A stretch of DNA of 64,000 nt from Novipirellula aureliae (lineage in GTDB: Bacteria > Planctomycetota > Planctomycetia > Pirellulales > Pirellulaceae), in the NCBI RefSeq assembly GCF_007860185.1, contig NZ_SJPY01000002.1, positions 465,775 to 529,774 on the forward strand, given 5' to 3'. Each line of letters starts with the position of its first letter. Position 1 is the first letter of the stretch. The position numbers and the translations under genes are program-made. The notes beneath the pieces are model-generated. The model made no database searches. It was given only the letters and a program-made list of their open reading frames with translations, and was not told the origin of the DNA. This document shows, one piece after another, positions 1 through 64,000 of the stretch.

Positions 1-318
1 CTCAGGCCACCTTTGCGGGTCGTCCGCGACTCCGGCAGCCCAGAAAACGGGCGTTTTCTTCGCATTGAGCTTCTCAAAGTAGTCGAGTAACAACGACATA
101 CCGTGAGGTCCCGCCGAGGCTGGGCTCAAAAGATCACCGCTAAGGACCAAAAAATCAATATTGTCAACCAACGCAGCTTCGAAAACGGCCGTCGCCGCCC
201 GACGCGGCGCATCAGCCATCGACTCACGAAGTGCGCTCGGAATCGAATCAAGATCCCCGAGTGGTGCTTCAAGGTGAAAATCACTGGCATGAATAAATCG
301 AAACGATTCGCCTGGCAT
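1..318 (-). CDS. SbcD/YhaO-type metallophosphoesterase (DNA repair exonuclease family), 5' part only
   Basis: The first 106 codons of a gene that runs off the left edge. The reading frame is open from an ATG at 318 to base 1. Residues 8-20 (FIHASDFHLEAPL) carry the D-x-H metal-binding motif typical of the calcineurin-like phosphoesterases, and FLVLSGDLLSP around residues 59-69 carries the second motif (GD). FIHASDxHL near the N-terminus is characteristic of the SbcD/Mre11/YhaO group, which are manganese-dependent nucleases that often pair with an SMC-like ATPase. A strong ribosome-binding site, AGGAGGG (324-330 on the other strand), sits 5 nt before the ATG and fixes the start. The later metal ligands, the capping domain and any partner gene lie outside the window, so SbcD cannot be told from YhaO here. 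Confidence 0.8.
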   Translation of the reverse strand, partial: MPGESFRFIHASDFHLEAPLGDLDSIPSALRESMADAPRRAATAVFEAALVDNIDFLVLSGDLLSPASAGPHGMSLLLDYFEKLNAKKTPVFWAAGVADDPQRWPE

Positions 319-323
319 GGGTT

Positions 324-330
324 CCCTCCT
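324..330 (-). promoter_or_regulatory. Ribosome-binding site of the metallophosphoesterase gene
   Basis: AGGAGGG on the minus strand, 5 nt before the ATG at 318. It is one of the few strong Shine-Dalgarno sequences in this window and it decides the start of the truncated gene at the left edge. Confidence 0.6.
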
Positions 331-676
331 GTGCGGGCCTTGCCGCTCGCAAAAACGGCACTTTCGTTGTGAAAACTCCTACGTGAGCCTTCTGGTGCAG
401 ACCGTTCGTGATGCCACAACACCGACTCGATCACCTCTTGTGAACGGACTCGGTTGCGATCCTGGGCATTGCCGCTCGGCTACACAAGCTTGGCAGTTTA
501 ACGAAAGTTGCGAAAAAGTACCAAGTCGTATTTGGCAAGTTTCACGAAAAGATTTGCAATTGCTTTGCTAGCAAATGGAGAGAAGCTTCGTTTTCCAGCA
601 ATAAGGCAGCAAACATGTACCAAACGGAACTTATGGAACTTATACGGGATGCGTCGTCAGGGTATCCCACTGGGTT

Positions 677-802
677 GCTAGCCCGGATTTTTCATGGGCT
701 TGCAAATTGTTTTGCTAACGTCTACGCCTTAAAGCGTTTACGTTCATTGCTCGAAAAACAGTCTGCTATCGCCAAAACGGCTAATGAATCATCCGGGCTA
801 GC
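677..802. mobile_element. MITE-like element with 12-bp perfect terminal inverted repeats
   Basis: GCTAGCCCGGAT at 677-688 is the exact reverse complement of ATCCGGGCTAGC at 791-802; allowing two mismatches the inverted ends extend to 17 bp from TAGCCC inward. The interior (about 696-778) recurs with few changes at 20580-20653. Two copies far apart, inverted ends and no coding capacity fit a miniature non-autonomous element, but I see no clear target-site duplication and no transposase, so the class is unproven. Confidence 0.55.
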
Positions 803-1028
803 CTTTTCTTCTTTCGTCACCGACGCGTGCATGGAGGACCACGGCGTTCTCGAAGCGAGTGAATAACGGCAACAAGCGGCTTGAAACGTTGGTCCAGCAA
901 TGTCGTCTCACCACCATCGACGGGGTGAACATCGCGATCGACCGCATTACATTTCCGTTGATCCAACGATAATTTGATACCGCTAGTGCTTTCCCAATGG
1001 GTTCGCTCTTCGGGTTGATTCGCGTGTA

Positions 1029-4000
1029 CTAGCGGTTAGCGATTTTCCTACCAAGCCCTTCTTTGATATCCATAAAAATGCGGAATAGCGTGGGGACAAA
1101 CACCAACGTGAAGAAGGTCGATACGACCAGACCGCCCAACAGGACGCTCCCCAAACCTCGGTACAGTTCGCTACCGGATCCAGGAAACAACACGAGCGGA
1201 AGCAAACCCAACACGGTGGTAGCGGTTGTCATCAAAATCGGGCGCACTCGCGTTCTAACGCTTTCCAGAATAGCGTCTTTTGACTGGTAGTGCCCTTCGT
1301 TCATAAGGTTGAGCGCTTGATGGACAATCAGAATCGCGTTGTTGACCACGGTTCCAATCAGGATAACAAAGCCTAACATCGTCAACACATCAAGTGGTTG
1401 AGGAAGCATGCCTTGCCATTTCAAGTACACGCCCAGTAGCCGTAAGCCTAGAATTCCTCCGACGGCACCGAGCGGGACACTCAGGATGATGACCAACGGA
1501 TAGATCCAACTTTCAAACAAAGCCGCCATCAACAGGTACGTAATCAATAGTGCCAACAGCACATTCCAGCGCAGCGCCAACCAGGTATCGCGTAGTTTAT
1601 CGGCGGTCCCTGAAAGTTGGATCTGATAACCTCCCGCCAATTGGCCAGATTCACGAATCGGTTTCACGATTTGATCTTCGATCCGCCCGAGTGCGTCTTC
1701 CAGAGCCATTTCGGGTGGCGGAGAAACCTCAATCGTGATTGCCCGCTGGCGTTCACGATGGTTGATCTGTTCGGGGCCACTCGATGGTTCGATTTCGGCA
1801 AGCGATTCAAGCGGAACGAGTTGGCCGCCTGGAGTGGCGATTGGAAGCGATTTGAGAGCTTGCGACGAATTCGCTTGCGAGGTTGTGCCGATGATCGTCA
1901 GGTCGATTTTGTCACCACCGATGTAATAGTCCGCTGCAAACGCTCCGTCGACCAACGCGTTGACCGCATAGCCAAGACCTGTCGCGTTGACTCCCATCTG
2001 TTCGGTTTGCATTAGCCTCGGGCGCACATGGACTTCGGGGTTCGACAAATCCAAACTGGGAACGGGACGTGCTTGTGCGTTCGGCACGACCGGTTCACCT
2101 CGGGCACCAACGACTTGTCCTAAGACTTGGCCGCCGAGTGCGACGAGTTTTTCCAAATTGGGGCCAGTGATTTCGACATCGATCGTTCGTCCGCCCGTCA
2201 GTCCCTGCTCGAACAAACTCGACTGCTTTGCGATCACGAACGCACCTGGCAACTTGGGTGCAACACTTTGAATCAGAGGCACGAGTTCGCCGCTGCGTTG
2301 CGGATCGACCGAGCGAACACCGACGAACACTTGACGCCCTCGGGCCACGTAAAAGAAGTCATAGATCGCGGGGTATTCCAATTCGGCCTGGTCTGGATCG
2401 TCAAGGTTGATGTCCCAGTATGGCTTCAAGTGGTCTTCGACGATCTCACCGAGTCGGGTCAATTCATCCAAGTTGTAGCCTGGCGGAGGCAGGATAATGC
2501 CAAAGACGAGGTTTCGGTTTCCCGAAGGGAGGTATTCGACTTTTGGCCAAAGCAGATAACTTACCGTCGCGGTCAATGCGAGCAGCAAAACGACAAACGA
2601 CAAACGCCTCAGCAAGCTAGCTTGGATAAAGCGGTTGGTCCCGACGGTCGCCGAAACAAACAGTGAAGAAACCCAGACCAACGGTGCAACCATTCGGTGC
2701 GTGAATCGTACATGGGCACCAGAAAACCTGCTCGGCTTTTTCGGTTTACCCTTCTCGGCACCCGTTTCTGAACGTTGTTTCAAGAGCCGCGCGGTAGCGG
2801 TCGGGATCAGCGTAATACTAACGATCAAAGACAAGCCGACCGCAGCACTAATCGCCAAGGCGATATCACGAAAGAGTTGGCCTGCTTCCTCTTCAACAAA
2901 CAAGACAGGCAAAAACACCGCGAGCGTTGTTAACGTGGAAGCCAAAACGGCCCCCCATACTTCTTTCGTGCCACGAATCGCTGCTTCAAACGGACCATCG
3001 CCGTCTTGATAGTGTCGAAAGATATTTTCCAGCACCACGACAGCGTTGTCGACCAACATACCAACCGCGAACGCCATCCCGGCCAAACTGATCACATTCA
3101 GGGAGCGTCCCCACAAATTGAGCATTAAGAACGTACCGATGATACTGATCGGAATCGCCAGCCCCACGACCAACGCACCTCGAGCGAACCAGAACCCAGC
3201 GACCAAAATCAGCGTCAGCGTCAGCGCCGCGAACCAAGGGTTTAAAGTTAACGCAGCAATCGTTGCCGCAGCGATCACCGGCACAAAAATCAACGTACGA
3301 ACTTGCAAATGCAGAAACAGCATTAGCACCAACATCGTCAGCGTACCACCGACCACAATGTTCTGGTTCACCAGTTGGACCGAGGATTCGATATACTCGG
3401 TTTCGTCATAGACCTGCAGCAATTGCAAACCTCGTTCCGGCAACAAGTCGCTGTTGAGTTCGTCCACACACTGCTTGATGCCTTCCATCACATCTAGCAC
3501 GTTCGCCCCCGTTTCCCGAAGGGCATTGATCGCGATCGAGGACTCGCCAAACCGGCGGACCAAGCCATCCGGCTTCTTGTATCCGAGTCGCACTTCAGCC
3601 ACATCGCTGATAAAGACCGGCATTCCATCACGGACCGCTAAGACCTGCTCCTCGACCTGCTCGGGGCTCCGAAATTGATTAAGGGTCCGCACAACGTAAC
3701 GGCGTTTTCCTTCCCAATAATCACCTGCCGATGTGTCTTGGTTCTGATTTCTTAGAACTCGGCGAACATCATCAATCGTCAAACTGCGGGCGGCAAGTTT
3801 TTGAGGATCGATAATGACTTGCATCTCATCGATCAATCCGCCGAGTACGTTTGCATTGGAAACCCCGTTTACTCGTTCCAGTCGCGCTTCGATAAAATCC
3901 TCTGCAAACCGCCGCATCTTCGGAACGTCTAAATCGGGCGGAAGCAGCGGGGCAACTTCAGGATGCTCTTTCGCTGCAGCTCGAAGGCGAAGTAACCGCA

Positions 4001-4529
4001 CGCCCGCATTGCTCGCACTGAGAATCGGGGCGAGGATCTGCTGGGTCTCGGGATGCTCCTTTGCAAACGCTTGGATCTCTTCGAGCGTTGCGTGCTTAGA
4101 GCTAAGGATCAACCAAGCGATTGGACGGTCGGAAGAATTGCTGGTGGAAATCACCGGCTCGTCGGACTCTTCGGGGTACTCCGAAACCTGCTGCAAGCGG
4201 CTGTTTACCTTCAAAAGGGCTTCTTCCATGTTGGTCCCGACGAGGAATTCCATGGCGATCGTACCGCTACTGTCCATCGACTCACTGGTCATCTTTGTGA
4301 CCCCTTCGACGCTTTTGAGCTGTTCCTCCTGCTCTTGTATGATCTCGCGTTCGACCTCCTGCGGGCTCGCTCCAGGCCAACTGGTGGTAATCGTCAATGT
4401 TGGAATTTGCACCTCTGGCGTCAACTGCATCGGCATTCGGAAAAGGGCAATCGATCCGAACAAAATCAGCAGCAGCGCCCCGACGGCGACTTTCACAGGG
4501 TTACGGACGCAAGCTTCGATGGGGTGCAT
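1029..4529 (-). CDS. RND family efflux transporter permease (AcrB/HAE-like)
   Basis: 1166 residues, inner-membrane proton-driven drug or solute pump, expected to work with the adaptor encoded just upstream (4664-5929). The N-terminus (TM1 from about residue 11, then the FRMPMQLTPEV and WPGASPQEVE motifs at 30-60) and the TM4 segment AGMAFAVGMLVDNAVVVLEN at about 483-502, which holds the proton-relay aspartate D494, place it in the RND superfamily. Two insertions are unusual. One is about 45 residues in the first porter domain (about 145-200), containing two AKEHPE motifs. The other is a hydrophobic stretch of about 37 residues between TM2 and TM3 (about 414-450) that could form extra membrane helices. 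No outer-membrane TolC-type gene is next to it. The ATG at 4529 fits the family N-terminus; no Shine-Dalgarno is evident. Confidence 0.93.
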   Translation of the reverse strand: MHPIEACVRNPVKVAVGALLLILFGSIALFRMPMQLTPEVQIPTLTITTSWPGASPQEVEREIIQEQEEQLKSVEGVTKMTSESMDSSGTIAMEFLVGTNMEEALLKVNSRLQQVSEYPEESDEPVISTSNSSDRPIAWLILSSKHATLEEIQAFAKEHPETQQILAPILSASNAGVRLLRLRAAAKEHPEVAPLLPPDLDVPKMRRFAEDFIEARLERVNGVSNANVLGGLIDEMQVIIDPQKLAARSLTIDDVRRVLRNQNQDTSAGDYWEGKRRYVVRTLNQFRSPEQVEEQVLAVRDGMPVFISDVAEVRLGYKKPDGLVRRFGESSIAINALRETGANVLDVMEGIKQCVDELNSDLLPERGLQLLQVYDETEYIESSVQLVNQNIVVGGTLTMLVLMLFLHLQVRTLIFVPVIAAATIAALTLNPWFAALTLTLILVAGFWFARGALVVGLAIPISIIGTFLMLNLWGRSLNVISLAGMAFAVGMLVDNAVVVLENIFRHYQDGDGPFEAAIRGTKEVWGAVLASTLTTLAVFLPVLFVEEEAGQLFRDIALAISAAVGLSLIVSITLIPTATARLLKQRSETGAEKGKPKKPSRFSGAHVRFTHRMVAPLVWVSSLFVSATVGTNRFIQASLLRRLSFVVLLLALTATVSYLLWPKVEYLPSGNRNLVFGIILPPPGYNLDELTRLGEIVEDHLKPYWDINLDDPDQAELEYPAIYDFFYVARGRQVFVGVRSVDPQRSGELVPLIQSVAPKLPGAFVIAKQSSLFEQGLTGGRTIDVEITGPNLEKLVALGGQVLGQVVGARGEPVVPNAQARPVPSLDLSNPEVHVRPRLMQTEQMGVNATGLGYAVNALVDGAFAADYYIGGDKIDLTIIGTTSQANSSQALKSLPIATPGGQLVPLESLAEIEPSSGPEQINHRERQRAITIEVSPPPEMALEDALGRIEDQIVKPIRESGQLAGGYQIQLSGTADKLRDTWLALRWNVLLALLITYLLMAALFESWIYPLVIILSVPLGAVGGILGLRLLGVYLKWQGMLPQPLDVLTMLGFVILIGTVVNNAILIVHQALNLMNEGHYQSKDAILESVRTRVRPILMTTATTVLGLLPLVLFPGSGSELYRGLGSVLLGGLVVSTFFTLVFVPTLFRIFMDIKEGLGRKIANR

Positions 4530-4559
4530 AGATGAATGAAGGTTTGGTGCGGTTCGGCG

Positions 4560-4660
4560 TAGGCTGGGTCACCCAACGGGAGACCCGGCAAGAAACGATA
4601 ATGACGGTCGGATAAAGACCAGCTGCGGATGCCGGGTCTGCCGTTGGTCGACCCAGCCTA
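4560..4660. repeat. Long imperfect palindrome between the two RND genes
   Basis: The 31-bp arm at 4560-4590 (begins TAGGCTGGGTC) matches the reverse complement of 4630-4660 with three mismatches, around a loop of about 39 bases. It fills most of the 134-base gap between adaptor and pump, so the mRNA could fold a large hairpin there. The outer 12 bases, TAGGCTGGGTCA, recur at 56734-56745 upstream of the CPBP gene, which suggests a dispersed REP-like sequence rather than a gene-specific one. Confidence 0.7.
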
Positions 4661-4663
4661 ACT

Positions 4664-5929
4664 CTACGGCATTTCCGGTTGGATTTCATTGATGATGACG
4701 TCTTGGCCGGGACGAAGCCGCTCGTTGCCTCGCGTGATCACCAAATCACCTTCCTGTAGTTGCTTTGGCCCAAGCGTCGTGACCGCAACCCATTGACCAC
4801 TCGATGGCCCCATTTGAACTGGAACCATCGCCGCCTTGTTTTCGACAACGACATAGACAATCGGATTCTCGCCACCAAACTGTAGCGCATCTTTGGGTAC
4901 CAACAAACGCGGCTGAAGTGATCCAGCGGGTAAACTGACTCGCGCTAACATGCCAGGAAGCAAAGCATGCCGACCGTTCGTTTTTGGATTGGGAACCCGG
5001 ACGCGGACCGGGAACGTTCTCGCTCGATTGTCCGCCAGCGGCACGATTCGCTCAATCGTACCTTCGAAAACCTGATCGGGTAACGCTTCGACAACGACGT
5101 TCACGCTGCCACCAAGTTTCACAAAACGAATACCTGTTTCAGGAACGTAAACCTCGATTTCCACCGGATCGATCTCGACCACTTCGGCCACCGGGTCCCC
5201 CTGTTTCACCCAAGCTCCCGTTTCAGTCAGCTCGGCCGAAACGAATCCTGCAAATGGAGCTCGAATCGTGTATTTGTTCTTGCGATCATTCAAGCCTGCA
5301 AGAACTTGTTTTTGAACCTCGACACGAGCGGCCGCTTGATCGATCGTCTCTTGACGCGGTCCTTCTTTGACAAGTCGCAGAGAACTTTCTGCCTCCGCAA
5401 CTCTCGCGACACCGACCAACGATTCGGCACGGGCCGCTTCGTATTCATCTTGCGACATCCCCGTTGCCTCTCGGTACAGACGCTGAGCCCGCTGAAGTTT
5501 CGCTTTCGCGTACTCGTTGTTCGCCTTCGCGACATCGGCGAGCGCTTCGGCAAGAGCGATCTCATCGGCTCGAGATCCGTTCTTGAGCTCTTGAAGTTCC
5601 GCTTCTCGAAGTTGCACCTCCGCCTCGGCAGCGGCAATTTCAATCTCGATCGTTTTGGTACGGAGTTGAGCAAGCGGCTGAGATTTTTCTACTGCCTCGC
5701 CACCCTTGACGAGGTATTCCAACACTCGACCGTCGACCGCACTACCGATCGTCACATGCCGCCACGGTTTGACGTTTGCCACAAAAGCACGATGGGCCGA
5801 CAAATCCCGTTTAGAGACCGGTGCAACCACCACATTGGCTGGTCCACCTTGGCCCATACTGGCGTTTGGTAAAGCAACCGATGCGAGCAGGAGAGCGAGC
5901 AGGAGAGCGAGAAGTCGTGTTCTTAACAT
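4664..5929 (-). CDS. RND efflux periplasmic adaptor subunit (membrane fusion protein)
   Basis: 421 residues. Hydrophobic signal sequence at 1-24, then a split lipoyl/barrel-sandwich domain (about 58-92 and 218-252, with RAPFAGFVSAELTETGAWVKQGD) around an alpha-helical coiled-coil hairpin (about 95-215), followed by the beta-barrel and membrane-proximal domains. This is the standard HlyD/AcrA layout and length. It bridges the inner-membrane pump to the outer membrane and is transcribed with the RND gene 134 bases downstream. The signal-sequence codons contain a short direct repeat of GAGCAGGAGAGC. No lipobox is seen, so it is probably anchored by its N-terminal helix or is soluble in the periplasm. 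Confidence 0.92.
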   Translation of the reverse strand: MLRTRLLALLLALLLASVALPNASMGQGGPANVVVAPVSKRDLSAHRAFVANVKPWRHVTIGSAVDGRVLEYLVKGGEAVEKSQPLAQLRTKTIEIEIAAAEAEVQLREAELQELKNGSRADEIALAEALADVAKANNEYAKAKLQRAQRLYREATGMSQDEYEAARAESLVGVARVAEAESSLRLVKEGPRQETIDQAAARVEVQKQVLAGLNDRKNKYTIRAPFAGFVSAELTETGAWVKQGDPVAEVVEIDPVEIEVYVPETGIRFVKLGGSVNVVVEALPDQVFEGTIERIVPLADNRARTFPVRVRVPNPKTNGRHALLPGMLARVSLPAGSLQPRLLVPKDALQFGGENPIVYVVVENKAAMVPVQMGPSSGQWVAVTTLGPKQLQEGDLVITRGNERLRPGQDVIINEIQPEMP

Positions 5930-6214
5930 AAAGCAGTATGGTTGAGCGGGAAGGGTGCCAGCGCACCTCGATGTGAGTTCTATAAAGATGTGAGTTCAGC
6001 AAAGATGTTCGTTCAGCAAACCCCCGAATCGAGGCAAACATCCAGAGTTTAACTGGAAAAGAAGAGTAAACTAGGAGGCGAAAATGACTTTGCCCCAGAA
6101 TTCCGTGGGCGGAGCCCCCCTCTCTAGGGGAAAGCCGCTGCATGGGCTGGATTGCCGTTATCGGCGTGAATAGAAGCCCAGCCTCGGGGAGATTCGAATT
6201 CGCATCTGAACATT

Positions 6215-6260
6215 GCGGCCGATATCGCGGCCGATATTGCGGCCGATATTGCGGCCCGAT
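6215..6260. repeat. 12-bp tandem repeat, GCGGCCGATATT
   Basis: Three full units starting at 6215, 6227 and 6239, plus a partial fourth at 6251. The first unit ends ATATC, the others ATATT. Not associated with a gene I can support. Confidence 0.7.
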
Positions 6261-6287
6261 GGAGGAGCGATTCAAGGGTTTCAATAC

Positions 6288-6310
6288 GAGTCTTGGAGAG
6301 ACTCGGCTAC
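6288..6310. repeat. Single copy of the dispersed GAGTCTC palindrome
   Basis: GAGTCTTGGAGAGACTC followed by GGCTAC. The same 23 bases, with one change, close the large repeat array at 24718-24740, and near-identical copies occur in inverted orientation at 41584-41650. The arms pair to form a 7-bp stem with a GGA-type loop. Confidence 0.7.
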
Positions 6311-6582
6311 GAAAAAAGCGGCCGTGGGTTACCCGAGGATATCTCACGACCGCTTATTATTTAACCCGCGAGAGAAAACACTTGCCCAGAATCTCGACAA
6401 CAAACCCACATAAGTTGTTTTGACTGACAAGGTGCCGCTCGTTTACTAGCGTCGGGTCGTCCACTTGGTTGACCCTTGCCGGCACTATTAGGAATCGACC
6501 GGATTGGGTAAATACTTAGGGTCGTTCCGATTCTTTGTAGAGGAAACATTGCGGGAGGCTTAAACGGTAACGATTATGCCGA

Positions 6583-7992
6583 TTAAACCCCATATCGCCT
6601 ATTTAGGCATTGACGATGAGCGGCAGCCAGCCGCGAACGTCCGACCTGGCCTGCGTCCGCGGCCACCGCCTCGATTTTCTCTAAAATCGGCCCGTAATCC
6701 GCAATCTGTTCCGCCCCTAAGTCCCAGCCTGCTCGCATCAAACTGTCCAACGTTGCCTTCAAGTTGCCGTGATGTTGGTAGTCATCGGCAACCCTCATCC
6801 AATACTCGCAAACCTTACGAAGCGGCAGTGGTTCTTCGGCAGAACGACTTTCTTGAAGCAATTGAAAGTAATCGTTGTTTGCGATAACGGTTCGGTCGAT
6901 TTCATGGAGACGAGCGATCGAGAACTTTGCCGCTGTACTTTGCGTGAAGTGCATATGCAAGCGAACCGATTGATCGGTAAACGTTGACTGCATCGCACCT
7001 TGCCCATAAGCTGCAACCGCTTGACTTCGTTTTCCAAGCCGTTCGTTGTAATAGCCAATCAAATCCCACGGCCACGACAAATCAGGCGCCAGTGATTGAC
7101 ATGCCCGAGCGTGCATCGCAGCGGTATCCCAATCTTGGTCACGACAATCGTCATCGAGCTTTCGATGATTCAGCTTACCTTCAATTTGTTGCCATGCCGA
7201 CTCAGGCATTTGGTCCGCATCGAAAATCCAATTGACAACCTGGTTCCAATCCAGTTCCAGTGATTCGGCGACAAGTTCGGAAACATGGCTCGACCAATCT
7301 TGGAACAATGCCGCTTGGATCAATTCGAACCTTACCGCAACTTCAGCGATCGAATGGCGGAGGAGTCGGTCAGCAACGGCAGCGGGCGTGACGCTTTGAT
7401 CCAACAGATCAGCGATTTCACTGGGGTATTTCGCAAATGCCCAACGGACAATCGCATCGTTCTTGGGCGATGATTGCCGCTCGAAGTTCTCAGCCGGCAG
7501 GGCAGCGGCACGCCGTGGACCGGGTAATTGGTCGACCAGCGTTTCAAACACGATCGCTTCACTAAGCCGATTGCCCCAAGGAATCCAATCGCCGCCGCCG
7601 TGAAACCAATGCACAATTTGGCTGGCTTTGTTCTCGCAATCAATTCGTACGCCAAGCCAATTCCCCATCGAATCACCTAGTATCGGCAACAGATTCGCTG
7701 GCATCAGCCCTGGCCAAATCACGTCGGGAGCATCTGACAAAAGTGTTTCAGGATGTACCGATTCGCAGTACTCGCCGCTCCCGCAACCCTTCCAAATTTC
7801 AGCATCAAACCAATCCGCCAAATCATCGGAAAGGACGCACGAATACCTCTCGGCAATCTGAGCGGACCATTGATGCGGCGAGCGTTTTGGAGCAGACAAG
7901 GCAAGCTGGGAAGTGGGAGAGGCTGGATGATTTGGGCTTAGATTAATAAATTCTTGCTCGATCCCACAAGAGGAACTGACACCCCCAGCCAA
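6583..7992 (-). CDS. SMI1/KNR4 (SUKH) family-like protein with helical C-terminal half
   Basis: Up to 469 residues. Residues about 45-155 resemble a SUKH domain: a hydrophobic LLPILGD stretch, an alternating strand GNWLGVRIDCENKASQIVHW, then the HGGGDW segment. SUKH proteins are immunity proteins of contact-dependent toxins or general scaffold proteins; neither role can be chosen here and no toxin gene is adjacent. The C-terminal half (about 290-469) is helical and TPR-like (ARACQSLAPDLSWPWDLIGYYNERLGKRSQAVAAYGQGA). The start is uncertain: TTG at 7992 gives a conserved-looking N-terminus but has no ribosome site, and the frame is open upstream through a G-rich tract to the stop codon of the preceding gene. 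Confidence 0.55.
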   Translation of the reverse strand: MAGGVSSSCGIEQEFINLSPNHPASPTSQLALSAPKRSPHQWSAQIAERYSCVLSDDLADWFDAEIWKGCGSGEYCESVHPETLLSDAPDVIWPGLMPANLLPILGDSMGNWLGVRIDCENKASQIVHWFHGGGDWIPWGNRLSEAIVFETLVDQLPGPRRAAALPAENFERQSSPKNDAIVRWAFAKYPSEIADLLDQSVTPAAVADRLLRHSIAEVAVRFELIQAALFQDWSSHVSELVAESLELDWNQVVNWIFDADQMPESAWQQIEGKLNHRKLDDDCRDQDWDTAAMHARACQSLAPDLSWPWDLIGYYNERLGKRSQAVAAYGQGAMQSTFTDQSVRLHMHFTQSTAAKFSIARLHEIDRTVIANNDYFQLLQESRSAEEPLPLRKVCEYWMRVADDYQHHGNLKATLDSLMRAGWDLGAEQIADYGPILEKIEAVAADAGQVGRSRLAAAHRQCLNRRYGV

Positions 7993-8045
7993 AAACCCAA
8001 AAACCCGAAAACGCCAAAAACCCGAAAACGCCCAAAACCCGGAAA
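7980..8045 (-). repeat. G-rich repeat tract on the coding strand (quadruplex-like)
   Basis: On the minus strand the gap between the LRR-protein stop and the SUKH-like start reads as repeats of GGGTTTT and GGCGTTTTC, with at least four GGG runs in about 60 bases, ending in GGGGG. It lies directly before the next gene's possible start, on the strand that would be mRNA. Confidence 0.55.
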
Positions 8046-8055
8046 GGGGAAACGA

Positions 8056-9801
8056 TTAGCGAAGCTCTAAAGGATTCAGTTTTACATCGGGACGCGATTG
8101 CCGAAATCGCTCGATTCGGTCGCTCGATAAGCTGGTACGCTGGACATCGAGCGACTTTAGGCGAGGTAACCGCTCGACCACATCAAGCACCGAGTCGGTG
8201 ACATTCGTTCCGGTCAACCACAATGTTTCGAGTGAATGCATGTTCGACAGCGGTACGTCGATTTGGCTATCCACTCTAGTGAAACTCAAATCAAGTTCTT
8301 CCAAATTCCCTGCCTTTAACAACCAACGAGCCAAATCGCGATCGATCGCGGTTGCTTCAAGATTGAGTTGCCGCAGCGAACTCGGGTCGGGCACCAGACG
8401 TGCTACCGCTTCGGTCGTTATAGGCAATCTCGACAAATCCAACCACTCGAGTGACTTTTGTTCGGGGATCGCACGTAAACCTGCGTCGGTGACTTCACCG
8501 TGGGCCAAACAGAGACGTTGCAATTGCCGACGAGCAGGATTCGCCATTAGATCCTGATCCGAAACCGTTAAAAAAGCCTGCAATTCCGACATCGATGGCT
8601 CGGGCAAATGATCGCTGCGACCAGCATCGCTGTGCATTTTCATGTCGACATCATAAAGTTCCGCCAAACGTTCGTAGAGCCAGCATCGATTTGCATCGAG
8701 TTCACCATCGAGTAGATAATGGGTGTAGTTGATGCTATGAGCGTACCAACGTGCGATATCGTGACGTTGTTGGACAGCAATTCGGCCTTGCGACTCCAAC
8801 TCCGACAGCGGCAAGAAATCTCCGCCAACGAGAATCCGATATCTCGAATACGCCATCCGGGAGGCATCCCAACCGCCCAATGTCGCGTTCCGGCCTTCAC
8901 AGACCATTGACTCGAAGTAGCCCGCAATTCCCTCGACCAACCAGAACCGAGATGCGTCCCCTGGCATACCGGCATTGCCTGATCGCCCTGAACGCGTTTT
9001 TGCTCGGGTCGCTTCGCGAAACAATTGGTGCGTCAATTCATGTCGACGTGTTGCCACCATTTCACCCAAATTGGAATTGGCCGGCTCGTTACCACCAGCG
9101 AACAAAAAGGTGGTCCGGCTTGCGTCGCTATAAAAACCGGTCGATCGTTCGACGCCTGGTACATGGCCCGCCAACGCAGCGACATATTGACCGGCATCGC
9201 GGAATAGAACCACATTCATTTTCTGCCGAGTCGACAATCGATTGGGATGTTTTTCCAAAAAATCGGCAGCCGATTGGTTAGGCTTCCAATCTCGCAGCGA
9301 AATTGCGACTTGAGCGCTACCGTCCCAAAGTGGAAAAAATACTTGAGTCCAAATCCAATAACACCGCTCGAGGTCTTCAGCCACCTCGGTTGTCGCCAGC
9401 TTGCTCGCTTGACTATGGATCACAAAATGCGGCGAATCAAAGCGTTGATACGTGCCCCGCTTCCACCCCAGGATGCGGGGTGCCGCGCGGCCAGGCGCCG
9501 ATTTGATCTCTATCTCACCGTCAAGTGGAAGTGAAAAGTAACGACGAATCGATGGGGTGTCCGGATGCTCTGCATGAGAGTGCCAAAGCCGTAAATAAGC
9601 GTTCCACGCGGTTCGAGTGTCCGCATCAAAGCAGGAATCGCCGAAACGGTCCTCAATGCGTGATGGCGGAAAGAGCTCATCCGACACATCGCTAGCCTTA
9701 CCCGATCGGACGATCGCATAGGTGGATCGGTCGGCTGCATCGCAAACGAAAAGAGGACTCACGATCGCCGGGAAAGCAATGAATGCTACAAGAAAACGCA
9801 T
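8056..9801 (-). CDS. Secreted gluzincin-like metallopeptidase with C-terminal leucine-rich repeats
   Basis: 581 residues with a signal peptide (about 1-22). HELTH at 254-258 matches the HExxH zinc motif and WLVEGIAGYFE at 287-297 supplies the downstream glutamate expected in the peptidase-MA/gluzincin fold (E290), so a zinc-peptidase core is plausible. The region before it (FDSPHFVIHS and DLERCYWIWTQVFFPLW, 121-158) resembles the DUF1570 family known mainly from planctomycetes. Residues about 440-581 form leucine-rich repeats (LEWLDLS, LRQLNLE, LEELDLS, LETLWLT, LKSLDVQ), probably a binding surface. Substrate unknown; likely exported. The tail is only 63 bases upstream of the SUKH-like gene, so the two could be co-transcribed. 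Confidence 0.72.
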   Translation of the reverse strand: MRFLVAFIAFPAIVSPLFVCDAADRSTYAIVRSGKASDVSDELFPPSRIEDRFGDSCFDADTRTAWNAYLRLWHSHAEHPDTPSIRRYFSLPLDGEIEIKSAPGRAAPRILGWKRGTYQRFDSPHFVIHSQASKLATTEVAEDLERCYWIWTQVFFPLWDGSAQVAISLRDWKPNQSAADFLEKHPNRLSTRQKMNVVLFRDAGQYVAALAGHVPGVERSTGFYSDASRTTFLFAGGNEPANSNLGEMVATRRHELTHQLFREATRAKTRSGRSGNAGMPGDASRFWLVEGIAGYFESMVCEGRNATLGGWDASRMAYSRYRILVGGDFLPLSELESQGRIAVQQRHDIARWYAHSINYTHYLLDGELDANRCWLYERLAELYDVDMKMHSDAGRSDHLPEPSMSELQAFLTVSDQDLMANPARRQLQRLCLAHGEVTDAGLRAIPEQKSLEWLDLSRLPITTEAVARLVPDPSSLRQLNLEATAIDRDLARWLLKAGNLEELDLSFTRVDSQIDVPLSNMHSLETLWLTGTNVTDSVLDVVERLPRLKSLDVQRTSLSSDRIERFRQSRPDVKLNPLELR

Positions 9802-9955
9802 TTTAATCTTTCTCGTTTAACCGCGGGCTCCGCGTCGATTGGTCGTCTCTCCGAGACCGACGCTGCGACGAACTTCGTGGTATTTGCGAGTCTCTGAGTG
9901 GCATGCCTACGTGAAAGCCACCCGCTTGGTGTCGATTCGATTCGGCGACTTGCGT

Positions 9956-12900
9956 CTAGCCCCAATTCTTCGAAACATCATCCGCCAGCAAACTGAGCAG
10001 GGCATCATCCGCATCCGCATTCGCTTCCGTTTCTGCATTCGCTGAACCAACAACCTGCGAACGAGCCACTTGGCCATCCGAGGCCGGCACACCGCTTGTG
10101 TTACCGTTCGACGTGGTGGTCGGAGCGGCCAATTCTGCAAACACATCATCGAATGCGTTCTCTTCGGCTTGGTCATCACTCGAACCAGCGATCAATGCTG
10201 GAATTTGCACAGCGACTTGCTCTCCGCTCACCGCCTCCGATTGGCCACTCGCTCGCTCGGTCAACAAATTGATAACTTGAAGAGCATCCATCGGCGTGAT
10301 TTTGCGGTCACCGTTAACATCGACATAGTAGCGACTTGCCAACGTCGATCCGCTGAGTTGTTCGCCCTCCGCCACGTCACCGCCGTCCAAATCACTCATC
10401 GTATTGAGAATGATCAACGCATCGATCGGGCTGATTTTCCCATCATTGTTGACATCCCAACGCAAGCTAGGATTCTGTAGCGGTGCTTCACCTTGGGCAC
10501 CATTGCTAGGCGTGAAGCTCAGCGATTCATAGCGAATCAGCGAATAATCGACTGGCTCACTCTGCTGGAACAAAAGCGTATCTTGGAATGGACGCGAATC
10601 CGCAGGCGAACTCTGGATCTCAATTGGCCCCTCGGCGACAACGTCAAAGAAGATCGTTGCCAGCGTTGCTGGGTTCAATCCATTGAACGGTGTGCTGGCA
10701 TTCGAGTTATTCGAGATCGTTCCGAATTCGTCGATGATACCGAGTCGATTCGCCGTTCCGACCGCGGCATCGCGGTTGTACTCGGCTCCGATCGTCACAT
10801 CAAAATCGAAGTCATCAAACGCCACCGTATCGGCGGGGCGAATGGTAGCGGAGGAATAGAGCAAATCGGTGAAACCGCCGTAGACGAACGTGCTTTGACC
10901 GGTTGCTCGCAGGTCTTCCAAGTCGATTTGGACACCGAACCGGTCCCCAACCGCCAATTGGCTCGGCTGGATCGGATTGCCGCCTGCATTGACCAACGAC
11001 AAGCCGATTCGAACCTCGTCATCGGCATCCGCGTCACCGTAGGCCAGCGTAACATTCGCAGTCGTGGCAATACCATCCGACGTGACGACAAGATAGCTGA
11101 ACGAGTCGTAACCGCCAGCAGACGAATTGGTGTTTGGACGATAGACGAAATAGTCATCGTTCAAGTTGTCTGGGGTACCGTTATTGGCGACCGTCAGCGT
11201 ACCGTTTCGAGGCTCTGTCGATTGGCTAAATTCCTGGATCTCACCACCAGGAAGGACGTCATTGTCGAGCACTCTCAATATGGCAGACGAAGTAGGCTGG
11301 ATCGGTTGATTATCCGAATCAAGTCCATCCATAAAGGCATCATCAATCGCCGTCGTGAACACTCCACCCGCTGGGCTTGGCAAAATTCGGAACTGTGCCG
11401 AGTCGAGCCCGATCTGGTTCACCAACAACTCGTTTTCGTCGTCCTTGATCAGTAGCGTTTCGCTTTGAGGATCTTCGGCTGGGTCCGTGGAGAATACTGC
11501 GATACCATCAGCGAGGGCCTCGAACGTGATCGTAAACAACTCTTCACTGCCAGCAAACGGAACCGGTGTGAAACTTGACTGAGTCGCCCCGATTTCGTCG
11601 ATCAGTCCTGGTGTTTGCGAAACCCCTTGGTTGAACCCGCCGCCAGCGAACAATTGTCCAAAGGTTATCTCGAACGGATACCCGTTGTTGGTCGTCGCAG
11701 GAATCGTCGTGACCAATTCATAATCATAAAGCAAATCGATGAACGCCGACGCAACACCTTGAGGATTGTTCACGTCGACCAAACTGATGTCATCAACGGA
11801 TACGCGAACGGCAAAACGATTCAAGCTGGCATCATTCGGGTTGTATTCCAGGTTCGTAATCGGCAAACCGTTTAGCGGGTCAATGAAGTCGATCGTATAC
11901 TGGATCAAGTTATCTGCATACGAACCTGGGTTTGTGTTTATCGTCACGGTCGCCGTGTCGGGATTACCCGCCGCATCTTGGATGCTATAGGTGAACTGCT
12001 CGGTGCCCGTAAAGCCGCTTCGAGGTGTGTAGAGCAGCGATTGACCGCCACCGCCAATCGTCACGGTACCACCGGCGGATCCAGGAGTGGCACTAATAAT
12101 AAAATTGCCACCGGCTAAACTTGGAACGTCGTTGCCTAGAACAAACAACGATTGTCGACCGGAGCCGTCGTTGATCAAGTAATTGTCGTCGACAGCTGTC
12201 GGTGAATCCGATTGGAAGGTCACCAAGACCTCAACGGAAGCCGAACTACGATTACCGAACGCATCCTCCACCGTGTAGCCAAACACATCGCGGCCAACAA
12301 AATTGTTTAACGGCGTGTAGAAGATACTGCGGGCGCCGTCGACGCCTGAACCTGAAATACGTACCGAACCGCGAGTTCCATTGGTGTTGAGCGAGACGAT
12401 GCTAAGTGGATTCTCGGCCGTTTCAAAGTCATTCACCAGAGGGAACAATTGATTGGCTTGGCTGTTGCGTGAAACGCTTTCTTGATCGTTATTGGCAACT
12501 TTCGCTTCCGGCAAAATCGAGATCACATAATCTTCCACTTCGCCTGTATCGACAAAACCACCAGCCCCAAGCCCCGATGTTTGGCTGAGCCGGAAGCGAG
12601 CGTACGTTTGACCGACGACGGCACCGACGGGCACATCGACGTTGATCGTCACCGGTTCGTTGGTCAAGCCCGAGCTAATGACTTGCTCGGTTAAACGCTC
12701 GGTCGAATCGAAGACACCGTTTCCATTGAAGTCGACGAAGGTTTGCAGGTAAGCAGGCGAGCCGGTCGTATTGGTCACGGTCGCTTCAAATTGCCCACTG
12801 GAACCGGGGCCGAATGGCGAGACTTGGCGAACACCGTCTTCGTCGTTCACGGTGCCGTTTAAATCATCACCATCGGCATTGACCGACGGCAGTCCATCGA

Positions 12901-15085
12901 TTTCACGGTCGGGAAGGCTGCCTAAACTAAGCCCTGTCGTAATCCCGTGACTCGGGCCGCCGGACGCTTCCGTTGTTAGGTAGGTGTCGGGAGCATCGCC
13001 GTAATCTTGGCTTGGCAGGTTACCGAAATCATAATTGTCGGTGAGTGCTAACCCACTAAAGACGACCGTATGCTCGTTCCCAGCGGCTTCACCGGGGAAG
13101 GTTTGGATAAATCCAGGCTGAACGACTTCGCGAATCGTGTACGTTCCCGGCCCAGGGAAATTTAGGGAGTAGGCTCCGTTGGCGTTGGTCGTTGCGCTGG
13201 GCTCACCCAGGTCAGGGCGGTTGTCACCATCAAGGTCCAAGTAGACGTAAACGCCGCCAATTCCAGGTTCGCCCGTATCACGAACTCCGTCACCATCGGC
13301 ATCGACAAACTTCGTACCGGTAATGTCGGCTTGGACTTTATTGAATCCGAACGACAAACCGCTGCCTTGACCATTGACGGTTAGCGACGTGGCCGTGGTG
13401 GCGACATATTGCGTTGGCGTGATCGCGCGGACAACGACCGTACCCGAGGCGGCGGCCAAACTGAAACTACCGCTTGAACTGGAAACCGTTCGCGTTTCGT
13501 TTTGATCGAGCAAACCGTTGTTGTTTGCATCCACATAAACGGTCACACCCGCCAATCCCGAATCGTTAATATCGCGTCCATCGCGGTTGGCGTCGCTGAA
13601 GACCTTGCCCGAAATCGCCGTGCCGCCGCTGGTTCCCGTTGACAAAACGAAGGGAAGCTGTTCTTGGATTCGTGAATAACCAAGCAAACCTTCCTCTTCA
13701 TCGCGTGAGAAGCGGTCGTTTAGGAACTGTGGCTCCACATCGTCGACCGTTCCAAAGATGAGGTCATCACCAAGACCGAGCACGTATGCATCGCTGCCTT
13801 CTTCTCCCTCTTCGTCGGCCAACGTATCGACAAAGTTCGTCCCATCGGTCACTCGCATCCCAAACATGTGGGCCGCCTGCTGAGCTGCAACAGACGAGAT
13901 CGCTCTAGCGACTACGTCGAGAGTGCTTGATGTTGGAGCGACTTCCGCGCCCTCGGCTAAGCCGGCAATCCCCTCGGTTTGCACAATCGCGACTTCGCTA
14001 AGATCAAAGTTCCCAATGTCGCCCGAAATCGCTAGTCCCAGCGCGGCGAAACCGTAATCCGCTTCCGTCCCGCCCACAATGATGCGGCTGACGAGCGGAT
14101 GATTGCTGCCTGGATCCGGATGATCTTCACTATTGAGAATCGTTATCCCGTAATCACCAGGATTCCCGGTCGTCGCGTAATCGCCGTTGGTGCCGTTGGT
14201 GGCAACGCTACGGAAGATTTCTTCGAACTGCGCGATCACGGTTCGCACAAGCTCCTGGTACGCCGCATCATCATCGACCTCGACCCCAAAATCGATCAGC
14301 GATTCTTGCAACGTCGGAATGATCACCCGACCACCGATCGGTACCCCCGCGCCACCTAGCTCGATATTAAAGGTGTCAGGCCGAAAGGATCCACCATCAA
14401 AATCGAGGTAAATTGCTTGATTCGCGCCAACCGGCAACTGTTCAGTCGCGGGACGATAAGTCCGCAAACCAACCGTATAGGCCTGCTCATTATTGGTTGC
14501 GACAACCTCCATGTAATAGCGTCCCGTTTCGGGGACCACTTGAGCAAAGACGGCATTCCCGATCGTTTGCAGAGGTGAATCGAGCGGGTAACTAATCTGG
14601 AGATCATCGACGCCATACCAGACCTGGCCCGTTTCGTAAAACATCGTATACGACGCGGCGGCACCGTGAGTGGCGATATCCAAGATATCCCCCGCCTGCA
14701 AGTCAAACGCGTACACATCCGCATCCGCTGGGAACCCCACGCCGCCCGGAGCGATCGTTCCAAAACTGAGCGAACCGCTTAAGTCAATCGTAGCACTTTG
14801 CCCCGCCTGATTGCCCAGCCGTACGAATTGAGCACTGAGAAAATCGTCGTTCATCCCCATCGCAGTCGCCGTTTCCTGCTCCTGGACGTTTGTCGCCTGG
14901 ACCGTTCCAACGTCCCGCGGACCGTCATAGCTGGGAACCTGGCTCAACGACAGGGATGGCAGGTCACCCGCTAGCAATTGTCGTTGCTCCAGCCCCTCCA
15001 TCATCAGTCGTCGGTTTCGCTTGACGCGAGATTGACGCTTACGAGCGGAATTAGATGAACGAGTCGGTTCACTTCGTCTGATCAT
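9956..15085 (-). CDS. Giant secreted surface protein with SdrD-B, GEVED, cadherin-like, cohesin-like and dockerin domains
   Basis: About 1709 residues from ATG 15085; the frame is open further upstream but that stretch looks non-coding. The N-terminus is basic and ends in MMEGLEQRQLLAGD, the planctomycete LEPR-type export motif. Domains in order, as rough residues: a globular region with a degenerate zincin-like segment (about 160-450), two SdrD-B-like repeats (490-680), a GEVED domain ending GEVEDYVISIL (690-858), two cadherin/Big-like repeats (862-1055), a cohesin-like beta region (1060-1235), a third cadherin-like repeat, another cohesin-like region (1355-1518), and a type I dockerin with two calcium loops, DVNNDGKISPIDALIILN and DVNGDRKITPMDALQVINLL (about 1540-1605). 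An acidic tail follows. Role: probably a cell-surface or matrix protein; partners unknown. Confidence 0.85.
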   Translation of the reverse strand: MIRRSEPTRSSNSARKRQSRVKRNRRLMMEGLEQRQLLAGDLPSLSLSQVPSYDGPRDVGTVQATNVQEQETATAMGMNDDFLSAQFVRLGNQAGQSATIDLSGSLSFGTIAPGGVGFPADADVYAFDLQAGDILDIATHGAAASYTMFYETGQVWYGVDDLQISYPLDSPLQTIGNAVFAQVVPETGRYYMEVVATNNEQAYTVGLRTYRPATEQLPVGANQAIYLDFDGGSFRPDTFNIELGGAGVPIGGRVIIPTLQESLIDFGVEVDDDAAYQELVRTVIAQFEEIFRSVATNGTNGDYATTGNPGDYGITILNSEDHPDPGSNHPLVSRIIVGGTEADYGFAALGLAISGDIGNFDLSEVAIVQTEGIAGLAEGAEVAPTSSTLDVVARAISSVAAQQAAHMFGMRVTDGTNFVDTLADEEGEEGSDAYVLGLGDDLIFGTVDDVEPQFLNDRFSRDEEEGLLGYSRIQEQLPFVLSTGTSGGTAISGKVFSDANRDGRDINDSGLAGVTVYVDANNNGLLDQNETRTVSSSSGSFSLAAASGTVVVRAITPTQYVATTATSLTVNGQGSGLSFGFNKVQADITGTKFVDADGDGVRDTGEPGIGGVYVYLDLDGDNRPDLGEPSATTNANGAYSLNFPGPGTYTIREVVQPGFIQTFPGEAAGNEHTVVFSGLALTDNYDFGNLPSQDYGDAPDTYLTTEASGGPSHGITTGLSLGSLPDREIDGLPSVNADGDDLNGTVNDEDGVRQVSPFGPGSSGQFEATVTNTTGSPAYLQTFVDFNGNGVFDSTERLTEQVISSGLTNEPVTINVDVPVGAVVGQTYARFRLSQTSGLGAGGFVDTGEVEDYVISILPEAKVANNDQESVSRNSQANQLFPLVNDFETAENPLSIVSLNTNGTRGSVRISGSGVDGARSIFYTPLNNFVGRDVFGYTVEDAFGNRSSASVEVLVTFQSDSPTAVDDNYLINDGSGRQSLFVLGNDVPSLAGGNFIISATPGSAGGTVTIGGGGQSLLYTPRSGFTGTEQFTYSIQDAAGNPDTATVTINTNPGSYADNLIQYTIDFIDPLNGLPITNLEYNPNDASLNRFAVRVSVDDISLVDVNNPQGVASAFIDLLYDYELVTTIPATTNNGYPFEITFGQLFAGGGFNQGVSQTPGLIDEIGATQSSFTPVPFAGSEELFTITFEALADGIAVFSTDPAEDPQSETLLIKDDENELLVNQIGLDSAQFRILPSPAGGVFTTAIDDAFMDGLDSDNQPIQPTSSAILRVLDNDVLPGGEIQEFSQSTEPRNGTLTVANNGTPDNLNDDYFVYRPNTNSSAGGYDSFSYLVVTSDGIATTANVTLAYGDADADDEVRIGLSLVNAGGNPIQPSQLAVGDRFGVQIDLEDLRATGQSTFVYGGFTDLLYSSATIRPADTVAFDDFDFDVTIGAEYNRDAAVGTANRLGIIDEFGTISNNSNASTPFNGLNPATLATIFFDVVAEGPIEIQSSPADSRPFQDTLLFQQSEPVDYSLIRYESLSFTPSNGAQGEAPLQNPSLRWDVNNDGKISPIDALIILNTMSDLDGGDVAEGEQLSGSTLASRYYVDVNGDRKITPMDALQVINLLTERASGQSEAVSGEQVAVQIPALIAGSSDDQAEENAFDDVFAELAAPTTTSNGNTSGVPASDGQVARSQVVGSANAETEANADADDALLSLLADDVSKNWG

Positions 15086-15750
15086 CGAGTGTCTCTTACC
15101 ATACGGCTGCCTGAGGGGACTTTGATTTCCAATACCTTGATTGTCATCAAAACCACACCAGGGCGTCAATTGAATGACGCGGATAGGGATTAAAAATACG
15201 TCAAATGTGTTTCGCTGGGCCTTCGCATTACCTTTGCGGTGCCTTCGCAGTGAACCCACCGACTTGCTTTTGGCAATTACCTAGTGCCTCCATCGACCTA
15301 AAGGCTTAGGAGGCATTTGCCAATCAGTCCGCGCTTGACCATTCCGTAGCAAAGGAAAAATAGGAAAATTGCAACGAATAGGAAAAGTACAGGGGCCTGC
15401 TGCGAGGTCTGATTCTAGTTCCCGACATAGTCGTGTCAACGAAAGGCTTTCATTGAGACGCCAACTTATTCGGGAAGTTCCCGCTAGCACCCCAAAATCG
15501 CTCAAATCGGAACCTGTATCGATTCTGACGATTGAGCCGATTCTGTCTATTCTCCGAGTTTTTCCTTTAATTCCGGCATGGATCTGGTCGATTCACACTA
15601 CGTAGTCTCCGGCTTTCCGTCTGGGGTTTTGATGGGGCCTCAGGCCAGCAGCCTAGGCCATGTTTTCCCCCAAAAAATTCTCACTCCGTATTCACGTTCA
15701 GGTTTGACATGCCCCACGCTGAGCTCGATCCGACCGATTCGAATTTCACT
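15086..15750. other. Intergenic region between divergent surface-protein and Tat-protein genes
   Basis: About 660 bases expected to hold both promoters. I see no clear -35/-10 pair, repeat or RNA gene. The short GGCCTAGG-type motif at about 15651-15660 also appears in the folC upstream palindrome (34042-34249). Confidence 0.4.
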
Positions 15751-17268
15751 ATGAAACCCTCGCAAACCGCTCCCTTGCGTTCGCGCCGCGATCTACTGCT
15801 GCTAGGTTCTGCTCTCACCGCTGGCGGGATTTTCTCGGTTGTCGCGCCCCTCGGGCTTAGCTATGCCGACGATCTCCGCCCACAAAGGTTGACGGTCGAC
15901 GGAACCCGGACGATGTTCCGAATTCGGCTGGAAACCGATGCCACCGGAAACGTGAATCTACCTGACAATCCGCTGGTTTCTAGCAAAAGTACGAAAATGC
16001 TGCCGTTAAAAAGTGCAGCGGTTTTTGACTACGAAGAACGCCTGCGGCGTCCGGAGCGAGCCGACACCGATTCGATTGTACCGGCAGCCGAACGGTACTT
16101 CCACGAGGCCCAAAGCGAAAGTGAAGTCAACCGGGCGACCATAAAATGTCAGCTTCGCCAAGCCGTGCGCAGCACCATCGTCCGCCGCGAAACGCTGCCC
16201 GAGACGACCTATTGCAGCGAGGGATTTTTGTCGCATGAGGAACTCGATTTACTGCGGATGCCCGTTTCGAGTATCGCGATCGAGCAGTTACTGCCAACCG
16301 ATCCGGTTGTCCAGGGTGACCAATACGTTATCGAATCGGAGTCGCTTGAGTCGCTATTGAATTTGACAGCGGTCGACGCCAGTGAAATGAAGGGTGAAAT
16401 CGTGTCGCTATCGGCAAAAGAGGCGAAACTACAACTACGCGGTGATCTCGATGGCAGCGTCGACGGGGTGCCAACAAAAATCCGAGTCGTGGGGAAGATG
16501 ACGTTCGACCGCACCCTGGGTGTAACGACTTGGTTGGCGATGGCGATTCACGAAACTCGCGAGATCAGTAAAGCGGAGCCTGGATTCGATGTCGCAACCA
16601 CTGTCAAAATGCTCCGCAAACCGATCGATCAACCCAATGCGATGGCGAAGCAACCGGCATTGATTCAGTTCACGTCACCGCCTCCGGTTGAGCAACTCTA
16701 TGTTGAAATCCGTAGCGATGTCCTGGGATTTGAAGCATTGATGGATCGTCGTTGGCGGATGATGAGTGATCGGCCTGGTCACGTGATGATGCGGAAAATC
16801 GATCATGACCGCAGTATCGCGCAGTGCGATTTCCGGCAATTATCCGCGTTACCCGCAGGCCGACAATGGACGATCGATTCGTTACAACAAGACGTCCGAA
16901 AAACGCTCGGCGAGCAATGGCGTGAATTTGTCTCAAGCAACCAGCGGGTCAGCGATACAGGGTTAAACGTCATGACCTTGGTCGCCCGTGGGGCTGTTCA
17001 GGAGGTCCCGATTCACTGGGTCATTCAACATTACCAAGACGATTCCGGCCGCCGACTCTTGGCGACCTTCACAATGGACGGCGACTCGGTAAACACATTT
17101 AGCGGTTCAGACGACCAATTGGCGAGCACGCTGACTATGTTAGAGAGGACGTCCACAGCAGGCCGAACGGAAGAACTCGCCAAAAAAGAGACGCTTGGTG
17201 ATCGGACATCCGATGAATTGGGGCGAATTAGCAAGAAACCGATTCAATCGGCCAGTGACACGAAATAG
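15751..17268 (+). CDS. Tat-exported protein of unknown function
   Basis: 505 residues from the ATG at 15751; an alternative ATG at 15709 would add 14 residues before the signal and looks less natural. The N-terminus has a twin-arginine signal: SRRDLLLLG at about residues 12-20, a hydrophobic core, and cleavage expected after LSYADD at about 39. The rest is a soluble alpha/beta protein with no motif I recognise. A central section mentions no catalytic signature, and the last 40 residues are charged. Seventy-one bases upstream of the next exported protein, in the same direction, so the two may share a transcript. Export through the Tat route implies folding or cofactor loading before secretion. 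Confidence 0.7.
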   Translation: MKPSQTAPLRSRRDLLLLGSALTAGGIFSVVAPLGLSYADDLRPQRLTVDGTRTMFRIRLETDATGNVNLPDNPLVSSKSTKMLPLKSAAVFDYEERLRRPERADTDSIVPAAERYFHEAQSESEVNRATIKCQLRQAVRSTIVRRETLPETTYCSEGFLSHEELDLLRMPVSSIAIEQLLPTDPVVQGDQYVIESESLESLLNLTAVDASEMKGEIVSLSAKEAKLQLRGDLDGSVDGVPTKIRVVGKMTFDRTLGVTTWLAMAIHETREISKAEPGFDVATTVKMLRKPIDQPNAMAKQPALIQFTSPPPVEQLYVEIRSDVLGFEALMDRRWRMMSDRPGHVMMRKIDHDRSIAQCDFRQLSALPAGRQWTIDSLQQDVRKTLGEQWREFVSSNQRVSDTGLNVMTLVARGAVQEVPIHWVIQHYQDDSGRRLLATFTMDGDSVNTFSGSDDQLASTLTMLERTSTAGRTEELAKKETLGDRTSDELGRISKKPIQSASDTK

Positions 17269-17339
17269 CGACAAGTCGATACAATAGAAGGCAAACGAGA
17301 ATTCGTTTACCAATAACCGCCTTACTTGATAGGTTTACG

Positions 17340-18371
17340 ATGTTTTTTAGCCGTACTCATTACTCTGCATGCTTGCCGCTGTTGATCGCAGTTGTGGTTA
17401 GCGGGTTTTCCTCGTCGGGTCCACTATGGGGGCAAGAAGCAGAGGCACCGAAGACGGAAGCACCGAGCGAGTCGAAGGCTGACCCATCGCGAACCGAGCA
17501 GACGGAGTTTGCAGCGGGGGTCGTGACCGTGATCCCGCCGGCACCCGATCCGAAAGAGACCTTCGATGGCCCCTTAACGCTACAAACGATGCTCGATCGA
17601 CATCCCGAGATCCTAACTCACTCAGACGACATTCCCCACTACGATCCTCGCAGCCGATTATTGTCCGAGATGGCCCAGCAGGTCTTTTTGCGGCGAGAAA
17701 TCTATTGTTTCGAATTCGCTTTCAAACCGCTTCGCCAGATCTATATTGACATTCCTAGGGCAGATGGACGGCTGCAGCGGAAGCTGATTTGGTACATGGT
17801 TTACCGCGTCCGCTATCGGGGTGGCGACTTACGGCCTGCACCCGACGAAATAGGTGGCAAAGAGGTGTACGAACGGATCGAAGCGGTTTCGTACGATTCG
17901 CGACGAATCTTTCCGCTATTGAAGCTCACCAACCGCATTACGGGAAAGGAATACGTCGACCAAATTCTGCCAACGGCGAGAGAAAAGATTGCCATTCGTG
18001 AACAAATCACCGCCCCCCTTTACAATACCGTCGATATCTCGCGAGTTCCTGTGCCGTTGTCGAGTGACCCAGCAGCACCGGGCGTTTGGGGTGTCGCGAC
18101 TTGGCAGGACGTTGATCCCGACTTGGACTTTTTGTCTGTCAACGTGTTCGGGCTGACCAATGCGTTTGAACAAGACGGGGAGGGACCCGAGGCTCCCTAT
18201 CGCAAGAAGGCACTCCAGCTCAACTTTTACAGACCTGGCGATAGGGTGCAGCAAACCGAGGATAAAATTCGTTTCGGGGTACCTGCCTACGAGGACAAGC
18301 GAGAACAGAAGTACGTCCTGGAGCAATATGGTCTTGATAAGCGACTCGACTACCGTTGGATCTTTCGCTAA
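17340..18371 (+). CDS. Secreted protein of unknown function, planctomycete type
   Basis: 343 residues. A signal peptide covers about 1-32 (hydrophobic [14 protein letters not shown]), followed by a charged, proline-rich linker rich in [11 protein letters not shown]. The mature part (about 70-343) is compact and aromatic-rich, with a segment [20 protein letters not shown] (near 122-141) and [18 protein letters not shown] after it. I recognise no enzyme motif. The gene follows the Tat-protein gene and precedes obgE, but the palindrome at 18388-18449 lies between it and obgE. Length and composition look complete. Confidence 0.7.
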
Positions 18372-18387
18372 GCTGTGGAGAGGCTAA

Positions 18388-18449
18388 GTGGCTGGGGCTC
18401 CCGGCCCCAGTGTTTTGCCTTGCACGCTGGGGTTGGAAGCCCCAGCCAC
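18388..18449. repeat. Intergenic palindrome upstream of obgE
   Basis: The 23-bp arm at 18388-18410 (starts GTGGCTGGGGCT) pairs with 18427-18449 at 20 of 23 positions around a 16-base loop. It lies 30 bases before the obgE start, so it could form a hairpin in the leader. It resembles in style the palindrome at 34042-34249 (gene-flanking, GC-rich, CTTCCA in the arm) though the sequence differs. Confidence 0.65.
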
Positions 18450-18478
18450 GGAAATTATCTCCTCACCACAATATCTCT

Positions 18479-19678
18479 ATGTTTGTCGATCGCGTTCGTG
18501 TGGAATTTCAAGCCGGTAAAGGTGGCGATGGCTGCATGAGTTTTCGTCGCGAAAAGTTTGTCCCACGAGGTGGGCCAGACGGTGGCGATGGTGGCGACGG
18601 CGGCAGTTTGATCTTACAAGCCCAAGATGGCGTCAATAGCCTCGCTCAATTCGCCACTCGCCGTTTCTTTCGAGCCCCCAAAGGAACCGCTGGACAGGGC
18701 TCGATGCGGTACGGGCGCAACGGGCAGGACCAGATCTTGTTGGTGCCTACCGGAACGACTGTGATTGATGCCGAAAACGGCTTTGTCATCAAAGACTTAA
18801 CCGTCGAGGGCGAGCAGTTCGTCGCGGCTCGCGGAGGCAAGGGGGGGCGAGGCAACGCGTCGTTCAAATCGTCAACCAACCGCGCTCCGCGTGAAAAGAC
18901 AATGGGTGCGTTGGGCGAAATTCGCGATGTCATTTTAGAACTCAAATCGATCGCAGATGTCGGGCTGGTGGGACTACCCAATGCGGGCAAAAGCACGCTA
19001 TTGAGCCAATTGTCGGCGGCACGCCCCGAGATCGCTGACTATCCTTTTACAACCAAGCATCCCAACCTTGGCATCGTCGAGGTTGGTTTAGAACGCTCGT
19101 TTGTCTTGGCCGATATCCCTGGGTTGATCGAAGGCGCGAGCGAAGGCGTCGGACTCGGACATGAGTTTTTACGACATATCGAACGGGCCGGGCTGCTGGT
19201 TCATCTTGTCGAACCCGCCCCCGTCGACGCGACCGATCCCGTTGCCAATTACCACTCCATCCGCAGTGAATTGACTCAATACGATACTTCACTCGGGGAG
19301 CGAGAAGAGATTATCGTCGTCACGAAATGCGAAATGCCAGGCGCGGAAGAAATTTGCCAAACTTTGGCGGAGCAAACCGGCAAAGAAGTGTTCATGATTA
19401 GCGCCATGACTCGCGAAGGCTTGGAACCGCTCGTGCAAGAAATCATGAACCGCGTCGAGCAAAGGCGAGCCCAAAACTCGGAAATCAAGCCTGCCCCGGC
19501 AACGATCACCCCCTCGAATCGAGACAACATCGCAAAGCCAGACGAGACCGCGAAACCGCCCAAGCGTTTACCGCCACATCGAACGGGAGCGACCGCTGAA
19601 TTGTCGAGCGGCCACCAAGCGAAAGACTTTGATGATGACGCTTTCTACCAACAAAATGTATCGGAGCCCGATTCGTGA
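18479..19678 (+). CDS. obgE: Obg family GTPase, ribosome assembly
   Basis: 399 residues from the ATG at 18479 ([18 protein letters not shown]), the usual Obg N-terminus; the open frame upstream reads through a palindrome and is not coding. Residues 1-158 form the glycine-rich Obg fold. The G domain follows: G1 GLPNAGKST at about 164, G3 [13 protein letters not shown]4 in the form TKCE and G5 ISA. Obg proteins bind the large ribosomal subunit late in assembly and link growth to stress. G4 is normally NKxD; here threonine and glutamate replace the first and last residues, a change worth noting but also conceivable as a lineage variant. The last 60 residues are a charged, proline-rich tail. The stop overlaps the coaX start by 4 nt (GTGA). 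Confidence 0.95.
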
Positions 19679-20514
19679 ACGAGCGGTCGGGACTCGTTTG
19701 CATCGACATCGGAAATTCCGCCGCGAAAGTTCTGATCCGGACCGATTCAAACCAAATCGCTGCAGAAGTCCAGCCCAATGCGAAGCCTTGGCCAAGAAAC
19801 GCTTTTCCGATTTCAAAGCAAAACTGGGCCGAATCCGTTCTGGATTGGGTGTCGAGCGTCTGCGCAGAGGTCTCTTCAAAGCCGCCTACCGGACCCTCCA
19901 CAGGACCGCGCGATGAATGGCAGTGGCGAATTGCCAGTGTTCAACGCCAAGCGGCTCAGCAGCTAAAAGCGGTTATTGAGCGATCTTTTCGGAAGCGGTC
20001 GATTCGTTTGATTAGCTGTCGCGACGTACCAATGGTTCTAAACGTTGATTATCCTGAGCGAGTTGGAATCGACCGATTGTTGTCGGCATACGCAGCCCTG
20101 CAGCGTCATCCAAAGCCGGTCATTGTGGTCGATGCAGGGTCCGCCGTCACGGTCGATTATATCGATGAAAAAGATTGCTATTGTGGCGGTGCCATCTTTC
20201 CAGGGCTTCAGCTACAAACCAATGCCCTAACGCTCGGCACCGATGCGTTGCCACCGGTAGACTGGAGCGTCGTTCACTCAGGTCGTATCCCGGCAAAAGA
20301 GACGAGTGAAGCCATTGCTTTGGGTGTTTTCACGGGAGTCACTGCCGCGATTGATCGGTTGATCGATCGGTATCAGCAGACAAACCGATCAGGCCGAAGG
20401 ATCAAAATCGTGCTCTGTGGTGGCGATGCCGATTCCATCTCAAAGTGGATAGAGCATGAGCACTTCGTCGTCCCCGATCTCGTCCTAGAAGGGATTGCGG
20501 ATCTTACCGTCTAG
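19675..20514 (+). CDS. coaX: Type III pantothenate kinase
   Basis: 279 residues. It phosphorylates pantothenate, the first step of coenzyme A synthesis. The ASKHA-fold signatures are present: DIGNS at 11-15 for the phosphate loop, GIDR at 131-134 and DAGSA at 153-157, followed by GGAIFPG at 171-177. Starts at a GTG that overlaps the obgE stop by 4 nt, so the two are translationally coupled. Length is within the usual 250-280. Residues 62-80 form a loop rich in serine and proline that may be an insertion. No second CoA gene is adjacent. Confidence 0.92.
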
Positions 20515-20563
20515 CGTTTCGTTACGACGAAGTTCGTGGCGGTGGCTTCTAGCCGCAGCTTAC

Positions 20564-20668
20564 TAGCCCGGATGATTCATGGGCTTGCAAATTGTTTTGC
20601 AAACGTCTACGCCTTCAAGCGTTTACGTTCATTGCTCGAAAAACAGTCTGCGTATTAGCCGTTTTGGC
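20564..20668. mobile_element. Second, rearranged copy of the 677-802 element
   Basis: TAGCCCGGATGATTCATGGG begins here and the sequence follows the copy at 679 with only a few differences as far as CAGTCTGC (20653). There the two copies part. This copy continues with ATTAGCCGTTTTGGCG (20654-20669), the reverse complement of the sequence in the same place in the first copy, so the right end is inverted, and it runs straight into the 122-bp units. Confidence 0.6.
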
Positions 20669-21034
20669 GTTAGCGGGCTGTCGATTTAATCGTTTAACGC
20701 TTAGCCGAAGGCGTCAGCTTTTCCATAAGCGGTCGCCTATGGCTTGGCGTTAAACGATAAGTCGAGTCAAACCGATTAAATCGACAGCCCGTTAGCGGCC
20801 TGCTGATTTAATCGTTTAACGCTTAGCCGAAGGCGTCAGCTTTTCCATAAGCGGTCGCCTACGGCTTGGCGTTAAACGATAAGTCGAGTCAAACCGATTA
20901 AATCGACAGCCCGTTAGCGGCCTGCTGATTTAATCGTTTAACGCTTAGCCGAAGGCGTCAGCTTTTCCATAAGCGGTCGCCTACGGCTTGTCGTTAAACA
21001 ATAAGTCGAGTCAAACCGATTAAATCGACAGCCC
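20669..21034. repeat. Three tandem 122-bp units, each a nested hairpin
   Basis: Units begin at 20669, 20791 and 20913 and are nearly identical. Each reads GATTTAATCG then GTTTAACGC on the left and ends GCGTTAAACGATAAG then CGATTAAATC on the right, so both the outer and inner blocks pair with their mirror images. Between them are GCCGAAGGCG and CGCCTAYGGC. The regular 122-bp period with very low divergence points to recent duplication. No coding capacity is visible. Confidence 0.85.
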
Positions 21035-21236
21035 ACTAGCCGTTTTCGGCAACTCCAAAAGTCTGTATGGGAGAGTTCCAAGCCACTCGATGTCATTTCG
21101 GGTATGACTTGGCTCCACGCGGTTGGATATCTTCAAATTGACGAATCGCCCCTCAGAATCGCTATGGCCTGAACGGCTTCCGCCATGCTATATGGGTTCT
21201 TGAATGCTGTTTCAACCAACTTCGATCTCATTCATC

Positions 21237-22214
21237 ATGTCCCGCCTGCAAAGCCATCTCTCCATTCGTCGAATTTTGCTCAACATTGTCTGGGTGATTG
21301 GGGGCGTTCTATTGAGTGGCTGTGGAACAACCCGTGAGCGAGATGCGACCGAGCAGTTAGTCTTGAGCAATGCGGTTGATCGCAGCATTTCAGCCATCGA
21401 CTTTCGGCCGATGACAGGTCGTAAAGTGTACTTGGACACCAGCTATTTGAAAGAAGTCAAAGGATCGAGCTTTGTAAATGCCGCATACATTACCAGCGCC
21501 CTTCGTCAACAAATTGCGGGTGCGGGTTGTTTGCTACAAGACAGTAGCGAACAGGCTGATTTGATCATTGAGCCACGCGTCGGGACACTTGGATCGGATG
21601 ACCACCGGGTCACGTTTGGAATCCCAGAAAACAATTCGCTTTCATCCGCGGCATCGCTATTGCCGAACGCACCTTCGATTCCTTCGATTCCAGAAATTGC
21701 CGTCGCACGCCGTGATGCTCGCGAAGCCGCTGCGAAGATCGCAGCATTTGCGTACGATCGTGAAACCCGTAAAGCGGTTTGGCAATCGGGCGTGCGTCAA
21801 TCCATCGCTAGCGCGAAAGACACTTATGTTCTGGGTGTTGGCCCCTTTCAAGCGGGAACCATTCGTGAAGGAACCAAATTGGCTGGCAGCCAAATCGTGC
21901 ACTTTGGTGATACGGATCCGAAACAATCTCCAAATGACTCTTTCCGAAGGCCTCCGGTTGACTATACTGCCGAAGTTCGGTTCCAAGATGGCTGGCCCAT
22001 CTATGACAAAAAGTCGGTCGCAGACCAATTGCTCGACGAAGCACCCGAACAAAAGGCACTGGGGCAAGAAGCCCCTACTGCAATCGCGTCGCTGCCCGAG
22101 CACGCGTCAACCCGATCAACGGATGCCGACGTGCCTGCCGACTCCCCAAAAGCGGATACGCAAAAGCGGATCCCCAAAAGCGACAATGCTTCGTCAAACC
22201 GAAAAATGAGGTAG
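21237..22214 (+). CDS. Lipoprotein of unknown function
   Basis: 325 residues from the ATG at 21237 (MSRLQSHLSIRR); an ATG at 21204 would add 11 residues without changing the product. The N-terminus has a basic stretch, a hydrophobic helix and a lipobox, LLSG before C29. The mature part (about 40-240) is a mixed alpha/beta domain (YLDTSYLKEVKGSSFVNAAY; DREAAAKIAAFAYDRETRKAVWQSG) like the conserved planctomycete lipoproteins sometimes labelled DUF6655. The C-terminal 80 residues are low-complexity and charged. It may be exported to the membrane surface and sits upstream of the methyltransferase, 93 bases before its start. Confidence 0.7.
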   Translation: MSRLQSHLSIRRILLNIVWVIGGVLLSGCGTTRERDATEQLVLSNAVDRSISAIDFRPMTGRKVYLDTSYLKEVKGSSFVNAAYITSALRQQIAGAGCLLQDSSEQADLIIEPRVGTLGSDDHRVTFGIPENNSLSSAASLLPNAPSIPSIPEIAVARRDAREAAAKIAAFAYDRETRKAVWQSGVRQSIASAKDTYVLGVGPFQAGTIREGTKLAGSQIVHFGDTDPKQSPNDSFRRPPVDYTAEVRFQDGWPIYDKKSVADQLLDEAPEQKALGQEAPTAIASLPEHASTRSTDADVPADSPKADTQKRIPKSDNASSNRKMR

Positions 22215-22307
22215 TGGATCTTATCGAGTTCCCAACGCACGAGATCTTGGGCCATCAATCGGCTCGACTACCCATGTCCCTCCATTTACGAACTTGATGA
22301 ACCGCTC

Positions 22308-23171
22308 GTGTATCAACTGATTGACTTTGGTGACGGATTAAAACTCGAATCCTTGTCGGGGCACACAATCGTGCGTCCTTCGCCTGCCGCGGAGCTTTCT
22401 CGTCGTGCCTTAAGAGATCGGTGGTCAACTTACCGATCGATCTATGAATTGCCCCGTAAGGCGTGGACCCACAATCGACCTTGGCCGGCCGATTTGATGA
22501 TTGACTGCGGGAATTTTCGCATGCCCGTACACCCGACGCCCTTTGGCCATATTGGCGTCTTTCCTGAACAGTTCGAGAATTGGAAGTGGCTACAGCAAAG
22601 AAGGCCAACGCCGCCGGTCGGAAACGCTCGACCGCTTGCCCTAAACTTGTTTGCTTACACGGGTGCAAGCACAATCGCATTGGCGCTTGCTGGCTATGAC
22701 GTGGTCCATGTTGATGCCGCCAAGCCGAATGTGGCCGCAGCCAAGCAATCGGTCGATGCGAATGGACTGGCCGGTGTCAGCATTCGCTACATGGTCGATG
22801 ACGCGGCGAAATTTACGGCTCGCGAAGTCCGCCGCGAGCGGAAATATGGAACCATTGTGCTCGACCCGCCTGCCTACGGGCATACCCCCAAAGGGAAAAC
22901 GTGGAGGATCGAAAGAGACCTTTGGCCACTATTGGAAAATTGTCTTCGGCTTGTCGATCCAGCGGGCTTTCGCTTGTTGGTAACCGGTCATTCACCGCAA
23001 GTCGTTGCCGGGGACGTGATCAAATATTTTCAGCAAGCATCGCTTACCAAACGGTTTTCGGTCGCGTTCGATTCCGGCCGATCGGTATTAAAGGATTTGT
23101 CCGGTCGCTCCCTCGATGCTGGCTTCTTCGTTCGGGTGGAGGCCCCAGGGTCGATTCAAGCACAAGCATAA
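22308..23171 (+). CDS. Class I SAM-dependent methyltransferase (RlmI/RlmK-like)
   Basis: 287 residues from a GTG; upstream the frame is open to 22215 but has only rare start codons, so the GTG is the first reasonable start. The N-terminal YQLIDFGDGLKLE and RPSPAAE fit a family of rRNA cytosine-methyltransferase-like proteins. Motif I, ALNLFAYTGASTIALALAG, is at about 108-126 and the catalytic LDPPAYGH motif at about 185-192. The family usually methylates rRNA, but this subgroup lacks the N-terminal PUA domain, so the substrate is not certain. Ends 47 bases before the SDR gene and may be co-transcribed. Confidence 0.8.
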   Translation: MYQLIDFGDGLKLESLSGHTIVRPSPAAELSRRALRDRWSTYRSIYELPRKAWTHNRPWPADLMIDCGNFRMPVHPTPFGHIGVFPEQFENWKWLQQRRPTPPVGNARPLALNLFAYTGASTIALALAGYDVVHVDAAKPNVAAAKQSVDANGLAGVSIRYMVDDAAKFTAREVRRERKYGTIVLDPPAYGHTPKGKTWRIERDLWPLLENCLRLVDPAGFRLLVTGHSPQVVAGDVIKYFQQASLTKRFSVAFDSGRSVLKDLSGRSLDAGFFVRVEAPGSIQAQA

Positions 23172-23218
23172 GCATAAGCACCTTTCCAGCAATTTATGGA
23201 CGGGGTAAACTACGTCCC

Positions 23219-24037
23219 ATGATGAATAAACAACTTTTTGAACTGAACGATGATGTCGCGGTTGTCATTGGTGGAACCGGCGAACTAGGTGGGATGATGG
23301 CAGAGGCTTTGGGCACGTTTGGGGCCAAAGTAGCCGTCGTGGGCCGAAATGCGGAGCGTGGCGAAGCACGGGCAATGCGGATCACGGACGCGGGTGGCGA
23401 GGCAAAGTTTTTCGCGGCCGATGGCCTCGATTCTGACTCCTTGGCCGTGATGCGTGATGCGGTAAAAGCATGGGCTGGATCGCCAACCACAATCCTGGTC
23501 AATGCGGCGGGCGGTAATCGCCCTGAGGCGACCATTCCGCCTGGAGGAGATTTTTGCAAGTTGCCTGTTGATGCGTGGCGAGACGTTTTTGATCTGAATC
23601 TCGTTGGCGGGGCACTTTTGCCGTGCCAAGTGTTTGCACCCGATATGATCGACGCAGGTGTCGGCAGTATTATCAACATCGCTTCGATGTCAGGAATGAT
23701 CCCACTGTCACGAGTCGTCGCTTATTCCGCTGCCAAGGCGGCCGTGATTAACTTGACACTTTGGCTCTCACGTGAATGGGCGACGACCGGTGTCCGGGTC
23801 AACGCCATCAGCCCCGGTTTTTTCCCAGCGGAACAGAACCGAAAACTTCTATTGAATGATGATGGCAGTTATACCGAGCGAGGGGGACAAATTATCGGGC
23901 ATACGCCGATGGCCCGTTTTGGGAAAGCAGAGGAATTAGCGGGTGCCGTTGTCTGGTTAGCCAATCGCAATGCATCTTCGTTTGTAACAGGCCAAAATAT
24001 AGCAATCGATGGCGGATTCGCGTCCGTTACGATTTAA
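23219..24037 (+). CDS. SDR family NAD(P)-dependent oxidoreductase, probable hexuronate-pathway reductase
   Basis: 272 residues. Rossmann glycine motif GGTGELGG at 18-25, NAAGG at 95-99, and the catalytic pair Y169/K173 in YSAAK with a serine near 156-158. The end GQNIAIDGGF is typical of classical SDRs. Length is normal. Family relatives reduce fructuronate or related sugar acids; with the KDG-kinase-like gene next along in the same direction a role in hexuronate or mannonate catabolism is likely but is an inference from context. Starts at the first ATG of an ATGATG pair. The 743-base gap to the next gene is filled by the palindromic repeat array. Confidence 0.82.
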   Translation: MMNKQLFELNDDVAVVIGGTGELGGMMAEALGTFGAKVAVVGRNAERGEARAMRITDAGGEAKFFAADGLDSDSLAVMRDAVKAWAGSPTTILVNAAGGNRPEATIPPGGDFCKLPVDAWRDVFDLNLVGGALLPCQVFAPDMIDAGVGSIINIASMSGMIPLSRVVAYSAAKAAVINLTLWLSREWATTGVRVNAISPGFFPAEQNRKLLLNDDGSYTERGGQIIGHTPMARFGKAEELAGAVVWLANRNASSFVTGQNIAIDGGFASVTI

Positions 24038-24040
24038 CCC

Positions 24041-24740
24041 GTAGCAGCGTATCGCCGAGACGCTAACTCGTAGCAGCGTATCGCCGAGACGCTAAACCGT
24101 AGCAGCGTATCTCCGAGACGCTAAACCGTAGCAGCGTATCGCCGAGACGCTAAACCGTAGCAGCGTCTCGCCGAGACGCTAAACCGTAGCAGCGTATCGC
24201 CGAGACGCTAAACCGTAGCAGCGTCTCGCCGAGACGCTAACTCGTAGCAGCGTATCGCCGAGACGCTAAACCGTAGCAGCGTATCGCCGAGACGCTAAAC
24301 CATAGCAGCGTCTCGCCGAGACGCTAAACCATAGCAGCGTATCGCCGAGACGCCAAACCGTAGCAGCGTCTCGCCGAGACGCTAAACCGTAGCAGCGTAT
24401 CGCCGAGACGCTAACTCGTAGCAGCGTATCGCCGAGACGCCAAACCGTAGCAGCGTCTCGCCGAGACGCTAAACCGTAGCAGCGTCTCGCCGAGACGCTA
24501 AACCGTAGCAGCGTATCGCCGAGACGCCAAACCGTAGCAGCGTAGCAGCGTATCTCCGAGACGCTAAACCGTAGCAGCGTATCGCCGAGACGCCAAACCG
24601 TAGCAGCGTATCTCCGAGACGCTAAACCGTAGCAGCGTATCGCCGAGACGCTAACTCGTAGCAGCGTATCGCCGAGACGCTAACTCGTAGCAGCGTATCG
24701 CCGAGACGCTGTTTTCCGAGTCTCGGAGAGACTCGGCTAC
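24041..24740. repeat. Array of 23 tandem 29-bp palindromic repeats
   Basis: Twenty-three units of GTAGCAGCGT(A/C)TCGCCGAGACGC followed by TAAACC, TAACTC or CAAACC fill 24041-24710. The core AGCGTCTC-GCC-GAGACGCT is a perfect 8-bp stem with a 3-base loop; the common variant, with A in place of C in the left arm, has one mismatch. A few units read CTCCG instead of CGCCG. One unit (24538-24545) has an 8-bp partial duplication of GTAGCAGC. The array ends in a related palindrome, GAGTCTCGGAGAGACTC with GGCTAC (24718-24740). It is not a CRISPR array: the units are contiguous and there are no unique spacers. Confidence 0.95.
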
Positions 24741-24781
24741 TATGAACATCATCTAACCAACACAGACAAGGAACTTTACTG

Positions 24782-25870
24782 ATGGCAGCCATTTCGATTC
24801 CCGCGGCGAACGCCGATCTCGATTTTCTTTCTCTCGGGGCACTCGTTCACCGGCTCGATCCAGGTGTAACTCCATTTCGTACCGCAACCTCTTTCGACAT
24901 TCACGTTTCGGGTGGTGAGTACAATTGTGCGGCCAACTTGGCATCCTGCTTCGGGTTGAAAACGGGCATTGCATCCGCGATGGTTAACAACGGAATCGGC
25001 GAATTGATAAGTCGTCAAGTTCGTGCGATGGGCGTCAAACCGTTCTACAAACAATTCAAACATGATGGTGTTCGCGGCCCAAATATGGCAACCGTTTATA
25101 GTGATCGCGGCCAAGGCGTTCGTCCTCCGGTCGTATTCTATAACCGAGCCAACGAGGCTGGCGCGATGTTAAAGCCGGGCGACTTTGATTGGAAAGAAAT
25201 TTTTGCTGGAGGATGCCGGTGGTTTCATAGCGGTGGTATTTTTGCCGCTTTGTCGGAAACCACTGCGGAAGTGGTGATCGAAGGACTCAAAGCGGCTGGT
25301 GAAGCGGGTGCGATTCGATCCTTCGATTTGAACTATCGTGCCAAGCTATGGGATTCGATCGGTGGACTCGAGCAAGGTCAGAAAATGATCGCTGAAATCG
25401 CCAAACATGTTGACCTGCTTGTCGGCAATGAAGAGGATTTGCAAATGGGACTTGGGGTCAAGGGGCCAGATGTTGAGAAGAAGGACACTAGCAAACTCGA
25501 TCCACAAAACTTCTTCAAAATGATCGATGAAGCGGTTGAAAAGTTCCCGAACATCAAAGCGGTTGCGACCACATTGCGAGAAGTCCACAGCACCAATCGT
25601 CACTCGTGGTCCGCCGTCCTTTGGCACGACGGCCAACAATACGTTGCACCGACCGCTGAATTGGATGTGATCGATCGCATCGGCGGCGGTGATGGATTTG
25701 CATCGGGTTTGATTTACGGATTGCTCGATGGACGATCCTCCGAGGAAAGCCTGAAGCTCGGTTGGGCACATGGTGCGTTACTGACCACGTTCCCTGGCGA
25801 TGTGTCGCGTGCCACGCTGAGTGAAGTCGAGGCATTCGCTAAAGGCGGCAGTGCGAGGGTTCAGCGTTAG
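24782..25870 (+). CDS. PfkB-family sugar kinase, probable 2-keto-3-deoxygluconate kinase
   Basis: 362 residues. PfkB (ribokinase) fold: an N-terminal substrate region with HVSGGEYNCAANLASCFG (about 40-57), and the catalytic anion-hole motif RIGGGDGFASG at about 299-309, whose aspartate is the base. Relatives with this layout phosphorylate 2-keto-3-deoxygluconate, the product of hexuronate dehydration. The upstream SDR reductase in the same direction supports that pathway, but no KDPG aldolase or dehydratase lies in the window. ATG at 24782 with AAGGA 8 nt upstream. The length is slightly above the usual 310-340, because of a loop around 225-240 (GVKGPDVEKKDTS). Confidence 0.85.
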   Translation: MAAISIPAANADLDFLSLGALVHRLDPGVTPFRTATSFDIHVSGGEYNCAANLASCFGLKTGIASAMVNNGIGELISRQVRAMGVKPFYKQFKHDGVRGPNMATVYSDRGQGVRPPVVFYNRANEAGAMLKPGDFDWKEIFAGGCRWFHSGGIFAALSETTAEVVIEGLKAAGEAGAIRSFDLNYRAKLWDSIGGLEQGQKMIAEIAKHVDLLVGNEEDLQMGLGVKGPDVEKKDTSKLDPQNFFKMIDEAVEKFPNIKAVATTLREVHSTNRHSWSAVLWHDGQQYVAPTAELDVIDRIGGGDGFASGLIYGLLDGRSSEESLKLGWAHGALLTTFPGDVSRATLSEVEAFAKGGSARVQR

Positions 25871-25902
25871 CGAGGGTTCAGCGTTAGCCTGGCTCATTCA
25901 CA

Positions 25903-26004
25903 GAGTGTTTCTCCGAGGATTCACAGAAACGCTTTGGCTCTAAGCCTCTTTCGCTCCAACGCGTTACTCAAATGACGACCAATCACATACACAATCCGGG
26001 TTAG
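25903..26004. repeat. Dispersed repeat, copy 1
   Basis: The stretch starting GAGTGTTTCTCCGAGGATTC recurs at 39382-39468 with a short deletion and several substitutions, ending GACGACCAATCACATACA here. Both copies are intergenic and lie after a gene on the plus strand. No inverted ends or reading frame are seen. Confidence 0.65.
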
Positions 26005-26145
26005 GCAAATAGGAGTCTGCGAAGCAGTTCGTGTGCTGTCGGGTCAGGGACCAGGCGAAGGACGGCTTCAAGCAGACTCTAGCCTCGTTTTTTTCCTAGC
26101 CCCGGATAAATTGGATGCAGCGTTTGGGTGTCAAACGCCCGAAGA

Positions 26146-27558
26146 TTAGGGCGTCAAGTGGTCGAGCATTTCAGCCGGTGGTAACAGATCAAGGACCTCG
26201 CGTTGCTCGGGGTCATCGATTTGTTCGTAGCGATCGAGCAGAGACCGATGATCCTTTTCGCGAGACGGAAAGTTCCGAATCACGGTCTCTTCGGCCCAAA
26301 TGCGTAAGGTTTCGGTGACCATCACTGGGTTGCGTGGAACCCCCGCAATGGTATCGAGCATTTGTTGATCTTCTTCACTCAAGACGTACTCGATCATCGC
26401 CAATTCATCGCGGGTCAATGGTTCTAAACGGTCACGTGAGTTGCGTAAGAATCCAAGTCGCGGTGGACGTGGTTCTGAGTTTGAGCCACCTCGCGAATCG
26501 TTCGCCCCAAGACGATTGCCAAAAACGATTGCTGCAATGGTAATCCGATCAACCTGGTCAGGATCGACAGATCGCCTCATTCGAGATCGGAATCGAGATA
26601 GCTCGGGTTGATCGAGAGCGATTCGCTGGTTCAAAATCAGATTCAATGCGAACTGAATCTGTTCGACGGTTTCGTCCGACAAAACTTTTCCGGACTGCTT
26701 GGATGCTTGGATTTGCGTTTCTTCGATGGCCCGCCTGAGAGCTTCGCGTCGCTCGTCCATTTTATCCGACTTAATACCATCGCGAAGATTGCTAGGTAGT
26801 GATTCATGCCAAATGGTGTAAGCTTGCATCGTTTCGAGTAGACGCTGAGGGTCGGGCGCTTTTGAGACCGCATCAGCCGTCTTACGAATCTGTTCCTGCT
26901 GGGTCTCGTCGAGTCGTGTAAAGCGTTTCCAGCGAGCATCCAAAGCCGCGCGATCGGCAAGCGGCAACTCTCGAAGAGTCGCTTCTCGTTCAGCGATCGG
27001 TTTGTCGGCAACCAACGGCGTCGGCAATGTCAAACTTCCGACCTCCTTCAGCGTCGCAATCATGTTCGTCCACGAATCATTGAGCGACAGATCTCGCATC
27101 AGTTGCAGGTCTCGACCGTCATAATACGCATCGAGGTTCTCTGCCAAGCCTAAATCGATAAGTTCTCGGTTGTAGCGAGAGTGCTGAATCGAAAAGATAG
27201 CTGCGGCGGTGATGATCATCGCACAAAAAGTAATGGACGCAGTGCCAATCGCCCAGCGGTTTCGTCCCATGGCCGATGTGGGTTTCGGTTTCGTCTTCAC
27301 CAAATCGGCGACCACCAACTCCATCGTCGACTCGACCAATTGTTCGCTTGGGTTTGACGGCGAAAAATTATCGAGCAGATCCCACCCTTGCTGTAACGCC
27401 TGCAACCGTAGACGCAACGCTTCATCGTTCAAAAGCCGTTGCTCGAGCGCATCGCGATCGGGAATGGAAAGTTCGCCATCGACATAGGCGACAAGTAACT
27501 CATCATCGGGGTCGATGGGGGAATCGTCCGACAACAAACGCTCGCTATCGCTCATCAT
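26146..27558 (-). CDS. Probable anti-sigma factor, single-pass membrane protein
   Basis: 470 residues. The N-terminus (LLVAYVDGELSIPDRDALEQRL, about 21-42) has the DGEL signature found in zinc-type anti-sigma factors but no HxxxCxxC zinc motif. A transmembrane helix follows at about 102-124 (IGTASITFCAMIITAAAIF), then a large extracytoplasmic part rich in charged helices. The gene begins inside the last codons of the ECF sigma gene (14-nt overlap) with GGGAGG (27565-27570) ahead of the ATG, so the two are translated together. Role: binds and holds the sigma factor until a signal arrives. Assignment rests mainly on context. Confidence 0.68.
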   Translation of the reverse strand: MMSDSERLLSDDSPIDPDDELLVAYVDGELSIPDRDALEQRLLNDEALRLRLQALQQGWDLLDNFSPSNPSEQLVESTMELVVADLVKTKPKPTSAMGRNRWAIGTASITFCAMIITAAAIFSIQHSRYNRELIDLGLAENLDAYYDGRDLQLMRDLSLNDSWTNMIATLKEVGSLTLPTPLVADKPIAEREATLRELPLADRAALDARWKRFTRLDETQQEQIRKTADAVSKAPDPQRLLETMQAYTIWHESLPSNLRDGIKSDKMDERREALRRAIEETQIQASKQSGKVLSDETVEQIQFALNLILNQRIALDQPELSRFRSRMRRSVDPDQVDRITIAAIVFGNRLGANDSRGGSNSEPRPPRLGFLRNSRDRLEPLTRDELAMIEYVLSEEDQQMLDTIAGVPRNPVMVTETLRIWAEETVIRNFPSREKDHRSLLDRYEQIDDPEQREVLDLLPPAEMLDHLTP

Positions 27559-28210
27559 CGTGAACCTCCCTTGGAATCATGCCCGTTTCGATGTAGGGCT
27601 GCAAAATTTCTTTTAGATTGACACGTGCACGACTTAATAGCGACTTGACCGCTTTGGGGGTCAAATCCATCGTTTCAGCGATCTCCGCATAACTTAGGTT
27701 TTCGAATCGTGACAACATCAGCGCCATTCGTTGTCGATCACTTAATGACGAGACAGCGACTCGCACAATCTCGGCTCGTTCGTCTCCTTCGACCAGCCGC
27801 GTTGGCATCAGGCCGCTTGCTTCGAGGGCAGTGGACGCCAGCATTTGCGCATCGCTCGCCGCATTCTCCGTTCGCGGTGCGTCGACCTCACTGACCTCGC
27901 GGCGGCGTGAAACGGAGCGTTTTGCATTCCGAGCGACATTGCCGGCAATCGTAAACAACCACGTCGAAAATTTTGCGCCCGGTTCATAACGTTTCCTCGA
28001 TCGATAGACCCGCAGAAAGGTTTCCTGAGCTAAATCTTCGGCCAAATCATGCCGCGGGCCTAATGCATGCATCAATCGCACCAACCGAGCCTCGTAGCGG
28101 CGGACCAATTCTTCAAACGCCCCCGCGTCATCCTCTTTGACGCGCAACATCAAACGGACATCCGGATCGGATTGTTGGTAGCGGACCGAGGTGGAATCGC
28201 TGACAGCCAA
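27545..28210 (-). CDS. ECF-type RNA polymerase sigma factor
   Basis: 221 residues. Region 2 at about 25-95 (DAGAFEELVRRYEARLVRLMHAL, then AQETFLRVYRSRKRYEPGAKFSTWLF) recognises the -10 element, and region 4 at about 155-205 (LSDRQRMALMLSRFENLSYAEIAETM, LTPKAVKSLLSRARVNLKE) recognises the -35. Regions 1.1 and 3 are missing, as expected of the ECF group. The TTG at 28210 is the only start in reach, with no good ribosome site; the next in-frame ATG is at residue 21. It overlaps the anti-sigma gene by 14 nt. A TonB receptor gene starts 448 bases away in the opposite direction and is a possible target. Confidence 0.92.
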   Translation of the reverse strand: MAVSDSTSVRYQQSDPDVRLMLRVKEDDAGAFEELVRRYEARLVRLMHALGPRHDLAEDLAQETFLRVYRSRKRYEPGAKFSTWLFTIAGNVARNAKRSVSRRREVSEVDAPRTENAASDAQMLASTALEASGLMPTRLVEGDERAEIVRVAVSSLSDRQRMALMLSRFENLSYAEIAETMDLTPKAVKSLLSRARVNLKEILQPYIETGMIPREVHDDER

Positions 28211-28658
28211 GCGTGTCTACTCAAAAGGAGGATTGATCGGATAACGGATTTTCAGACGCTTGGTTTCAATTTTGTTTCAATTTTGCGGTTTGGGTAGTGG
28301 GACTCGCAAGAGTTTCGGGCGAAAATCTTGGCGACTCTCGCTACGCTCTGCCGCGAAAGTCAAATTGAAACAAAGCGACTATTCTATCAGTTTAATGCAG
28401 GATAGCCGAATTCACACGCCCTGTCGTGCTGCAATTCAATTTCTGCAGAACAAAATACGCATCCCCCGCATTTTCCGTGCAATCCAAAAAATCCGTCTGA
28501 TTCACCTAATTGGATTGAACGGACACCAAAGGATTTGCCGATTCAGGCCGTACGGGGGGGTGCCATTCCTCCTTTGATTCGCTTCGAAAGGGCCCGATTG
28601 GGCGGGCGTAGCGATGCGAAACGAATGGAATCGGGTTGTGGTCAGGAGGACCATCGGT
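28211..28658. other. Divergent intergenic region, sigma factor and TonB receptor
   Basis: 448 bases that should carry two promoters. Two adjacent copies of TTTCAATTTTG (28264-28285) are mirrored by CAAATTGAAACAAAG at 28361-28375, so a regulatory inverted repeat is conceivable. I could not assign a promoter. The motif GGCGACTCTCGCTAC at about 28331-28345 also occurs with one change at 57698-57712. Confidence 0.45.
28644..28649 (+). promoter_or_regulatory. Ribosome-binding site of the TonB receptor
   Basis: AGGAGG, 9 nt before the ATG at 28659. It selects that ATG over an earlier in-frame ATG at 28614 and shows that the 15 extra residues upstream are not translated. Confidence 0.7.
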
Positions 28659-31127
28659 ATGTCACTGCGACTTTATTTTCGGGTGTTCGTTTTCATCGGT
28701 GTCCTCGTGTCTTCGTTATCCCAAACGGACCGTTCCTCCCAATCCATAGCGGATGAGCCTGAGTATTATCTGCTCAAAAAGGCCCAGTACTATTTCGGCG
28801 ATGGGGCTGAAGAAATTCGCTTGGTGCAGGCGGAGTCGACGCCAGCGGAGATTACTCAGCCTGCCGACTTTGGAGTCGATCAGAGTCAATTCACGGGACT
28901 AGGAAATACGGCCAATGAACTCGGGGGACGCTTGGATCTCTCCGAACTTCTCGAACCTGAATTGCCAAGTTCGGCTGGCACCAGCCTCAATTCACCTGCC
29001 GAAGTGGCAAACTTCGAAGAGCTTACCGGCCAGGTTCAAACGGCTGCTGCTACGACTGCGCCGCTTGATATCGTTCCCGCGAGCACCTTCAATCTGGTAA
29101 CGCTTCCCGATGTTGCCCAAACGCTCATTGATGTCGCGACGACACAGACGGTCAAGGCTCGTCGCCGCAGTCCGATCGGCTTTGACCCTCGCGTCCGAGG
29201 ATACTATGAGGGCCAGATTCAAACAACACTTGACGGTGGTTTTCAAACCCCCGTTCGTGGCGACCTCGATGCGGCACTTGCCAAGTTTGATAGTGGTTTG
29301 ATCGGTAGCACGGAGGTCATCAGCGGCCCCTACGGGTTGCGGTACGGTAGCGGATTTTCGTTCATCAATGTCACCTCGCTTCCAACGCCCCGCTACGAAG
29401 GTGGCAAGGAAAAACATCTCCGGCTCGGATCCCATGTGCGAGCAAATGGTGGCCAAACCTTTAACACCGCTACGTTTCTTGGTGGCAGTCGCCGATCGGG
29501 CTATTACGCAAACGTTAGCTATCGAAAAGGGAGCGACTACGATGCGGGTAACGGATTGGATATCCCTAGTAGCTACGGTGCGTTGAGCGTCCTTTCCGGC
29601 TACGGCTTTGACATTGATGACGAGACCCACTCGGAAACAAAGTTTTCTTTTCTAAACCAAGGAGAAACCGAATACGCAGCCCAGTTTTTTGATGTCGATG
29701 ATTTGAAGCATTACGGTATCACGCAAAATCTAATCCATCGAAACGAATGCACGGGTCTCGGGTACCGGATGACCGCTTGGTTATCCAACACGGAGTTCGA
29801 CGGTGACACGACGATGGACTCAAAACGAAAGAACAACTTTCCCGTCTTGCAAAGGGTCGACGACGCGCTGCGAACGGCCTCCTTGTCAGAAGACCCAAAT
29901 CGCGCGATCCCGTCATCCGCCGAGTTCCTTGGCCAGGTCGATGGCGACCTAACCACCGCTGGCATCCGTGCGGGCGTGACCCGCGAAATAAATGAAGAAT
30001 CATCGATCGGTGCGGGCATGGATTTCCGCTATGTGCAACAGAGAATCCGAGAACGCTATGACCTATCACAGTTCCAAATAGATGATCCAATTTTTGGAAC
30101 CGGATTGCCTACCGCCGAGGTATTCGACCCTGGCGTCTACACCGAATTAGCCGAAGGTCTCACCGAGGATTGGCGAATCGCGATGGGAGCCCGCTTGGCC
30201 TTTGCATCCACGCAAGCCGATGCAGCGGAATTGGGGGAAAATTCCAATTTCAAAGATGTCAATGGAAACGTGAATCGCGATTTAGATGTATCGGATATCC
30301 TAGGCTCATTCTACCTCATGAATGACATCGACTTGGCGAAGCATTGGCGTACAAAGTTCGGTTTCGGCTATGCGGAACGATTGCCGAATCTAACCGATCG
30401 CTACAGTGACGGATTGTTTCTAGCGATTATCCAGAGTGGCTTTAGTCGAGTGAACGGCAACCCTGAATTGTCAAAAGAACGCAACTGGCAAGTCGATGCT
30501 CGCTTGGATGCCGACTACGAAAATGTTCGCGGACACATCAGTGTTTTTCATAGTTGGATCTTGGACTACGTTACTTACGCAGCCAACCCGATCAACGACC
30601 CGCTCGGTGCTCGGCTATTGACCGCCCTCAACACCGACTACGCTACGATGATGGGTTTCGAAATGTATGGTGAAGCGGATCTCTTGGAAGGAGTGCAAAC
30701 CTTTGCAGGTTTGTCGTACCTAGAAGGCCGCGACCAAGTGATTCACCAGCCGTTGTCGGGCATCACGCCGCTCGAAGGCCGCATCGGAATTCGGCTTTCG
30801 GACGTCAGCGGCGATGCTGCGTGGGGTTTGGAATGGGGGTTACGCATGGCCGCACGTCAAGACCGACTCGGGACCCTGCGTTCGGTGCAAGACGGCTTGC
30901 CACCGGTCACGCTCGAGACGGAAACCCCTGGATTCGGCGTTTCCTACCTTCGTGGATATCTCCGCCCAAGCGATCGGGTCAGCATCACGGGCGGTATCGA
31001 TAATCTGTTTGACAAGAACTACTACGAGCATTTGAACCTGCGTTTGCCTGCCGATGATACTTACGGTCCAACGGTTGTCTTATCACCCGGTTTCACTCCT
31101 TACGTCGGCGTTGAAGTTGAGTATTGA
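28659..31127 (+). CDS. TonB-dependent outer-membrane receptor
   Basis: 822 residues from the ATG at 28659. A signal peptide covers about 1-30. The plug domain (about 130-240) includes TTQTVKARRRSPIGFDPRVRG and the turn motif STEVISGPYGLRYG. The remaining 580 residues alternate short amphipathic strands (FSFLNQGETEYAAQFFD; WRTKFGFGYAERLPNLTDRY) that form the barrel, ending DNLFDKNYYEHLNLRLPADD and a terminal aromatic-rich strand (YVGVEVEY). Such receptors take up siderophores, cobalamin or sugars, powered by TonB. The substrate is not evident. No TonB/ExbBD gene is in the window. An outer-membrane receptor of this type is notable for planctomycetes. Confidence 0.88.
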   Translation: MSLRLYFRVFVFIGVLVSSLSQTDRSSQSIADEPEYYLLKKAQYYFGDGAEEIRLVQAESTPAEITQPADFGVDQSQFTGLGNTANELGGRLDLSELLEPELPSSAGTSLNSPAEVANFEELTGQVQTAAATTAPLDIVPASTFNLVTLPDVAQTLIDVATTQTVKARRRSPIGFDPRVRGYYEGQIQTTLDGGFQTPVRGDLDAALAKFDSGLIGSTEVISGPYGLRYGSGFSFINVTSLPTPRYEGGKEKHLRLGSHVRANGGQTFNTATFLGGSRRSGYYANVSYRKGSDYDAGNGLDIPSSYGALSVLSGYGFDIDDETHSETKFSFLNQGETEYAAQFFDVDDLKHYGITQNLIHRNECTGLGYRMTAWLSNTEFDGDTTMDSKRKNNFPVLQRVDDALRTASLSEDPNRAIPSSAEFLGQVDGDLTTAGIRAGVTREINEESSIGAGMDFRYVQQRIRERYDLSQFQIDDPIFGTGLPTAEVFDPGVYTELAEGLTEDWRIAMGARLAFASTQADAAELGENSNFKDVNGNVNRDLDVSDILGSFYLMNDIDLAKHWRTKFGFGYAERLPNLTDRYSDGLFLAIIQSGFSRVNGNPELSKERNWQVDARLDADYENVRGHISVFHSWILDYVTYAANPINDPLGARLLTALNTDYATMMGFEMYGEADLLEGVQTFAGLSYLEGRDQVIHQPLSGITPLEGRIGIRLSDVSGDAAWGLEWGLRMAARQDRLGTLRSVQDGLPPVTLETETPGFGVSYLRGYLRPSDRVSITGGIDNLFDKNYYEHLNLRLPADDTYGPTVVLSPGFTPYVGVEVEY

Positions 31128-31286
31128 TCGCTGGGGACTCCAGTCAAATCGCGTGCCCATTATCGCGTGCCCATTGAAGCGGCACGACCTCGCGAAAACG
31201 GCATGATCTCGCGAAACGGAGAGAGAAAGAGGGGAGCAATAGGCGGAAATCCTTCGCTTGATCCGCACGAGCAAGTTTACCGCTTC

Positions 31287-32519
31287 TTACATCGAGGCCG
31301 CTTGCATCATCAACGCGCAAACATAGGCCATATAGGTACCGAGCGCATAACCCACCACCGCTAACAATACCCCAACCGGTGCGAGGGACGGATGGAACGC
31401 AGCTGCGACCACGGGCGCACTCGCGGCACCACCGATATTCGCTTTACTGCCTACCGCCAAAAAGAAGTAAGGTGCCCGAATCCACCAAGCGACAAGAAAC
31501 AGCAACAAGACATGAATCAGCATCCACACGCCGCCCACCACAAAGTACTCGGGCGTTTCGAAAATTGCAGACACGTCCATCTTCAGCCCGATCGTAGCCA
31601 CCAGAATGTAAATGAATACCGAACCGACGCGGGATGCACCGGCCCCTTCGAATTGTCGAGCCCGGGTGAACGACAAGATGACCCCGCCGCTCGTCGCTAA
31701 AATGATGAGCCAGAAAAACGATGAGTCCAAGCTAAACCGGTCCAGTTTGGGTGCGTTTTCATGAATCCATGGCGCGATCCAATCCGCTGCGAAATGACTC
31801 GCGGCCGTCACCCCAAACGCAAAACCGAGTATTGTAAAAAGATCGGTCGTCGTGGGGACTCGGGTGGTTTCACGAGAAAACGTTTCCATTTTGTTCGTCA
31901 AGTGCTCGATCGCCGACGCATCCGCTTTCAGCAAGCGGTCGATCGCTTTCGACTTGCCGACTCCCAAAAGCAGAAACGCCATCCAAACTTCGGCAACGAT
32001 CACATCGACCGTGACCATGACACTGAACAACTCATCGGAAGGATTAAAAATCTCCTTCATTGCCGCCTGGTTCGCTCCACCACCAATCCAACTTCCGGCG
32101 ACCGTCGAAAGCCCGCGCCAAACGGCAGACGAATCGCTGCCGCCAACCCACTCGGGTGCAAACGTTCCGACAATTAGAACTGCCAAGGGACCACCGAGAA
32201 CGACGCCGACGGTTCCCGTCAAGAACATGATGACCGCCTTGTTTCCCAGCTTTATGATTTCGCGAAGATCAATGCTCAAGGTCAATAGGACGAGCGAAGC
32301 AGGCAATAGATACCGCGTCGCGACGAAGTACAGATTAGATGTCTCCGGATCGACCAACCCCGACAACGATAGCAGTGATGGCACGAAGTAACAAAGCAGC
32401 AACATTGGAAAGAGGGAGTAAAACCTTCTGAAAAACCAATGGTCACAGCTGCTGGTCCAAAAGATCAGTCCCAGGATGACCATCAATAGTCCAAACACAA
32501 CGGCATCATTATCAATCAT
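31287..32519 (-). CDS. DUF819 family multi-pass membrane protein
   Basis: 410 residues from the ATG at 32519, whose first bases overlap the folC stop by 8 nt. About 10-11 membrane helices. Signature stretches include STVAGSWIGGGANQAAM (about 135-151) and GGAASAPVVAAAFHPSLAPVG near the C-terminus, which fit the YjcL-like DUF819 family, thought to be transporters but with unknown substrate. The overlap and same direction suggest co-transcription with folC. A GTG at 32528 is an alternative start, adding three residues. Confidence 0.85.
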   Translation of the reverse strand: MIDNDAVVFGLLMVILGLIFWTSSCDHWFFRRFYSLFPMLLLCYFVPSLLSLSGLVDPETSNLYFVATRYLLPASLVLLTLSIDLREIIKLGNKAVIMFLTGTVGVVLGGPLAVLIVGTFAPEWVGGSDSSAVWRGLSTVAGSWIGGGANQAAMKEIFNPSDELFSVMVTVDVIVAEVWMAFLLLGVGKSKAIDRLLKADASAIEHLTNKMETFSRETTRVPTTTDLFTILGFAFGVTAASHFAADWIAPWIHENAPKLDRFSLDSSFFWLIILATSGGVILSFTRARQFEGAGASRVGSVFIYILVATIGLKMDVSAIFETPEYFVVGGVWMLIHVLLLFLVAWWIRAPYFFLAVGSKANIGGAASAPVVAAAFHPSLAPVGVLLAVVGYALGTYMAYVCALMMQAASM

Positions 32520-34002
32520 CGAATACACTTTGTTTTGGCGTCCCCGCTCCCATTTTTGCTAACATCCAGGGGCGAGTTTCGGCGGCTAGGAAGAACGAAC
32601 CGCACACGACCAATACGCCGCCATCGACCGTCAAGGACAAGGCTTTGTCGCACGCAGCGGTAGGCTCGTCAATCACGATCGTTTTAATGCGAATGGTCTG
32701 CGGTAGCAACGCAAAGAGTTCATGGGGGTCACGGTAGCGAGGGTTACCTTGATAGCGTGTCAGAACCAGAGCATCGGCGATCGGTGAGAGTAGCCCCAGC
32801 ATCACCTCCGCCTTCTTGTCGCGACTGGCACCGAAAACGATCGTGAGCGGCTGGCTCGCAAAACGACTCTTCGAGGCAGCGACCAACGCGGCAATCGAAT
32901 CTTCGTTGTGAGCAGCATCGACGATCCCCGTTATCGATCGCGGCAAATCAAAGCGTTCGATCCGGGCCGCAGAGGTCACGTCGGCAAGGCCCCGGCGAAT
33001 CGCTTCCTCCGATACCATCAATGGCGGTGAATCGACCCGGTCGATCGCTGCGATCGCCGCGGCGGCGTTCCCCGGTTGATGGGCTCCCTCGAGAGCCAAC
33101 CGGGCGCGAAGATCGATGCGATTTGGCTGGCGTTGGAACCCGGCTTTGAACTTAAAAACAACTTCACTTCCCCAATCATTCTCCATCGTTGCTTCGACAT
33201 CGAAGTCACGACCAAGCTGATAGAGGGTCGAGCGATCGACGGCCGCCTTTTGAGCAATCACTTCGGCGGCGGCTGGCCGCAGGACTGCCGAAACAACGGG
33301 AATCCCACCTTTGATAATGCCCGCCTTCTCCGCCGCAATCTCCTCGAGGGTATCGCCTAGCACGTTTTGATGGTCCAGGCCAATGCTCGTGATGACCGCT
33401 ACGGAGGATGCAAACACATTCGTACTGTCGAGCCGACCGCCAAGACCAACTTCAAGCACGATTGCCTGGCACGCTCGCTTATCAAAATAGAGCATCCCGA
33501 GTGCCGTGGTTAACTCAAAAAACGTCGGCTGCAATCCCTCTTGTTTGTCCATCGACGCAACGACAGGGCGAATTTCGTCGACAAGTTCGACAAACGTCGA
33601 TTTGGGACAGGGGACCGAATCGATGCGAAACCGTTCTTCAAGTTCATTCAAATGGGGCGAAGTATACAGACCTGTTCGATAACCTGCTGCCGTCAAAATC
33701 GACGCGGCGATCGCAGCGGTCGACCCTTTACCCTTTGTGCCTGCGATATGGATCAGTGGCTTCGGCGGACAGCTGCGAATGCTCTGCGTCCGGTCGAACA
33801 AGTAGTGCCCCAACCCGATCCGCTCAACAAGTTCGGCCATACGTCCGAGCCGAAATGGATACTTCGAACTGGTCGCTGCAGCCCCTTCGTAATTGATTCG
33901 ATCGTAAAGGAAAGAAATCGATTGCTGGTACGCGGCATCCCTGCCGGCGTCTGCCGAGGCATTTGCATCGTTGTGAAGCGGGTCTCTCTTGAATTGAGTC
34001 AC
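32512..34002 (-). CDS. folC: Bifunctional folylpolyglutamate synthase / dihydrofolate synthase
   Basis: 496 residues from a GTG at 34002. The frame is open for another 468 bases upstream, but that part reads through the 34042-34249 repeats, so I rejected it. The enzyme adds glutamates to folates in the cytoplasm. Motifs: AYQQSISFLYDRINYE (near the N-terminus), the P-loop IHIAGTKGKGST at about 85-96, GLYTSPHL, VLEVGLGGRLDSTN, and SIGLDHQNVLGDTLEEIAAEKAGI. The Mur ligase C-terminal domain follows, including VDAAHNEDSI. Length is somewhat longer than the usual 420-450, from an N-terminal extension of about 25 residues whose exact start is uncertain. Downstream it overlaps the DUF819 gene by 8 nt. 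Confidence 0.9.
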   Translation of the reverse strand: MTQFKRDPLHNDANASADAGRDAAYQQSISFLYDRINYEGAAATSSKYPFRLGRMAELVERIGLGHYLFDRTQSIRSCPPKPLIHIAGTKGKGSTAAIAASILTAAGYRTGLYTSPHLNELEERFRIDSVPCPKSTFVELVDEIRPVVASMDKQEGLQPTFFELTTALGMLYFDKRACQAIVLEVGLGGRLDSTNVFASSVAVITSIGLDHQNVLGDTLEEIAAEKAGIIKGGIPVVSAVLRPAAAEVIAQKAAVDRSTLYQLGRDFDVEATMENDWGSEVVFKFKAGFQRQPNRIDLRARLALEGAHQPGNAAAAIAAIDRVDSPPLMVSEEAIRRGLADVTSAARIERFDLPRSITGIVDAAHNEDSIAALVAASKSRFASQPLTIVFGASRDKKAEVMLGLLSPIADALVLTRYQGNPRYRDPHELFALLPQTIRIKTIVIDEPTAACDKALSLTVDGGVLVVCGSFFLAAETRPWMLAKMGAGTPKQSVFDD

Positions 34003-34361
34003 AGGCAGTCGCTGCGGAGAAGTAGCGTGGAGGTGTTTTAGGTGGCCTAGGCTTCCAGCCTGGGGGGGCGGTTCCCGGGCTTCCAGCCTGGGAGGCGGTT
34101 CCCGGGCTTCCCGCCTGGGGGGGCAGGTCCCGGGCCTGGTAAACCTAGGCGATGTTTTTGCGGCGATGCCGTTGTAAGGTTGTAAGCTTTTTGTAGGCGG
34201 ATTTGCAATCCGTTGAGAACACGTAGGCCAGGCTGGAAGCCTAGGCCACACTCGGCCCCCAAAATAAGTTTCGAACCCTTTGCTCGAAGCGGGCGTAGAC
34301 GTTGAAGAAATCGTTTTCTTCCTTGATTTATTCCACTTTTCGATAACGGAAGCGTTTGCTC
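34003..34361. other. Divergent intergenic region with palindrome and tandem repeats
   Basis: About 360 bases between folC and the ABC ATPase gene. It contains a 19-bp exact inverted pair, with three units of about 28 bp inside it (34050-34130). The remaining 110 bases before the ATPase start hold no feature I could assign. Confidence 0.5.
34042..34249. repeat. Perfect 19-bp inverted repeat enclosing three 28-bp tandem units
   Basis: GTGGCCTAGGCTTCCAGCC at 34042-34060 is the exact reverse complement of 34231-34249. Inside, from 34050, GCTTCCAGCCTGGG followed by G-rich and TTCCCGG segments repeats three times with small changes up to about 34130. The arms are 170 bases apart, which suggests an element boundary rather than a simple mRNA hairpin. 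Confidence 0.75.
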
Positions 34362-35396
34362 GTGGATACCGATGCACCTGTAGCAGCCTCAACTGAGGGA
34401 AAAGCCCAAGATCCCATTCCCGCAACGGACTCGGCCGGAACGACCGATGCGGGCGTGGTAATTGAAACACGCAATCTGAGCAAGATATTTCGCGATTTTT
34501 GGGGCCGAAAGAAAGTCAGTGCCCTTAAATCCCTCGATATCGAGGTTCGCCGAGGCGAAATTTTCGGGCTACTCGGGCCCAACGGCTCTGGCAAATCAAC
34601 GACCATCAAACTGATTCTCGGTTTGCTGTTCCCCTCTAGTGGACGGGTGCTGGTGTTCGACAAGGATGCTTCAGAAACCAGCAAAAACGAACGAATTGGT
34701 TATCTGCCTGAAGAATCCTACCTCTACAAGTTCCTGACCGCCGAGGAAACACTCGATTTTTACGGTCGTTTGTTCAACATGTCGGGCAAGGACCGCAAAC
34801 GCCGAGTCGACGAGTTGATCAAGTTGGTCGGGCTGCAAGGTGCCAAACATCGCCAACTTCGGGAGTACAGCAAGGGGATGACTCGCCGAGTCGGGTTGGC
34901 GCAAGCTTTGATTAACGACCCCGACCTGATCCTGCTCGACGAGCCGACCACAGGACTCGACCCGATTGGGACTCGCGAGATGAAGGATTTGATCTTGGCC
35001 CTTCGCGACCAAGGAAAGACAGTCTTGCTTTGCAGCCACCAATTGGCGGACGTCCAGGACGTTTGCGATCGGGTTGCAATTCTGCACCAGGGAGAATTGA
35101 AGGAGCTCGGGCGGGTTTCGGACCTTTTGAAAGTTCAAGATGTCACCGAAGTTCACGCTCGCGGGTTGTCCGACGTGGCCAAGACCGAAATCGCCGATTT
35201 GATCCGTAAACATGGTGGCACCGTCGAATCGATCGATAATCCAACCGCGACGATGGAGGATTTGTTCCTCAACATCGTGCGTGAAAGCGAGGCCCGTCCA
35301 GGAGCACGGCGAGTGTCCGCGGACGGAGCCAAGAGTGGCAGCCAAGCGAGTGGCAGCCAAGCGGACAGCGATTCATCGGAGGACGCTGGTTCATGA
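34362..35396 (+). CDS. ABC transporter ATP-binding protein (export type)
   Basis: 344 residues from the GTG at 34362, preceded by GGAAG at a spacing of 9; a TTG at 34356 is possible. Walker [10 protein letters not shown] at about 72-80, signature YSKGM in place of LSGGQ, Walker [14 protein letters not shown], and H-loop [10 protein letters not shown]. This is the CcmA/DrrA-like arrangement seen in ABC-2 exporters. The first 32 residues and the last 30 are low-complexity and polar. It is followed with a 4-nt overlap (ATGA) by the permease, so it probably powers export by that protein. Confidence 0.93.
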
Positions 35397-37327
35397 CGCT
35401 TCAACCAGAAGATTTTTGGTCATTCTATGAATGGCTGTTCCGCCCCAATGCGTTCTTGGAAAGTGCGTTATTACAGGGCATCGTTTTGTTCGCCTTGGCA
35501 ATCGTGCTCGGCTTGATGGTCGGCTACGTGATTTCGGCAGCCCGCTATGGGCCGAGCGAGGGCTTTTATGCCGTCGCCCGCGTCGTTCGTGATTTAATCC
35601 GCTTTGATCTTCCCGGCACCTCCCCACGCCGCGTTTTCGCTTTGGCACGTTTGGCCTTCAAGGAAGCGATCCGCCGCAAAGTGTTGTTCGTCGTCGGCTT
35701 GTTCGTCGTCGGCTTGTTATTGGCCGGATGGTACTTGAATCCTGAAAGCGATGATCCAGCACGGCTTTACATCAGCTTCGTTTTGACGGCGACCAATTAT
35801 TTGATTTTGGCTCTCGCCTTGTTCATCAGTGCGTTCTCGTTGCCAGCGGACATCAAGAGCAAAACGATTTACACGATCGTGACCAAGCCTGTTCGTGCAA
35901 CCGAAATCGTACTTGGTCGAATGCTTGGGTTTGTCGCTGTTGGAACGATGATGCTAATCCCGATGGGATTTGCCAGCTACTTGTTCGTGACGCGTGGTAT
36001 TCGACACAACCACTTGGAAGTGACGGAAGTTCAAGAGTTGAGTAACGGTCGACTTGAGGGTGAAACCGACTATGTCGCTGGCCATAGACACACCTTTTCG
36101 ATCGACCCTGATTCAAACGGTCGCGGCTTAACCGACATGGTTCGCGGACACCGTCATTATGTCATTCGCGACGAGGAAGGCGATTTCGAGATCGGTCCCG
36201 TTGCCGATGCATTGAAAGCCAGAATCCCTTCCTACGGCGATATTCAATTCTACGATCGCCAAGGGAATCCGCAGGATGCGGGAATCGACGTCGGGAATGA
36301 GAAGATTGCCGAAGGTTACGGCAATGCGGGTATTTCACGTTTAGTCGGTGTGGCAAAAGGTCCGCGACGCATCGAGCACGGGTACGTCGAAGGTGGCACA
36401 CTTGGAATGGCCGAGTTCACGTTTCACAATGTCGACGCGAACCAGTATCCCATTCGAATACCGCTCGACATGTCGATCCGTGCTTACCGTTCTTACAAAG
36501 GTGATATCGAAACGGGGATTCGCGGCTCGATTACCTTAAAGCACCCAACCAAACCAATTCGCAGCGTTCCGATTACCTTCTATGTTGACGAGTACACCGT
36601 TGACGAGCAAACCATCCCCCTTCGAATTGAACCCGATGTCAGCGATGCGGCGTCGGAAGAATTGCTAGCCGGTTTAGTCGATGACGAAGACGACACGGTA
36701 AACGTGTTCGACGCATTTGTCGACGAACAGGGCGATATGATCGTGCAAATCCGATGCTTGGACAGCAGTCAATATCTGGGCGTTACCAAGAGCGGCGTGT
36801 ACTTGCGAGCAGGCGAAAACAGTTTTGCTTGGAACCTCACGAAAGCCTATATTTCGATTTGGCTGCAAATGACGATGGTGATCGCGTTTGGCGTCATGTT
36901 TAGCACGTTCTTGAGCGGTCCTGTTGCGATGGTCGCCACGTTTGTCTGTGTCCTGCTGGGGTTTTCTGCCGAGCAAGTCTACGACACGCGGTACTACATC
37001 GATGCCGGGATTGAACGCGGCGGTGGGCCGATCGAATCGATGATCCGGATTTTGAAGCAAGACGCGATGACGACTCAGTTTGACGTCGACGAGGTTGCTG
37101 GCAAAGTAATCAAAACGGTCGACGCAGGAATCGTTTATTCGCTCGACGCGATTGCAACCGCTCTACCGAACCTGCCAAAAATGGTCGGCACGGCTGAGTA
37201 CGCAGCAAGCGGTTTTGATATTTTCGGAGCCTTACTCGGGCGGCATGCGGCCGCCACCCTGGGCTACTGTATTTTGGCATTCCTTGTCAGTTATTTTTTC
37301 CTGAAATCGCGTGAGATCGCTGCATGA
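35393..37327 (+). CDS. ABC-2 type transporter permease with large extracytoplasmic domain
   Basis: 644 residues. One helix near the N-terminus (about 22-46), then three to four helices (about 88-205: [41 protein letters not shown]; and a helix ending SYLFVTRG), a hydrophilic section of about 270 residues (beta-rich, with [12 protein letters not shown]-like text before it), and three helices at the end including [31 protein letters not shown]. This suits an ABC-2 permease with a long loop between the helix bundles. It overlaps its ATPase and the following gene by 4 nt each. Substrate unknown. Confidence 0.85.
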
Positions 37328-39186
37328 GAACTACAGCACTTCGTCGAAAACTTATTTACTTGGTCGCCATGTTGGCGATGCTCGTTCCGCTTTTCTTGCT
37401 CGGACAGCCAAGCGGCGGCTCAGGTGATTCGGGCGGCCAACTAACCGAGATGCGTAACCGTTTCAATATCGCCGAAAGCGATCTGGGCGAAATCAGCCCA
37501 GCGAGCGAGACGATGAAATTGGCGTCACTCGGAATGCGTGGCGTTGCCGCAACCTTGTTGTGGAACAAAGCTCATCACTACAAGGTCGCCCACGAATGGG
37601 ATCGCTACAAGGCAACCCTAAACAATATCTCGCTACTGCAACCGCACTTTGATAAAGTCTGGGAGCACCAAGCGCATAATTTGGCCTACAACGTTTCGAC
37701 CGAATTCGATGACTATCGTCAACGCTATGAAATGGTGCGTGAAGGTACCGAATTCCTGAGCAAAGGTGTTCGCCAAAATCGCAATGCACCCCGTTTGGTC
37801 TGGTACACCGGATGGTTCTACGGCTCAAAAATGGGTATGTCGGACGAGAAGGTTCAATTCCGTAAACTCTTTTCTGATGACGAAGTGTTGCATGGGAAAT
37901 TGCTCGAGGAAGGGATCGCCGTCGACAGCCCCGAGGCACGCGGGCCATACTTCAAACCCGATAATTGGCTGGTGGGACGATTGTGGCTACGACATGGTTA
38001 CGATATTGTCGACTCCGGCGTTAAAATTCGCCGGCAAACGCCGCTCAACTTTTACGAAACCGGACCCAAATGGCGAATCAAACATTCCGAGGCGATTGAG
38101 GACGAAGGAGTTCTTGACGAACGGGCGCAGAATGCGTGGCAGATGGCAGCACAGGATTGGCAAGAATTTGGCCAGCGAAGTGTCCCGACAACCGCTGCGT
38201 TTACAATCAAACTGGGGCAACTCGACGAACTGGTCCGGCTGAAGGCGCTGCGACTCGAAGAATTCCGCAAATTGACGGGTGAAGAGTTGCCAGGAATTGA
38301 AAATCAATGGCAGCCCAACCTGATGCCCTATGCTAAAAAAGCGGCTCCCGAAGACCGCATGAGAGCGATGGAGTTGGCAGATGAGATCGAGGATATCGAA
38401 GAACGCCGAGTGAAAACAGACGGCTATCGAAAACAGATCAACTACCCCTACTGGGATACGCTTACACAAGCCGAACAGGAAGAACGGACCGTCGAAGCAA
38501 GACGCCTGATCTACGAAGCCGAAAAGGCGAACGAAGAGGCTGAACTCGATAAGGCGATCGACCTTTACGAACAAGCATTTGCCGTTTGGGCAGAAATTTT
38601 CGACGATTACCCGATCCTTACCGTCGATGATTCAGCCGAAGATTTATTGCGATCGATTCGCCGCTATTCCGTCGCAATCGATAGCGAAGAGATGGCTGAC
38701 GATTTCCCACTCGCTGCGTTCGTCGAAATGATGGGCACCTACGAGCAAGTCAGTTCAGAAGTTTACGAAGAAGTCCGCAAAACGCAGAAAGAACGGGCCG
38801 AAAAACGTAAACAAGAACTGGCTCAGCTTGAACTCGAACGCGAACGCCAAGCTGCCGAGGAGATGGAACGAGAGCGTGAAGCGATGCAGAAAATGAAGGA
38901 GAAGTCGGAAGCAAAGAAGGCAGAGCAGGCTGCCAAGGCGGAAACGAACGCCGATGACCTCCAAGCGGGCGAGTCGATGGATAATGATGCCGATGCCGAC
39001 GCCGATGTCGATGCCGACGAGGCGACCTCGGATGAGGCGACCGCGGATGAGGCGATCAAGGATGACTCCGATCCAGACGAACCCGTGGCCGAAGAGAACT
39101 CGGAAAACAAGGATGATCAACCAGTCGTCGAAGAAGTCACTGACGACGCAGAAGCGGATTCCGATGGTGATGCGTCCGACGAATAG
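37324..39186 (+). CDS. Membrane-anchored protein with TPR-like helices and acidic tail, third gene of the ABC set
   Basis: 620 residues. An N-terminal hydrophobic helix (about 9-28) is followed by a long helical region (about 60-480) containing MRGVAATLLWNKAHHYK and LKPHFDKVW-like motifs that resemble tetratricopeptide repeats, and a coiled-coil (about 480-540) rich in EKRKQELAQLELERER. The last 80 residues are almost only D, E and A with short repeats such as DEATSDEATADEA. It starts within the ATGA of the permease stop, so it is in the same operon. Likely exposed outside the cytoplasmic membrane and an assembly or substrate-binding partner of the exporter; function not known. Confidence 0.72.
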   Translation: MRTTALRRKLIYLVAMLAMLVPLFLLGQPSGGSGDSGGQLTEMRNRFNIAESDLGEISPASETMKLASLGMRGVAATLLWNKAHHYKVAHEWDRYKATLNNISLLQPHFDKVWEHQAHNLAYNVSTEFDDYRQRYEMVREGTEFLSKGVRQNRNAPRLVWYTGWFYGSKMGMSDEKVQFRKLFSDDEVLHGKLLEEGIAVDSPEARGPYFKPDNWLVGRLWLRHGYDIVDSGVKIRRQTPLNFYETGPKWRIKHSEAIEDEGVLDERAQNAWQMAAQDWQEFGQRSVPTTAAFTIKLGQLDELVRLKALRLEEFRKLTGEELPGIENQWQPNLMPYAKKAAPEDRMRAMELADEIEDIEERRVKTDGYRKQINYPYWDTLTQAEQEERTVEARRLIYEAEKANEEAELDKAIDLYEQAFAVWAEIFDDYPILTVDDSAEDLLRSIRRYSVAIDSEEMADDFPLAAFVEMMGTYEQVSSEVYEEVRKTQKERAEKRKQELAQLELERERQAAEEMEREREAMQKMKEKSEAKKAEQAAKAETNADDLQAGESMDNDADADADVDADEATSDEATADEAIKDDSDPDEPVAEENSENKDDQPVVEEVTDDAEADSDGDASDE

Positions 39187-39537
39187 GGCGTCCACCTTGC
39201 GTGATCTTCGTGGTGGCACGGTGGCTTAAAGTCTCTACCGCCCCTACCGGGGAAGCTCTGCTCTCCAACCCCGTTGGCGTATCGATTTTAGCTCCGATTA
39301 TTCATGAGCCGTTTTGGCCCTGGCCATGGCTCCGTGATGGGTTGTGCAAACCATGGCTAACGGCAAACCGGCTCACCCGTTGAGTGTTTCTCCAAGGATT
39401 CACACAAACGCTTGGGCTCTAACAAGTTACTCAGAATGACGACGAATCACATGCATCATCCTACTTAGCCCATCCAAGCGTCACATCGATACCGCCTCAA
39501 GGCTTTCCTCCAACCATCCACTAACCAAGCCTGCCTT
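39187..39537. other. Intergenic region after the ABC set
   Basis: 351 bases containing the second copy of the dispersed repeat (39382-39468). A TAGCTCCGATTATTCATGAGCC stretch at about 39289-39310 resembles the end of the inverted-end element at 677, in degenerate form. I see no gene, terminator or RNA. Confidence 0.45.
39382..39468. repeat. Dispersed repeat, copy 2
   Basis: Related to 25903-26004, starting GAGTGTTTCTCCAAGGATTC. It lacks about 14 internal bases of copy 1 and differs at a handful of others. Both copies are preceded by a GGCTCA and followed by ACTTAG or GTTAG. Confidence 0.65.
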
Positions 39538-41583
39538 ATGAACCACTTGGCTGATTCATTAAGCCCCTACCTACTCCAGCATAAAAATAATCCTGTCGAG
39601 TGGTATCCCTGGGGCAACGCGGCTTTCGAGAAAGCTCGGGAAACCGACCGACCGATCTTTTTGTCGGTCGGCTACGCAGCTTGTCACTGGTGCCATGTGA
39701 TGGAGCACGAAAGCTTTGAGAACGAGTCGATCGCGAAGTATCTCAACGAGCATTTCATTTCGATAAAAGTCGATCGCGAAGAACGTCCCGATATCGATCA
39801 GATCTACATGAATGCGGTCCAACTGATGACGGGCCGTGGCGGGTGGCCGATGAGTGTCTTTTTAGATCACCAAATGCGACCGTTTTATGCTGGAACGTAC
39901 TGGCCACCGACTCAGCGAAGTGGGATGCCTGGCTTTGTCGATGTCATTAGTGCACTGGCGGAGGCGTGGAAGAATCGCCGCAGTGATGTCGAAGAGCATT
40001 CCGCAAAGATTACCGAATCGCTTCAAGTGTTAGCACTCGGGACCGAGATGGAACCAGAGTCGATTGCCGATGAAGCGGTGATCACCAACTCCACCTCTCG
40101 TCTGCTGCAAGTTCTCGATCGTCAAGATGGCGGATTCGGCGCAGCCCCGAAATTCCCACACGCAACCGACATCAATCTACTGCTCACGCGCGCCGTCACG
40201 ACGGGTGAGAAAGAACTTGCCGATGCCGCGGAATTGACGCTCGACAGAATGGCGGGCGGCGGAATCCGAGACCATATCGGGGGCGGCTTCGCGCGCTACA
40301 GCGTTGACAGCAAATGGCTGGTTCCTCACTTCGAAAAAATGCTCTATGACAATGCACTGCTGGCCGTTCAATACGTCAGAGCTTTCCAGGTAACCGGAAA
40401 CAGACGCCATGCCGATGTCGCCTGCGAGATTCTCGATTATCTCGACCGCGAAATGACGGATCCGGCTGGTGGGTTTCACTGTAGCGAAGACGCCGATAGC
40501 GAAGGGGTCGAAGGCAAGTACTATGTCTGGACGCCAGATGAGGTGAAGAAGATCCTCGGAGAGGAAGCAGGCGAACGGTTTTGTAAGGTCTACGACATTT
40601 CCGAAGAAGGAAATTTCGAAGGTAACAATATCGCCAACTTACCGCGCTCGTTCGAAAGCTATGCAGAAGAATTCGCGATGCCCGATCTGGATATTCAGTT
40701 GGCGAGAAATCGCGAGAAGCTTCGTATCGAGCGTGACAAACGAGTGCATCCGGGGCGAGACGACAAGATTCTGACGGCCTGGAACTCTCTGGCAATCTCC
40801 GCGTTCGCAGTCGCTGGCGGCGTTCTCGATCGGCCTGATTATATTGAAATTGCAACGCGGGCTACAAAGTTCACCTTCGATCAAATGGTCACGGACGACG
40901 GTAATTTGTTGCACGCATTTCGTCAAGGTAAATCGCACCTTGCCGCGTTTTTGGATGATTACGCATTCACAATCGAGGCGCTCGTGTCGCTCTTCGAAGC
41001 GAACGGGCAAGCTCGATACATCGATCGGGCGGTTCAGTTGGCCGATACAATGATCAAACGATTCAAAGACGAAGAGCTGGGCGGCTTTTTCTATACGTCC
41101 AACGATTCCGAAACGCTAATCACACGGACGAAGGATTGGCACGATGGTAGCCTGGTGAGCGGCAATGCCTCCGCAGTGATGGCACTGCTGAAATTGTCTC
41201 GACTGTGCAATCGAGAAGATTATCGAATTGCCGCAGAGCAGACGCTGAGACTAGCGAACGATATTTTGCAAACTCAATCGGCTGCCTGCGCGGCCCTGGT
41301 AGTGGCCCTCGATCGCTACCGAAACGATGCAGAGCAAATCGTGGTGGCCGTTCCTGACCAAGAAGCGATGAAAAACGTTCGAGCGGATCTTTTAAAGAAC
41401 TTCCATCCGCATGCGACACTCTCCTGGGTGATTGGCGATGCGTTTGATTCAGAACCAGTCGTGGCATTGAATGAGGATCGCAGCGTGATCGATGCGGCTC
41501 CGACGGTGTACCGCTGCAAGCATTTCACCTGCGACGCGCCTGTGACCGGCAAAGCGGCCATACAATGGCTCGGAGAGTTCTAA
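39538..41583 (+). CDS. Thioredoxin-domain protein of the DUF255/YyaL (SPATA20-like) family
   Basis: 681 residues, the usual length. Thioredoxin fold at 1-170 with the redox motif C49-H-W-C52 inside SVGYAACHWCHVMEHESF and a cis-proline-region DREERPDIDQIYM. The C-terminal two thirds form an alpha/alpha barrel like those of the N-acylglucosamine 2-epimerase family (GGIRDHIGGGFARYSVD, HPGRDDKILTAWN, ALIVALDRY). No activity is firmly established for the family; a role in thiol or sugar metabolism has been proposed. Single gene, flanked by repeats, without an evident operon partner. Starts at ATG 39538 with the family-typical NHLADSLSPYLLQHKNNPVEW. Confidence 0.92.
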   Translation: MNHLADSLSPYLLQHKNNPVEWYPWGNAAFEKARETDRPIFLSVGYAACHWCHVMEHESFENESIAKYLNEHFISIKVDREERPDIDQIYMNAVQLMTGRGGWPMSVFLDHQMRPFYAGTYWPPTQRSGMPGFVDVISALAEAWKNRRSDVEEHSAKITESLQVLALGTEMEPESIADEAVITNSTSRLLQVLDRQDGGFGAAPKFPHATDINLLLTRAVTTGEKELADAAELTLDRMAGGGIRDHIGGGFARYSVDSKWLVPHFEKMLYDNALLAVQYVRAFQVTGNRRHADVACEILDYLDREMTDPAGGFHCSEDADSEGVEGKYYVWTPDEVKKILGEEAGERFCKVYDISEEGNFEGNNIANLPRSFESYAEEFAMPDLDIQLARNREKLRIERDKRVHPGRDDKILTAWNSLAISAFAVAGGVLDRPDYIEIATRATKFTFDQMVTDDGNLLHAFRQGKSHLAAFLDDYAFTIEALVSLFEANGQARYIDRAVQLADTMIKRFKDEELGGFFYTSNDSETLITRTKDWHDGSLVSGNASAVMALLKLSRLCNREDYRIAAEQTLRLANDILQTQSAACAALVVALDRYRNDAEQIVVAVPDQEAMKNVRADLLKNFHPHATLSWVIGDAFDSEPVVALNEDRSVIDAAPTVYRCKHFTCDAPVTGKAAIQWLGEF

Positions 41584-41781
41584 GTAGGCGAGTCTCTCCG
41601 AGACTCGCACCCCTCAGCGTCTAAGTAGGCGAGTCTCTCCGAGACTCGCACCCCTCAGCGTCTTGTGCGGTTCAGCGTCTTGTGTGGTTCAGCGTCTTGT
41701 GTGATTCAGCGTCTTGTGCGGTTCAGCGTCTTGTGCGGTTCAGCGTCTTGTGCGGTTCAGCGTCTCGGAGAGACGCTGCTA
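41584..41781. repeat. Compound repeat: two 41-bp units, six 17-bp units and an inverted copy of the 29-bp array core
   Basis: Two copies of a 41-bp unit start at 41584 and 41625, each with the palindrome GCGAGTCTCTCCGAGACTCGC. Six 17-bp units of CAGCGTCTTGTG(C/T)GGTT follow (41656-41757, starts every 17 bases). The last CAGCGTCT continues into CGGAGAGACGCTGCTAC (41759-41781). That segment is the reverse complement of the 29-bp array unit at 24041, in its CTCCG form. The two tracts are therefore the same family in opposite orientations. Confidence 0.85.
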
Positions 41782-41942
41782 CTGCGCCTCGGTGAAACGG
41801 CTTGTTTTGCCGAGGTTTATTTTTGAACGTCAGATTGTCGATGTACCTAAAAACATTCTTTTTGCTCTGCGATCCCTGAATAACCTTCCTTGCTGTACTT
41901 GGGATTGATGAATCCACCCAGGGATTCTTCGGTGGAGCCACG
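41782..41942. other. Short gap before the RRM terminator
   Basis: About 160 bases with no gene or repeat that I can support. Part of the 455-base intergenic stretch between the DUF255 gene and the RRM gene, otherwise filled by the repeat tract and the terminator. Confidence 0.4.
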
Positions 41943-41975
41943 AAAAAAGGGAAGCCAGTAAAACCGGCTTCCCTT
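41943..41975 (-). terminator. Rho-independent terminator of the RRM gene
   Basis: Read on the minus strand: AAGGGAAGCC, a loop of about nine bases, GGCTTCCCTT and then TTTTTTCG. A perfect 10-bp stem followed by a T-run about 65 bases after the RRM stop is the classical layout. Confidence 0.85.
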
Positions 41976-42038
41976 TCTTCATATGTACGTCAAACCGCTA
42001 GCAGTTTGCAGCGTTGTGAAGTCAACCTGTGACTCGGC

Positions 42039-42443
42039 TTAGTAGCGATCACCACGACCGCCGCCGCCACCACCACCGTAGCCGCCGCGACCACCGCCGC
42101 CGCCACCACCGTAGCCGCCACGACCACCGCCACCGCCGCCGCCGTAGCCACCGCCACGTCCGCCACGACCACCGCCGCCGCCGCCACCACGATCTTCGCG
42201 GGGGCGGGCTTCGTTGACCGTCAAATTACGACCCTCGTGCTCGACTTCATTTAAACCAGTGATCGCGGCCTGTGCCTCCGCGTCGCTGCCCATCTCGACA
42301 AAGCCAAAGCCTTTGCTTCGACCACTATCACGATCCGAAATCACTTGCGCACTTTCAACCGTGCCAAACTGAGCAAATAGTTGCTCCAAATCCGAACTTG
42401 AAACGCTAAAGCTCAAGTTTCCACAATACAGTTTCCTGCCCAA
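42039..42443 (-). CDS. Glycine-rich RRM RNA-binding protein
   Basis: 134 residues from a TTG at 42443 (MGRKLYCGNLSF after fMet). One RRM fold: RNP2 LYCGNL at 5-10 and RNP1 KGFGFVEM at 44-51. The last 50 residues are RGG-type repeats (GGGGGGRGG, GGGGYGG). Such proteins bind RNA and act in cold adaptation or as chaperones. The start is decided by AGGAG (42451-42455) 7 nt upstream. The ATG inside that spacer is out of frame and gives only a 76-residue product at most. An earlier in-frame TTG (42461) lacks a ribosome site. It has its own terminator at 41943-41975. Confidence 0.92.
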   Translation of the reverse strand: MGRKLYCGNLSFSVSSSDLEQLFAQFGTVESAQVISDRDSGRSKGFGFVEMGSDAEAQAAITGLNEVEHEGRNLTVNEARPREDRGGGGGGGRGGRGGGYGGGGGGGRGGYGGGGGGGRGGYGGGGGGGRGDRY

Positions 42444-42998
42444 CGCATAACTCCTGTGCAAGGATGGACGACCCGCGTTCTTTCGTTGCGGGCAAAAATT
42501 GATGATGCCCCAGATGGATACTTACCAAATGGGGAGGGAGGGAAGCGGCGCGAGCCGGCCAGAAACCCCAGCGACGGATGCACAATCGACCAACCAAGCC
42601 CGTAAGTTAACCGAAAAAATGCTCGCTGAATAGGCACTCCCACAGAATTGCGGGGAAAGATTTCACCTGGAAAAGTGTTTTCTTGTTCACTGCGAGGATT
42701 CGTTCGGCCACGCTTAGCTCGACTTCAAACAGCAGAGGGACCAAGAGTGCACTTTCACCCACCAACTGAAGTTTATCACCCTCGGTACGAGGACGCACTC
42801 GCTACGATCCGCGACAACCAGGCTATCGCCCAAACGGCTCACCCTGTCGAAACAGCGGATTCAGGCGATAGGTGTGATCGTCCGGCTAACAAACGCGATA
42901 ACGAAGTCCGGTTCTTATCTCATCCCCCTAATCTTACAATCGATGAGAGCGGAATCGCCGCAGTGTCGCCGCCCGACAAAGCAAAGGAAACTCATTCA
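42444..42998. other. Divergent region upstream of the RRM and zinc-ribbon genes
   Basis: About 555 bases, probably with the RRM gene's leader and promoter. An open frame enters from 42648 (plus) and joins the zinc-ribbon gene, but its first 117 residues have no domain and I treat them as untranslated. No hairpin or cold-shock-type element is obvious. Confidence 0.4.
42451..42455 (-). promoter_or_regulatory. Ribosome-binding site choosing a TTG start for the RRM gene
   Basis: AGGAG on the minus strand, 7 nt before TTG 42443 but only 2 nt before an out-of-frame ATG. The spacing and the conserved GRKLY protein start favour the TTG. Confidence 0.6.
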
Positions 42999-43265
42999 TT
43001 GACAAACGACGATTTTTTTCAATGCCCCCATTGTGGCGGCGACGTACAAGAATACGCCAAGGCGTGTCCTCACTGTGGAAGCAGCGATTCGGACGGCTGG
43101 GCTGACGAAACGGACTCCTTCAGCGACGATGATGACGATTTCGACTACGATCAGTTTATCCAAGATGAGTTTGCCGACGACTCGGTTGTCACTTCGAAGT
43201 TAAAAACTTGGCAAATTGCCGTGATCGTGCTCGTCCTGCTATCGTTCGTACTATTGGTTTTTTGA
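42999..43265 (+). CDS. Small zinc-ribbon membrane protein
   Basis: 88 residues from a TTG at 42999 (AAAGGA about 10 nt upstream); an ATG at 42648 would add 117 residues of unlikely sequence. Two CPHCG motifs (FFQCPHCGGDV and KACPHCGSS) make a double-cysteine zinc ribbon. An acidic linker (DSDGWADETDSFSDDDDDFDYD) and one C-terminal membrane helix (IAVIVLVLLSFVLLVF) follow. Proteins of this architecture are common in planctomycetes and have no assigned function. The start is uncertain. Confidence 0.7.
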   Translation: MTNDDFFQCPHCGGDVQEYAKACPHCGSSDSDGWADETDSFSDDDDDFDYDQFIQDEFADDSVVTSKLKTWQIAVIVLVLLSFVLLVF

Positions 43266-43289
43266 AATTCGTTGGAACAGGGTTTTCTC

Positions 43290-44111
43290 ATGCTCGATAC
43301 GGTTGGAAAAGTTGACGCGTCTGTCTTGGCGGTTATCGAAGAACTGATCGACCAATGCGTTTTAGGGTCCGCTTTGGCATGCGAGACCTCGCTATCGACC
43401 AACTCGGATGCATTGTCGCAGCTCCGTGAGCAGAAATTTGGTGACGGAATGTTGCCCCGGCTCTATTTCGCAGACGTGCAAACGGGCGGACGCGGTCGCC
43501 AAGGAAACCATTGGGTTAGCCCAAACGATGCGCTAACGTTCTCGCTCGTCCTCGCTCAAGATTCGATCAACGAGCCGACGGCGAGGCTGCTATCGCTTGC
43601 GGTCGGCGTGGCAACGGCTCGTGCGATCGAGTTCGTTTACGCTCCCGTCAAATGCCGATTAAAATGGCCAAACGACGTCTACGTGGCGGGTGGGAAAGTG
43701 GCTGGGATACTCATTGAAACCAGTCAAGCGTTTACCGATCGCATCGTGATTGGCATTGGTGTGAATGTGATCGAATCACCAACGCTCGAATCACCCGACA
43801 CGACCGCCATGCCGCAATCGTTGTTCGCAGCCACAGGCCGTCGACTATCACGTCACGAAGTTCTCGAGGTGATCATCCGAGAGCTCGTTGCGGTATGCGA
43901 AGAACGACTGGAGGCCCCTCAAAGTATCCTGCACCAATTCCGCGAACGCTGCATGTTGACCGGAAACCAGATCTCTTTCTTAGAGTCTGGACGCGAAAGC
44001 CAGGGCCTATGCCGAGGCATTTCCGATAATGGTTCGCTCATGATCCAAACCCCAGCCGGACTGCGGTACTGCGACAGTGGGGCGATCCGGCTGGTACGGC
44101 TTCGCGGCTAA
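43290..44111 (+). CDS. birA: Biotin--[acetyl-CoA-carboxylase] ligase, monofunctional
   Basis: 273 residues from the ATG at 43290 (AGGG a few bases before); a TTG at 43272 would add six. It attaches biotin to the carrier protein of biotin-dependent carboxylases. The catalytic loop GRGRQG at 67-72 and KWPNDV at 125-130, then GGKVAGIL, are all present. The N-terminal helix-turn-helix of the E. coli repressor type is missing (only about 45 residues precede the catalytic core), so it should not regulate transcription. The upstream gene for the zinc-ribbon protein ends 24 bases before it. Confidence 0.93.
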   Translation: MLDTVGKVDASVLAVIEELIDQCVLGSALACETSLSTNSDALSQLREQKFGDGMLPRLYFADVQTGGRGRQGNHWVSPNDALTFSLVLAQDSINEPTARLLSLAVGVATARAIEFVYAPVKCRLKWPNDVYVAGGKVAGILIETSQAFTDRIVIGIGVNVIESPTLESPDTTAMPQSLFAATGRRLSRHEVLEVIIRELVAVCEERLEAPQSILHQFRERCMLTGNQISFLESGRESQGLCRGISDNGSLMIQTPAGLRYCDSGAIRLVRLRG

Positions 44112-44262
44112 GGGAGAGACGCCTAAAGTCGAAACGTAACTTTTGCGTTTCGCTTTGCGGTGCAGAGGCACGAGACGACAGAAGTTTCGACCGATCACCT
44201 GCCGTCCCTTCAAAAGACCGTTTCGAAACGTACCCTTCGGGTTATGAAAAGCAGGCGGCACA
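44112..44262. other. Convergent gap between birA and hisF
   Basis: 151 bases where two genes meet tail to tail. A short hairpin (CGAAACG, 9-base loop, CGTTTCG near 44129-44151) may end both transcripts but there is no T-run on either side, so I give it low weight. Confidence 0.35.
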
Positions 44263-45051
44263 TCACGCCGATGGCTGGTTGGACGACAAGCGAACGGCTA
44301 TCCCAGCTTCTTGCATGACGCGTTTTGTTTCTTCGATGGTGTATTGACCGAAATGGAAAATGCTGGCCGCTAGAACCGCGTCGGCTTTCCCTATTTTGAT
44401 GGCATCGACCAAGTGTTTCGGGCCACCCGCTCCACCACTGGCGACGACCGGAATCGATACCGCATCACTTACCGCCGCCGTGATCGGCAAGTCATAACCG
44501 TCGCAGGTACCATCGGCGTCCATACTTGTTAAAACGATTTCGCCGGCACCTAAATCCTCGACTCGCCGAGCCCACTCAACAGCCTCGAGTCCCGTTGGCG
44601 TCCTTCCACCATTGATATGGACCTCCCAAAATTCTTTGCCGTCGCGATCGACTCGCTTGGGATCGATATTGACGACGATACATTGACTGCCGAATCGGTC
44701 TGCGGCCTTTCGAATAAACTGGGGATCCTTGCAAGCGGTCGAATTGATAGAAACTTTGTCGCAGCCCGCTGACAACAATGCGCGGACATCGTCGATGCCT
44801 CGGATGCCTCCGCCGACCGTTAGCGGCATGAACACCTCCTCGGCAGTCCGTCGGACAACATCGAGAATAATATCGCGATCTTCGTGGCTGGCGGTAATAT
44901 CCAAAAAGACAAGTTCATCCGCTCCCTCCGACTCGTATCGCTTGGCGACTTCGACCGGATCGCCCGCATCGCGCAGATTGATAAAATTTGTGCCTTTGAC
45001 AACACGTCCATTGTGGACATCTAAACAGGGTATCACTCGAGCTGCGAGCAT
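44263..45051 (-). CDS. hisF: Imidazole glycerol phosphate synthase cyclase subunit
   Basis: 262 residues from the ATG at 45051, preceded by AAAGG at about 7 nt; an open frame upstream adds 12 unlikely residues. It makes imidazole glycerol phosphate from PRFAR and ammonia in histidine synthesis, with HisH as the glutaminase partner, which is not in the window. The catalytic aspartates D11 ([12 protein letters not shown]) and D130 (VVNIDPKRV) are both in place, as are the phosphate-binding GGGIR and ASGGAGG. It lies 37 bases downstream of the fructosamine kinase family gene and likely shares its transcript. Confidence 0.96.
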
Positions 45052-45088
45052 GGGAAAACCTTTCTTATGACGGAAGGCGAAGAACACT

Positions 45089-46054
45089 TTATAAAACGCC
45101 AGCTAACTCCGATGCTAGACGGCGACATTGACCGGCGTAACCACGACCAAACATGTTCATGTGGTTGAGCAAGTGATACAAAACATAGACGTTTGTTCGT
45201 CGTTGCCAACCATCGGACATCCAATCATCACTCGGCCAGGTTTGCTGATAAGCGATATAGAACGATTCTGGACACGATCCGAACAGCTTGATCATGCCGA
45301 ATTCCGCTTCGTGACAACCGTGGTAAACCGCCGGATCAATGAAAACAACCTCGCCATCTCGACCACAAAGGTAGTTGCCGCTCCATAAATCGCCATGCAA
45401 AAGCGAGGTCTCACCCCGCCGCCCTTCCAGCAGCCGATCGAGACCGCGCAGAATCGTTTCACAATCTTGTTTCAAGCTCGCATCCGCCAAGTTTTGATCG
45501 ACGGCCCAGCGAAGTTGGAAACCGATTCGATTTTCAGCAACAAAGTCGATCCAATTTTCGGTATTTCGCGTATTGATCTGCCTGGTCGTACCAAGAAAGT
45601 TGTCTTCCGAGAAACCAATTCGCGTACCCGCGGTCGCACGGTGCATTTTCGCTAACGATGCACCAAAGCGAGAATAGAACTCGTTCGCCGACAAGCCATC
45701 CGACGTGAAATCGCTTGAACAAACCCATTCGGTAACCAGCCAGGAGGACTGCTGCGAAACGCCGATCGCAATCGGTTGTGGTATTTTGATCCAATCAGAA
45801 TGGGCCAAAGCGATCAAGCCGTTGTGTTCGCATTGGAAATTGGGCAAAAATCCAGGCTTGTTTCTCTTTAGGAAAACCGTTGCTGGGATCGACTTTTTGC
45901 CAGACGTTTTATTGCCAGACATCGAACAGGAATGTGGGTCGATTTCGACCCGCATTGCCTGGCTAATACAACCACCTCCAAGCGACGCAGTGCGTACGAC
46001 GACAAGCGAGGGATCAAGAAGCTCTCGGAGTGCTAATTGGACCGTTTGTTTCAT
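45089..46054 (-). CDS. Fructosamine kinase family protein
   Basis: 321 residues from the ATG at 46054; the open frame extends upstream through the histone-like gene and its terminator and is not coding. The kinase fold is clear: [12 protein letters not shown] (26-37) as the glycine-rich loop, [10 protein letters not shown] with the lysine, [10 protein letters not shown] with catalytic D222, and [16 protein letters not shown] with D240. Members phosphorylate ketoamines (glycated lysine) for repair, or are ribulosamine or related kinases. It lies just upstream of hisF. Length is standard. Confidence 0.9.
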
Positions 46055-46183
46055 CTGCCTTAGGAAGTCGATGGTGAACGTTGTTGGTGGGGACGCAGCC
46101 TGAGGTGGCCAAACGCTTGGTGAATAGGACAACCGTCGCTTGCACGGATCATGCATGTCTTTCGGCGCCGCCCACCAATGCAT

Positions 46184-46225
46184 AAAAAAAGCCGCATCAG
46201 AGAAGACTCTGATACAGCTTTTTCG
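46184..46225 (-). terminator. Rho-independent terminator of the histone-like gene
   Basis: On the minus strand: GCTGTATCAGAG, loop TCTT, CTCTGATGCGGC, then seven T. The stem has one mismatch. It follows the histone-like stop by about 40 bases and precedes the fructosamine kinase family gene, so the two are separate transcripts. Confidence 0.85.
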
Positions 46226-46265
46226 ACATTTTGATTTTAAATCGTTGGTAAAACGATCTTTGAGA

Positions 46266-46511
46266 TTAACGACGCTTCTTAGCGGCTTTTTTCTTGGTTG
46301 CCTTTTTCTTAGTCGCTTTTTTCTTGGTCGCTTGCTTTTTGGTCGCTTTCTTAGCAACCTTTTTCTTGGTTGCTTTCTTGGTTGCTTTCTTGGCAGCCTT
46401 CTTCTTAACTACCTTCTTAGCAGCCTTCTTCTTCGTTACCTTCTTTGCAGCCTTCTTCTTTACTGCTGCCTTCTTCGTAACCTTCTTCTTCGTTGCTTTC
46501 TTCTTGGCCAT
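46266..46511 (-). CDS. Lysine-rich histone H1-like DNA-binding protein
   Basis: 81 residues made almost only of lysine, alanine, threonine and valine (MAKKKATKKKVTKKAAVKKKA and so on), a repeat of K-K-A and T-K-K units like the C-terminal tail of histone H1. Such proteins neutralise and compact DNA. A strong GGAGG (46518-46522) sits 6 nt before the ATG. The gene has its own terminator. The low-complexity sequence gives no further domain. Related short H1-like proteins occur in several planctomycetes and other bacteria. Confidence 0.88.
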   Translation of the reverse strand: MAKKKATKKKVTKKAAVKKKAAKKVTKKKAAKKVVKKKAAKKATKKATKKKVAKKATKKQATKKKATKKKATKKKAAKKRR

Positions 46512-47053
46512 GTTATTCCTCCGCTAAAACGGAAACGATGGCGAGTCATTGTGACTTTCAAAATTCAAATTGAAGTTCCAAAGTCACCGGCCACGGCTCA
46601 CCAAATCGTTACAATGGAAGTTGAATCTCAAAGCTTGTTGATATCCTTCAACATGGCTTTTGCTTTCAACCGTTAGAAACTTTGGGTAACTTTACGCGCT
46701 TCTCAGAATTTCGCAACATGTTTTCGCATAAAAAGTGCTTGCATTTCAAATTTTTTTTCGTTATGCCCCCTCGGTTCTCGTCTTTGATTGGGACCTCATC
46801 CATCATCGAAGCCCCATCTCAAGCCTTGAAATTTCATGCTTGATGTCGCGAGTGTTTATCTCGTTTCAAGTCGATGACATTCAACATTTTTCATCCATCA
46901 AACAACTTGCAGTTCACGGTCGTGGACGATCACTTCGTGTAACTCAACTTGCGATTTCGCAAGCCAATCCAACGTTGCATCAATGGACAACGGATGAAGA
47001 AAAACACGGGAAATTACGAAACAAATGAATGCAAACACGGGACCGTCGCTGAC
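46512..47053. other. Intergenic region upstream of the histone-like gene
   Basis: About 540 bases. The part next to the gene should hold its promoter; AT-rich stretches at 46620-46760 are conspicuous but no -35/-10 pair is clear. An open frame at 46735-47028 has no recognisable protein features and I leave it out. Confidence 0.4.
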
Positions 47054-47884
47054 TCAATAACGCCAATTCGCGTTCTGTTGAATCATTTGGTAACTCGAAA
47101 ATGCTAACGACAAAAACAAGATACCAAGGAACACTTGTCCGTTCCTAAAACCGTATAGAGCAAGGAGGCCAGCCGTGATGACACTGACCCACAAAGCTTG
47201 CTCGCGACGACCACCACCCATGACCACAAGTGAGTTCATGATGCGGCCACCATCAAGAGGCCAAACAGGAACTAAATTTAATAGACTCCACAGGACACTT
47301 GGGAAAATATAAAACAAAACCAGGGCAAACAAACCCGGACTTCGAATCGATTCACCATCCATCACGCCGGGGATATTTGTAAAGCCGAGTGGCACCATCG
47401 CATCCAAATAACCAAGTGCAATGACTTGAAGGCCCATTAATTTTAAAGCTAGGATTAACAAACCTGCGGATGCGAATTGCGCAAGGGGGCCGGCAAGCGC
47501 AATCCAAAGGTCTTCTTTTTCACGAAGCTGTGCAAACGATTTTCCTGGCCTGAAAGAACTTGTCGGTATCGCTAAACCACCGAAGTGATAGAGCACGATC
47601 GAAGCTTGAATTCGGTGTTGCCGAAACGCAAATGCATGCCCCAGTTCGTGTATTAGAATTGACACAAACATACATGCCATCCAAAGGATCAAAAGAGGCA
47701 GTCGACCAGGCGTACCTGCACGAAACATCTCACCGGGGTTTTGGATAAAGAGAAGATCAAGCCCATTGACGAGCGACCAACCAAAAATGACGGCGCCTAG
47801 CCAAAAAGTCCACGCCACGCGGACGGGAAAGCCAAAGATATTGAAACGAAGGTCGTATTGGGTCTCAGGAGGTTCTTGAAGCAT
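47054..47884 (-). CDS. Site-2 protease family (M50) membrane metalloprotease
   Basis: 276 residues, about six helices. The zinc motif HELGH is at 79-83 (SILIHELGHAFAFRQH) and the third ligand at D211 in LVPVWPLDGGRIM. The family cuts within membranes; some members process anti-sigma factors. No PDZ domain is seen between the two motifs, so it is of the short class. ATG 47884, family-typical MLQEPPETQYDLRFNIFGFP. The gene stands alone, though the same direction as those upstream. Confidence 0.9.
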   Translation of the reverse strand: MLQEPPETQYDLRFNIFGFPVRVAWTFWLGAVIFGWSLVNGLDLLFIQNPGEMFRAGTPGRLPLLILWMACMFVSILIHELGHAFAFRQHRIQASIVLYHFGGLAIPTSSFRPGKSFAQLREKEDLWIALAGPLAQFASAGLLILALKLMGLQVIALGYLDAMVPLGFTNIPGVMDGESIRSPGLFALVLFYIFPSVLWSLLNLVPVWPLDGGRIMNSLVVMGGGRREQALWVSVITAGLLALYGFRNGQVFLGILFLSLAFSSYQMIQQNANWRY

Positions 47885-48024
47885 CGTTTTTCAAAAGACT
47901 TGGTAAGTGTAAGGGTTAGATCGCTCGTCATCAGGCGGCAGGGCCGCAACCGAAATCATCAAACGCCGCGATTACGGATACAGTTTACCAAGCGATCACG
48001 TTTTCGCAGCCATTTGCTGTACCA

Positions 48025-48858
48025 TTAATCGCTGTTCAAGACGAATCCGGTTTGAGCGAGTTTTTCAACGTGACTTTGCCAGTCGATTTTGTAGGGGTCG
48101 CCGATCGGTCGTTCTCCATCGTTTAGTCCGATCGAGATTTGGCGAATTCGATCGTGTCGAACCTGCTTATCGACCAACGGCATGTCCCGATCACGTGACG
48201 ACAATGCCTCCTCTTCGGCCATCTTCCGTTCCGCTTTCCATACCAATGCGATTCGGTGCAGAGCGACAATGCGGAACCAATGCCATGGTTTTTCAACTTG
48301 AACATGGTTTAGGCAAAAATCCCAATCGCCAAATCGCTGCAAATCGTCAGGGCGAACGAGGAAACAACGGATACACTTTTTTCGTACCACTTGACGATCT
48401 TCGCAGGTCATCACGAACAGCCACGTTTCGCGTTTGAACGGTGTCGTCGAAACCAATCCGGCGATATGCCCCATCGCATCATTGAGAACCTCGAAACCGA
48501 GCGTTCCTTCCGTATTGAGAATCGGATTGTCGAGCGATGTCGCGTCCGCAGTTGCTTTTAAGTACTCGCGAACCGCGATGTTGTCGTAGAGGTCATGTAG
48601 TGTCGTTTTCGGAGCGATATTGCGAAACAACAACATGCAATCACCCGCTTGCTCGGGCAATTCCCACAAGCGATGCATTTGAAAAATAAAATCGTCCGAA
48701 TCTCCCGATTGAGCCTTGGCAATCGCATTGAGTCGGCGACGAAACACCAAGAACCAACTGGCCGCAAACCCAGCCAGAAACCCCAAAGCTTTGCCGATCA
48801 ATTCAGGCAGCAAACGATCCCACTGTAAATTCGACAGCCATTCAATTGGGTTCATCAT
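48025..48858 (-). CDS. Membrane-anchored protein of unknown function
   Basis: 277 residues. One N-terminal helix (about 20-42: LIGKALGFLAGFAASWFLVF) and a soluble part with mixed alpha/beta content (about 60-277), with cysteines in DRQVVRKKCIRCFLV. No motif I recognise. Starts at the first ATG of an ATGATG pair; the second gives one residue less. It follows the helicase pair after 138 bases and may be unrelated. Confidence 0.55.
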   Translation of the reverse strand: MMNPIEWLSNLQWDRLLPELIGKALGFLAGFAASWFLVFRRRLNAIAKAQSGDSDDFIFQMHRLWELPEQAGDCMLLFRNIAPKTTLHDLYDNIAVREYLKATADATSLDNPILNTEGTLGFEVLNDAMGHIAGLVSTTPFKRETWLFVMTCEDRQVVRKKCIRCFLVRPDDLQRFGDWDFCLNHVQVEKPWHWFRIVALHRIALVWKAERKMAEEEALSSRDRDMPLVDKQVRHDRIRQISIGLNDGERPIGDPYKIDWQSHVEKLAQTGFVLNSD

Positions 48859-48996
48859 GTTGGTACTTTCATAAGGACGTTTCGCATGGGAACGGGCATT
48901 TCTTTCCCGGCATCAATGAGTGTTTCGGCCAGAACCGTTCCGTATAGTAGATTATCCCATGCTGGAACTTTACTTCCTACGCGTTGCTGGCGTTCC

Positions 48997-50730
48997 CTAC
49001 GCAACTTTCTTGCCACCTGGTGCTCGCAAATCGAACAACCCAAAAATTTCTTCGCGACTCAATCCAGTCTTACTGACCGGGGTCGTTTGATCGCAAAACA
49101 ATGCGTCGAAGATCTCGCGTTTGTGCTCCAAGACATCTGCGATCCGTTGTTCGATCGTGTTGGTTGCCAACATGCGTGTGACCGTCACAGCGCCTGCTGC
49201 ACCAATTCGATGAGCTCGATTGATTGCTTGATCTTCAATTGCCGGATTCCACCAGCGATCAAACAAGAACACGTACTCGCAGAACTGTAAATTCAAACCG
49301 ACACTGCCAGCACCGTAGCTCATTAAGATAACATGACTGTCGGGATCATTCTTGAATTTTTCGATTACCCCTTCGCGCTTTTTATGTGGAATGCGACCGT
49401 GGTATTCGGTCGGTCCAAAACGCTCGAGCGCAGGACGCATTTGGTCGATACTGTTGACCCATTGGCTAAACACGATCGCTTTTTTACCGCTCGCGGCGAC
49501 CTCTTCCATGTCAGCGACCAATCGCTCTAATTTCGAACTGCTTCCAGTAACGGGATCAAAGTTGCAAATCTGCTTCAACCGCAACACCAACTCAAAGACG
49601 TGTTGGATCGTCAACATCTCATCAAGCTCCTTGAGCTGGATGACGCCTTCGGATTCCGCCGATTCGTAGGTGGCCCATTGATCGGGTGTCAAATCGAGTT
49701 CAGCATCGCGATACAACTTGGGCGGCATATCGTCGAGTACCATGTCTTTGGTGCGCCGCAAGATGTACTCGCGTGCGGCAGCAGCCATTTGTGGCATCGG
49801 CATCCCAATTTGCAGATAACCGGGTGACAAGAAGTCGAAAATACCGACCAAATCATCGGGCGAGTTCTCGACAGGCGTTCCGGTCAATGCCCAAGACCTA
49901 GTACGCGGAATCGCTCGTACAATTTCGCTCGTCGTACTGTTTCGATTCTTGATCCGCTGGGCTTCATCGAGCGTGACCAAATCGAAATGCAAACCGCTGT
50001 CGAGCACAATATCCTTGTCGCGCATCAGCAGTTCATAGTTCGCGATTTTGACGGGCACATTGGGTGACTTCCACTCGAATTCGCGTTTCGATGCGTTGCC
50101 TTCGATCGCAGCGACAGGAATTTCGGGTGCCCAAACTTGAAATTCGCGAATCCAGTTTGAAACAAGCGGTTTGGGACAAACCAATAGTACGCTTCGTACT
50201 TCGCCGCTACAAAGCAGCAACCGAATCGTACTGATCGCCTGCATCGTTTTGCCCAGTCCCATCTCGTCGGCTAAAACGCAAGCGTAGCGTGGGAACATGA
50301 ACGCAATTCCGTCAAGCTGATACGCAAACGGCTCAAACGGGAAATTCAATTGGCCGCTACCAACAAGCAAATCAAGCGGCGGCTGCAATAGGTAATAAAG
50401 CCGGTCCTGGAGCTTAACGACGTCACTCGGCGGTTTGATACGATGCCGGTTTTTCGGCCGCCGGTTTTTTGGTGGTTGGCTTTTAGGGCAGGTTTCTTCC
50501 GCAATTTTGATCGCCGCGTCTTCGTCAGACGTTTCGGCAGCTGGCAGCGCCGGAGGCGTCCAACACGCCGCTTCAGGAAACAAGAAGCCGGTAACACGAG
50601 TTTTCAGCGGAGAAACGCGGATCGGCAACGAACGTAATTCGATCGAGTCCAGTTTGATCTCGTAGGTGTCGGCGGGAATCAAGTCATTTCGTTGCCATGA
50701 CGCGGACTCATCGATCTGAACGTTAAACAT
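48997..50730 (-). CDS. SNF2-family DEAD/DEAH-box helicase
   Basis: 577 residues from the ATG at 50730, placed 4 nt after the stop of the 178-residue gene. A helicase core of the Swi2/Snf2 type: DEMGLGKT at 155-162 (motif I), TLDEAQRIKN (motif II with DEAQ), ALTGTPVENS (motif III), then QWVNSIDQMRPALERF, SYGAGSVGLNLQFCEYVFLFDRWWNPAIEDQAINRAHRIG (motifs V and VI). The N-terminal 130 residues are a novel basic region without a named domain. Function: ATP-driven remodelling of nucleoprotein, RNA polymerase recycling as in RapA, or defence, not distinguished here. The longer open frame from 50883 is unlikely. Confidence 0.9.
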   Translation of the reverse strand: MFNVQIDESASWQRNDLIPADTYEIKLDSIELRSLPIRVSPLKTRVTGFLFPEAACWTPPALPAAETSDEDAAIKIAEETCPKSQPPKNRRPKNRHRIKPPSDVVKLQDRLYYLLQPPLDLLVGSGQLNFPFEPFAYQLDGIAFMFPRYACVLADEMGLGKTMQAISTIRLLLCSGEVRSVLLVCPKPLVSNWIREFQVWAPEIPVAAIEGNASKREFEWKSPNVPVKIANYELLMRDKDIVLDSGLHFDLVTLDEAQRIKNRNSTTSEIVRAIPRTRSWALTGTPVENSPDDLVGIFDFLSPGYLQIGMPMPQMAAAAREYILRRTKDMVLDDMPPKLYRDAELDLTPDQWATYESAESEGVIQLKELDEMLTIQHVFELVLRLKQICNFDPVTGSSSKLERLVADMEEVAASGKKAIVFSQWVNSIDQMRPALERFGPTEYHGRIPHKKREGVIEKFKNDPDSHVILMSYGAGSVGLNLQFCEYVFLFDRWWNPAIEDQAINRAHRIGAAGAVTVTRMLATNTIEQRIADVLEHKREIFDALFCDQTTPVSKTGLSREEIFGLFDLRAPGGKKVA

Positions 50731-50734
50731 TGCG

Positions 50735-51271
50735 TTAGCTGGCCCGTGCGATTTGTGATTGTGCTTCCTTGATCGCTTCCTTAATCCTCTCGAACGGCTC
50801 AATGGCATCGACCAAATCGACAAATCGGCTGGCGACGTCCTCAACCACCGAAGCATGTTCGAGCGGTACATGCAATGTCGCATTGACGAGTTTCACGACC
50901 GATGCACCGACCAACATGTCACCCGTAATCGGCCCCTCTTCCATCTCGGCCGCTTCACTGACCAAAGCGACCGGAACCCCGCCCGCGGTGCTGCTTAAGG
51001 TCAACGATTCGGGTTGGTCGCAGCACACCAATGCGATCGGTGTCCGGCATTTCTTGATCAGCATCGGGCCGATCACCTCACCAATCAAATGATCCCGTAG
51101 CGTGGTGCCATATAGAATCTCATGAGCACGCGATGGGCGTACCGGCAGCGTGCATTGAAACTCGACAGGGCGTCCGCCCCGATTGAGCACCAATAATCCT
51201 CCAGTCCACCCGGTTCGCTCGTCATAGACGACAGTGAAGTAGGCAATTGTCAATTCGGTCGTTTGGGCCAT
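50735..51271 (-). CDS. Protein of unknown function paired with the SNF2 helicase
   Basis: 178 residues. A compact alpha/beta protein (AQTTELTIAYFTVVYDERTGWTGGLLVLNRGGRPVEFQCTL is cut here into strands of about 6-9 residues), with no signal peptide, membrane helix or enzyme motif. Stop codon TAA lies 4 nt before the helicase ATG, so they are co-translated and probably act together. Conserved-looking but I cannot name a family. Begins at ATG 51271. Confidence 0.68.
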   Translation of the reverse strand: MAQTTELTIAYFTVVYDERTGWTGGLLVLNRGGRPVEFQCTLPVRPSRAHEILYGTTLRDHLIGEVIGPMLIKKCRTPIALVCCDQPESLTLSSTAGGVPVALVSEAAEMEEGPITGDMLVGASVVKLVNATLHVPLEHASVVEDVASRFVDLVDAIEPFERIKEAIKEAQSQIARAS

Positions 51272-51594
51272 TCAGCGTGCAGTCACGGGAAGGTTGCGAA
51301 ATGATGGCAAAATTAAAAAACGCCCGCAAATGTGGCGACTTTCAACTATTAAGACTCTTCGGCATTCCGGTTATGACGACTTTAGCAATCAATCCGGCTA
51401 ATAGGAGAGTGCTGTTTTGAGAGTTTGTTTCACAAGCGTTTACGCTTGTTGCACCTCTCCTCCCCTCCAAACTTCGCTTGGGGGAGGTGCTTAAGTTGTT
51501 GACTAATAAGTTGTTGACGAAACGGGATGTGAATAGTGCGTTTCCCTCCAATGCCCTGGGAACGAAACAATGCCGATCGTCAGGCCTATGCACG
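51272..51594. other. Gap with palindromes at the end of the ABC export operon
   Basis: 323 bases. ACAAGCGTTTACGCTTGT at 51432-51449 is a perfect palindrome with a TTTA centre. GCACCTC at 51451 pairs with GAGGTGC ending 51490. AAGTTGTTGAC is then repeated at 51493 and 51508. No T-run follows on the minus strand, so I do not call a terminator. Confidence 0.5.
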
Positions 51595-53175
51595 CTATTC
51601 TCCCAATGCAACCACCGACGACTGTTCCTGGTCATCCGCCGCGACTCGCGCCGGGACACTGACACGGCGATAACTGAACTCGCGGACCAACAAGAACAGA
51701 TTCAACACAAACAGCCCTCCGCCTATCACGGCGATCAAGAATGCTGACATTTCAACGCCAAACGCAAAGCGACTGCCGCTACTTTCTGACAACGTCCACA
51801 TCCAATTCGTGAACTCCTGTGCTCCATACTGCGACGAGGGGGCTCCGGTCGTGATCGCCATAAAAATCGATGGCGTGACCACACCTAGCACCAACAAGAT
51901 CACCATCACGCTCACCGGCAATAGGAACGAATTGCCAATTCGCCGCGACAACGGCAAAACGATCAAACGGGTCGCTCCTAAATACATCATCAAATAGCCC
52001 ACAACAATGCCTGAGGTCATAACCGGATTGCTGGAGCCCGCAATCTTACCAAACACGATCACCACGCTACTAAGCGTCGCAATCCCCGCAATAGCACTCA
52101 GAATTGCGAACATGAATCCCGTCCCAGGCCCCGGGCATAGCCACAATAGCATCATTCGTCCGAAAGTCGTTTGCGGCATCGTACGAAGCACGCGAGGACT
52201 AAGCTCGGCGGATTCGCCTAGCATGAGCGTCCCCATCAACGTCCAATAGGCCCCAAGCATCACGATCCCAAAAAAGAGGATCTCGGCATCATTGTCATAG
52301 AATGCGGCACCTGCCATTGCGGCCACCCACAAGAGTTGCTGGATAAACATGATCCATCTCAGCCGAGTCGAGCGGTTTTCAGTTACCGGTGCGATTCGTG
52401 CCGCCGCAGCCTGTACAAACAAAACCATGAAAGAGATGGCAACAGCTCCGAACAACAACAAGAAATTGAACGAACCAACTTCCCATGTCAATTGCTGAGC
52501 CATCACCACACCAATCGCAAAAGACCCACAGAATACCTCTGCCATCAAGATACAGAATAGCAAAAACAACAACGCAAAAATTTGCCCAGCTTTGTTCTGA
52601 ACCGCTGTTGCCAGCAGCAGTCCAAACGTTGTTAATAATAACGAAGCCATGAAGACCAAGCCGAGTGTCAACGAGATCATGACCAAGTCGATGCCTCGGA
52701 GCAGATAACAAAATCCGAACGCAGGAACCAAGGCTGCGAAGTAGACCAGCATTTGCAAGACGGCGCTGCCCAATTTCCCAGTTACAATTCGCAGCGCCGA
52801 TAACTTCGTAATCGCCAATAATTCGAATGTCCCCTCGTCCAATTCAGCCGCTAGCGACCGATGAGCTGCTAAGGGCACCATCGCGATCATCGGCACCGAC
52901 AAGAGCAAAAAATACCCCGTCATCAAATAGACGCCCGAGGGTACATAGTAGATGTCGGGTGACGCCATCACGACGCCGATGACCATCCAAAACCAGGACG
53001 CTAGCAGCAACAGAAAAAAAGTGACGCCGAACTGCTTGCTTTTGAGTGCTTGCCGAGCTTCCTTGATCAATATCGGATTCAAAAACCGCGTTCCCCGCTC
53101 GGTGTTGCGGTCGATCCATCCCCACCATCCCGGCTGGTCCGCATCGTCGAGTAACGGATGAGAGACATTGCTCAT
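51595..53175 (-). CDS. ABC-2 type transporter permease
   Basis: 526 residues, about twelve helices in two bundles (for example LKSKQFGVTFFLLLLASWFW near 44-63 and GSFNFLLLFGAVAISFMVLFVQ near 231). It starts in the ATGA of the ATPase stop, so it is translated with the preceding gene. Together with the ATPase (53172-54125) it should form an exporter of ABC-2 type, possibly for a cell-surface substrate. It lacks the long periplasmic loop of the other permease at 35393-37327. ATG 53175 is the only start that fits the overlap. It is the last gene of the operon. Confidence 0.85.
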   Translation of the reverse strand: MSNVSHPLLDDADQPGWWGWIDRNTERGTRFLNPILIKEARQALKSKQFGVTFFLLLLASWFWMVIGVVMASPDIYYVPSGVYLMTGYFLLLSVPMIAMVPLAAHRSLAAELDEGTFELLAITKLSALRIVTGKLGSAVLQMLVYFAALVPAFGFCYLLRGIDLVMISLTLGLVFMASLLLTTFGLLLATAVQNKAGQIFALLFLLFCILMAEVFCGSFAIGVVMAQQLTWEVGSFNFLLLFGAVAISFMVLFVQAAAARIAPVTENRSTRLRWIMFIQQLLWVAAMAGAAFYDNDAEILFFGIVMLGAYWTLMGTLMLGESAELSPRVLRTMPQTTFGRMMLLWLCPGPGTGFMFAILSAIAGIATLSSVVIVFGKIAGSSNPVMTSGIVVGYLMMYLGATRLIVLPLSRRIGNSFLLPVSVMVILLVLGVVTPSIFMAITTGAPSSQYGAQEFTNWMWTLSESSGSRFAFGVEMSAFLIAVIGGGLFVLNLFLLVREFSYRRVSVPARVAADDQEQSSVVALGE

Positions 53176-54125
53176 TGCACGAACCCTTGCGTGATTTCCA
53201 AAAAGACGTCTTCGAGAGAGTTTTGCTGTCCCGAGTATTCAAGCACTTCAACACGTGCATCACAGAGATGATGAAGGACCGCGATCTGCTCCGCTTCAGT
53301 CCCGTCCAATTTGAAGCTGATCGTATGCTCGATCACAGATACCGAATGGACGAACGCGTGTTTCGATAACAACTCCACCGCCGCGTTTACATTGGTCGCA
53401 ACCTTTAGACGCACCTGACGATCGGGCTGCAAATTTTGCCGGATCTCGTCTACGGAACCCGTCGCCAACAATTGGCCACGTTCGATGATCCCCAACCGAT
53501 CACACATCTCCGCTAGCTCGGTCAAAATGTGGCTGCTAATGAGAATCGTCTTTCCTTCGGCTGCCAACGAGCGAATGATTTGCCGAAGCTCAATCCGAGC
53601 ACGCGGATCGAGCCCCGCCGCTGGTTCATCCAAAACCAAAACGGGTGGATCGTGAATCAAGGCTCGACCTAAACACAACCTCTGACGCATCCCCTTGCTG
53701 AGACCTCGAATCGGTTTCATCGCTAACGGTTCAAGCCCAGTGAAGTGCATCACATAACGCAGCCGCCGCATGCGGTTTCGTCCGACCAAACCGTACGACC
53801 GAGCAAAGAAGTCGAGGTACTCGATACAATTGGTATCGGAGTAAGTGCCGAAGCCATCCGGCATGAACCCCAATCGGCCACGAACGCGATCTGGATCATT
53901 GACACTCGATAAGCCATCGACAAGTGCATCGCCCGACGTCGGCAATTCCAATGTCGCCAAGATCCGCATACTAGTCGTTTTGCCTGCCCCATTGGGGCCG
54001 ATATACCCGAATACGCTGCCGCGAGGCACCGAGAACGAGACATGATCGACCGCTCGTGTTGCACCAAAGTCTCTACATAAATCGTGAAGCTCAATCATTG
54101 CAGCATTCGATGGCGTCGCGATCAT
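53172..54125 (-). CDS. ABC transporter ATP-binding protein
   Basis: 317 residues. Walker A GPNGAGKTT at 43-51, signature LSKGM followed by RQRLCLGRALIHDPPVLVLDEPAAGLDP (Walker B), and the H-loop SSHILTELAEM. The layout and the extra C-terminal 90 residues fit the export-type group such as the GldA/DrrA proteins. It overlaps the genes before and after by 4 nt each. It should energise the permease immediately downstream. Confidence 0.93.
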   Translation of the reverse strand: MIATPSNAAMIELHDLCRDFGATRAVDHVSFSVPRGSVFGYIGPNGAGKTTSMRILATLELPTSGDALVDGLSSVNDPDRVRGRLGFMPDGFGTYSDTNCIEYLDFFARSYGLVGRNRMRRLRYVMHFTGLEPLAMKPIRGLSKGMRQRLCLGRALIHDPPVLVLDEPAAGLDPRARIELRQIIRSLAAEGKTILISSHILTELAEMCDRLGIIERGQLLATGSVDEIRQNLQPDRQVRLKVATNVNAAVELLSKHAFVHSVSVIEHTISFKLDGTEAEQIAVLHHLCDARVEVLEYSGQQNSLEDVFLEITQGFVQ

Positions 54126-56356
54126 GGCAATTCCCCCATAATGACATGAACAGACTTCTCGGCCTCGGGGCGATCGATGCCGAGCGATTCACTCCGTAAA
54201 TTCGTTGTCGCGATGAAGGTTCCCTTTGGCAACGCACCGAGCCAACGATTCAAGTTTTCCTCGACTGCCGAGATCGCAACCCCGGAACTTCCTCGCCGAT
54301 AATACGAATAGGAAAGCGTCGGAACAAAACTTGCCAACCGAAGCGGCGAAACGTTGATTTGGTCTTGGACGCCTTTGCCGCTGAGCGGTTCCATCTCGAC
54401 GGTCGATTCGGGCTGTACTTGGTCAGCTTTCCATAACCGCCCTTGGTCGTCGCAAACGACAACCGCTTCGATCGGCGACGATGAATTATTTTTGGCACCA
54501 ATGGCATCGTTCGTCATTGAAAACGTCACCAACGGTGCCGAGCGAACAGGACGTAGCGACAGATACTGGACCTGAGCGCGACTGGGCAGGAATTGCCCCG
54601 TAAAACGATTCTGGTTTCCAAGATCCGAGACCGTCCGAAGCGACGTCGAATTCCCACTGCTACCGTAATACTGATTCTCTGCCGGCTGACTCAAGACAGG
54701 CAGTAGCTCCGTTTCTTCGGGAACCAGAATCCCGTCACCCCGTCCGACGGCTGAAAAGTAAGTGGCTCGGTCGTGATGGACCAAATACCCCGCATCGCTA
54801 TCTTGCCAAGTGATTTGACGTGCTCGGACGCGAGTCGCAAAGCCATCCGCAAGAATGGCTGACATAAAAAGCCCTGCAGTGACGAGAAACGCAATCGCAG
54901 GTGCAACGAACAACAACAAGTAAAGCCGTTGCTTCCGTCGGAAAAAGATGTAGGCAACTGGGCCGACTACCAAGATGAACAACGTGTTGATTAGGAAAAA
55001 AATCTTGACGGGTGGTCCACCAACCGACTCGATCAGCAGACTCCAGTAGTGATCGTCACCGTAGCGAACATCGATGCCATTTCGCTCAGACCAATGGAGT
55101 TGCTTATTGCCAGAAAGATCGGCAACGGATTGCCACAGTTGAAAGGATCCTGGAAATGGATCCGTTCGTTCGATCGCAACAATACGGCCTGTACCGTAAG
55201 CTACCGTTTGAATCGCCTTGGCCAGTTGATCGGGCGGCTCAAACGCGATGCTTGGATGTTTGACCGCGACCATCTTGTCGTAAATTTTCCTTCGCAGTTC
55301 GAGCTCGCGGCCATTTTGGTTCCATTGCCAATCTTGCGATTCTTTGCGAACTTCGCCCCAAGCTTCGTACAACAGGTCACTCGTGTCATTTTTCAGCGAA
55401 AGGTATAGACGAGCGATCGACTCCGGCTTGCGAACCACCTTGCTTTCGATTGTCGACCAATTCAAATCGGCGAATGCACTCGGTAATTTCGCGGCATCGT
55501 AGACCCACAAATTGCCTCCCGCTGCCACAAAGTCACAAAGGGCAGCAAACCGATCCGTTGCCGAATCCTCCGCAACTTCGATGAGCGTTGGCCCATGAAT
55601 CAAGATCACATCCAATTGACTGTAGCCCAACCACGAAGGGAACATCGCACCCGGCGTGATCGATCGAAATTGCACAAACGCTGGCTGGACTGCCTCGGCC
55701 CTCTGGCGTGACGCCACGTCCGACAAACGAGAAACCTCAACATCTTCGGCAATCGGACCTTTGACGCTTTGGCCACTTCCGAGCAGCGTCACCAAGGTTC
55801 GCACATCAGGAAACGGACCGAGGTTGGCCCCCTTTAAAGGATGGATAATGCCGACGGTCATCGTTTGGTTGGCAATCCGTAGTGGCATACTGCCCACGTT
55901 ACACGTTCGCCGATTCCCTTGGATCGTTTGTCCAGGCTCGTTGACGATCACTTCCAATCGGTCCCATGGCACGTAATAGGGAACGTAACAAACGAACGTT
56001 TCAGAGACCGACGCTTGAGGGACGGTGACACGTGTTCGAAACAGGAAATCAAGATCTGATTTCGATTGAGAAATGGGCCGAAGCGTAAAATCAAACGTTC
56101 GATCGGCTATAAACCGGCCTGCCGGGGAAGCGAACGTGAAATAGATCGGTTGGTAACCGTTGGCTGGTGATTTGGCCATTTCAACCGCAACGGAAAAACC
56201 ATAACGGCTCGGGTTGGTGGGTAGCGTCGCCAAAGAACTAGCGTTCGGCTCAGGCGATCCGAGACGGTCGGCTGCACGACCCTGTTCGGAGCTTGCTGAG
56301 GCGTAACCGAACATGATTAGCACAACGCAGCAGCAGAGCATGCGATTGGCGATCAT
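54122..56356 (-). CDS. Membrane protein of unknown function in the ABC export operon
   Basis: 744 residues. A signal or anchor sequence is at 1-28. A large extracytoplasmic domain (about 50-480) contains a GATase1-like stretch (IHPLKGANLGPFPDVRTLVTLL; LDVILIHGPTLIEVAEDSATDRFAALCDFVAAGGNLWVYD), followed by two helices near 480-540 (IFFLINTLFILVVGPVAYIFF; LLFVAPAIAFLVTAGLFM) and a beta-rich domain. This resembles the GldG/DUF4350-like partners of ABC-2 exporters. It overlaps its neighbours by 4 nt, so it is a core component of the system rather than a passenger. Confidence 0.75.
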   Translation of the reverse strand: MIANRMLCCCVVLIMFGYASASSEQGRAADRLGSPEPNASSLATLPTNPSRYGFSVAVEMAKSPANGYQPIYFTFASPAGRFIADRTFDFTLRPISQSKSDLDFLFRTRVTVPQASVSETFVCYVPYYVPWDRLEVIVNEPGQTIQGNRRTCNVGSMPLRIANQTMTVGIIHPLKGANLGPFPDVRTLVTLLGSGQSVKGPIAEDVEVSRLSDVASRQRAEAVQPAFVQFRSITPGAMFPSWLGYSQLDVILIHGPTLIEVAEDSATDRFAALCDFVAAGGNLWVYDAAKLPSAFADLNWSTIESKVVRKPESIARLYLSLKNDTSDLLYEAWGEVRKESQDWQWNQNGRELELRRKIYDKMVAVKHPSIAFEPPDQLAKAIQTVAYGTGRIVAIERTDPFPGSFQLWQSVADLSGNKQLHWSERNGIDVRYGDDHYWSLLIESVGGPPVKIFFLINTLFILVVGPVAYIFFRRKQRLYLLLFVAPAIAFLVTAGLFMSAILADGFATRVRARQITWQDSDAGYLVHHDRATYFSAVGRGDGILVPEETELLPVLSQPAENQYYGSSGNSTSLRTVSDLGNQNRFTGQFLPSRAQVQYLSLRPVRSAPLVTFSMTNDAIGAKNNSSSPIEAVVVCDDQGRLWKADQVQPESTVEMEPLSGKGVQDQINVSPLRLASFVPTLSYSYYRRGSSGVAISAVEENLNRWLGALPKGTFIATTNLRSESLGIDRPEAEKSVHVIMGELP

Positions 56357-56676
56357 TCGGTCCCCTCCGTTTGCTTCGCAGACGCCTTCATCGTATCCGT
56401 TTGTTGGAACGGCTCAATGATCGATCCTGATAGTCGAGCCAGCGCCGAAGCGACGCAGAACAGCCCAGCATACAAGGTGAAGCAGCCGATCGTTGCTGCC
56501 AATATCACTGCAAAGACCTGAGCCCAAAAGACGTTCCCCGAGAATCCTGCTTGTAGCAACGCCATCACGACTGCAAATCCAGCGGTCAACTTTATGAGGA
56601 ACATAAGCGACAATTGTGGGAACAACCGCTCATGAAGTGGCTCGCTATTGGAATCGGTCGTCAAGGGAAACTCCAT
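56353..56676 (-). CDS. Small membrane protein, first gene of the ABC export operon
   Basis: 107 residues. Two hydrophobic helices (about 28-52 and 58-83, the latter AQVFAVILAATIGCFTLYAGLFCVASALA) between short soluble ends. No motif recognised. The stop overlaps the next gene's ATG by 4 nt (ATGA). Being first in the operon, its expression sets that of the other three. ATG 56676 lacks a Shine-Dalgarno. Confidence 0.7.
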   Translation of the reverse strand: MEFPLTTDSNSEPLHERLFPQLSLMFLIKLTAGFAVVMALLQAGFSGNVFWAQVFAVILAATIGCFTLYAGLFCVASALARLSGSIIEPFQQTDTMKASAKQTEGTE

Positions 56677-56934
56677 GGAAAAAAGGATAAAGCCTGCAAA
56701 ACGGTTGTGCTCACCAGAATACCACGTATGGAGTAGGCTGGGTCAAGGAGCCTTTTTTTAGGTGACACCGACCTGGCAAAAAACATGGCGATGGTTGCAA
56801 TTCATTATCTGGCAAATGCCGTGTCTCCCACTGATTTCCCCAGCCAAAGTCGTCGATTTGCCAATCCTGCTGAGATTTGCGAAAACGGGGGTGGGGGGAT
56901 GGCAAAACGGTGTGGGGTGTTTAACCTTTGGGCT

Positions 56935-57582
56935 ATGGATGAAAATGAAGATGAGTCGATCGAACAATCCGCCGATGATCTGTTTCTAACTGCCGTTCTG
57001 TTTGAATCGGCCCTGGGGTTGATCGCGCTGCTGCTGGGATGGCTACTCGGCCCCGATACGCGGGCGATGATCCCGGAAGCCAACGCGGACGGTTGGATGT
57101 CGATCGGATCAGGGCTCGCGTACGGTGTCGCGGCAGCGGTCCCCATTTTGATCGCAATTGAGCTGGTTCGACGATTGCCTTTCGAGGCAGTCCGTGAACT
57201 CGAGCGGCTCGGCGATGACGGCATGCTCAAGACGCTGTTAAATTTGGGCACTGCCGAACTATTGGTGATTAGCCTATGTGCGGGCGTAGGCGAAGAACTA
57301 TTGTTTCGCGGCTGGTTGTTGCCTTGGTTGGCAAACGGAGGAGCCGAAGCAGCCACGGCGACGACTTTCGAATGGGGTTTTGCCCTCGCTGCTTCTTCGA
57401 TCGCTTTTGGTTTGGTCCACCCGATCACCCGTTTATACATTGTGTTAGCTGCCTTGATGGGACTTTACTTCGGTGGGTTGCTCTTATGGACAGAAAACCT
57501 ACTCGTTCCGATCGCTGCCCATGCTACCTACGATGCCGTGCAGTTGATCATGCCAAAGTTCAAGGCCGACGCTCAAGGCTGA
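56935..57582 (+). CDS. CPBP family intramembrane metalloprotease
   Basis: 215 residues from the ATG at 56935. The open frame begins at 56785 and an ATG at 56899 follows a G-run, but those 50 residues are non-helical and probably not translated. Motif 1 GEELLFRG (E120, E121, R125), motif 2 SIAFGLVHP (H162) and motif 3 PIAAHATYDAV (H196, D200) define the Abi/CPBP (CAAX protease and bacteriocin-processing) family. About six helices. Role unknown; relatives act in protein processing or bacteriocin immunity. Confidence 0.88.
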   Translation: MDENEDESIEQSADDLFLTAVLFESALGLIALLLGWLLGPDTRAMIPEANADGWMSIGSGLAYGVAAAVPILIAIELVRRLPFEAVRELERLGDDGMLKTLLNLGTAELLVISLCAGVGEELLFRGWLLPWLANGGAEAATATTFEWGFALAASSIAFGLVHPITRLYIVLAALMGLYFGGLLLWTENLLVPIAAHATYDAVQLIMPKFKADAQG

Positions 57583-57719
57583 ATAAGCTTCCTACGAGCC
57601 CCCTTTGTTCTTGGCCGCCGAGGCTGTGATTTTCTGTAGCGAAACTCAGCCAGCGTTTCGGCGGCGGTCAACAGGACGTCCAAAAGACGAAGATCCTGGC
57701 GACTTTCGCTACCGATCGG
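57583..57719. other. Convergent gap between the CPBP gene and the pseudokinase gene
   Basis: 137 bases. The motif GGCGACTTTCGCTAC at 57698-57712, next to the pseudokinase stop, also occurs with one change at about 28331. No terminator hairpin is obvious. Confidence 0.35.
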
Positions 57720-60644
57720 TCATTTAAATTCGGATGGTAGTTCGTACCGACCGTCGGCAGCTTGGCGAGTGGTGATTAGTATCTCATTCTTGCCACCATT
57801 TGCGTTCCCTTCGCTGACAACCCAAATCAAAGCCTGCTTCGGATCGTGAGATCCCGTAGCCGTTTTGTCAGGATTGGCCCCGAGCAATAGATCGGTGAGG
57901 ATCGTTCGAAAGGGCAGATTCACTTTGTTGAAGCCACGAATTTGCTGGTTCTGCGTAATCCCCATCTTTTGCAAATCACCACCGACGATCCGCACTTCCG
58001 GGACGTCGGTGCCATCGGGTAGACTTGCTGCCAACTGCTCAACGATGATATCCACGCCGAACTGCAACGATTCTTGATCGAATGCAACCGATATCTCTTG
58101 ATTCAATAGCTCATCAAACGTCAGCACTTTGGCTGGCATTGGTCCAACACCTTCGGTTTGGCTCGGCATCGTGTTCATTGCCAACGCAGCTGCCAAGCTG
58201 ACTTGGGCCGCAGCATTCTCGGGCAAATAGACGTTGCCGATCGCAGTTTGGTCGATCACTCCGAAACGCGATTGATCCTTGACAAAGCGAAGCATGGTAG
58301 GAAGCCGGTTGGCAAGCAATCGCCATGAAGCATCGGGAACCGAGTCAAGAATAAAATCTTCCGCCCAGGCCGGTGTCGCATCGATCGCTTGCCTCATTCG
58401 CTGCATCAACACTGGACTCGAAACGCCGCCGCTTGGGCTAAAGCGAAGCTCGGCGTAGAATTTGGCGTCGGCAAACGTTGCCGTAAACATTGCCGCCGCC
58501 ACATCAGGGATCAAGAGCGATTTGAGGTGTGACTCCCATCGCGGTGCTGCTGTTTTTAATATCGCTCTCGCATCGCTGAACAAGAAGTTCGGAGTTACCA
58601 AGACGGCCAAGTCGGATTCCGGGCTGGTGGCATCCCAAAGAGATTTCAGATTCCGTGACAAGCTAATTTCCGAACCTCCAAATTCAGCGACTTCGCTGAT
58701 GCGATCAATGCTGCCGACTGAAAATTGGCTGATGGGGCCGCCGGATTGCTGGTCCCCCGCGTTGACATAGTAGGCATCGACACCAAGTTGATCGCTCGCA
58801 TAGATAGTCGCTCCTTCTGCCGTGCGCGAAGCCACCGCTCCCCATGAATCGACCAATTGAGCCAGCGGCATGGGCGTGCGAAGGGTGACCGCGAGTGAGC
58901 ACTGCGGCCACCCCTCCCCAGTGGCGGAGTCGTTGGATCGGTGCAACGCGACGGCCAATCGAGCGATCGAATCGACCGGAACCTTGGCCCGCTGTGCCGC
59001 GGCTTCGATCAGCTCGTTCAAATCAGGTGAAAAGGCCTCCACGATCCTCTGAAAACCACCCTGCGTGCCCGGCGGCGGCAGGTTGACGACAAGAATGACC
59101 CCAGGACCAGGCGGCAACATCGACAAGGAAGCGGAATCGTTGCTCGGGTAAGGCGGTTCCCAAAGTAATTTTGGGTCGTCGACGATGGTGTATCCCGATT
59201 CCTCTTCCTGTGACTCGGGTTCTGCCTCGGCTGTTTGCGGTCGGCTGGTCGGCGGCTTCCACGGAGGCATCGCTGCCGATGGTGAGACCGGACGAGTGCG
59301 TTTTTTGACTGTAATCGTTGTTTGAGCAGGCCCGCCGACCAACAATGCGATCACCAACATCAACACAACCAATCCCAACCCACCTAAAACGAAAGGCGCC
59401 ACGCGACGTCGTCTCCTTCGTCTCGAAGCCGTTTGAATTGGCTGCGTCGTTGTCACGCGTGGCTTGGGAGCAACAGATGCTATCGGTGCGGCGGGCGTTT
59501 GCCTTGCGGCGGGCGTTTGCGTCATTGCGGGTGCAAGGGCTGACACCGGAGGTTTTACCGCGGACTTGGCCATTGGCAATGGAACAGAATCCGGCATCGA
59601 TTCGGCCACTCGCAACGCCTTGGCAAACTGATCCGCGTTTTCGAAACGAGACTTCGGGTCTTTCGCGATCGCATAGGCAATGACCCTAAGCAGCGGATTG
59701 CCGTAAACGCCTTGCTCAACGGCTTGAACGACGTCCTCGGGTATCGTGGTCTGATGCAGAGCACGAAGCTCGGACTCCGAATCGGACTCATACGGGAACC
59801 GACCTGTTGACAATCGGTAAATCAAACACCCCAAACTGTAGATATCCGTAGCGACCGAGGTCAAAGCGGGTTCCCCATGTTGCTCAGGAGCCGCATAGAA
59901 CCGTGGCGATTCGAGCGTATCGAGCCAATTTGGCAAATCACGCAGCAAAATTGCATCACCTTGTTTCGTAATCCAAATGCGATCGATACGAACACTACCG
60001 TGATAGAGCGACTCACGGTGTAGCGAATGCAAGGCATCGGCAATGGCAATCGCAATTCGATATACCTGTTTCCGCGGCAGCCCTTTCCGCGACGCCACAG
60101 GCTCGCGTATTGACATTCGTCCACCACCACTCAAACACTCAAACAAACAAGCGCCTTGCGGCAGCGGCGAAAACACGACCGGCAGGTCGCCGATCGACTC
60201 AATTTGAAGCGGTTGTAGTGACCGAGCTTGGACTTTCGCGTGAGCATTCACACGATCGGAATATCCGTCATTCGAATCCGTCTCGTTGGGGCGAGCGTTC
60301 CGAAACAGAAAACCGTCAACCTTCTTGACATCAACTTTCTTGGCATCAATGGGTCGGTCGCAGACAACGGTAACCCAGTTTCCGAGCGGCGATGGTGTTT
60401 TTTCGTCGCGAATGAGATAGCGACCGAGCCTCAGCGTGATTGCATCGTCAGCCACCAGTGCCTTGGCTTGAAAGGGTGTAATTTCTTCGCATTGGACGAG
60501 ATACTTTGCCAGCGAAACCGCATTCGATGGTGGAGAGCCGTTGTTTGACAGCGCGTACTGGGCAGCATATTGCTTACAACCATTCGCATCGGTCAGACCG
60601 TTCCGAACTAACCGGCTCCAAAACTCGCTAAGGGCGACCGCCAT
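57720..60644 (-). CDS. Membrane-anchored pseudokinase with large C-terminal domain
   Basis: 974 residues from the ATG at 60644. Residues about 70-350 carry the scaffold of a serine/threonine kinase: LGRYLIRDE, then LHSLHRESLYHGSVRIDRIWI at the catalytic loop, YAAPEQ at 250-255, and ATDIYSLGCLIYRLSTGRFPYES at 265-287. But the catalytic residues are missing: HRD is YHG (no aspartate at 216-218), DFG is RDLP (235-238), and the glycine loop is degenerate (TPSPLGNWVTV). A basic run (RRRRRR near 408-415) precedes a single helix (416-438), and some 530 residues follow outside the membrane, with no motif I recognise. It is likely a ligand sensor or scaffold rather than an enzyme. Confidence 0.82.
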   Translation of the reverse strand: MAVALSEFWSRLVRNGLTDANGCKQYAAQYALSNNGSPPSNAVSLAKYLVQCEEITPFQAKALVADDAITLRLGRYLIRDEKTPSPLGNWVTVVCDRPIDAKKVDVKKVDGFLFRNARPNETDSNDGYSDRVNAHAKVQARSLQPLQIESIGDLPVVFSPLPQGACLFECLSGGGRMSIREPVASRKGLPRKQVYRIAIAIADALHSLHRESLYHGSVRIDRIWITKQGDAILLRDLPNWLDTLESPRFYAAPEQHGEPALTSVATDIYSLGCLIYRLSTGRFPYESDSESELRALHQTTIPEDVVQAVEQGVYGNPLLRVIAYAIAKDPKSRFENADQFAKALRVAESMPDSVPLPMAKSAVKPPVSALAPAMTQTPAARQTPAAPIASVAPKPRVTTTQPIQTASRRRRRRRVAPFVLGGLGLVVLMLVIALLVGGPAQTTITVKKRTRPVSPSAAMPPWKPPTSRPQTAEAEPESQEEESGYTIVDDPKLLWEPPYPSNDSASLSMLPPGPGVILVVNLPPPGTQGGFQRIVEAFSPDLNELIEAAAQRAKVPVDSIARLAVALHRSNDSATGEGWPQCSLAVTLRTPMPLAQLVDSWGAVASRTAEGATIYASDQLGVDAYYVNAGDQQSGGPISQFSVGSIDRISEVAEFGGSEISLSRNLKSLWDATSPESDLAVLVTPNFLFSDARAILKTAAPRWESHLKSLLIPDVAAAMFTATFADAKFYAELRFSPSGGVSSPVLMQRMRQAIDATPAWAEDFILDSVPDASWRLLANRLPTMLRFVKDQSRFGVIDQTAIGNVYLPENAAAQVSLAAALAMNTMPSQTEGVGPMPAKVLTFDELLNQEISVAFDQESLQFGVDIIVEQLAASLPDGTDVPEVRIVGGDLQKMGITQNQQIRGFNKVNLPFRTILTDLLLGANPDKTATGSHDPKQALIWVVSEGNANGGKNEILITTRQAADGRYELPSEFK

Positions 60645-60810
60645 CAAATATCATCACTAGGGTGTAAAAAAACGTTAACTTTGAGCTACATTCTAACGGA
60701 GTTATATTGCTCGGACGACCATCGCGACCAATTCCTATCGTATCATTGATGGCGAATCGAGTGCATGACCATTCTAAATTAAACGCAGCCTCCATCGAAC
60801 GAGTCAAATC
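60645..60810. promoter_or_regulatory. Divergent promoter region of the pseudokinase gene and glgA
   Basis: 166 bases between two genes that point away from each other; both promoters must be here. AT-rich, but no unambiguous -35/-10 pair or operator was seen. Confidence 0.4.
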
Positions 60811-62307
60811 TTGAATATCGTTTACTTAACGACCGAAGCGGTACCATTCGCTAAAACGGGCGGACTGGCCGATGTTTGCGGAACCCTACCATCAGAAGTC
60901 GCTGCGTTGGGGCATCAATGCACGGTCATCATGCCAGCTTTCCGAAGCATACGCCACACTGGTCTAGCGATTGAAACGACGAATATCACATTCGCCATTG
61001 CGATGTCCGATCAAAAACTGGTGGGTGCTCGGCTACTCAAAACGACATTCCGCGATGGGAATGTCACGGTTTGGTTTATCGAGCAACCGCAGTATTTTGA
61101 TCGCGATTCGCTCTACGGTACCGCTGATGGCGATTACAGCGACAATGCGGAACGCTTTACATTTTTCTGCCGAGCGGCCTTACAAGCCATCGATCGAATC
61201 GGAGAACCGGTCGATATCGTTCACTGCAATGACTGGCAATCGGGATTGGTTCCCGCATTGATGGCCGCTCGCCCCAAATCCTATCCCTGGATTGCCAAAG
61301 CTCGGACGCTGCTGTCAATTCACAATCTTGCCTATCAAGGCCAATTTTGGTCAGAAGCCTTTCGCTTTACCGGGCTCGATTGGTCTCATTTCAATCATGA
61401 GGAATTCGAGTACTTCAACCAACTCAACTTCTTAAAAACAGGGATCGTTACAGCGGATCGAATCAGTACGGTAAGCCCGCGATATGCCCAAGAGATTTGC
61501 ACGGTTGAGCAGGGATGTGGTCTAAATGAGATTCTGCAAGGACGATCGAATGAATTGCATGGCATTCTAAATGGCATTGACGAATCGATTTGGAATCCGA
61601 AAACCGATCCGAAACTCGTGGTCAATTATGATGTGGACACTTTCGAACACGGCAAACGGGAAAACAAGGAATCATTGCAACGACGTTTTGGAATCGATGT
61701 AGACGATTCCTTACCGTTAATCGGAATGGTCGGGCGATTAGCTTCTCAAAAAGGCTGGGACATCATCTTGCCGGTGCTGCGTTGGCATCTAAGCGAAAAC
61801 CGTCCGACTCAATGGGTAGTACTTGGCAGCGGGGATCCCATCTACGAAGCCGAGTTGCGATTGTTGGCGGAAGAGTTTCCTGGTCGGCTTGCGCTTTACT
61901 TAGGATTTAGCGACGAGCTCGCTCATCAAATTGAAGCAAGTTCTGATTTGTTTTTAATGCCAAGTTTGTATGAACCGTGTGGTTTGAACCAACTTTACAG
62001 TCTTCGCTATGGAACGGTGCCGGTAGTCACTCAAACAGGCGGCTTGGCCGATACGGTCATCAACACAACAGCGGAAACGTTGGATAGCGGCACCGCCACG
62101 GGGTTCTTTTTGCCGACACCAAGTGCATTGTCACTCGATGAAACGATTGGCCGAGCATTGCAGCTTCGCTACCACCAACCGGAAAAATGGAAACAAATCG
62201 TAAAAACCGGAATGTTGATGGACTTCTCTTGGAGGAAGAGCGCCGACCAGTACATTGAACTTTACGCTAAAACAATTGCCCTTAAGAAACGATCGGTGCT
62301 ACCGTAA
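60811..62307 (+). CDS. glgA: Glycogen synthase (ADP-glucose), GT5 family
   Basis: 498 residues from a TTG. It elongates alpha-1,4-glucan from ADP-glucose. The N-terminal KxGGL motif is at residue 15 (FAKTGGLADVCGTLP), VHCNDWQSGLVPAL follows around 144-157, and MPSLYEPCGLNQLYSLRYGT near 390 carries the conserved E of the retaining glycosyltransferases. TTG is the first start after a stop and gives the family-typical MNIVYLTTEAVPFAKTGG. It faces away from the pseudokinase gene and precedes the GalT-like gene by about 205 bases. Confidence 0.95.
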   Translation: MNIVYLTTEAVPFAKTGGLADVCGTLPSEVAALGHQCTVIMPAFRSIRHTGLAIETTNITFAIAMSDQKLVGARLLKTTFRDGNVTVWFIEQPQYFDRDSLYGTADGDYSDNAERFTFFCRAALQAIDRIGEPVDIVHCNDWQSGLVPALMAARPKSYPWIAKARTLLSIHNLAYQGQFWSEAFRFTGLDWSHFNHEEFEYFNQLNFLKTGIVTADRISTVSPRYAQEICTVEQGCGLNEILQGRSNELHGILNGIDESIWNPKTDPKLVVNYDVDTFEHGKRENKESLQRRFGIDVDDSLPLIGMVGRLASQKGWDIILPVLRWHLSENRPTQWVVLGSGDPIYEAELRLLAEEFPGRLALYLGFSDELAHQIEASSDLFLMPSLYEPCGLNQLYSLRYGTVPVVTQTGGLADTVINTTAETLDSGTATGFFLPTPSALSLDETIGRALQLRYHQPEKWKQIVKTGMLMDFSWRKSADQYIELYAKTIALKKRSVLP

Positions 62308-62512
62308 ACAGGCAATGCTCAAAACCGCATGAAAAAATCCTGTTTTTCCTTTGCAACCGGTGCCCCAAATGGGTTACGATCACAGCGCCAAGTGTCGATG
62401 TTTTGATTTGTAGCACCCGCATTCATTGCGGTTCTTACCACCAGAAAATACATCGCCTGGTTCGTACCACCCAAAATCGTACTGCCAAATCAAACCGATC
62501 GTGAAGTGACGC

Positions 62513-63769
62513 GTGATCGAGAAACTACAATCGAATACGTTGGAGCAGCAAATCAGCGCTCCAATTCAAATCGTAGAATCGCCGGATTTACTCGCTGAGG
62601 TTGGGGTAGCCGAATCGAGGCTCGATCCAATCAGCGGCGAATGGACCATCTTCGCGACCAATCGCGGAAGCCGGCCTGATCAGTTTGGGTCAGCGAAAAG
62701 CGTTGCGGCAAGAGAGGACGTTGAATGCCCATTCTGCACAGGCAACGAACATACGACGCCTCCTGCATCCTGGGCTGCCCGCATTGATTCACGCGATCAG
62801 TTTCATGTATTCGGAGATCCCTCCGACGTTGATGCCCTCGACTGGAATGCTCGCGTTGTCCCAAACAAGTACCCCGTTGTTGCCCGTCGTGCCGACGAGT
62901 TGAGAAACCATTCATCAACCCACGGTATGGCGGATTGTCGTCAAGCCGGAAATCGGCCGCCACCCGCATCCGCTAACGCAAAATCCGAAGCGAAAACGAA
63001 ACGCTCTGCGTCACTGTTCCAATCCCGTCAACTTACGGGCGGCCACGAAGTCATCATCGAATCCCCCAACCATGTTCAATCGATCAGCGAGCTTGATTTA
63101 AGCGAAACTCGGCTGATGTTATACGCCTACCAACAACGGCTGCGTTATTGGCGGAACCAGCCGGGCGTCAAGTACATTAGCCTGTTCAAAAATGTTGGAG
63201 GCGATGCCGGCGCGTCTTTGCAACATAGCCATAGCCAACTCATCGCCATGGACCAATTGCCCAACTCGGTGTCGAACGTTTGCGACCGCATGAGCGCTCA
63301 CCAAGCCAGGACCGGTTGTTGTCTGCAATGCGACTTGGTGCGGGCAGAACTCAAACAGAAAACTCGCATCGTAGCTCAAACCGATTCGCTAATTGCTTAT
63401 TGTCCCTACGCCAGCCGTTTGCCGATGATGATTCGCATAACGAGCAAATCGCATTTGGACCATTTCGATAATTTACCTGCCACATCGCTCGACGAATTGG
63501 CCAGACTACTGCAAAGGGTCACGCGCTGGCTCGAGGCGATCGTCCCTGGTGCAGCATATAACGTGCTCGTACATTCCCGCCCGCCTGGATTCACCAGCAA
63601 TTGCGAAGCATTTCATTGGTCGATCGAGTTCTTTCCTCGCATCAATCGCATTGCCGGTTTTGAATGGAGCAGCGATTGCATGATCAACACGGTATTGCCA
63701 GAAACCGCCGCGAAAAAGTATCGTCGCCGAGCCGCTGCCGAAGATCCTCGGTTAGTGCTCGAACGATAA
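62513..63769 (+). CDS. Galactose-1-phosphate uridylyltransferase-like protein
   Basis: 418 residues from a GTG. HIT-superfamily nucleotidyltransferase with a zinc site: CPFC at 72-75 and a second CxxC (CLQC). The active-site HSHSQ is at 238-242. It differs from classical GalT in carrying an insertion of about 35 residues (135-170), polar and low in complexity, between PNKYP and GGHEVIIESPNH. Beside glgA it may recycle glucose-1-phosphate or supply sugar nucleotides; other relatives are ADP-glucose phosphorylases. The C-terminus is complete and ends AAAEDPRLVLER. Confidence 0.85.
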   Translation: MIEKLQSNTLEQQISAPIQIVESPDLLAEVGVAESRLDPISGEWTIFATNRGSRPDQFGSAKSVAAREDVECPFCTGNEHTTPPASWAARIDSRDQFHVFGDPSDVDALDWNARVVPNKYPVVARRADELRNHSSTHGMADCRQAGNRPPPASANAKSEAKTKRSASLFQSRQLTGGHEVIIESPNHVQSISELDLSETRLMLYAYQQRLRYWRNQPGVKYISLFKNVGGDAGASLQHSHSQLIAMDQLPNSVSNVCDRMSAHQARTGCCLQCDLVRAELKQKTRIVAQTDSLIAYCPYASRLPMMIRITSKSHLDHFDNLPATSLDELARLLQRVTRWLEAIVPGAAYNVLVHSRPPGFTSNCEAFHWSIEFFPRINRIAGFEWSSDCMINTVLPETAAKKYRRRAAAEDPRLVLER

Positions 63770-63811
63770 CCCTCCCGAAATCAGTTAGCGGACGATACAA
63801 TATGCCCCTGC

Positions 63812-64000
63812 TTAAGGTTGCCCCTGCTTAGGTTGCCCGTGCGGCAGCTCATACACCGCATACGTGTCGTTGCTGTCATCGCCAAGCGGGTAGAGTTGAA
63901 CGAGCGGCAAGTGATTTCCGACCACGCGGCGATCGACGACGATCATGTCGACGCCATAACGTTCTCGATAGGCTATCAAACTCGAGTAACGAATGGTAAC
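63812..64000 (-). CDS. 3' end of a gene of unknown function
   Basis: The last 62 codons of a gene that continues beyond the right edge. It reads VTIRYSSLIAYRERYG and VVDRRVVGNHLPLVQLYPLG, ending YELPHGQPKQGQP. The DNA at the end, GGGCAACCTAAGCAG, is duplicated directly after it and the stop lies in the second copy, so the last residues may be recent. The content suggests a periplasmic or membrane protein C-terminus but is too short to name. Convergent with the GalT-like gene, 42 bases between. Confidence 0.6.
   Translation of the reverse strand, partial: VTIRYSSLIAYRERYGVDMIVVDRRVVGNHLPLVQLYPLGDDSNDTYAVYELPHGQPKQGQP

Follow-up and report, generated by a model that had tools for sequence, protein, structure and literature searches.

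The Locus and Its Repeat Array

The window, which comprises the whole stretch of 64,000 nucleotides of Novipirellula aureliae DNA analysed here, carries an SDR oxidoreductase gene and a PfkB-family sugar kinase gene separated by 744 bp (24038–24781), one base more than the 743 given in a preliminary description of the region. The reductase matches the NCBIfam model for D-mannonate oxidoreductase, NF006132, with 339 bits (cut-off 281), and the best similarities of the kinase are to 2-keto-3-deoxygluconate kinases, with scores below the cut-off. Most near relatives carry the two genes side by side, close together and in the same orientation, and co-expression is probable, as had been suggested. 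The gap between them contains a large repeat array, which is summarised in Table 1 alongside further members of its repeat family that occur in the window.

Table 1. Genes and repeat elements of the window.
Feature	Positions	Strand	Basis or remark
SDR oxidoreductase, D-mannonate oxidoreductase subfamily; TAA stop at 24035–24037	23207–24037	+	Pfam adh_short_C2; NF006132
23 GTAG-tagged REP units, GTAGCAGCGT[A/C]TC[G/T]CCGAGACGCT plus 5-bp spacer	24041–24710	+	29-bp period
37-bp unit with internal 8-bp duplication (slippage-type footprint)	24533–24569	+	unit-by-unit split
GTTTT spacer between last forward REP and inverted REP; putative interior of founding REP doublet	24711–24715	+	
REP in inverted orientation that caps the array at its 3' side; the minus strand reads GTAGCCGAGTCTCTCCGAGACTCGG	24716–24740	-	unit-by-unit split
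Sugar kinase of the PfkB family, most similar to 2-keto-3-deoxygluconate kinases	24782–25870	+	
Solitary REP, same family as array	6290–6310	-	
Second REP cluster, same family: two tandem REPs (41-bp period), 17-bp tandem repeat, inverted REP at 41762	41584–41782		

The presence of 23 head-to-tail units with a 29-bp period, as first reported, was confirmed both by Tandem Repeats Finder (score 1098) and by splitting the sequence unit by unit. The unit consists of a tag, GTAG in 21 cases and ATAG in two, followed by a GTCTC-NCC-GAGAC hairpin, and the tags start at 24041 for the first forward unit and at 24687 for the last, which ends at 24710. The step between units is 29 bp throughout, with a single exception of 37 bp. 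Moreover, the span of 24041–24740 originally allotted to the 23 units includes at its 3' end an inverted unit which was overlooked; it differs from the forward units and has the stem CCGAGTCTC.

An 8-bp stem was earlier ascribed to every unit but can form perfectly in only six of the 23, because in the other 17 a C to A change in the left arm produces an A.G mismatch that weakens the predicted RNA hairpin from -11.9 to -5.5 kcal/mol. The alternating sub-types that had been perceived show no ordered pattern or periodicity when unit-shifts of 1 to 12 are tested (lowest p 0.17); while tandem amplification stands, the unit order lends no support to unequal exchange between such sub-types. The array was rejected as a CRISPR locus, as it had been before, because its 5-bp spacers are variants of one sequence and are not unique. 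Rfam searches yielded matches far below the gathering scores only, mostly to miRNA models to which any inverted repeat would conform, and these are taken as chance. A promoter scan found none, and a terminator scan gave two minus-strand terminator-like matches where 1.1 were expected.

A Dispersed Family of Elements

The core of the unit, written as the pattern GTAGCNNNGTCTCNCCGAGAC with at most one mismatch, has 635 matches in the 7.27-Mb genome, which sets a minimum for the copy number, and the reversed pattern has none genome-wide, so that chance is excluded as the source of the repeat family. Cluster statistics were derived from 1.83 Mb (C1:1–1,200,000, and C2:1–630,000 less 226 bases) and supplemented by genome-wide pattern counts. 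Those 1.83 Mb hold 302 units in 49 clusters of 1 to 26 units each, and 44 of the clusters lie outside the ORFs predicted by a simple gene model. Neighbouring REPs are arranged head to tail in 229 pairs and inverted with GTAG outward in 24, with no inverted pair having GTAG inward, and consequently every inverted unit sits 3' in its array. The search pattern fixes the loop and the upper stem. The three basal stem positions covary: counted per cluster, complementary bases stand opposite each other in 210 of 219 cases against 125 ± 6 after shuffling, the common pairs being CGA/TCG, CGC/GCG, AGC/GCT, GGC/GCC and TCC/GGA. Among 36 clusters in tandem or convergent, that is non-divergent, intergenic gaps of the same 1.83 Mb, 22 lie between 10 nt before and 15 nt after a stop codon, and the position of the window array, +3 nt from the reductase stop, is typical of the family in this genome.

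Single copies, doublets and arrays of two to more than 20 units coexist in the genome. The window array is one of dozens of REP arrays genome-wide and not, as originally portrayed, a local feature of one gene pair with dedicated functions. Elsewhere, entire REP doublets are repeated in tandem with periods of 73 bp (G000:C5:154051–154587) and 66 bp (C1:1544283–1544669), and the second REP cluster of the window (41579–41782) merges into a 17-bp repeat, TCAGCGTCTTGTGCGGT, present in 6.5 copies, with an inverted REP last. The window also contains three tandem copies of a 122-bp palindromic MITE-like repeat (20668–21034); C2:1–630,000 has over 15 additional copies that are at least 90% identical, and another tandem run, with a period of about 81 bp, lies at C2:263878–264319.

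The distribution of the family bears on two alternative explanations of the array. The idea of a minisatellite that has no connection with mobile DNA and expanded from local sequence purely through slippage would suit both the unit with an internal 8-bp duplication and the evidence for growth in situ that is given below, but it is refuted by a core common to hundreds of dispersed copies, many of them solitary or in doublets, and we find it scarcely credible. In E. coli, REPs are gyrase and IHF sites and this, together with the regular spacing, could suggest that the units serve as repeated binding sites of a chromosomal protein, whether gyrase, IHF or a regulator of hexuronate genes. We consider this very improbable, given that individual arrays have periods anywhere between 29 and 75 bp, that arrays occur at many unrelated places and that two congeners lack the family altogether.

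The Site in Related Genomes

A search of related genomes for the unit, which the preliminary description had advocated, detected the repeat core in 42 of 199 genomes of the taxonomic family, with up to 220 matches per genome outside the present one and none in two congeners. The array is absent from the orthologous spacer in relatives. In the nearest relative, the congener Planctomycetes bacterium CA13, the intergenic gap measures 64 bp as against 744 bp here. Between the final codon of the reductase and the start of the kinase there are 68 bp in that relative, 58–257 bp in the other close relatives that retain the pair and 748 bp here, and no REPs were found at the orthologous gene-pair locus in any of these relatives. 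The array is accordingly an insertion in this lineage.

The tandem arrangement is itself peculiar to the lineage. Strict tandem REP pairs number 198 in this genome versus a total of 15 in 13 other genomes holding the REP core, whereas strict inverted doublets number 59 here and 52 in the other 13, which marks tandem expansion as a trait of this lineage.

Relation to Known REP Systems

The elements belong to the type of the GTAG-tagged REP super-family (Di Nocera et al. 2013, PMC3733652), and that paper lists the planctomycete R. baltica among the genomes with such REPs. The present family shares with it a short palindrome with an unpaired GTAG at one foot, a high dispersed copy number, complementary stem changes and extragenic siting near the 3' ends of genes; according to the same paper, GTAG REPs of other bacteria likewise sit near stop codons. 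It differs in the very high share of tandem copies in the present genome. Clusters of tandem REPs with flanking DNA have been described earlier (PMC3733652, PMC3116915), and the latter paper ascribes such clusters to a second mechanism.

The replicative unit of REPINs is an inverted REP doublet (Bertels and Rainey 2011, PMC3116915), and the array shares this architecture, with GTAG outward as in all the inverted pairs and strict doublets counted above. Here, however, one REP of the doublet has been amplified up to more than 20 times and its partner stays single. A closely comparable element is the S. maltophilia REP of an experimentally tested REPtron (PMC8266576), whose perfect 8-bp palindrome and 3-nt loop correspond to the layout of the consensus unit here, except that most array units carry the stem mismatch and an extra C lies between GTAG and the AGC-type stem. 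When a mismatch is placed in the middle of this perfect 8-bp stem in the Stenotrophomonas system, cleavage is affected or almost eliminated (PMC8266576), and most of the array units are therefore probably no longer mobile.

Taken together, the array is very probably a cluster of GTAG-tagged REP elements that arose by lineage-specific expansion of a known kind of mobile DNA.

A Candidate Cognate Transposase

The preliminary description also passed over a gene that is associated with the family. A search with NF047646 identified an ORF of 221 aa at C7:203787–204452 that encodes the HUH motif PNHAH together with FWQ and RRYIAENP. Eleven REPs lie 5' of it (nine forward, two inverted) and six 3' (three forward, three inverted), the nearest ending within tens of bp of the gene. 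In its motifs, its flanking REPs and the position of its TAG stop inside the GTAG of the downstream REP it resembles the RAYT/TnpA_REP genes of REPtrons (PMC8266576, PMC6006769). It is a divergent member, with some 100 additional residues ahead of the segment to which the model aligns, and scores 54.7 bits against the curated NCBIfam REP_Tyr_transpos cut-off of 80, which no protein of this genome passes. The best match among solved structures is E. coli TnpA_REP, 4ER8, with the same motifs aligned; the match is weak for the sequence alone (E 0.13) and reaches 0.003 with a profile.

Comparison with homologues extends this association. REPs of the same core flank the gene and its four closest homologues (57, 55, 51 and 50% identity), which come from four other genera, on either side, and all five belong to a clade of six members supported at 97/95; for homologue L260 only downstream REPs are visible, its contig starting 95 bases before the gene. 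The remaining 25 of 30 loci, at 48% identity or less, lack flanking same-core REPs. We consider C7:203787–204452 the probable cognate transposase of the family, with GTAG...GTCTCTCCGAGAC as its predicted target hairpin. Thirteen PF01797 proteins of the same genome were rejected for this role, none being encoded within 6 kb of a REP.

One of the five, the close homologue L263 (G099), pairs with same-core REPs at 422–2229 that are tagged GTGG and not GTAG, and it offers a natural test of tag recognition. Five further Y1/RAYT-like genes or fragments, similar to one another, occur at G000:C8:49976–70639 and C7:98917 (L091–L094 and L098), four of them within 21 kb; none adjoins this REP family, and a target repeat of their own was not found. 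There are also at least eight copies of a 356-aa frame with a weak match to the REP transposase model (G000:C4:570201, C7:355876, C7:357317, C25:793 and others), which probably constitute another family of single-strand transposases.

Proposed Founding Doublet and Growth of the Array

Forward units that end in a single inverted one fit the multiplication of one REP of a REPIN-type doublet, because inverted partners always carry GTAG outward. The founder implied for the window is GTAG...GACGCT-GTTTT-CCGAG...CTAC, of 54 bp, and a solitary doublet of the same left (AGC) and right (CGA) types is present at C6:541209–541263; each of the two has a strong fold in single-stranded form (z about -5). 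The exact form of the founder's stem can no longer be read, pairing having been lost in most units.

The units also contain flanking sequence. The 29-bp period corresponds to five flank bases plus a 24-base REP, and the window flank, TTTAACCC|GTAG, compared with CTAAACC|GTAG or CTAACTC|GTAG in the units, fits duplication in situ. Across 26 arrays with 18 periods, unit ends resemble their own 5' flank in 3.0 of 6 letters as against 2.1 after permutation, and spacer starts resemble the sequence 3' of the last unit with 4.3 as against 2.4 (p<0.0002 for each), which implies that local flanking DNA was duplicated in situ together with the REP.

We propose that a REPIN-type doublet of about 54 bp, with inverted REPs and GTAG outward, was inserted 3 bp after the reductase stop, probably mobilised by the cognate REP-associated tyrosine transposase (RAYT) of the genome. 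The left REP with 5 bp of its 5' flank (AACCC) was then duplicated in place to 23 copies, leaving the inverted REP unchanged, probably through replication slippage or recombination at the hairpins and not through transposition. The comparison covers one strain of the species, and transposition and changes in copy number are deduced from its sequence and those of relatives.

Alternatively, the transposase itself may have built the array unit by unit, through repeated cleavage and strand transfer at the CT dinucleotides beside REPs, where TnpA_REP is known to cleave (PMC8266576). The units in the window do diverge from the founder straight after GACGCT, but few of the other arrays in the list of 26 diverge after CT when inspected by eye, so that a CT-cleavage signature at the junctions is not general. 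Periods also differ among arrays, tandem pairs are scarce in genomes that hold related RAYTs and REPs, and the mid-stem mismatch, which impairs cleavage in the Stenotrophomonas system, is present in most of the units, and on this evidence we think such an origin unlikely.

A loss of SbcCD or MutS was considered as the cause of the amplification and rejected: MutS is present, as in relatives, and so is an SbcD-like gene, which scores below the family cut-off as it does in most relatives. No cause of the tandem expansion was found among such losses. We give little credence to a more elaborate scheme, whereby some process in this lineage, maybe involving its RAYT or a change in how replication forks deal with hairpins, selectively multiplies one REP of a REPIN into long polar arrays, with some stop-adjacent arrays being kept as adjustable 3' RNA elements.

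Possible Consequences for the Gene Pair

The array could also be regarded as a selected RNA element whose transcribed hairpins between reductase and kinase stabilise the upstream message, stall ribosomes at the stop codon or uncouple the kinase. It starts 3 nt after the stop codon, and PMC12306157, in a passage citing earlier work, states that ribosomes of E. coli stall where a REP lies no more than 15 nt from a stop; moreover, both genes are on the same strand and a read-through transcript would include the hairpins. Nevertheless, 17 of the 23 units carry the mismatch that weakens the stem, relatives use the same gene pair without the array, and REP clusters next to tandem genes show no uniform orientation, 10 running in the direction of the genes and 7 against it, with 5 balanced. 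Selection for such a role is, in our view, quite improbable. For an expanded mobile element, effects on mRNA may arise as side effects, since in E. coli hairpins a few nucleotides past a stop can alter how translation terminates and how stable the mRNA is. Provided that the array is transcribed, it may plausibly influence termination of the reductase and expression of the kinase.

Implications

Each anatomical feature of the array was known before from GTAG REPs, REPINs and REPtrons. What is added here is the founder architecture, the test for flank capture, a probable cognate transposase for the family and the lineage-specific excess of tandem copies. What appeared to be a gene-specific regulatory array becomes a clear case of mobile-DNA expansion, and a planctomycete REP family is paired with its probable transposase across five genera. 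The genome thereby provides a good natural system for studying the origin of tandem REP clusters, which the REPIN literature left open as the product of "a second mechanism".

Follow-up and report, generated by a model that had tools for sequence, protein, structure and literature searches.

A repeat tract flush with a stop codon

In the window, by which we mean the whole stretch of 64,000 nucleotides of Novipirellula aureliae that was analysed, a repeat tract occupies positions 41584-41782 and starts directly at the stop codon of a gene. Tagged palindromes (REPs) stand there around short direct repeats, and palindromes of the same pattern lie at two other window loci. The features are as follows.

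39538-41583, plus strand: upstream gene of 681 amino acids, ending in TAA directly before the tract
41579-41663, plus strand: 41-bp direct repeat, 2.1 copies, 100% identical
41584-41607, plus strand: REP copy 1, tag GTAG, stem CGAGTCTC/GAGACTCG, loop TCC; its tag follows the TAA of the 681-aa gene without a gap
41625-41648, plus strand: REP copy 2, identical to copy 1, a tandem duplicate of the left arm
41655-41765, plus strand: 17-bp array, 6.5 copies, 95% matches
41759-41782, minus strand: closing REP, GTAG-C-AGCGTCTC-TCC-GAGACGCT, in a heads-out (REPIN-type) pair with copy 1
41786-41816, plus strand: terminator-like hairpin with a T-rich tail, 3 bp past the tract; one found, where chance gives 1.0 in shuffles
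24041-24710, plus strand: expanded left arm of 23 REP copies in 29-bp steps (one of 37), 3 bp behind a 378-aa gene
24717-24740, minus strand: closing REP of the 29-bp array, CGA type, in opposite orientation
6287-6310, minus strand: single REP copy, CGA type

The forward copies in the tract (GTAGGCGAGTCTCTCCGAGACTCG) occur once per 41-bp unit, and the reverse copy is GTAGCAGCGTCTCTCCGAGACGCT. The 41-bp unit takes in the final five bases of the upstream gene (TCTAA, with the stop codon). The 17-bp unit contains only AGCGTCT, which is one stem side of the closing REP, and lacks a complete palindrome. To judge from their make-up, the 41-bp unit and the 17-bp unit (a piece of the right-hand REP with spacer) look like in-situ duplications.

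An earlier note on this DNA had located both the 41-bp and the 17-bp repeats correctly and had set the right edge of the tract at 41781, one base short of the actual edge at 41782. It had also described the tract as ending in the exact reverse complement of the unit of the 29-bp array; the tract does end in the reverse complement of GTAGCAGCGTCTCTCCGAGACGCT, but the nearest of the 23 array units is one base off and most are two bases off. Elsewhere in the genome, the exact 24-mer GTAGCAGCGTCTCTCCGAGACGCT has eight copies, in two of the 20 stretches that were fetched. The relationship that the note saw with the palindrome closing the array (near 24740) and with the single one near 6288 is borne out, as all share the same pattern.

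In the predicted fold of the tract the two end REPs pair with each other, and folding of the whole tract as RNA gave a stability no greater than that of shuffles (z = -0.10). An Rfam search of the window returned no match at gathering scores. The 681-aa gene has an orthologue in the same genus (locus L130) that is 75% identical, ends comparably and is without the REP. An empty-site alignment was sought between the two gene ends and none was obtained, because the DNA downstream of the orthologue differs; locus L131 was left out of this comparison. Facing the tract from the minus strand (42039-42461) is the gene of an RNA-binding-type protein with a long glycine-rich tail.

A dispersed family of tagged palindromes

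The window holds 28 palindromes of the family pattern when up to one mismatch is allowed, and 100 dinucleotide shuffles held none. Across the 7.27-Mb genome there are 421 exact matches to GTAGCNNNGTCTCNNNGAGAC (289 forward, 132 reverse), and the reversed-pattern control, GTAGCNNNGTCTCNNNGAGAC read backwards over the whole genome, has none. The earlier proposal of one dispersed family, which an absence of further copies outside the window was to refute, agrees with these counts; the GTAG tag, the REP/REPIN class and the position flush with stop codons had gone unrecognised in it. The family is carried by 16 of 149 genomes of the same taxonomic family, this genome included, the other 15 having 1 to 100 copies each. 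Two other genomes of the genus have no copy, and the family is therefore probably recent. A scan of genome_contigs for heads-out pairs, a set that may leave out records near the genome of the window, returned 16 stretches, all of them from planctomycete MAG records (titled Planctomycetaceae, Planctomycetota or Pirellulales).

The anatomy of the unit was read from 34 clusters with 207 copies (the window, the nine first-listed loci and 20 fetched stretches), a sample that is not random because it was taken from the first places listed (on contig 1 and in the first part of contig 2) together with the window. The unit is a 24-bp palindrome of the pattern GTAG-C-[NNN]GTCTC-TCC-GAGAC[nnn]. An exact, unpaired GTAG tag is present in 186 of the 207 copies, the search having allowed at most one tag mismatch. 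The position after the tag is usually C, followed by an 8-bp stem around a 3-nt loop, which is TCC in 136 copies, GCC in 47 and ACC in 16. The inner five pairs of the stem (GTCTC/GAGAC) are nearly invariant and the outer three are varying Watson-Crick pairs, the outermost being seen as CG, GC, AU and UA. Among the 58 outer copies (28 distinct), the stem is paired in 95.1% of cells; the covariation score is 0.387 vs 0.103 (sd 0.020) in shuffles, a value reached by none of 500, and the signal is abolished when the partner is slid by 1-3 columns. The compensatory changes in the stem therefore show that the palindrome is maintained in hairpin form around a constant core.

Copies of opposite orientation follow a heads-out rule. 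The tags are outermost in all 24 clusters that contain both orientations, and the other 10 of the 34 clusters have a single orientation. Genome-wide, 23 exact heads-out pairs are present with gaps of 8-38 nt, nine of them in a single contig 8 array that repeats every 71 bp; of the 16 pairs from planctomycete MAGs, 10 span exactly 55 bp. The heads-out layout of the pairs in this family is the REPIN layout.

Comparable elements have been described. Passages of Di Nocera et al. (2013; PMC3733652) report 24 families of GTAG REPs, place GTAG families in the PVC superphylum, Planctomycetes among them, and name Rhodopirellula baltica among the hosts of more than one family. The GTAG REPs of that account are heads-out heterodimers located less than 20 bp from gene 3' ends, with tags supplying TAG stops, and their clusters are singletons or dimers reiterated with flanking DNA; mobilisation is ascribed there to RAYT transposases. 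The family described here has in common with them, as far as those passages go, the unpaired terminal GTAG, the 8-bp stem, the 3-nt loop and the heads-out heterodimers, as well as the location less than 20 bp from 3' ends, the TAG stop provided by the tag and the tandem reiteration with flank. It also shows the traits of the GTAG REP superfamily at large, namely an unpaired tag (186 of 207 copies), a stem within 6-13 bp with compensatory change, and dispersed, mostly extragenic copies in high number near 3' ends. Unlike the published GTAG REPs covered by the same passages (PMC3733652), head-to-tail arrays dominate here (139 of 173 neighbour pairs). We file the palindromes, with a reservation as to the published R. 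baltica families, as a probably new family of GTAG REPs, a known kind of element. Literature searches for work on planctomycete REPs led to PMC3733652 and PMC6006769 and, with a wider scope, also to PMC6749651.

The layout also resembles that of REPINs, for which ordered tandem clusters are described in the portions drawn on from Bertels and Rainey (2011; PMC3116915). In both cases the basic unit is an inverted REP pair of about 55 bp, tandem clusters are ordered and singlets look like remnants, whereas in the present family one arm is usually multiplied and not the whole REPIN of those portions.

Tandem growth and position behind genes

Among the 173 neighbour pairs, 139 stand head-to-tail, 29 heads-out and five tails-out. 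The tandem arrays mostly multiply one arm, and less often both arms or the whole pair. The steps from copy to copy are nearly constant within an array and differ among arrays (29, 34, 36, 37, 39, 40, 41, 53, 63, 66 bp and others), so that the 29-, 41- and 17-bp units are local products and not periods of the family. The features that stay constant across the family are the tagged palindrome of 24 bp and its heads-out pairing. Expansion in 29-, 41- or 17-bp units, as previously put forward, fits the two window loci but misleads as a property of the family, as steps elsewhere are mostly 28 to 84 bp.

The arms could have grown by duplication of a unit in place or by repeated site-specific transposition of single REPs, each unit then starting exactly at GTAG. 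Some of the unit boundaries suit transposition: the stretches preceding the first and the second copy have, in 20 of 24 multi-copy arms, an exact suffix of no more than 0-3 bases in common, which places the apparent start of the unit near the tag, and A or C likewise precedes the tag in the inner spacers looked at. However, only tag-bearing copies were counted, which biases the apparent start of the unit. Moreover, the outer flank forms part of the unit at several loci. At 41584 the second unit opens with the final five bases of the gene (TCTAA), and host DNA was therefore duplicated together with the REP; outer flank is also found inside the unit at L027 (a 5-base suffix) and at L104 (a 66-bp unit with about 26 bp of outer flank). 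Outer flank in the units of other arms, sought as proof of in-situ duplication, gave no clear case. The mean flank identity within a locus is slightly above the between-locus control (2.79 vs 2.17 of 8 bases), and the spacers within an array hardly differ, which is what duplication would lead one to expect. Growth by transposition is accordingly held to be unlikely, and slipped-strand duplication would be the simplest reading of the tandem growth.

In the clusters examined, the family favours the 3' ends of genes. With gene positions approximated by a simple longest-ORF caller, 36 of the 58 outer tags face a gene 3' end, 21 face a 5' end and one faces neither; tags lie -4 to +14 bp from the stop in 26 of the 36 that face a 3' end vs 2 of the 21 that face a 5' end (Fisher p = 5e-6). 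In six cases the tag's own TAG serves as the stop codon, and in five the stop is made up of TA and the first G of the tag. The base before the tag in this genome is A in 45 cases, C in 12, T in one and G in none (n = 58). In the pairs from planctomycete MAGs it is C in 23, A in five, T in two and G in two (n = 32), thus A or C in 28 of 32, and adjacency to stop codons is much weaker in these MAG REPINs than in this genome.

Copies also occur inside two operons. A REP array lies between two genes that we take to be nqrA and nqrB (L106 4069-4395), and a REP pair with tagless hairpins lies between what we take to be rpoB and rpoC (L101 3987-4117), the four names having been assigned by reading the sequences. 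The corresponding junctions of the same genus have no REP in two of two cases read for rpoB-rpoC and in the one case read for nqrA-nqrB, the nqrA junction of G087 (L157) being left out of the latter comparison. The nqrA-nqrB spacer measures 447 bp here vs 39 bp in the same-genus genome. From these REP-free junctions, the pair was most likely gained in this lineage. The junctions with and without REPs provide natural cases for measuring the effect of REPs on operon expression.

Hairpins placed directly behind stop codons, as at 26 of the 36 tags facing a 3' end, might be intrinsic transcription terminators kept there by selection. This explanation is very improbable. A T-rich end (five or more T among the eight bases behind the stem) is seen in just 9 of 207 copies, another hairpin, of terminator-like form, lies beyond the tract at 41786, and terminators have no need of a fixed GTAG tag and loop. 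Copies also lie within rpoB-rpoC and nqrA-nqrB, where the second gene is expected to be read through from the first, and a strong terminator role is therefore unlikely.

Two further explanations can be set aside almost completely. The 29-bp array at 24041 recalls a CRISPR or other spacer-acquiring locus in its regular period and palindromic core, but its 5-bp spacers recur in a few versions with no unique spacers of normal length, and its unit belongs to the dispersed family of 421 copies. A duplication confined to the window would account for a unit common to three window loci, but not for 421 exact copies in the genome, nor for the presence of the pattern in 16 of the 149 family genomes, this one included.

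Proposed origin and the search for a mobiliser

The tract at 41584 is very probably a GTAG-tagged REP pair in the REPIN layout that came to lie immediately after a stop codon by insertion and grew on the spot thereafter. The family unit consists of GTAG, one further nucleotide, an 8-bp stem (outer three pairs variable, inner GTCTC/GAGAC fixed) and a 3-nt loop. Two such copies with slightly different stems and outward tags form a pair of about 55 bp, which according to the proposed mechanism was copied around the genome. Tandem duplication in place of one arm, less often of both or of the whole pair, probably produced the 29-, 41- and other-bp units later. The copying could have been carried out in trans by a Y1/HUH (IS200/RAYT-type) enzyme, by analogy with the tag and pair layout in other bacteria. 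The arrays may be transcribed as 3'-UTR hairpins affecting the decay of the mRNA or the translation of the preceding gene. In E. coli, REPs at most 15 nt from the stop codon can stall ribosomes, according to an earlier study cited in the relevant part of PMC12306157. Like the E. coli REP/BIME elements of that account, the present palindromes lie no more than 15 nt from a stop codon at the majority of the loci covered; they differ in that their sequence is unrelated.

The genome encodes 13 matches to Y1_Tnp (PF01797), and no copy of this REP was found in the 1.5-kb flanks of these 13 genes; beside L042 there is one chance-like match without a stem. The 15-20 kb stretches around the 13 matches contain a single imperfect copy, which lies several kb away from one of the genes. 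A linked RAYT-type transposase gene was sought in this genome and none was found; the family thus differs from the REPINs treated in the portions of PMC3116915 used here in having no RAYT gene flanked by its own REP in this genome. In eight REP-bearing relatives, 60 stretches with Y1 genes, covering part of the 65 matches listed, contain a copy at four distinct places; shuffles of all 73 loci give 1.8 hits. The nearest of the four, at L087, is about 200 bp or less from a RAYT-like gene, and no linked gene could be named from these stretches. When 41 Y1 proteins were placed in a tree, no lineage was common to all nine genomes; the tree is weak in its deep forks, and its row L071 is apparently in the wrong reading frame. 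A name search of the Y1 proteins gave only IS200 matches or matches to REP_Tyr_transpos below the cut-off, and a home-made Y1 profile, whose check was the recovery of its own 43 seed rows, detected no such gene at the REP-bearing loci. The mobiliser may work from another place, may be one of the Y1 proteins without linkage to the family, or may since have disappeared from the genome.

A more specific proposal is an orphan REP family whose amplification, by a single-strand DNA transposase encoded at an unlinked place, starts precisely at the GTAG boundary; outward pairs would have become long one-armed arrays behind stops, including those of the rpoBC and nqr operons. We hold this fuller scenario to be unlikely. 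If true, it would represent a REP system lacking a cis-encoded REPtron. What is known of REPs and REPINs is extended here by an unstudied family of several hundred copies in a planctomycete.

The genome also contains RAYT-like genes and repeats of other kinds. On contig 1, a RAYT-like gene (L039 1055-2560), closest to REP_Tyr_transpos and below its cut-off, is ringed by 15 GGCTTCYAGCC hairpins (4 forward, 11 reverse) unlike the GTAG REP, and is likely the REPtron of another family. On contig 8, four near-identical RAYT-like gene copies, one of them partial, are clustered in about 21 kb (L033, L034, L035 and L040), which suggests recent movement. A 122-bp repeat with three copies in the window (20668-21034) has matches of 87-97% elsewhere in the genome, including beside a RAYT-like copy (L034 2356-2472) and in L103, L044 and L047. 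On contig 3, a second GTAG REP, GTAGCACAGGCTTCCAGCCTGTG, is present in 15 copies at 47-bp steps (L044 14529-15209), and the repeats at 34050-34135 of the window have the core GGCTTCCAGCC in common with it.
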